A stretch of 23,105 nucleotides of DNA, taken from positions 1 through 23,105 of IMG/VR virus record IMGVR_UViG_3300025000_000430; one strand, 5' to 3'. A program made the position numbers and the translations under genes. Numbering within the stretch: the stretch's first letter is position 1; every line of letters begins with the position of its first letter. Below the pieces are notes generated by a model. It was not told the DNA's origin. It made no database searches and worked only from the letters and a program-made list of their open reading frames with translations. Positions 1-23,105 of this stretch are shown here, piece after piece. Origin of the DNA: a virus.

Positions 1-1
1 G

Positions 2-784
2 GACCTGACGAAGCACATCGCGCCGCCGAGTAAGTGGGCGGCTGAACGTCACGCGAAGAAAGAGCTTCAACGGCAACTCGAAGAGACCCAGGCGAAAGCG
101 GCCAAGGCCGATGTGCTGGAAAGCACGGTGAACCAGCTCAAAGACGAGCTGACCGCCATCAAGACCGCCATCCAGGACAAGGGGATCAAACTTCCAGGCA
201 GCGTCAAAGATCCGGCTGCAGCATTCACTCCCGAGAAGATGGAGGAGATCCGGACGGAATTCGGCGACGAACTGGCAGACATGATCGAGATTTTGAAGGC
301 GCAAGCGATCACCCCGGCGGCACAGGCCACAACCGGCCAGCCCGCACCGGCCGCGCCTGCCGCTACCGCCGCACCGGCTCAACCAAGTGTTGATCCTGAA
401 TTACTGAAAGCCATCGAAGCGAATGATGATCTTTCCTACTGGCAGGAGAACAGCCAGGCCCTTTGGTCTCGTGCTGTCGCGAAGGATGGCGAGATGCTTG
501 CCGATCCAGAGTACGCGAAACTCCCCTATGCAGACCGGTTCGCCAAGGTGGTTGAATCGGTGAAAAACGATGTCATTCAGAGCACAGCCAAGCCTGGAGA
601 GCAGGCCGGGAATGCACCCCCGGCTCCCTCACTCTCAGGTGCAGGTGGTGTTCCAATACCGTCCAACGGAAACGACCCACTGTCGCAGATGGAAGCGATT
701 ACGGACCCGGCAAAGCAGATGGCATTCTATAACAGCCAGCCGCAGAAGGTCCGCGACGAAATCGACAAGGCATTGGGAATCTAA
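2..784 (+). CDS. Scaffolding-like phage head protein, 5' end outside window
   Basis: The frame is open to the left edge, so this is the C-terminal 260 or so residues of a longer protein; an internal GTG at 113 is not needed as a start. The visible N-terminal part is a charged helix with heptad character (KKELQRQLEETQAKAAK, then STVNQLKDELTAIKTAI), followed by a Pro/Ala-rich linker (codons around 300-385) and a more folded acidic C-terminal part ending in DKALGI. Coiled-coil plus acidic, disordered segments directly before a major capsid gene fit an internal scaffold, which would guide capsid assembly and leave the mature head. The stop is 12 bases before the capsid ATG, so the two are probably co-translated. 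The assignment rests on position and composition; I recognise no catalytic motif. A portal gene would be expected upstream. Confidence 0.6.
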   Translation, partial: DLTKHIAPPSKWAAERHAKKELQRQLEETQAKAAKADVLESTVNQLKDELTAIKTAIQDKGIKLPGSVKDPAAAFTPEKMEEIRTEFGDELADMIEILKAQAITPAAQATTGQPAPAAPAATAAPAQPSVDPELLKAIEANDDLSYWQENSQALWSRAVAKDGEMLADPEYAKLPYADRFAKVVESVKNDVIQSTAKPGEQAGNAPPAPSLSGAGGVPIPSNGNDPLSQMEAITDPAKQMAFYNSQPQKVRDEIDKALGI

Positions 785-796
785 ATAGAGGATATT

Positions 797-2014
797 ATGC
801 CCGATTCAAAACAGTATTTAGCTGACCGTATCATTTTCTCGGAGTGCCACAAGCAGCACTCCCTCCCCAACCTGCTGACCGCCAGTGCGCCAACGATGAT
901 CGACGCCCGGGACGGCAAGGTTCAAACTCCCCCGACTGCTCCGGTTGTGCAGATCAACGACCTGTCCAAGTCTCACGGCAACCTGGTCTCAGTCACCATC
1001 ATCCACAAACTGTCCGGTAAGCCCTCTATGGGCATCGATAAACGTGACGGCTTTGAGGAGGATGTGAGCTCTGCCCGGTTCGAGATGCGAATCGACCAGT
1101 GCCATAAGGCGGTTCGTGTTCCGCTGATGATGGAGCAACAGAAGGTTGGCTACAACCTGAAGAAGCTCGGCCGCCCGCTCCTGACCGAGTACCACGGCGA
1201 CCTGACCGACGAGGTTGCTATGAACATGCTTGGAGGAGCCCGCGGCACCTATGTCTCTTCCGACCGGATTCTGCCCCTCGCGAGTGATCCGGATTACGCG
1301 AAGATCATGGTGAATCCGGTAACGGCACCGACCTTTGACCGCAAGTTCTACTGCGGTTCAGCATCGTCCATCTCCGGTGCTGATGGTCTGACCGCCATTA
1401 CCGCCAACGATACTTTCGGGCCGGATGATACTCGGAAGTTCAAAGAGGCAATCGAGTTGATGCCGCACCCGCTGCAGCCGGTAAGCCTTGGGGCTTCCGA
1501 CACCCAGCCGGGCACCGACCCGATGTATCTCGCCTTCATCACGCCCAAGATGTGGTCCAACTTCGAGAGCGCCGCGACCGATTTCCAACTGCAGGTCGCC
1601 AATGCCCTGAAACGGACCAACGGGTTCAATCACCCGCTGTTCAAGGGTGAGATGTTCATGAAGGACAACATCCTGTTCAAGCGCTACAACAAGCCCATCG
1701 GCTGGCAGGCTGGCGAGTCCATCAAGGTTTGTGCCAATGACGATGCGGCGACTGAAAACAACCAGACCGTACCGAATGGCGTAACTGTCGAGCGCGGTAT
1801 CATTCTCGGCGGCCAGGCCCTGGCCATGGCTTACGGCTCGGTCCTGCCCGGCGGCTTCGGTAACTTCCTGATGGACGGCGAGCTCTACAACCAGAAAGCC
1901 TGGTGGCGTCAGTGGATGGACTGGATCATGGGATTGGCCAAGATCCGCTTTGCCGATTCTGCCGGCCGGATCAACGACTATGGTGTCTGCGCGTTCGACG
2001 CGGCCGTGGTCTAA
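797..2014 (+). CDS. Major capsid protein, N4-gp56 family
   Basis: This 405-residue protein should form the icosahedral shell. It has the size and layout of the N4-gp56 capsid family: an N-terminal arm (ADRIIFSECHKQHSLPNLLT), a segment with SGKPSMGIDKRDGFEED, then RVPLMMEQQKVGYNLKKLGR and LTDEVAMNMLGGARGTY, which are typical of this family. A long central domain includes LAFITPKMWSNFESAATDF and the C-terminal part ends in FADSAGRINDYGVCAFDAAVV. The ATG at 797 follows an AGAGGA ribosome-binding sequence with suitable spacing. It lies right after the scaffold-like gene and is followed by a strong hairpin at 2029-2053, as expected for a gene expressed above its neighbours. It is high in G+C (37 of 60 bases at 1501-1560), unlike the tail-side genes near 6000. 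Identification is from remembered family pattern, not from a search. Confidence 0.87.
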   Translation: MPDSKQYLADRIIFSECHKQHSLPNLLTASAPTMIDARDGKVQTPPTAPVVQINDLSKSHGNLVSVTIIHKLSGKPSMGIDKRDGFEEDVSSARFEMRIDQCHKAVRVPLMMEQQKVGYNLKKLGRPLLTEYHGDLTDEVAMNMLGGARGTYVSSDRILPLASDPDYAKIMVNPVTAPTFDRKFYCGSASSISGADGLTAITANDTFGPDDTRKFKEAIELMPHPLQPVSLGASDTQPGTDPMYLAFITPKMWSNFESAATDFQLQVANALKRTNGFNHPLFKGEMFMKDNILFKRYNKPIGWQAGESIKVCANDDAATENNQTVPNGVTVERGIILGGQALAMAYGSVLPGGFGNFLMDGELYNQKAWWRQWMDWIMGLAKIRFADSAGRINDYGVCAFDAAVV

Positions 2015-2028
2015 ATAGTTCGACAAAC

Positions 2029-2053
2029 AGGGGGTAGCATTTCTCTACCCCCT
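2029..2053 (+). terminator. Hairpin after capsid gene, possible partial terminator
   Basis: A perfect stem of GGGGGTAG (2030-2037) and CTACCCCC (2045-2052), extended by one A-T pair, closes a 7-base loop. It sits 15 bases after the capsid stop codon. The downstream sequence TTGTAACTGATTAAAACTTTT is only loosely T-rich, so this could be a leaky terminator, or an RNA end or processing site that sets capsid mRNA above downstream mRNA. The hairpin itself is certain from the sequence; the function is inferred. Confidence 0.6.
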
Positions 2054-2083
2054 TGTAACTGATTAAAACTTTTGGAGGTTTTC

Positions 2084-2506
2084 ATGCCTACTATCGAAGC
2101 AGCATGCTACAAAGACCTGGCTCATCAATCGCATTGTGGCAACGTCAACTATGAGAAACTGGAGTACACCTTTACCGGTGCCGAGACCAACGGGACCGTG
2201 GTGAAACTTCGCAAAAAGAGCGAGTACAACACCTACTGGCGCATGCGGATTATCGCTTCTGCCGGTTTCAATGCTGGATCTGACATCGACCTTGGCTATA
2301 TCAGCCGGGAGGACGGCGGTACGGATGATCCTGATAAATTCGGCGCGGGACACGATATCGTAGCCTCGCAGGATATAGAGGCGTTTGCCCTGCCCTTGGA
2401 AGTTGCCGAGAAGCATGACCTGGTAATGGTCATCAACGACAACAACATTGCGAACGCCGGGAAGAAGGTAACGATCCTGGTTGAGTCGGTTGCTACTTCC
2501 GGCTGA
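2084..2506 (+). CDS. Small virion protein, possible capsid decoration protein
   Basis: 140 residues. I start it at the ATG at 2084 because TTGGAGG lies 6 bases upstream; an in-frame TTG at 2072 has no such support. The protein begins MPTIEAACYKDLAHQSHCGNV and is predicted to be mostly beta (KLEYTFTGAETNGTVVKL, TYWRMRIIASAGF, KKVTILVESVATSG). There is no signal peptide or membrane segment. It is the only gene between the capsid and the adaptor-like gene, the place where phages of this type often carry a head decoration or stabilising protein. The sequence shows no motif that decides its role, so the decoration call is inference from position and size. Confidence 0.6.
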   Translation: MPTIEAACYKDLAHQSHCGNVNYEKLEYTFTGAETNGTVVKLRKKSEYNTYWRMRIIASAGFNAGSDIDLGYISREDGGTDDPDKFGAGHDIVASQDIEAFALPLEVAEKHDLVMVINDNNIANAGKKVTILVESVATSG

Positions 2507-2526
2507 TCTGAACGGTAATTCAAACG

Positions 2527-2559
2527 GTGCTGCACGGCTCTTCGGGGTCGTGCATGCAC
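2527..2559 (+). promoter_or_regulatory. Stable RNA hairpin with C(UUCG)G tetraloop before the adaptor gene
   Basis: GTGC (2527-2530) pairs with GCAC (2556-2559), and TGCACG (2531-2536) pairs with CGTGCA (2549-2554), leaving T2555 as a bulge. The inner stem GCTC/GGGT (2537-2540 with 2545-2548, including G-U pairs) closes a TTCG loop. This is the exceptionally stable UUCG class of loop. No T-run follows and the next start codon is at 2573, so a classical intrinsic terminator is unlikely. It may shield an mRNA end, mark a processing site, or modulate translation of the next gene. Confidence 0.6.
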
Positions 2560-2572
2560 TTGGTGAAAGGGA

Positions 2573-3247
2573 ATGAACTCCAACGAACTGATAGCCAAGG
2601 TAATCGGCATCGTCAACGATCCTGATTACGACACGCCGGCTGACATCCTGAAACTGATCAACGGTTCGAATAAGAGGATCGCTGACCTTCTTCTTCTTCC
2701 AGACCTGAAGGACGGATTCGATACCGTGGATACCACAGTCGGAGAGATGACGGCTTTGCTCCCCGAGACCTACCACAAGAACCTGTTCATGGCCAGGGTG
2801 GCCGGCAAGGATATCGATATCTTCAAGGACACAGTTTCTCTGTCGCGGGTCCGCGGGGGATTGAGCCTCGACACAGGGGATATTGCGGCCGTGGCCACAA
2901 AGAAAGGCTCTCTCATCTACCAGAAGGTGCCAACGGCGATCACGGAGATCGAGCTTTACTTCTACCGCCTACCGGTCCCCATGGTGATTCCAGGAGAAGA
3001 GGAAGACGAAAGCCTGCCTGATGGCGCCTACGACAATGATGATTTCGATTGGGCGATAATCCATGACACCTGCGCCAAAATTTTCAATGAGATTGAAGAC
3101 GGCATGGAGGGGGCTAAGGTCAATACCGAGAAACACGAAGCGAAATTCTTGGAGAAGATCGAACTTCTTGACGATTACGCTGAACAGCAGGGCAAGGAGC
3201 ACCCGAACAGACCGTCCACGAATATCAGCTGGTTGGGAGTGAAGTGA
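2573..3247 (+). CDS. Head-tail adaptor-like protein
   Basis: 224 residues with ATG at 2573 after GGTGAAAGGGA. The N-terminus (NELIAKVIGIVNDPDYDTP, then ILKLINGSNKRIADLLLLPDL) has the form of phage adaptor proteins. These begin with a helix, then a short DPD-type loop, then a second helix holding an N-x-x-x-R-I-A pattern. A beta-rich middle follows (TTVGEMTALLPETYHKNLFMARV, SLSRVRGGLSLD, SLIYQKVP, EIELYFYRLPVPMVIPGEEED), and the C-terminus is helical and charged. In tailed phages such proteins sit under the portal and open the channel to the tail. The stop overlaps the ribosome-binding region of the next gene, one base before its ATG. Confidence is moderate because the evidence is fold pattern and position. 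Confidence 0.6.
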   Translation: MNSNELIAKVIGIVNDPDYDTPADILKLINGSNKRIADLLLLPDLKDGFDTVDTTVGEMTALLPETYHKNLFMARVAGKDIDIFKDTVSLSRVRGGLSLDTGDIAAVATKKGSLIYQKVPTAITEIELYFYRLPVPMVIPGEEEDESLPDGAYDNDDFDWAIIHDTCAKIFNEIEDGMEGAKVNTEKHEAKFLEKIELLDDYAEQQGKEHPNRPSTNISWLGVK

Positions 3248-3248
3248 T

Positions 3249-4166
3249 ATGACAGATCCGTGGCCGTTGATAAACAGATCGCTCGGGCTGAATAACAAGA
3301 TTGATCAGTATCAACCTTCTACTCATTTGTATCTCGCCATCGCCAAGGATGTCGCGATCAGCGCGTCAGGGGTCATCGAGTTGCCACCTGGCTATTCAAT
3401 TCTGAATTCAAATTTCCCTTGTCATTCGCTTTTCCGAAACAAGGGGGACGCATTTGTGGTGCAGGACCGGATTGTCGATTCAGCCATCATGAAGATCAAC
3501 AACGACCGCTCTCTTGCTGGAGTCCGCTCGGGACTTATCAAGGGGAATCGTGTGGCCTTCTGCCAGGTTGGAGCGAAGACCTACTACAGCAATGGTATTC
3601 AGAATGGCATGATCACAGGTGGCGTATCTAATTTCTGGCCGGACCAGACTGAACACGTTGGAGCACCAACAGAAAGGGTATTCTACCCGGCACCTATCGC
3701 CACCCATCTTGAATACTGGCTCACGTCGATGTGGGTTGCAGTGGGTAATATCATCTATGTCGCTGAACCTGCTTCTGTCGGAAAGTTCAATTTCAGCAAG
3801 AGGCGATTCCAGTTCGGCGCAAATGTCGTGATGATGAAGGCTGTCGAGGGCGGAATGTGGGTCAGCACGGCGGAAGAGATTGGGTTTATCGCCAAGGCCG
3901 ATGATTTCAAAAGCCTGCGGTGGATTGCAAAACCGGCCAGAAGACCGGCGCACGAATGGTCAGTGTGCCACGAGTTGGCAGACCTGAGTAAGACAGCTCT
4001 GCAAATACCAGGGCAATCTGCGGTGTGGTCGAGCGATGACGGTGTGTGCGTGGGGAGAGAAGACGGTCAACTGGAAGTGATTACTGAAGAAAGGCTTATC
4101 TATCCAACCGGCGCAATGGGCGCGACAGTAGTGGATAACGGATGGCTCTATAACTCAATTTGGTGA
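3249..4166 (+). CDS. Phage virion protein, probable beta-propeller-like connector or tail protein
   Basis: 305 residues; ATG at 3249 lies one base past the preceding TGA, with GGGAG upstream. The protein opens with an N-terminal segment containing LINRSLGLNNKIDQ. It then has a series of short strands in which repeated phrases resemble propeller blades: HSLFRNKGDAFVVQDRIV, LAGVRSGLIKGNRVAFCQV, KTYYSNGIQNGMI, MWVAVGNIIYVAEPA, EGGMWVSTAEEIGFIA, SAVWSSDDGVCVGREDGQL. This is the pattern of a protein often found near the connector and tail genes of podophage-like clusters, usually annotated as hypothetical. I see no enzyme motif. It probably belongs to the virion and may form part of the short tail or its connector; that is inferred from fold pattern and context. 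Confidence 0.58.
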   Translation: MTDPWPLINRSLGLNNKIDQYQPSTHLYLAIAKDVAISASGVIELPPGYSILNSNFPCHSLFRNKGDAFVVQDRIVDSAIMKINNDRSLAGVRSGLIKGNRVAFCQVGAKTYYSNGIQNGMITGGVSNFWPDQTEHVGAPTERVFYPAPIATHLEYWLTSMWVAVGNIIYVAEPASVGKFNFSKRRFQFGANVVMMKAVEGGMWVSTAEEIGFIAKADDFKSLRWIAKPARRPAHEWSVCHELADLSKTALQIPGQSAVWSSDDGVCVGREDGQLEVITEERLIYPTGAMGATVVDNGWLYNSIW

Positions 4167-4170
4167 TGCA

Positions 4171-4653
4171 ATGGCAGAGAGATTCTCAACAGGTTTCGTC
4201 AATAAAGTGAATACTATCGGTCCTGTAAAAACCGTAATGGCAAATGGGGTTATGGCATGGTTCGACGGCAATATGCCGGCCAACGCCGACGCAGCCGAAG
4301 GGTCTGTTAACCTCCTCGCCCTGTTTACTGTGGATGCAGGGGTTTTTGTCCCTGGTCAAGCAGCCAACGGCCTGAACATGGACCAGTCCGTAGATGGCGT
4401 TTTGTCTAAGGATGCGACCGAATTGTGGAAGGCACTTGGTACTGCTGCAGCCGGTCCGCTTCCAGGAAAGATAGCAACGTGGGGCCGGTGGTACGACAAT
4501 TCATACACAACAGGGGCCGATACTTCTTCAGCCAGGGTCGACTTCCAGATTGGCACTACATCGTCTTATGAGGTACAGGTCGCCAATGCGGTTGTCGTGG
4601 AGGATAATCCAATTACTCTTAACGAGTACAATTTCACATTGCAGAAGCAATAA
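4171..4653 (+). CDS. Phage structural protein of unknown exact role
   Basis: 160 residues; ATG at 4171 is four bases past the preceding stop. Recognisable features are the start (MAERFSTGFVNKVNTIGPVK), then MANGVMAWFDGNMPANADAA, then VDGVLSKDATELWKAL, and a closing beta segment with VEDNPITLNEYNFTLQK. The combination of a phrase like NG-x-x-x-W-F-x-G-x-x-P-A-x-A-D-A, a phrase like VDGVLSK followed by a strand-rich end, and a final P-I-T-L-N-x-x-x-F-T-L is one I associate with small structural proteins in podophage tail-side gene blocks. No catalytic residues are evident. It probably packs onto the tail or fibre base. The next start codon is only four bases after its stop, so translation is likely coupled. 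Confidence 0.55.
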   Translation: MAERFSTGFVNKVNTIGPVKTVMANGVMAWFDGNMPANADAAEGSVNLLALFTVDAGVFVPGQAANGLNMDQSVDGVLSKDATELWKALGTAAAGPLPGKIATWGRWYDNSYTTGADTSSARVDFQIGTTSSYEVQVANAVVVEDNPITLNEYNFTLQKQ

Positions 4654-4656
4654 CGG

Positions 4657-5826
4657 ATGGCTCTCTGGACCCCATACGATTATGAAGTTCTGCCAGTACT
4701 CGACCTGGATGCCTCGGTTGCGGCATCGACGGCGACTATTGCTACAAATGGTCAGTGGCTAGATCAATCACCAGAAGAGCTACATGCTGTCCAGGCAACA
4801 TCAACCGCAAAACCTTCTGTATTAGTTGCTAACCTTAATGACCTGGATGTACTAAATTTTGACGGCGGTGATTACATGATCACCCCGAACATTTTCAATG
4901 CCGCCAGTGACGTAACTATTTTCATCGTACATAAGGCCACATCGATAGGTGCCACAGGCGATGCTGCTTTTGGCCTGCAAAACGGACTGAATGCTACTAA
5001 TGGTTTTTTCCATGCACTGGCTAGAAGTGACATAGCGACTAAATATCGAAGTTTTTTTGCGGCTGATGGGGACGCAGCTGGGGCACTTTCAATTTCTCCG
5101 CCAGCAAATTTTGTAATAAATGAATGGCGTGTATCTTGTCATTACCGTTCGGCCACTGTTCAGGGGTTTGGTTTTGATGGCACAGTCACTGAACAAGCTG
5201 CAGTTGGTCAGTGTAATTTCAGCAACGCCAAGGGGATCGTCGGCTGCTATCGCCAGGCAACATATGCTTGGAACGGTCCTATTGCTAGAATTCTGGTCAT
5301 TCCAGCAATTCTCCCAACAAATGCTATAGAAAAATATTTTGGGTGTCTGCATCATAGGTATGGGCTGGCTTCCCTGCTGCCAGTTGATCATGTATACAAA
5401 ACTGCACCTCCAGAAGTCCTAGACGCTGTAGGCGGGGTTGTGGCCCCGCCTATGTTGATATCCGGCACCGCGGTAAACCCTGTTGTGGCTGTCGGTAACA
5501 TAGTCCATTCAGCACCTTCGATAAGTGGAAAAGTCTGGAATGTCGGGTTGGGAGATGTAACTGCCCCCAAAATGCTTCTTTCCGGTGAGGCGACAAACCC
5601 AATCGTTAGTAAAGGTGCTATCTCCATGTCTCCTAAGGTATCAGGGTCAGCCTATAATCCTGTTTCTTCTTCAGGTGGTGTGGTAATGGGGTGTCCGAAA
5701 ATTTCTGGAATGGCGGTAAATAATAAAATCGCTACAGGTGGTTTATCCATACTTGGCAAGGTTTGGGGAACTGCAAGCAACCCCAAGGAACTTGAAATTA
5801 TCCGGTTCAAAAGGTTGGCGCAATGA
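4657..5826 (+). CDS. Lectin-like (ConA/LamG-type) tail protein with C-terminal tandem repeats
   Basis: 389 residues. Residues about 15-245 look like a concanavalin A/laminin G-type jelly roll: a start like VLPVLDLDASVAA, then LNFDGGDYMITPNIF and SDVTIFIVHKA. The closing segment, CLHHRYGLASLLPVDHVYKT, matches the G-L-x-x-x-L-P-x-D-H-P-Y-K-x ending typical of phage and marine lectin-like domains. Residues 263-380 are a run of short degenerate repeats (separate entry). A role in contacting the cell surface is inferred. No ribosome-binding sequence is obvious, so it probably depends on coupling from the gene four bases upstream. Its stop overlaps the next start as ATGA. Codon use becomes more AT-rich than in the capsid genes. 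Confidence 0.6.
   Translation: MALWTPYDYEVLPVLDLDASVAASTATIATNGQWLDQSPEELHAVQATSTAKPSVLVANLNDLDVLNFDGGDYMITPNIFNAASDVTIFIVHKATSIGATGDAAFGLQNGLNATNGFFHALARSDIATKYRSFFAADGDAAGALSISPPANFVINEWRVSCHYRSATVQGFGFDGTVTEQAAVGQCNFSNAKGIVGCYRQATYAWNGPIARILVIPAILPTNAIEKYFGCLHHRYGLASLLPVDHVYKTAPPEVLDAVGGVVAPPMLISGTAVNPVVAVGNIVHSAPSISGKVWNVGLGDVTAPKMLLSGEATNPIVSKGAISMSPKVSGSAYNPVSSSGGVVMGCPKISGMAVNNKIATGGLSILGKVWGTASNPKELEIIRFKRLAQ
5443..5796 (+). repeat. Six degenerate tandem peptide repeats of 16-22 residues
   Basis: Residues 263-380 of the lectin-like protein repeat the pattern P-x-(L/I/V)-S-G-x-A-x-N-P followed by a strand with Gly. Units begin at APPMLISGTAVNP, APSISGKVWN, APKMLLSGEATNP, SPKVSGSAYNP, CPKISGMAVNN and LGKVWGTASNP. 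They are divergent at the DNA level, so this is an old protein repeat and not a recent duplication. The pattern suggests a beta-rich stalk or binding array. Confidence 0.65.
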
Positions 5827-7931
5827 TCCCGCCGAAGGAGATTCTTTGCAATAACTCAAGCGTTGAAGCCTCTTTTCTTGGTTATGCCCATAGCCAGCTT
5901 GCCACACTTAGAGAGGCTATGGCATTTCAAGGCTTGAATGAGGGATATAGAAGAGTATCTCCATATCTTGGGGTAGAAGTCGAAGTATGGAAATCGTTTT
6001 CTATAGAAGTGATTGCTGTAAATGTCGATGAAAATATATATGGGAAAAATCCATATGAGCGGAAACTGAGAGAAGAAAAAACTGTTCTCGATAATAGGTT
6101 TTTTGTGCGAATCGGTTCACCATCCGATATAGAGCTTGACGATGAAGGACATGTAATTCGAGACGATACTAGATATTATTGGATTGATTTTTTTGCAACA
6201 ACAGACAATAGTATTGCCTTCTATTCTCCAGGATCGAGGTACGGTGAATATGAGATAGACGACACAATTTATTATAAGGAAGCTAGATTCGTTACAGACG
6301 AGACGTTCTTACAAGTTGTCAATTTCCCTGACTACATGTTTCATAACTACGTAAGGTCTTTTGATCTTACAAGTGTAGTTGGTAATAAGTCTGTTTCGGC
6401 ACGATTCGTAGCTGGATATCATTTTTTGGCTACAGGTGACTCGATTATTTATACACCAGAAATTCCAACCGTAGCTGGAGGTGATATCGACTTAGCTACA
6501 GGAACTTCAAAAAATCCACCTAACAGGTTCTTTGTAGATTTAGAATCAAGAACCATGTGCTGGTATCATGTGCTGCAGAAGTGGAAGCTTCCGGATATCG
6601 GCCCGCCGGTACACACTGAATCAACTGGGTCTGTAGCTGGTGTGATTATTGGAATTGATTATGACAACGGATGGATTACATCAGGATCGTCATTATTTTC
6701 ATTTTCCGGTGATGTTGCAGACGGGCTGATTTCAAACACTGGATCTGATGCAATACTCGAACCGATTGGGATATTGTCCGATATTTCTACTCTGAATAGA
6801 GAGACAGTTACGTTTTACACATCATATCTATCCGGAACAACTCGCATTATTGCTGCTCTTCCCGGCTTTGATATTTCGTCGTGTGTTGAAACCTCACTGA
6901 TCATGTCGCAGTTGGCCAATAACTCAGGATATGAGCAGTATCAGTCAGCATCATTTTCTATGACAAGCGGAAGCGGTTCTTCTGACGCAAACACTACCCA
7001 TAATTATTATGATTATCCTGAATGTGCCAACCCTAATTGCACTTCTGCCACTCCTATAAAATACCAGGAGTCAATAAGTTGGAGCGAATCTTCATCAAAC
7101 TGGTCAGATACTACTGTTGGTATGACCATAGATATGATTGATGGAGTCGGCGTTACTGATGTCGTAAATGGTAATGGTAATGCGAGTCTATCTGAAAGTG
7201 TGAGTTGTAATATCCACAGTTGTCAACTTCTGCAAGGAGGATCTTGTACAGACCAGAACAATGCTGCTGGACAAGGGAAAAGTATATCTGGATTTGTAAC
7301 CGGAAGATTCGGGACGAAACACAGTGTCACCATCCCGGCGCAGAATATGGTTTTTCTCGATTCAACCTCAAAGTTGGTTGTTAATACGCAACTGAATAGA
7401 ATTGTTGACGGCCCAGATTACCCGGCAATGGGTGTGCCAACAGAAGATACTGTAAATGGTTGGTTTGCTGCTTGGGATGTGTCGGCTCCAATGCTCAAAA
7501 ACACAGGTATTTTTACTTACGCCGACACCCAATATCCAAAACATCATCCGGTCGAAGATCCTGCCAACTGGCTCCCACTGGAAAATTATCCTATTGGCTT
7601 GCCTGAATTGGCTGTGGAAAAAACTATATTTAATACTAGAGTTAAAAGTATTGAAACGATAAATTTTAGTGAGACTGAGAATATCAATACCGCATATATA
7701 AAAGACTGTCCCGATACCTTTACAGCTTCTGAGCTTTTCTCCGCAGTCATTCTCGATGACAGGTGGAGTAAGGGAAGCCAGGGCATAGTGGTCGCTGTCA
7801 AATCAAACGCTGAAGGGGAAACGGCTATCTACCACAACGGGACCAATAAACTGAGCGAGATAATGTACGCTCTGTCCAGGGACAAGTTACTGAAGGCTGG
7901 CGAATCCTTGTTTGATATCGGCTTAATTTAG
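5823..7931 (+). CDS. Large phage protein of unknown function, AT-rich
   Basis: 702 residues; ATG at 5823 overlaps the previous stop as ATGA. I do not recognise the family. It is acidic and beta-rich, with no signal peptide or clear membrane segment. Residues about 370-480 are Ser/Asn/Thr-rich and carry clustered cysteines (CANPNCTS, then CNIHSCQ and GGSCTDQ), which look like an insertion in an otherwise strand-rich body. The C-terminus returns to a more ordinary composition (SELFSAVILDDRWSKGSQG, ending KAGESLFDIGLI). G+C drops sharply: 6001-6060 has 19 G/C of 60, against 37 of 60 at 1501-1560 in the capsid gene. Position after a lectin-like protein, size and composition fit a tail or receptor-binding protein acquired separately from the head genes, but this is inference. 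Confidence 0.7.
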   Translation: MIPPKEILCNNSSVEASFLGYAHSQLATLREAMAFQGLNEGYRRVSPYLGVEVEVWKSFSIEVIAVNVDENIYGKNPYERKLREEKTVLDNRFFVRIGSPSDIELDDEGHVIRDDTRYYWIDFFATTDNSIAFYSPGSRYGEYEIDDTIYYKEARFVTDETFLQVVNFPDYMFHNYVRSFDLTSVVGNKSVSARFVAGYHFLATGDSIIYTPEIPTVAGGDIDLATGTSKNPPNRFFVDLESRTMCWYHVLQKWKLPDIGPPVHTESTGSVAGVIIGIDYDNGWITSGSSLFSFSGDVADGLISNTGSDAILEPIGILSDISTLNRETVTFYTSYLSGTTRIIAALPGFDISSCVETSLIMSQLANNSGYEQYQSASFSMTSGSGSSDANTTHNYYDYPECANPNCTSATPIKYQESISWSESSSNWSDTTVGMTIDMIDGVGVTDVVNGNGNASLSESVSCNIHSCQLLQGGSCTDQNNAAGQGKSISGFVTGRFGTKHSVTIPAQNMVFLDSTSKLVVNTQLNRIVDGPDYPAMGVPTEDTVNGWFAAWDVSAPMLKNTGIFTYADTQYPKHHPVEDPANWLPLENYPIGLPELAVEKTIFNTRVKSIETINFSETENINTAYIKDCPDTFTASELFSAVILDDRWSKGSQGIVVAVKSNAEGETAIYHNGTNKLSEIMYALSRDKLLKAGESLFDIGLI

Positions 7932-7941
7932 GGAGACAACC

Positions 7942-8781
7942 ATGGGAGTTTTCGTTGATAGGGTGCCAATCGCACCATTCACTTATGGGACTGAGGTATA
8001 TTCAGGAACCGGGTCAGAAGACGCAAAAAGCCTAGTAGCGGCAAAATTCAATAACTCGCTCGAGAATAGCGAGTTGATGCTGGACAAACTGCTCGGGGCA
8101 GATGGCAATAGTGGGTATCTCGGCCAACTGAATGTGCTGCTCAGTGGTCCGCTCACATGGGCCGAGGTGTCTCCTGATAATTCTGTTTTCCCTACGCTTC
8201 TCGCACGACTACTGAACGATCTATCCGCCGGGGCGACCGGAGTTAATTCTACTATTGAAGCCGAATACATTGCCAGGGCGCAGGCAAGGCAGGATATTAT
8301 CGATGACAAACTAGAACAGGAAAGGCTTGAATTCTTTGCGGCACGAGGATTCGAACTTCCGACAGGTGCAATGCAGGCTGAGATTGCAGAACTGGCAAAT
8401 GAGCGTGCGAGAAACAGAACCGAACTGAACGGCAAAGTGCTGATCATGCAGGCTGAACTGGCGCAGAAAAACTCGCAGTTCATCATTGGCATGGCAAAGG
8501 ATCTTGAGAGTATCCTCCGCGATTTCGCCAACAAGGTCAACGACAGGGCGCTCAATTACGCTACGGCGATAGCTGGCCTGCGTGAGAAGATCGCCGAGGC
8601 CATGGCCAATATCGGCATGCAGTCTGTCGCCTCATGGGCAGGGTCTTTCCATGCCAACGCCGGGTTGTCGCATAGCACTGGCCGTCACCAGAGTGAGTCG
8701 CACAGCCACAGTGAAAGCAGATCAGCGAATTTCGGCATCAGCAACAGCCTGTCGGAAAGTCATCAGTATGAGGAGGCGTGA
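7942..8781 (+). CDS. Helical phage protein with His/Ser-rich C-terminus
   Basis: 279 residues; ATG at 7942 after GGAGACAACC, a good ribosome-binding sequence. After a 90-residue N-terminal part comes a long helical, charged section (EAEYIARAQARQDIIDDKLE, QERLEFFAARGFELPTGAMQ, EIAELANERARNRTELNGK, MQAELAQKNSQFIIGMAKDL), most of which would form a coiled coil. The last 50 residues are low-complexity, rich in His, Ser and Glu (LSHSTGRHQSESHSHSESRS). The protein lies between the large unknown and a small beta-rich protein in the virion block, so a structural or internal virion role is likely. The phrase F-F-A-x-R-G-F-x-L-P-x-G seems familiar from phage hypothetical proteins, but I cannot attach a function. 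The stop TGA overlaps the ribosome-binding region of the next gene. Confidence 0.7.
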   Translation: MGVFVDRVPIAPFTYGTEVYSGTGSEDAKSLVAAKFNNSLENSELMLDKLLGADGNSGYLGQLNVLLSGPLTWAEVSPDNSVFPTLLARLLNDLSAGATGVNSTIEAEYIARAQARQDIIDDKLEQERLEFFAARGFELPTGAMQAEIAELANERARNRTELNGKVLIMQAELAQKNSQFIIGMAKDLESILRDFANKVNDRALNYATAIAGLREKIAEAMANIGMQSVASWAGSFHANAGLSHSTGRHQSESHSHSESRSANFGISNSLSESHQYEEA

Positions 8782-8786
8782 CAGAT

Positions 8787-9278
8787 ATGATCGCCACACT
8801 CACAAACCTCGATGTGAATGTTGAAGGGGGGAGGGGTATCGCCACAACTCAGGTAACCTATCCGTTCAACTCGTTTTGCAGATTTGGCGGTAGCCTGCTG
8901 GCTGCTGGCCCAAACGGTCTTTATTTGGTACGAGGAGCAGCGGATTTCGCAGGTGCACAGATAGATGCCTTCCTCGAGACCTTTTCCTCTGAATTAGGCT
9001 ATGACGGCAACAAGCGGTTGCGGTTTCTCTATATGCTTGTTGAGACTCAAGGAACGCTCAAGGTTATCTGCACTGCAGACAATGTTGTGAGCAGGACATT
9101 GACCATTGATCCGGATAGTACCGGCCAGCAGGTAATAAAAATTCCCGTTGGCAGCAAGGCCAACGGGGCCTCGTGGAAGATCAGGGTTGAAAACGTCGAC
9201 GGGTGCTGGTTCGCCATAAAGTCGTTATCTGCATTGCCAATATATCTTTCAAGAGGTAGAAAGGCGAGAAGGGTGTAA
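8787..9278 (+). CDS. Small beta-rich phage structural protein
   Basis: 163 residues from the ATG at 8787. A GTG at 8778 in the same frame lies only one base from AGGAGG (8771-8776), too close, whereas the ATG is 10 bases away. The protein is almost all strands: TQVTYPFNSFCRFGGSLLAA, GPNGLYLVRGAADFAGAQID, NKRLRFLYMLVETQGTLKVI, GASWKIRVENVDGCWF. The sequence resembles phage proteins in which a propeller-like N-part is followed by a beta-sandwich that describes the K-R-x-R-x-x-Y strand. It may contact the tail or fibre; no enzyme motif is present. It ends in a basic tail (SRGRKARRV). A 50-base gap follows, containing a small inverted repeat (AGGAT-AAT-ATCCT, 9286-9298) of unknown meaning. Confidence 0.65.
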   Translation: MIATLTNLDVNVEGGRGIATTQVTYPFNSFCRFGGSLLAAGPNGLYLVRGAADFAGAQIDAFLETFSSELGYDGNKRLRFLYMLVETQGTLKVICTADNVVSRTLTIDPDSTGQQVIKIPVGSKANGASWKIRVENVDGCWFAIKSLSALPIYLSRGRKARRV

Positions 9279-9328
9279 GATACTAAGGATAATATCCTAC
9301 CTACATACCAGGCAATAAGGAGGTCTTC

Positions 9329-11089
9329 ATGGTTGCCAGTGAAAGTTTTACCGACGCATTCAAGCGAGCGAGAGAAGAAAAGCCTGGTTTTGTTGAAGGT
9401 GGACAGGCCTCGCAGGGGATTAACCCTGCCGCATCCCTTGGCTATCAGGCTGGAAATATCGCCAATCAGCCTGGTGTGGCATTAAACAGTCTCAAATCTG
9501 CTGATACCGCGCGGGCTGGAGTTGGACAGCCACAGGAACTATCTCAAGTCAACCCTGTTGCCCAGGGTATCGCCGACTATGCCGCGTCAATTTCTCCAGA
9601 AGAAGCGGCAGCCAGGAAATCAGCCAAGGCCAACAGGGACGCCAAGGGGTTTATCCGTCAGCCACCGATGCTCGGCCCCCGGGCAACAGGCATGGATATC
9701 GGAGCTCCGAGTCAGGTTGTTGGGCCAGCTGCAACTCCTCCTATCGCACAACCGGCAACAGCAGTGCCGTCAACAACAGCCTCTCCTTCGGTAGTTCCAT
9801 CGGCATCGGCCGCCGATCCACCGATTCAGATTCCTAAACCGCCTGACGCTGGGACTTCACAGCCGAAAGATCCAGTAGTTTTACCTGGACCGCAAGTACA
9901 GGCTATGCCTTCTAACGCTGTTGGCGTGGCACCGACCACTACCCAGCCTGCAGTGACCGCAAAACCAGTTGCGGCACCAGCAGTCACCATGCCAGGGGCA
10001 ACCGTCCCCCTCTCAATGGCAAATCCTGCGAACGATCCAGCCCTTTATGATACGAACCGCACCACAGGGCCTATCATGCTTACCAATGTCGGGCCGGGTA
10101 ACGCCGGCGGCAAGGCTTTGGGTGACGTAGCTGCATTCAAGACAGCGAATGCTCTTGAGGGTAGCAGACCGCCGTCAGGACCAGCAACTGAGATTCCCGC
10201 CGGCAGTCTACGGCAGGTTGGCAACCTCGATGTCTCTTTCTCTCCGGAAACTACCCCGGAACAGCGACAGGCCTTCATGGAAGATCCTGTGCGCCCGACC
10301 GCGCAGATCAATCGATTCAACAATGCCAATAGTCTGGCCGGTTTGACCCAAGGGCAACGCGCCTCGATGAATGCAGATAAAGTTATCAATGGTGGCGTAG
10401 GACAGTCACTCGCCAGCGTTACAATGCCGGCGCAATACTCGCCGACAGGACCGAGCGCGACATGGAAGCAGGCGGCGGCCAAAGACAGTAAAGTCATCGC
10501 CAATGCCGCGGAAAGGCGCGATGCCCGTAATGCGGTAAGGACAGGCATAAAAGAAAGAGAACTTGATATCGTCGAACAAAAAGCTATCGCTGACACGGAG
10601 AACGCCGCAGCCGGCCGGGATATTCAGGGACTTTCTCTCGCAGCATCGGTTGCCAACAACCAGGCCAATCAACAATTCAACTCTGAAAGGCTGAAAAATG
10701 ATAAGGCCAGGACAGATTCACTGAAAGCATTGAATCAGGGGAAACTCGCGCAGGTCGACACGATCAATAAACTGCAGCAGGAATATCTCTCTCCAGATAC
10801 AGATCCGAAGAGAAAAAGCGCTATTGCCACCGAATTAAGGACATTGGCAAACAAGGATGAGAAGAAAGATAATGGTGAAGTTCCGACATATGTAAAACCC
10901 GAGTTCGACAAGAAAGGCGTCCAGCGACCGGGGACAGGAAGGTTCGTGTACCCTCCAGGTTATATCGATGATCTTTTCGGTGATGGATTCAACAAGGACG
11001 ATGCCTCACCTGAACAGATGTCAGTTCTCCTTGATCTTGCCAAAAACGACCCCGACTTATACAAGACTTTAAAGAGTAAATTCAACTAA
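9329..11089 (+). CDS. Pro/Ala-rich, largely disordered virion-type protein
   Basis: 586 residues with ATG at 9329 and a strong AAGGAGG eight bases upstream. Residues about 120-240 are a low-complexity Pro/Ala/Thr/Val region. The following part holds Gln- and Asn-rich helical segments (DARNAVRTGIKERELDIVEQ, LSLAASVANNQANQQFNSER), and the C-terminus is charged and helical, ending LYKTLKSKFN. No domain with a known activity is visible. It immediately precedes the giant polyvalent gene (14-base gap). This position, the disorder and the helical C-terminus fit an internal virion protein that could travel with the giant protein during DNA ejection. That is a working idea, not shown by the sequence. 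Confidence 0.65.
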   Translation: MVASESFTDAFKRAREEKPGFVEGGQASQGINPAASLGYQAGNIANQPGVALNSLKSADTARAGVGQPQELSQVNPVAQGIADYAASISPEEAAARKSAKANRDAKGFIRQPPMLGPRATGMDIGAPSQVVGPAATPPIAQPATAVPSTTASPSVVPSASAADPPIQIPKPPDAGTSQPKDPVVLPGPQVQAMPSNAVGVAPTTTQPAVTAKPVAAPAVTMPGATVPLSMANPANDPALYDTNRTTGPIMLTNVGPGNAGGKALGDVAAFKTANALEGSRPPSGPATEIPAGSLRQVGNLDVSFSPETTPEQRQAFMEDPVRPTAQINRFNNANSLAGLTQGQRASMNADKVINGGVGQSLASVTMPAQYSPTGPSATWKQAAAKDSKVIANAAERRDARNAVRTGIKERELDIVEQKAIADTENAAAGRDIQGLSLAASVANNQANQQFNSERLKNDKARTDSLKALNQGKLAQVDTINKLQQEYLSPDTDPKRKSAIATELRTLANKDEKKDNGEVPTYVKPEFDKKGVQRPGTGRFVYPPGYIDDLFGDGFNKDDASPEQMSVLLDLAKNDPDLYKTLKSKFN

Positions 11090-11103
11090 TTAGGATATAT
11101 TCA

Positions 11104-14100
11104 ATGGGCAACATCTTTGATGATGTAGATTCTCAAATATCCTCATCTATCGACGCTTCCGATCCTGTACCGCCTCCGGTGCAAAACGCGACAGCAGGAA
11201 AAAGCAACAGCGCATTTGATCAGGTAGATTCTATCGCGAATACTACTCAGCCACAAGGACCGGAGAGAACAGTTCTCGGGACCCTTGAGGATGTCGGCAG
11301 TGGCATCAAGGATGTGGGGAAAATGCTTTATGATGTCCCCGTCCAGACAAAAGGCGCGATAGGCGGATTGCTCGAAGACGATGACCCAGATGCGAGAGTT
11401 ACCTTCGCCGATGAATGGCAGAGAGACGCAAAACAAAGGACCGAGCAACGGTCCGCAGAGTTGTCACCCGAGGATCGCGCAAAAAAGGTTTTCCCGCTTC
11501 CTGAATTCCTTTCTGAAAGCGGGGCAATCACCAGGGGAGACATTCAAGACACCAGCGCCAGCACAGGTTTTTCCGCTGTCGCAATGGGGGCCGGTTTTGC
11601 CGGTGGTACGTTGGGTTCTGCAGTCGGTCCATGGGGAACGGCAGGAGGTGCGCTTGCCGGTGCTGGTGCGGCGGCCTACAAAATGGACAAGGCGAATATC
11701 ACCAGACAGTTGATCGACGTTGCCGAAAAAACAAAGGGCGGCAGGCTTACTGATGAAGAACGTGGCGAGCTTCTTACCAGAACAGAAGCAGTCAGGGATG
11801 ACCATGCTTTATGGGAGGCGGGGCCAGAGGCGGTTGGCACTGCTCTTTCTCTTACCGGCATCGGCAAGATATTCAAGGGCGCAGCAACCGGCGCGACTCA
11901 AAAAATTATTGGTGGAATAGTCACATCTCTTGGTGGAGAGCTTTCAACCGAGACAATCACCCAAATCGGACAGAACATTGCCGAAAATGAGATGGGCCTT
12001 GGCGACGGGAACCCCATGTCGTTTTCTGACCCTGAAAGTTACAAAAAAGCCCTTCAAGAAGTTGGGCCGTCAGTTGTGACACTTTCTGGTGTCATGGGCG
12101 GCGGCGGATATGTCGCCGGGAAGGGCCGCGGTCTTATCGATGCAGCATTAGGTAAAGGTGGTAGCGAGGATGGCAACCTTGCAAGCGATATCGCCAACAG
12201 TGGTAAGGATCTAGACAAAGACCCTCTTGGAGCGGAGGTCAATAAACTTCTCTATGAAAGCCTCAACGGTGTCCAGGAATCTCCTGATTCACAAGCGGCC
12301 GCACATCTCGCCGGCATACTCACCGGGACCCCGATTGAAACGGAAGAAGACCGGGGGCAACGGGTCCAGGCCGCTCTTGATTTCTTCAATGATCCGCAGA
12401 TGCCCCAGGACGCGAAAGATCGATTCGTGAAGGAAGGGGTTTTCGCTCATCTCGGAATCGATGTTCCCGGTCAGGAAACTGGCTATGGTCCGGACCAGCA
12501 GCAGGGGTATTCCCCCATTCTTCCGGAAGGGGCCAGGGACCAGATAGACGCCGATGTTTTAAATCAGCAGTTTCCGGAAGAGACTCGCGACCTGTTGTGG
12601 GACCTTGCCGGCCAGGCGGAAGACGAGCAGGGCATGGCCGACACCAGAACCAGGAGACAGCGATTCGAGAACCTAAAGCAGGGCATGGCCGACCGGGAAC
12701 TCTCCAAGGATGAACTGGAAGCGAACCGAACTGGCCGACCGCTTACCGCCGAAGAATCCGCCCAGGCGTTTATGAACCAGGAGCCTACCCCGGCCATGAC
12801 CGATGTGGAGGGACGCCAGGCGCGCCTTGAAGATGCCGCTGCGGTTTTCGAGGCATTACCTCCTAAACAAACAGTTGTCGGTGAAGTGCCACAAAAAGAT
12901 GTGTCTGTTGATCAAACACAAGTCACACAAATAGGCACACAAAAACCTATAACATCCCAAGATAACACAATAAATATACCGACACAAGTCACACAAAATA
13001 TTGCCGGCTCTGATGTAAAAACCACGGTCGACAACACCGACTCCATCGTCCATGGGAAGGATATCAACCTCGCGCCGACCGAAGCCCAAAAGGAAGCAGA
13101 GAACTACAAGACCGCTCACACCTCAATCGACGGGCTGAACCTATCCATCGAGAACCATATCGGCTCTGTGAGATCCGGTAAGGACGCCACCGGCAAAGAT
13201 TGGTCCCAAGAGATGAAGGTCGACTACGGCCGCATACTCGGGTCAAAGGGATACGATAAGGATCATGTCGACATCATGGTTGCGCCCGGGTATCGGGGCG
13301 GGGCAGCGAACGCCTATGTGGTGAATCAGCATAAGGCAGACGGTTCCTTTGATGAACACAAGGTTGTGGTTGGACCGGACAGCGAGCAGAAAGCCCTTGC
13401 CCTCTACAATTCAAACTATGAAGCAGGGTGGACCGGTGGCAAATCTGTTACTCGAATCGCCATGCCGGTATTCAAGAAATGGGTGAGCGGCCAGGGCCCG
13501 AGCCGTGGTGCATTCGTCCGAGAAAGAACCGTCTTTCTTGAGACGAAAAAGCCAATTACCGAAACGAAGGCCCCTGTTTCTGGAACGGCAAAAGGAGAAA
13601 AGAGTCCATATCAAATGACCCCTGAAGAGTATACCGCAGGGATCACAGATACCGATGAAAAGGCTATCCGCCTGGCGGCCCATCCGCGCTCGGTGAAAGA
13701 GGCATTGCGGTTTGATCTTCCGGTACCTCTTCCTGTTCTGCAGGCGTACAGCAATAACCAGTGGGCGAAAAACGGTATCGCCAAACTTTACCCGGGACAG
13801 GCCGAGTCACCATCTCCCACCCCAACTGTTAAGGAAAACTTGACAGTTCAGCCTGATGTGCCAAGCGCACAAACAGCAACCGGGACCGTCAGCGATGGCG
13901 GCCCCCAGCTTGTTGAGCACGTCACCAAGAAAGGCAAGACCATCCGCGGCGTGGTCCGCACCGACATTACCTGGAAAGAAGCAAAGGCCATCGACAAATT
14001 CACCTTCAAAAAGGATGGCGGGTGGTTCATTCGTGAGCAGCACTTCGCACCTGTTGCGGCCGAGAAACCCGAGGACTTGCCGCCGGCGGCCGATGACACC

Positions 14101-17100
14101 GGACGGCAGATCGACGCGAAGAAGGAACAACTTCAGGAAATCAGGCAACAGATCCGCGAGTTTCCCGGAAGTCCTCAGAAGGTTTCTTCTCTCAGAGGGG
14201 AAGAGGCGAAACTGGAAAGCGATCTTCGCCAACTAAGGGGCGATGTCCAAAAACCACAAGGACAGAAAATTCCCCGCGGCAAAGCCGGCGAGATGCTGGC
14301 CGAAGGCGATGTGCGCCTCACCGCGACAGGTCGACAGACCACTCCTTTCCCGAAAGTGGCAACCGACTCGAACAGAAAGGCCGAGAACACCTTGAAGCGG
14401 GTGGACAGGTGGTTGATGGAAAACGCCCTGGCCGAGGCCGAGTCCCGGGGAGACGATTACAACGCCCGCATGTTCAGGGGCAACATCGATAAGCCCAGCC
14501 AGGCAGACAAGGATTCGGCCGAGATGTACCTGTTTGACGAGGTACAGCCGAAAGTTGTCCCGTCGATACTTAAAGACCTCGTACCACCCGAGCATAAGGG
14601 GAAAATAGAGGTTCCCCCAACCAAGCAGCTAGACGCCATCGAGCGAGAAGCGTCCCGCATGGAATTCACCAGTATAGACGGGTCAACTGAATTTATTGTT
14701 CGTGCTCCAGACGGCAGGGGAGGATTCACGAACTTTGCGAGATTCTCGGTGAACAGCAAAGGCAAACCTATCGGCGTGCGTCATTTTTATGAATCTCGAG
14801 CAACCAGGGATTCGGTTGAACTCGCCCTGAAACGTTTCGATCTTGCCTCAGTAAATCAACCATCGCAGACCGAGGAGAATAGCACAGCAACGGAATACCG
14901 TTACTACCCCAACGACCAAGTGGTAATAACCAACGGCGAGAACAAGGGCGAACGTGGAAGCGTCAGCCGATTCGTCCAGATCGGCAGACAAAAACCTCTT
15001 GTTTCCATATCCCTGGAAAACGGGAAATCTTTCGAGACCACTTCCGATAACGTTCGTCTCGTTGAGGAAAGGCCAGAGACAGAACCGAAGTCTACACTGG
15101 AACAACTCCAGGAAATGTCGGATGACGATATCGACAACCTCTTTGATGAGGTGGACCGGGAGCGGGCCGCCGAGAAACCGCCGAAGGCTGAAAGGGCTGA
15201 ATTGTCTCCTGCTGAAAATTTCGCGAAAATCGTCATTCCCCATACCTATGGAGATTACGATATACCAGAAGCGCTATTTGATCGATTCAAGGAAGCGGTA
15301 GCTGCTGGTGTAGGTTTCCGTATTTCCGGCGACAGGGCGAAGTTCGACAATGGCATGGAATGGATTATCCATGAAAGCCAAGCCATCATGACTGGTGATG
15401 ACAGTCATGGATGGGCCAGCACGATGTCGGCCGCGTCAATCAAGAGATCGATTTCTTCCTGGCTGAACGACCACGAGACCAAGGCACCGAGACAGCAGAA
15501 AGCGCCGAGCGCCCCCCGGTCGCCGAAGAGCAACCCGGCGGGCCCGCCAAGCCCGCCGGCGCCGAAGAAGACCGCCGGGCAGATCGTCAAGGAAGGCGGC
15601 ATTGCCGCGCAGTCGGCGGTCAAGGACGCCATGGCCGGTCTCACTGCTCTTTTCGGCGATCCGAATACCATCCGGATGGGACCTGCATTCGATGAAGAGA
15701 CATATCGAAAGGCCAAGCCTCATTTCGTCAATGCCTGGAATGGAGTTAAGGATCTTGGGTATTCCGTAAAGGAACTGATCAATTACTTCTATGGACAATT
15801 CGGTGACAAGATCCGTCCCTACCTGCAAAGATTCGTCAAGGATGTGCGGAATGGAGACCTCGAAGTCGAGTTGACAGCAGAGCCTAACAAGAGTACGCTT
15901 GAAGAAAGGGGAGGTGAACCATATGCCGATAACGAAAATAGAGCAGGTCAGCAAGATGGGCGGGATGTACGGACAGACGACGAAGCAGCTGCAGGCGCAG
16001 GCGATAATGCATTGGAAGGAGTGGCTCCCGAAGGAAGCGGCGGCACTGGAAGCGGCCGGGCTCCTGCAGGCGGAAGCGCTCAAGGCGGCCGAAAGAACGC
16101 AGGAGGGAATAAGAAGCCTGATGCAGGCGGGGTACCAGCACCACGAGGCGGAAGAGGTGATGCTGCCGAGGTATATTCTTCTACCGCCGGAGAAGGAAGT
16201 GGTAGAGGAGATGGAAAGAGAGTAAGCGGCCCCGCCACCACTCCCGCAGTAAATTTCCGCATCACCGAAGACGTTCGTCTCGGTCAAGGCGGCGAGACCG
16301 TGAAGTTCAACGACAATCTCGCCGCCATCAAAATCCTCAAGAAACTCGAATCGGAAAAGCGCCGGGCAACTCCGGAAGAGCAACGCGCCCTCGCCCGGTA
16401 TGTCGGCTGGGGCGGGCTGGCAAATTCATTCCGCAATGGCGTGACCGGCGAAGTAAAAAGCGGCTGGGAAGATCGTGTTGCCGAACTCGAGAAGATCCTC
16501 ACGCCCGAAGAACTGGCAGTTGCCAGGAACAGCACCAAGGCCGCGCATTACACCAGTTTCCCGGTCGTGAATGCGATGTGGAAGGCGGTCGAGCGCATGG
16601 GGTTCAGGGGTGGCAACATCCTGGAGCCTTCTGTCGGTGTCGGCAACTTCCTTGGCCTGATGCCGGAATCACTGGCCGGCAATACCAACATGATGGCGGT
16701 TGAGTACGACAATATCACGGCCGACATTGCCAAGCACCTCTACCCAAACGCCGCGGTATTCCATTCCGGTTTCCAGGATCTTCCATTGCCGGAAAACAGT
16801 TTTGATCTTGTAATCGGCAATCCGCCTTTCGGGCAAGACCGGCTCAACTTCCCGCACAACCCTGACCTCAATCCCTACTCGATTCATCACCAGTTCTTCC
16901 TGGCCGGAATGGACTCCCTGAAGCCAGGCGGTCTGCAGGTGATGGTGGTTTCCCGCTACCTGATGGACGGCAAGGACACCACCGTTCGTAAACTGCTGGC
17001 GGGGAAAGGAAAACTCCTGGCCGCGATCCGGCTGCCGGATACGGCTTTCAAGGAGAATGCCAAGACCGATGTCGTGACGGATGTTCTCTTCCTGCAGAAA

Positions 17101-20100
17101 TACACCGAGCGCGAACTCTCTGCGATGGAGACCGCCCGGGAGACCGCCGCAAAGCAGAAGATCACCCTGCCAGATCCGGAGTGGGTAGAAACCACCACCG
17201 TTCCAGATCCGCTCGGCAACGAGCCGATGAGGGTCAACGCTTATTTCAAATCGAACCCGTCAGCGGTTATCGGCCGGCTGGAACGATCCGGCTCCATGCG
17301 GGGGTCCGGAACCAATGTCAATGTGAAACTCGACAAGTCCGAGGACATCGCGGCGCGTCTCGATAAGATCATCAAGACCATGCCGGCGGATATCGCCGTT
17401 GAAGTGGCACCGGCCGACAAGCAGGCGCAGTACTTCAAGAATATGGTCGACGCCATGAAGATTTCCCTCTCCGGTCAGGAGTTGGGTTCAATATCCTTTA
17501 ATGAGTTTGGCGAATTGGAGCAGGTTATCGACCGCGAGACTGACGGCGGCGATACCATTCTATCCAAACGGGTTATCACACCGTCTTCTCCCTGGTCATC
17601 GGCTCTCAGCATGGACAAGGACGGCAAGTGGTTCCGCGATGTCGACAAGGTTGATGAGAAGGGGGCGAAGGTCAAAGTAGAGGGAACAAAGCGGAACCAG
17701 AAAACTCGGGAAATATTCGAGAAGGAAAGCGACATACCGGCCAACATGAAACTCGGCGAGCCGGGATACAATCGCCTGCGCGACTCCATACAGCTTCTCG
17801 AAACCCTCACCAAGCAAATCAACCTTGAGACCTCAGATTCTTCCGAGAAGGAGGTGGAGAGCAACCGGGCGAAACTGCGCCGGCAGTACGACGCCTATGT
17901 GAAAGAGCACTCGCACATCAATGACAGGAAGACGGCCAACATCCTGGCCGGCATGCCGAACAGCGCCCTACTCCTCTCCCTGGAGAGCAAGTACAAGCCG
18001 CCGATCGATAAGGACAAGGCGAAGAAACTCGGCATAGCGCCTCAACCGGCCATGGTTGAGCAGGCCACCATCTTGAGCAAGCGGGTCATCTCCCCGGTAG
18101 AAAAAGCCTCAACCGCGGCGACGCCAGCCGACGCCCTGGCCATCAACCTGTCGGAGACCGGACGAATTAACCTTGAGAGAGTGGCCGAACTGTTGGGCAA
18201 GAGCGAGGAGGAGACCGTCAAGGCCCTGCATGATGACCTTGATACCCCGCTCATCTTCTTCGATCCGGAAACTGACCGGTGGGAGCCGGCCGACGAATAT
18301 CTCGGCGGCAATGTTGTGCGGAAGATGGAGGCGGCCAAGGCCAAGGGCCTGGAGAAGAACGCCAAGGCACTGGAGAAGGTGTTGCCGGAACCGTGGACCG
18401 CCGACAAGGTGACGGCGACCATCGGCGGCGTGTGGATCCCTGCCGATGTCTATGCCGATTTCCTTTCTCACCTGACCAAGAACCCGGCCGAGGTGAAGTA
18501 TTTCCGCACCACGAACACCTTCCATGTTCAGGGCAGGACGGCCGGCCCGAGTAATTGGGGAACTCAGCAGCGAAGCCCGGTGGCACTCGTGGACGCCATC
18601 CTCAATAATCGGCCGATCAAAGTCACATACACCGACCATGAAGGAAAGACTCATGTCGACCAGGAAGTAACCGACGCGGCAATAGCCAAGGCTGCTGAGA
18701 TCAAGGACGAATTCGACGGGTGGGTCTTCAAGGATTCCGACCGCCGGAACAGGTTGCTGAAAATTTTCAACGACAAGTTCAATGTCCGGGTCACCAAGCA
18801 GCGCGACGGGCAACACCTGCAGTTCCCAGGGAAGGTGCCCGACGCCATCATTGCCATGCGCCGGCACCAGAAAAACGCCATATGGCGCGGCATCGTCGAC
18901 AAGGTGGTCCTATTTGACCATTCTGTCGGTTCCGGCAAGACCTTTACCAGCATCGCCAGGGCGCTCGAGCGGAAGCGAATGGGCATTTCCCGCAAGCCGA
19001 TGATCGTCGTACCGAACCACTTGGTTGAACAGTTTGCCAAGGACGTCTACAAGCTCTACCCGGGGGCCAAGCTGCTGGCCGCCGGCAAGAGTGACTTGGT
19101 GCCGGCGAAACGCCGCCGGATATTCGCCAAAATTGCAACCGGCGATTGGGACATGGTTATCGTCCCGCATTCCTCTTTCCAGTTTATCGGCATCTCTCCG
19201 GCTACCGAGACCAGATACCTGGAAGCGGAGCTGGCCATTGCCGAGGAGGCAGTGAAGGAAGCACTGGCAGAAACCGGCCATGATGGCGGAAGTTTCCGCA
19301 AGCCTTTGGCGGTAAAAGAAGCGGAGGCCCTGCGCGATAAGATCAAGAACCGGCTGGCCCAGGTCAAGGAGAGGAGCGGGAAGAAAGACAAACTCCTCAC
19401 ATTCGAGCAATTGGGAGTCGATGACCTAACAGTCGATGAATGCTTCACCTACAACACCCTAATCGAGACAAATGTCGGACGACTCAAGATAGGAGATATC
19501 GTCGTAAATAAGTTGAAAGTCTTAATAAAGTCTTTCGATTTTAATACTCATGCAGTAAGCTGGAAGCCGGTTGTTAATTGGTTCAAAAACGAGAGAACAA
19601 AAAAACTGGTTGAGGTGAAGCATGAGAGAGGTTCGTTTATTTGCACCGCAGCACATAAGGTGTGGACAGGTTGTGGATATCAAGAAGCTGGAAAAATATC
19701 AGTCGGAGATACCATCTACACTTCCTTCAGGACAAAGGGATCAGAGAATCACTTTTATCACAAAAACATGCTCGCATTGCGGGGAGGAATTTACCTTCCG
19801 GTCAATGGGGACGAAGAACAACTGCAAGCGGATATTTTGCTCAGGCAGCTGTTCGCGGAAGGCAAACTGGAAGAAGGACGGTTACAAAGAAAAATACAAG
19901 GAGAATATGCGCCATGTGTGGGAAAACTCCCCGCTGAAGGGGCGGAAATCGCCAGCATCGGCAAAACGAATGAAGGCGAACAATCCAATGCACGACTCCA
20001 AGATAAGGGCGAAAGTTTCAGCATCGTTGAAGGGGCGACCGTTCCCAGGGAAGAGGGGTGGGAACGGAACAGGGTTGACCGTCACGCAGCAGCAGCTGTT

Positions 20101-23100
20101 GCGCCACATCCCGGAGTTTTCTCCGGAGTATGCGGTGAAGACTCGGCCAATATGGGAGAAAATGCACAATCTTCCGAATCATTACAAAATAGACCTTGCC
20201 CTTCCGGAGAAGATGATTGCCATCGAACTGGATGGATATTCGCACAAGTCGAAAATAGGACAGGAGAGGGACAGGAAGAAGAGCAAGGCTTTAAGCCTTC
20301 TCGGGTGGAAGCTGTTACGATTCTCGAACCAGGAAGTGATGGACGATACGCCTTCAGTGGTGAAGACCATTCGTTCATGTATGACATCGAGGTAGAGGGC
20401 ACCCACAACTATTACGCGAACGGGGTTCTTGTCTCGAATTGCCACGAGTTCAAGAATCTCTTTTATAATTCATCACTTAACGTAAGAGGGATGGGGCCAA
20501 AAGGAGGAACAGGGAAGGCCTACGACATGTGGACCAAGACGCGGGTACTCCACGAAATGCCTAATGGTTCCATCGCCTTCATGACCGGCACACCGATATC
20601 GAACAGCGCGGTAGAGATGTATACCCTCATGCGCTACCTGACGCCGGAACTCCTTGAGGAGCACGGGCTTGAACATTTCGACGCCTGGCGGAATAACTTC
20701 GCTTCCGTCAACAGCGCCTTTGAGCCGACCGACTCTGGCAAGGGCCTCAAGGAAGTTTCCCGCCTTGGCCGCGACTGGACGAATACCCGGTCCCTCATGT
20801 ACCTTTATTACACTTTCGCCGATTGCGTATCGAATGACGACATCCAGAAGTGGTATGCCGAGGACAACAACGGCGCTCATTTTCCCCTGCCGAAGGTCAA
20901 GGGCGGCGGCCGGGTTGGTATCAACGTCAAGCCGACGCCGGCACAGCGCGGGATCATCGAGGACATCATCAGCGGCTTTGACGGACTGGAATCCATCTCT
21001 GATCCGAAAGAGCGCAATAAGGCGCGGCTGCGGCTGATGGACCGGGCCAGAAAGGTGTCACTAGACGCCAGGGCGGCCAGGCCGGGTATCGATAGCAACG
21101 AGGAAGGCGGAAAGCTCTCCAGGGTCTCCGATGAAGTTGTACGGCTCCATCGCAAGTGGACGGCCGAAAAAGGCACTCAGCTTATTTTCCTGGACCGGAG
21201 CGTCCCCAAGGCGAAAGGCGATGACAAGATTATCAAGACCTATGACGAGCTCATGGCCAAACTGGAGGCGGCCGAACGCACCGGAGATGAAGCGGCCATC
21301 CGGCGAATCGGTGACAGCCTGGAGCGGTTCGACCCGGTAGAGATCGAGGAACTGAGGATTGCCCAGGCCGGCGGCTGGAACGCTTATCAGCAGATCAGGG
21401 ATAACCTGGTCGAGCGCGGCATTCCCGCAAACGAAATCCGGTTTATCCAGGAAGCCGACACCGACGAGAAGAAAAAATTCCTCTTTGAGGAAGTGAACAG
21501 CGGCGCGGTGCGGGTGCTACTTGGATCCACTCCGCGAATGGGCGCCGGGACCAACGTCCAGGAGCGGCTCGTCGGCCTTCATCATGTCGATGTCACATGG
21601 AAGCCTTCCGATATCGAACAGCGCGAGGGTCGCATCATCCGCCAGGGAAACAGAATCGGTTTTGATGAAAACGGCAATTCTATCCGGGATGACTTCGAGG
21701 TGGAAATCCTGGCCTATACCACCGACACCACCGTCGATGCCAAGATGTGGGCGCTCAATTCCACCAAGCTGAAGATGATCAACGGCATTCGGCAGTATGA
21801 CGGTTCTTTCACCATGGAGTTTGACGATACCGACGCCGTGGGCATGGCCGAGATTGCGGCCATCGCCTCCGGGGAGCCGCTGCAGCTTGAGCGGGTGCAG
21901 CTGTCGGCCGAGATCGATAAACTTGAGCGGCTGAAGCGGGCGCATGAGCGGCAGCGGTGGGCGGCCGAAGACACCATTCACCGGATGGAGCGGACCATCG
22001 AGACGGCTCCGGCTATGATTAAGGAGTTGGAGACCGCGGCGAAGATAGTCGAGAAGGCCACCGCTGACGAGCGGCGCAAGTGGGAGTCGGCCACCGTCGA
22101 TATCGACGGCACCACTTATGGCGGCTCAGACGCCAGGAAAACCCTTGATAAGCTCATCGAGGAGTCGAAGAAGGAAGGCGCGGAGCCGTTCACCGTCACC
22201 ATCGACGGCAAGAAGTATCGGGCAAAGGCCAAGGCCGAGGATGCCCTTCATGCGGTCTTGGGCGATGCCGCTTTCTTTGCCATGAAGATCAACGGCAAGT
22301 CCTTCAAGCAGCGTGGCGAGGCCACCAAGGAAGTCGTTGCCCTGGCCAATGCCAAACTCGAGCAACTGGAAAAGCAGGATCCGGATTTTTCCGAATCCGA
22401 CGAGATCATGCTTGGGACCGTTACGGTTCATGGAATCGATATCGATCTTTCCATGCAGGTGTCGATGTCGGCTGTCGGTTATGAGAAGCACAAGGTTGTT
22501 GATCGGAAAAAACAGATTGAATTCTTCTTCGAGCGACGAATCGATCTGCCGGGCGGGAAGCAATCCTACCTCGTCAACGACAACTATGTCTCCACCCTTG
22601 CCGCCAACAGGGCGCATACGGCAATGCCTTCATTGTTCCGCGGCACCTTGGATACCATCGAAGATATCTCATCGAGGGCAAGTAATGAAGCCCGCCTTCT
22701 TGCGACAGCTGAGAAGGATTTGCCGACCTACAAGGAGGTGGCGGAAAAGCCATTCGCCAAAGAGGATGAACTGAAGCAGAAAGGGGATCGGCTGGTTGAA
22801 GTAGAGAAAGAGCTCAACAATCGGAAGGCGGCCGCAACCAATCAACAAAACATCAACGATGTCTTGTCAACTGCCAAGAAAGCGAAAGACGTCGTGCAAT
22901 GGTTGGCTGATAATGCCGAGAACGCGAGTTATCGAGTCATTGCCAACAAGATCAAAGACCATATCGGCGATGATATAAAACTGACGATCGTCAAGCCAGG
23001 TGAGAAGGTTGAGGGCGGTGTGCCTACCGCTCTAAACATTTCCTATGGCGTATATCATGTCGAGTTAAAAACCGGCAGAAAGGAGATATTCCTCAAACAC

Positions 23101-23105
23101 ACTGA
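11104..23105 (+). CDS. Giant polyvalent protein: methyltransferase-helicase with intein, 3' end outside window
   Basis: The frame starting at ATG 11104 has no stop up to the right edge: 4000 codons. Domains in order (residues): Gly-rich hydrophobic segments 154-191, 240-300 and 320-345; inorganic-pyrophosphatase-like domain 658-797; small polyvalent-associated domains about 838-899, 935-981 and 1059-1149; a KOW-like strand pair near 1266-1323 (NDQVVITNGENKGERGSV); an associated domain 1494-1581; a low-complexity linker 1600-1710; DarB-like methyltransferase from 1716; SNF2-type helicase about 2580-3540, interrupted by an intein at 2780-3112; then coiled coil and mixed domains to 4000. In the polyvalent class, such proteins are injected with DNA and shield it from host defences (P1 DarB is the model). 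The gene takes the place of the N4 virion RNA polymerase gene relative to the capsid block, but I see no polymerase motif. The last visible residues (VPTALNISYGVYHVELKTG) may begin a zincin-type domain. Confidence 0.88.
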   Translation, partial: MGNIFDDVDSQISSSIDASDPVPPPVQNATAGKSNSAFDQVDSIANTTQPQGPERTVLGTLEDVGSGIKDVGKMLYDVPVQTKGAIGGLLEDDDPDARVTFADEWQRDAKQRTEQRSAELSPEDRAKKVFPLPEFLSESGAITRGDIQDTSASTGFSAVAMGAGFAGGTLGSAVGPWGTAGGALAGAGAAAYKMDKANITRQLIDVAEKTKGGRLTDEERGELLTRTEAVRDDHALWEAGPEAVGTALSLTGIGKIFKGAATGATQKIIGGIVTSLGGELSTETITQIGQNIAENEMGLGDGNPMSFSDPESYKKALQEVGPSVVTLSGVMGGGGYVAGKGRGLIDAALGKGGSEDGNLASDIANSGKDLDKDPLGAEVNKLLYESLNGVQESPDSQAAAHLAGILTGTPIETEEDRGQRVQAALDFFNDPQMPQDAKDRFVKEGVFAHLGIDVPGQETGYGPDQQQGYSPILPEGARDQIDADVLNQQFPEETRDLLWDLAGQAEDEQGMADTRTRRQRFENLKQGMADRELSKDELEANRTGRPLTAEESAQAFMNQEPTPAMTDVEGRQARLEDAAAVFEALPPKQTVVGEVPQKDVSVDQTQVTQIGTQKPITSQDNTINIPTQVTQNIAGSDVKTTVDNTDSIVHGKDINLAPTEAQKEAENYKTAHTSIDGLNLSIENHIGSVRSGKDATGKDWSQEMKVDYGRILGSKGYDKDHVDIMVAPGYRGGAANAYVVNQHKADGSFDEHKVVVGPDSEQKALALYNSNYEAGWTGGKSVTRIAMPVFKKWVSGQGPSRGAFVRERTVFLETKKPITETKAPVSGTAKGEKSPYQMTPEEYTAGITDTDEKAIRLAAHPRSVKEALRFDLPVPLPVLQAYSNNQWAKNGIAKLYPGQAESPSPTPTVKENLTVQPDVPSAQTATGTVSDGGPQLVEHVTKKGKTIRGVVRTDITWKEAKAIDKFTFKKDGGWFIREQHFAPVAAEKPEDLPPAADDTGRQIDAKKEQLQEIRQQIREFPGSPQKVSSLRGEEAKLESDLRQLRGDVQKPQGQKIPRGKAGEMLAEGDVRLTATGRQTTPFPKVATDSNRKAENTLKRVDRWLMENALAEAESRGDDYNARMFRGNIDKPSQADKDSAEMYLFDEVQPKVVPSILKDLVPPEHKGKIEVPPTKQLDAIEREASRMEFTSIDGSTEFIVRAPDGRGGFTNFARFSVNSKGKPIGVRHFYESRATRDSVELALKRFDLASVNQPSQTEENSTATEYRYYPNDQVVITNGENKGERGSVSRFVQIGRQKPLVSISLENGKSFETTSDNVRLVEERPETEPKSTLEQLQEMSDDDIDNLFDEVDRERAAEKPPKAERAELSPAENFAKIVIPHTYGDYDIPEALFDRFKEAVAAGVGFRISGDRAKFDNGMEWIIHESQAIMTGDDSHGWASTMSAASIKRSISSWLNDHETKAPRQQKAPSAPRSPKSNPAGPPSPPAPKKTAGQIVKEGGIAAQSAVKDAMAGLTALFGDPNTIRMGPAFDEETYRKAKPHFVNAWNGVKDLGYSVKELINYFYGQFGDKIRPYLQRFVKDVRNGDLEVELTAEPNKSTLEERGGEPYADNENRAGQQDGRDVRTDDEAAAGAGDNALEGVAPEGSGGTGSGRAPAGGSAQGGRKNAGGNKKPDAGGVPAPRGGRGDAAEVYSSTAGEGSGRGDGKRVSGPATTPAVNFRITEDVRLGQGGETVKFNDNLAAIKILKKLESEKRRATPEEQRALARYVGWGGLANSFRNGVTGEVKSGWEDRVAELEKILTPEELAVARNSTKAAHYTSFPVVNAMWKAVERMGFRGGNILEPSVGVGNFLGLMPESLAGNTNMMAVEYDNITADIAKHLYPNAAVFHSGFQDLPLPENSFDLVIGNPPFGQDRLNFPHNPDLNPYSIHHQFFLAGMDSLKPGGLQVMVVSRYLMDGKDTTVRKLLAGKGKLLAAIRLPDTAFKENAKTDVVTDVLFLQKYTERELSAMETARETAAKQKITLPDPEWVETTTVPDPLGNEPMRVNAYFKSNPSAVIGRLERSGSMRGSGTNVNVKLDKSEDIAARLDKIIKTMPADIAVEVAPADKQAQYFKNMVDAMKISLSGQELGSISFNEFGELEQVIDRETDGGDTILSKRVITPSSPWSSALSMDKDGKWFRDVDKVDEKGAKVKVEGTKRNQKTREIFEKESDIPANMKLGEPGYNRLRDSIQLLETLTKQINLETSDSSEKEVESNRAKLRRQYDAYVKEHSHINDRKTANILAGMPNSALLLSLESKYKPPIDKDKAKKLGIAPQPAMVEQATILSKRVISPVEKASTAATPADALAINLSETGRINLERVAELLGKSEEETVKALHDDLDTPLIFFDPETDRWEPADEYLGGNVVRKMEAAKAKGLEKNAKALEKVLPEPWTADKVTATIGGVWIPADVYADFLSHLTKNPAEVKYFRTTNTFHVQGRTAGPSNWGTQQRSPVALVDAILNNRPIKVTYTDHEGKTHVDQEVTDAAIAKAAEIKDEFDGWVFKDSDRRNRLLKIFNDKFNVRVTKQRDGQHLQFPGKVPDAIIAMRRHQKNAIWRGIVDKVVLFDHSVGSGKTFTSIARALERKRMGISRKPMIVVPNHLVEQFAKDVYKLYPGAKLLAAGKSDLVPAKRRRIFAKIATGDWDMVIVPHSSFQFIGISPATETRYLEAELAIAEEAVKEALAETGHDGGSFRKPLAVKEAEALRDKIKNRLAQVKERSGKKDKLLTFEQLGVDDLTVDECFTYNTLIETNVGRLKIGDIVVNKLKVLIKSFDFNTHAVSWKPVVNWFKNERTKKLVEVKHERGSFICTAAHKVWTGCGYQEAGKISVGDTIYTSFRTKGSENHFYHKNMLALRGGIYLPVNGDEEQLQADILLRQLFAEGKLEEGRLQRKIQGEYAPCVGKLPAEGAEIASIGKTNEGEQSNARLQDKGESFSIVEGATVPREEGWERNRVDRHAAAAVAPHPGVFSGVCGEDSANMGENAQSSESLQNRPCPSGEDDCHRTGWIFAQVENRTGEGQEEEQGFKPSRVEAVTILEPGSDGRYAFSGEDHSFMYDIEVEGTHNYYANGVLVSNCHEFKNLFYNSSLNVRGMGPKGGTGKAYDMWTKTRVLHEMPNGSIAFMTGTPISNSAVEMYTLMRYLTPELLEEHGLEHFDAWRNNFASVNSAFEPTDSGKGLKEVSRLGRDWTNTRSLMYLYYTFADCVSNDDIQKWYAEDNNGAHFPLPKVKGGGRVGINVKPTPAQRGIIEDIISGFDGLESISDPKERNKARLRLMDRARKVSLDARAARPGIDSNEEGGKLSRVSDEVVRLHRKWTAEKGTQLIFLDRSVPKAKGDDKIIKTYDELMAKLEAAERTGDEAAIRRIGDSLERFDPVEIEELRIAQAGGWNAYQQIRDNLVERGIPANEIRFIQEADTDEKKKFLFEEVNSGAVRVLLGSTPRMGAGTNVQERLVGLHHVDVTWKPSDIEQREGRIIRQGNRIGFDENGNSIRDDFEVEILAYTTDTTVDAKMWALNSTKLKMINGIRQYDGSFTMEFDDTDAVGMAEIAAIASGEPLQLERVQLSAEIDKLERLKRAHERQRWAAEDTIHRMERTIETAPAMIKELETAAKIVEKATADERRKWESATVDIDGTTYGGSDARKTLDKLIEESKKEGAEPFTVTIDGKKYRAKAKAEDALHAVLGDAAFFAMKINGKSFKQRGEATKEVVALANAKLEQLEKQDPDFSESDEIMLGTVTVHGIDIDLSMQVSMSAVGYEKHKVVDRKKQIEFFFERRIDLPGGKQSYLVNDNYVSTLAANRAHTAMPSLFRGTLDTIEDISSRASNEARLLATAEKDLPTYKEVAEKPFAKEDELKQKGDRLVEVEKELNNRKAAATNQQNINDVLSTAKKAKDVVQWLADNAENASYRVIANKIKDHIGDDIKLTIVKPGEKVEGGVPTALNISYGVYHVELKTGRKEIFLKHT
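11563..12135 (+). other. Gly-rich hydrophobic N-terminal segments of the polyvalent protein
   Basis: Residues 154-191 contain SAVAMGAGFAGGTLGSAVG and TAGGALAGAGAAA, a glycine-zipper-like stretch. A second amphipathic Gly-rich stretch (GKIFKGAATGATQKIIGGIV) lies at about 254-274, and a third (SVVTLSGVMGGGGYVAG) at about 323-340. Such stretches are common in phage ejection proteins that insert into membranes. They support the idea that the giant protein is a virion component delivered with DNA, but the function is inferred. Confidence 0.5.
13075..13494 (+). other. Inorganic-pyrophosphatase-like domain of polyvalent protein
   Basis: Residues 658-797 run from PTEAQKEAENYKTAHTSIDG through LSIENHIGSVRSGKDATGKD, YGRILGSKGYDKDHVDIMVA and FDEHKVVVGPDSEQKALALY to NYEAGWTGGKSVTRIAMPVF. 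The order I-E-N-x-x-G-S-x-R-S-G, K-D-H-V-D-I-M-V-A-P and F-D-E-H-K-V-V-V-G matches the pyrophosphatase-like domain described in phage polyvalent proteins. The conserved D-H-V-D acidic pair is kept, so metal binding is plausible. Its substrate in these phages is not established. Confidence 0.72.
15583..15846 (+). other. Polyvalent-associated helical domain
   Basis: Residues 1494-1581 contain GLTALFGDPNTIRMGPAF, FDEETYRKAKPHFVNAWNGV and GDKIRPYLQRFVKDV. The F-D-E-E-T-Y-x-K-A-K-P-H-F phrase with a following G-D-x-I-R-P-Y-L-x-R-F-V is one I associate with large polyvalent proteins of phages and conjugative elements. No catalytic function is known to me. The domain ends 76 bases before the overprinted gene begins. 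Confidence 0.6.
15908..15916 (+). promoter_or_regulatory. Ribosome-binding sequence of overprinted 100-residue gene
   Basis: GGGGAGGTG lies 6 bases before the ATG at 15923. It is a near-complete Shine-Dalgarno match in the middle of the giant reading frame, where nothing in the giant protein requires it. It decides the ATG over the upstream in-frame TTG at 15899. Confidence 0.6.
15923..16225 (+). CDS. Overprinted small gene in +1 frame of the polyvalent gene, unknown function
   Basis: 100 residues, ATG 15923 to TAA 16225, in a frame shifted from the surrounding giant gene. A near-perfect ribosome-binding sequence precedes it, and the first in-frame stop upstream is TGA at 15872. The protein has ordinary, balanced composition and looks helical: ITKIEQVSKMGGMYGQTTKQ, AIMHWKEWLPKEAAALEAAG, EGIRSLMQAGYQHHEAEEVM, LPRYILLPPEKEVVEEME. 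Most wrong-frame products in this window are Arg/Ser/Pro-rich and are not like this. Over the same bases the giant protein is a Gly/Ala/Arg-rich linker of low complexity (residues 1607-1708), as expected when the second frame carries the constraint. The phrases M-Y-G-x-T and G-Y-Q-x-H-E-A-E-E-V suggest a conserved family, but I cannot name a function. Host-interaction or regulation is possible. Confidence 0.68.
   Translation: MPITKIEQVSKMGGMYGQTTKQLQAQAIMHWKEWLPKEAAALEAAGLLQAEALKAAERTQEGIRSLMQAGYQHHEAEEVMLPRYILLPPEKEVVEEMERE
16249..17180 (+). other. DarB-like N6-adenine methyltransferase domain
   Basis: Residues 1716 to about 2025. An N-terminal part holds LGQGGETVKFNDNLAAIKIL and ARYVGWGGLANSF. 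Motif I, ILEPSVGVGNFLGLMP, starts at residue 1839 and should bind S-adenosylmethionine. Motif IV, NPPFG, is at residue 1906 and is the adenine N6 catalytic loop. HYTSFPVVNAMWKAVERMGF before motif I and the later VSRYLMDGKDTTVRKLLAGK and IRLPDTAFKENAKTDVVTDV follow the usual order. In this class a methyltransferase is fused to an SNF2-type helicase. Motif I has Ser-Val-Gly where Ala-Gly-Ile or similar is common, which should be tolerated. The predicted role is methylation of incoming phage DNA. Confidence 0.82.
19612..19617 (+). promoter_or_regulatory. Ribosome-binding sequence of the nested endonuclease gene
   Basis: GAGGTG lies 4 bases before ATG 19622. In the endonuclease frame a TGA overlaps it at 19616-19618, so the frame cannot be reached from upstream and independent initiation is the simplest way to translate it. 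The same GAGGTGAA octamer precedes the other overprinted gene at 15911-15918. Confidence 0.5.
19622..20395 (+). CDS. Homing endonuclease overprinted inside the intein, +1 frame
   Basis: 257 residues, ATG 19622 to TAG 20395, wholly inside the intein but out of frame with it. Residues 50-77 form a zinc knuckle (C50, C53, C73, C77). Residues 103-147 carry a NUMOD3-like DNA-binding segment (NPMHDSKIRAKVSASLKGRP). Residues 187-239 form the nuclease core: HYKIDLALPEKMIAIELDGY with D191, E202 and D204, H208, RDRKKSKALSLLGWKLLRF and NQEV. This matches the Vsr-like EDxHD/DUF559 type of homing nucleases. It should cut intein-less alleles of the helicase gene and drive copying of the intein. The first 40 residues, read over intein block B, look unlike a domain and may be a consequence of the overlap. 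Later ATG codons would remove part of the zinc knuckle. Vsr-like nucleases are known between the halves of phage split inteins; here the intein is not split. Confidence 0.83.
   Translation: MREVRLFAPQHIRCGQVVDIKKLEKYQSEIPSTLPSGQRDQRITFITKTCSHCGEEFTFRSMGTKNNCKRIFCSGSCSRKANWKKDGYKEKYKENMRHVWENSPLKGRKSPASAKRMKANNPMHDSKIRAKVSASLKGRPFPGKRGGNGTGLTVTQQQLLRHIPEFSPEYAVKTRPIWEKMHNLPNHYKIDLALPEKMIAIELDGYSHKSKIGQERDRKKSKALSLLGWKLLRFSNQEVMDDTPSVVKTIRSCMTSR

Follow-up and report, generated by a model that had tools for sequence, protein, structure and literature searches.

Fractured phage genes, in which EDxHD (Vsr-like) endonucleases lie between the halves of split inteins, were reportedly described by Dassa et al. 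in 2009. Another EDxHD endonuclease, I-Bth0305I, is intron-encoded, and its PDB entry (3r3p) is labelled as a mobile intron protein. Ordinary inteins, for example that of SPbeta bnrdE, carry a homing endonuclease domain in frame, and reviews treat the intein endonuclease as a portion of the intein polypeptide, as far as the accessible part of the source goes (PMC3943268). The ShiLan-type insertion, published in 2025, carries an HNH nuclease; in the available portion of that article, the authors recognise neither an intein nor an intron splicing part and report no detectable ribosome-binding site (PMC11855218).

Here, we analyzed a viral DNA window of 23,105 nucleotides (IMG/VR virus record IMGVR_UViG_3300025000_000430, positions 1 to 23,105), in which a nuclease gene is overprinted on an intein (Table 1). 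Very probably, this locus is a mobile intein that works with a homing endonuclease made as a protein of its own, from a gene lying in the +1 frame across the linker; translation of this nuclease, splicing, cleavage and homing are inferred. The locus shares with ordinary inteins a Hint splicing domain, insertion in a conserved motif, a homing nuclease aboard and the existence of degenerate forms. Unlike in ordinary full-length inteins, however, the nuclease lies outside the intein polypeptide, in frame +1. As in fractured genes, an EDxHD nuclease sits between intein halves in a phage gene, but the window and 148 clusters of relatives keep an unbroken host ORF, with the nuclease overlapping an open intein frame. 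In common with I-Bth0305I, the window family has conserved E, D, H and D residues, whereas the window nuclease is overprinted on an intein and I-Bth0305I is encoded in an intron. A homing-type endonuclease in another frame, with the host frame staying open, is also what the accessible text describes for the ShiLan-type insertion (PMC11855218); in contrast to that insertion, the window has a DUF559 (EDxHD) nuclease, a surrounding Hint intein and a Shine-Dalgarno signal that is enriched in the family. No earlier description of an intein of this overprinted kind was found in the literature searched, which did not cover one relevant preprint. We considered whether SPbeta bnrdE already had a nuclease of the overlapping kind and rejected this: its motifs, which we take to be LAGLIDADG, are in frame, and an overlapping nuclease is absent.

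Table 1. Coordinates of the features of the locus in the window.
Feature	Coordinates	Strand	Basis or remark
Host gene, DarB-like antirestriction helicase/methylase ORF	11104..23103	+	Contig end reached without stop
Intein, 333 aa	19441..20439	+	Between VDE and CHEFKN, Walker B (DECH) motif of DarB-like helicase
Intein N-terminal splicing part, residues 1-96 (C1, T69, H72)	19441..19728	+	Model mostly confident
Overprinted intein linker, residues 97-283	19729..20289	+	Predicted mostly unstructured
Intein C-terminal splicing part, residues 284-333, SN then extein Cys	20290..20439	+	Model, alignment
Shine-Dalgarno-like GAGGTGA before nuclease ATG	19612..19618	+	Overlaps upstream in-frame TGA (19616-19618)
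EDxHD/DUF559 nuclease gene, 257 aa, frame +1 to intein	19622..20395	+	ORF, Pfam, model
Zinc-ribbon-like nuclease part, four conserved Cys	19766..19860	+	C10, C13, C33, C37
DUF559 (EDxHD) catalytic domain	20177..20377	+	D151, E162, D164, H168, D177 (numbering from 19742)
Possible co-conversion tract, downstream of insertion	20440..20595	+	Mismatch excess versus L002

The first-pass annotation had claimed the coordinates of the intein and the nuclease and the openness of both frames, all of which were reproduced. A single host ORF, whose part 17500-23103 matches phrog_10089 (DarB-like antirestriction; E 4.4e-295), passes through all 333 stop-free intein codons from C1 to SN|C, so the hallmark of a fractured gene, a broken host gene, is absent. 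The residues of a class 1 intein are present (C1, T69, H72 and N333|C). In an alignment of 51 rows, C1 and H72 are invariant, T69 is kept in at least 90%, and the penultimate residue is His in at least 90%; it is Ser in the window (the block G His is absent), and SN also ends the inteins of L030, L052 and L062. Pfam Intein_splicing matches the host frame with E 5.1e-7, at 30 bits versus a curated cut-off of 35.8 and thus below it. The intein model is confident at both ends, with block means of pLDDT of about 38-56, mostly under 55, in the linker, and Foldseek gave 13 matches to it at E <= 0.001, with solved inteins on top. As modeled, the host-frame product would be a Hint fold plus an unstructured linker. 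The window copy is divergent, lying on a long branch with a top identity of 44% over 124 columns within the tree set; because of this divergence, SN instead of HN and the Pfam match below cut-off, it may splice poorly. A search for direct and inverted repeats in 19300-20600 yielded one two-copy 13-mer and was otherwise unremarkable.

The nuclease frame is open from stop to stop starting at 19619, and Pfam DUF559 is found in it with E 1.4e-11; the domain was detected in 67/67 nuclease members. Across 62 aligned rows, the five residues given for the catalytic domain in Table 1 show no variation, and the four Cys are kept in at least 90%. The nuclease model has a mean pLDDT of 86.9. Its top Foldseek match is the catalytic domain of I-Bth0305I (E 1.2e-3), with Vsr at 6.9e-2 and no match at E <= 0.001, and a nuclease sequence profile reaches I-Bth0305I weakly (E 0.05). 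Going by the model, the +1-frame product may be an I-Bth0305I-like nuclease. It probably spreads the intein, with cleavage and homing being inferred.

We surveyed relatives that combined a nuclease match of E <= 1e-15 with an intein N-block and clustered them at 95%, which gave 157 non-redundant loci. The best 80 of 290, the best 80 of 145 and the best 80 of 88 matches were taken in; because the search HMMs were built from +1 loci, the survey does not count inteins at large. Scanning viral contigs with a single protein, either nuclease or intein, yielded no relatives, and only alignments led to the family; a profile built on 16 intein N-blocks proved too diverse for searching, and a narrower one of 7 blocks worked. 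Outside the 157 are C-block-only loci, free-standing nucleases, L186, L194, L176 and the decayed L283 (blocks in frames off2/off0; E 2e-14). L117, whose sole N-block hit was spurious (E 6.7, off2), was omitted, and the inteins L195, L203, L206, L208, L212 and L214, which occupy other sites without this nuclease, were set aside.

Among the matches listed, the nuclease lies in +1 over a stop-free intein frame in 148/157 loci (95% clusters), and both intein blocks share one ORF in 146 of these 148. The intact host gene with an overprinted nuclease, claimed at first for the window alone and seen there, is therefore recurrent. Five further loci are +1 with many intein-frame stops (the three of these that were read are fractured genes), one has a single intein-frame stop, and the +2 register occurs in 0/157 surveyed loci. 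An intein N-block-only query found a +1 nuclease in 71/80 kept loci (best 80 of 145). A nuclease in frame with the intein, set beforehand as a refutation, is found in 3/157 clusters, all from a distant subfamily with a different insertion site. The window is one metagenomic contig, and distant in-frame DUF559 inteins exist (L287, L290-L292 and L294), as might be expected if its open frame were due to chance or to an assembly error in which an indel pair masks an ordinary in-frame endonuclease. However, the same register recurs across independent assemblies and sequenced isolates. Moreover, with nuclease protein and codon usage fixed, synonymous shuffling gave an expectation of 8.4 intein-frame stops over the 208-codon nuclease match, and 0/20,000 shuffles were stop-free; the earlier figure of '1 in several thousand' for the openness was thus an understatement. 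We regard chance or assembly error as practically excluded, and for the family as a whole it is already refuted; the overlap is a conserved arrangement.

Codon usage reveals selection against intein-frame stops. In the window, T-ending codons are found before AA, AG or GA codons at 0/37 positions versus 30/105 elsewhere (p = 4e-5), and across 81 nested loci, T-ending nuclease codons number 0/2679 where an intein-frame stop would arise versus 2500/7892 elsewhere. The controls show no avoidance, whether free-standing nuclease relatives (120/267 vs 237/534) or fractured relatives (75/157 vs 125/245). Such codons would have been purged because an intein-frame stop would destroy the host protein. 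A T-to-C change never alters the nuclease protein there, so +1 is the sole register for which an accommodation is always available: 117/117 nuclease proteins are codable with zero stops in it, compared with 17/117 in the third frame. The exclusive use of +1 may arise because no other frame can be freed of stops in every case by synonymous change. The family offers a large collection of natural gene overlaps that obey a single, simple and measurable rule, no NNT before AAN, AGN or GAN.

Initiation signals are also concentrated in the nuclease frame. A Shine-Dalgarno match of at least 5 accompanies 32% of 115 ATGs there versus 6% of 115 in other frames (p = 5e-7), and start codons often lie few codons past an upstream stop (L015, L018, L021, L040 and L102). 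Both observations speak against programmed frameshifting from the intein frame, which would yield an extein-IntN-nuclease fusion and not a free protein. Frameshifting would fit the +1 offset in every nested locus and the weak or missing start signals at some: within the tested stretch, no nuclease-frame ATG has a 5-base Shine-Dalgarno match in 46/81 loci, and 5/81 lack any nuclease-frame ATG, and L067 has no ATG, GTG or TTG upstream of the nuclease match. We consider it improbable, and infer that free nuclease would be translated by internal initiation, from an ATG that lies within the N-part of the intein and is served by a Shine-Dalgarno sequence of its own.

In 10 independent pairs, overlap substitutions at nuclease codon positions 1/2/3 number 410/332/758; at intein-frame positions 1/2/3, they number 223/170/427 in the N block, 14/13/66 in the C block and 500/398/1203 in the extein. 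Judged from sequence comparison, the overlap follows the nuclease codons, and the intein blocks and extein follow the intein frame. This excess at nuclease third positions, together with the intact catalytic and zinc-binding residues of the window nuclease, leaves little room for the nuclease being a decaying relic while the splicing frame alone matters. We hold that reading to be very unlikely, although in shortened inteins remnants of the nuclease persist in the same register (shortened forms with or without remnants: L176, L186, L194, L165 and L167) and no close intein-bearing relative was found for measuring the window's own constraint. The linker, initially called meaningless, shows hardly any constraint apart from having to lack stops: its GRAVY does not differ from that of stop-free synonymous shuffles (p = 0.17), and its hydrophobic fraction is slightly lower (0.220 vs 0.224, p = 6e-4). 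Because GRAVY is unchanged and the hydrophobic deficit slight, we claim no real linker function. Reasoning by hand, we put a conserved LQ in the intein-frame alignment down to a shifted reading of conserved nuclease codons.

Empty sites were found in three close relatives (L002, L004 and L005), which align to the window exactly through base 19440 and lack the intein there. Mismatches to L002 number 27/120 at 20476-20595 versus 88/1380 further downstream (p = 6e-8); between them and the insertion, at 20440-20475, the alignment requires a codon indel, and the upstream flank (92/900 mismatches) is slightly more diverged than the far downstream flank. This diverged tract might record co-conversion, but could alternatively have arisen on the L002 side, where the site (EEHDIGKN) is odd in itself. 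We propose that the host frame would be read through N-extein, Hint N-part, an unstructured linker of ~190 residues (the nuclease gene read out of register), Hint C-part and C-extein, and that precursor splicing would restore the helicase DECH motif. The EDxHD homing endonuclease presumably cleaves intein-less DE|CH (Walker B) sequences, because of which the element would be copied in with flanking DNA. Overprinting would let the nuclease be controlled in amount, timing and fate separately from splicing.

Relatives of the window nuclease also lie, in the same frame register, between split-intein halves, which in L073, L082 and L085 split the host gene into two ORFs. A link to fractured genes, suggested by the first-pass annotation, thus gains support, but which form came first is not shown; the nuclease tree is unrooted, and the direction of evolution between nested and fractured forms is inferred. 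Along the inferred route, the halves would gain trans splicing, after which stops would accumulate and leave a fractured gene. With overprinted, one-stop and fractured forms in one nuclease family, a split-intein origin becomes testable. We give even chances to a wider proposal: overprinted inteins, with a free EDxHD nuclease translated inside the intein frame, would form a phage-wide class that has gone unrecognised; it would have arisen once in the only always-openable frame, would spread by cutting DE|CH in helicases and ATPases that are unrelated to each other, among phages whose hosts span many bacterial phyla, would decay to mini-inteins and would be the direct ancestor of split-intein fractured genes. 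The same anatomy is seen in five named phages of Vibrio, Corynebacterium and Pseudomonas, in whose records the helicase is annotated and the nuclease gene unlisted.

The 23,105-base window, from a virus record, carries an intein within the unbroken frame of a DarB-like helicase/methylase gene, with a nuclease gene lying over the intein in the +1 frame. This arrangement, both frames open, had been put forward by the first-pass annotation and was borne out by our analysis. Matched stretches of the intein-less close relatives L002, L004 and L005 are mostly 91-97% identical to the window in DNA, and their alignment reaches exactly 19440. The C-terminal end of the intein (20434-20439) reads SN, not HN, as it does in the relatives L030, L052 and L062. 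With the nuclease protein and codon usage held fixed, 8.4 intein-frame stops are expected over 208 codons and 0 of 20,000 shuffles was stop-free; thus, the open intein frame of the window is not due to chance.

Features of the helicase locus in the window
Feature	Position	Description	Frame
DarB-like helicase/methylase	11104 to window end		single reading frame
Intein	19441-20439	333 codons, between ...TVDE and CHEFKN...	inside DarB-like helicase/methylase frame
Nuclease ORF	19622-20395	257 codons, zinc-ribbon plus DUF559 protein	+1 frame of intein

Structure prediction for the intein frame gave a mostly confident Hint fold for the two ends (top match, Mtu RecA intein, E 3.5e-5) and pLDDT block means of 38-56 for the linker, the intein-frame reading of the overlapped stretch. 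The nuclease model had a mean pLDDT of 86.9, with I-Bth0305I as the top match (E 1.2e-3), and residues D151, E162, D164, H168 and D177 are invariant across 62 aligned rows.

A nuclease-alignment search supplied viral loci (best 80 of 290) and 42 genomic loci, which with five phages and the window formed a first set of 128. In 95 of these (72 viral, 17 genomic, 5 phage and the window), the nuclease had one or more intein blocks next to it in an uninterrupted frame; it was always in +1, with zero intein-frame stops in its match. Intein blocks accompanied by 14-35 stops were found in four loci (L073, L082, L085 and L086), six had a nuclease without an intein (L058, L066, L070, L077, L107 and L109), and 23, all genomic, were distant DUF559 proteins. 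Titles of the genomic loci include Verrucomicrobia, Elusimicrobia, Riflebacteria, Ruminococcus and Ktedonobacter. A second search, this time using just the intein N-block (best 80 of 145 loci), yielded a +1 nuclease in 71 of 80, the other nine being L176, L186, L194 and six inteins at other sites. Among the latter, L206:2935-4152 and L208:3001-3801 have long linkers in which inspection alone recognized no nuclease in the intein frame. A third query, with fractured nucleases (best 80 of 88), returned 63 +1 stop-free, 8 split and 6 in-frame loci, plus one with a single stop (L273), one decayed (L283) and one without an intein (L253). Loci with nuclease and N-block were then combined, and clustering at 95% DNA identity removed overlaps between windows of separate searches. 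In the frame comparison proposed in the first-pass annotation, among the matches listed, 148 of 157 clustered loci were +1 stop-free (in 146 of them a single ORF holds both blocks), five were +1 with many stops, one was +1 with one stop, three were in frame and none was +2.

For a stop to appear in the intein frame, a T-ending nuclease codon must be followed by one starting with AA, AG or GA. Such endings took 0 of 2679 chances in the 81 non-redundant nested loci (nuclease overprinted on an intein in an unbroken host ORF), versus 2500 T endings in 7892 codons elsewhere. The corresponding values were 75/157 versus 125/245 in three fractured loci, where the host gene is broken between split-intein halves, and 120/267 versus 237/534 in six intein-free loci. 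Because T avoidance is total in nested loci and missing in the other two classes, selection keeps the intein frame open, and this constraint is lost where the host gene has no more need of it. Within the overlap, 10 independent pairs showed 410/332/758 substitutions at positions 1/2/3 of the nuclease codons, and the intein ends and extein of the same pairs followed the intein-frame pattern (223/170/427, 14/13/66 and 500/398/1203). Apart from its freedom from stops, the linker reading resembles stop-free synonymous shuffles.

Every NNT codon has an NNC synonym, so intein-frame stops in this +1 register can always be removed with the nuclease protein unchanged; indeed, synonymous recoding left 0 stops in 117 of 117 nuclease proteins. 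In the third frame, where Met followed by A always gives TGA, only 17 of 117 could be cleared (the window would keep 3 stops). A single origin would also account for the exclusive use of +1, and the data do not discriminate.

A GAGGTGA motif (19612-19618) precedes the nuclease ATG at 19622. Across loci, in the tested stretch, Shine-Dalgarno matches of at least 5 preceded 32% of 115 nuclease-frame ATGs versus 6% of 115 other-frame ATGs (p = 5e-7). Production by frameshifting or from rare starts is nevertheless not excluded, since 76 of 81 loci have a nuclease-frame ATG in the tested stretch, 35 of them with such a match, and L067 has none of the usual start codons there.

In the fractured loci L073, L082 and L085, a TAA terminates the N-extein/IntN frame, the nuclease begins within IntN, shifted to +1, and the end of the nuclease contains the opening of the IntC frame, which is in register with IntN; these loci have the nested layout, except that stops are permitted. 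They form one clade (99) adjoining nested L041 (90), with intein-free loci scattered. The link to fractured genes suggested by the first-pass annotation is supported by this shared anatomy; the tree, quickly built and with long branches including the window's, is unrooted and does not give the order of the arrangements. L273:2658-3827 is of the nested type but has one in-frame TAA in the linker, and its host gene looks like DnaX from its exteins and flanks; it is possibly an intermediate toward gene fracture, unless the stop is a sequencing error. In L283:2515-3134, a decayed fractured locus, stops and frameshifts break the nuclease between intein halves. L176 (135 residues, no nuclease), L186 and L194 (142-146 residues, nuclease remnant in the same frame), together with L165, L167 and L111, are short inteins of the same lineage (135-200 aa) with the nuclease absent or truncated and any remnant still +1, a putative decay series. 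By contrast, L287, L290, L291, L292 and L294 carry a distant DUF559 nuclease in frame within an intein inserted between HPN and CRC, the canonical arrangement of ordinary inteins with the same nuclease superfamily as the nested loci; with L288, which has the C block only, this group shows 17-23 stops in the frame open elsewhere. In L214:3001-5355, an HMM-joined 785-residue "intein" resembles two inteins separated by a short extein in one gene.

Phage records were matched by the nuclease (44) and intein (47) queries and are annotated only as helicase, hypothetical or coil-containing protein. In all five examined (Vibrio phages 104E43.1, CP-T1 and 1.088.O, Corynebacterium phi673 and Pseudomonas MR14), the intein splits a helicase between DE and CHH and the nuclease lies in +1, and none of the five lists a nuclease gene at the locus. 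An intein with an out-of-frame nuclease was not found in our literature search, and an earlier description is not excluded. The closest case found is the ShiLan domain (PMC11855218; also named in PMC12613952). On overlapping frames, PMC11855218 refers to Gosselin et al. 2025 and to Gorbalenya 1998.

Just downstream of the insertion (20476-20595), 27 of 120 sites distinguish the window from L002, versus 88 of 1380 farther downstream (p = 6e-8); upstream, 92 of 900 differ. At the residue following the insertion point, the window has Cys, L003 and L006 have Ala, and L002, L004 and L005 have Glu. The downstream divergence and the Cys would be consistent with co-conversion importing the Cys required for splicing, and a change in the L002 lineage could also have produced the divergence. 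The intein-less L002, L004 and L005 read EEHDIGKN (5592-5630 in these loci), one residue longer than EAHEFKN of L003 and L006; this might be a target-site change resisting cutting. In other helicases (L182, L190, L165, L167, L170, L111, L260 and L278), the element is inserted two residues downstream, between DE[AG]H and C; together with insertion between DE and CH, at least two sites within the Walker B motif are used.
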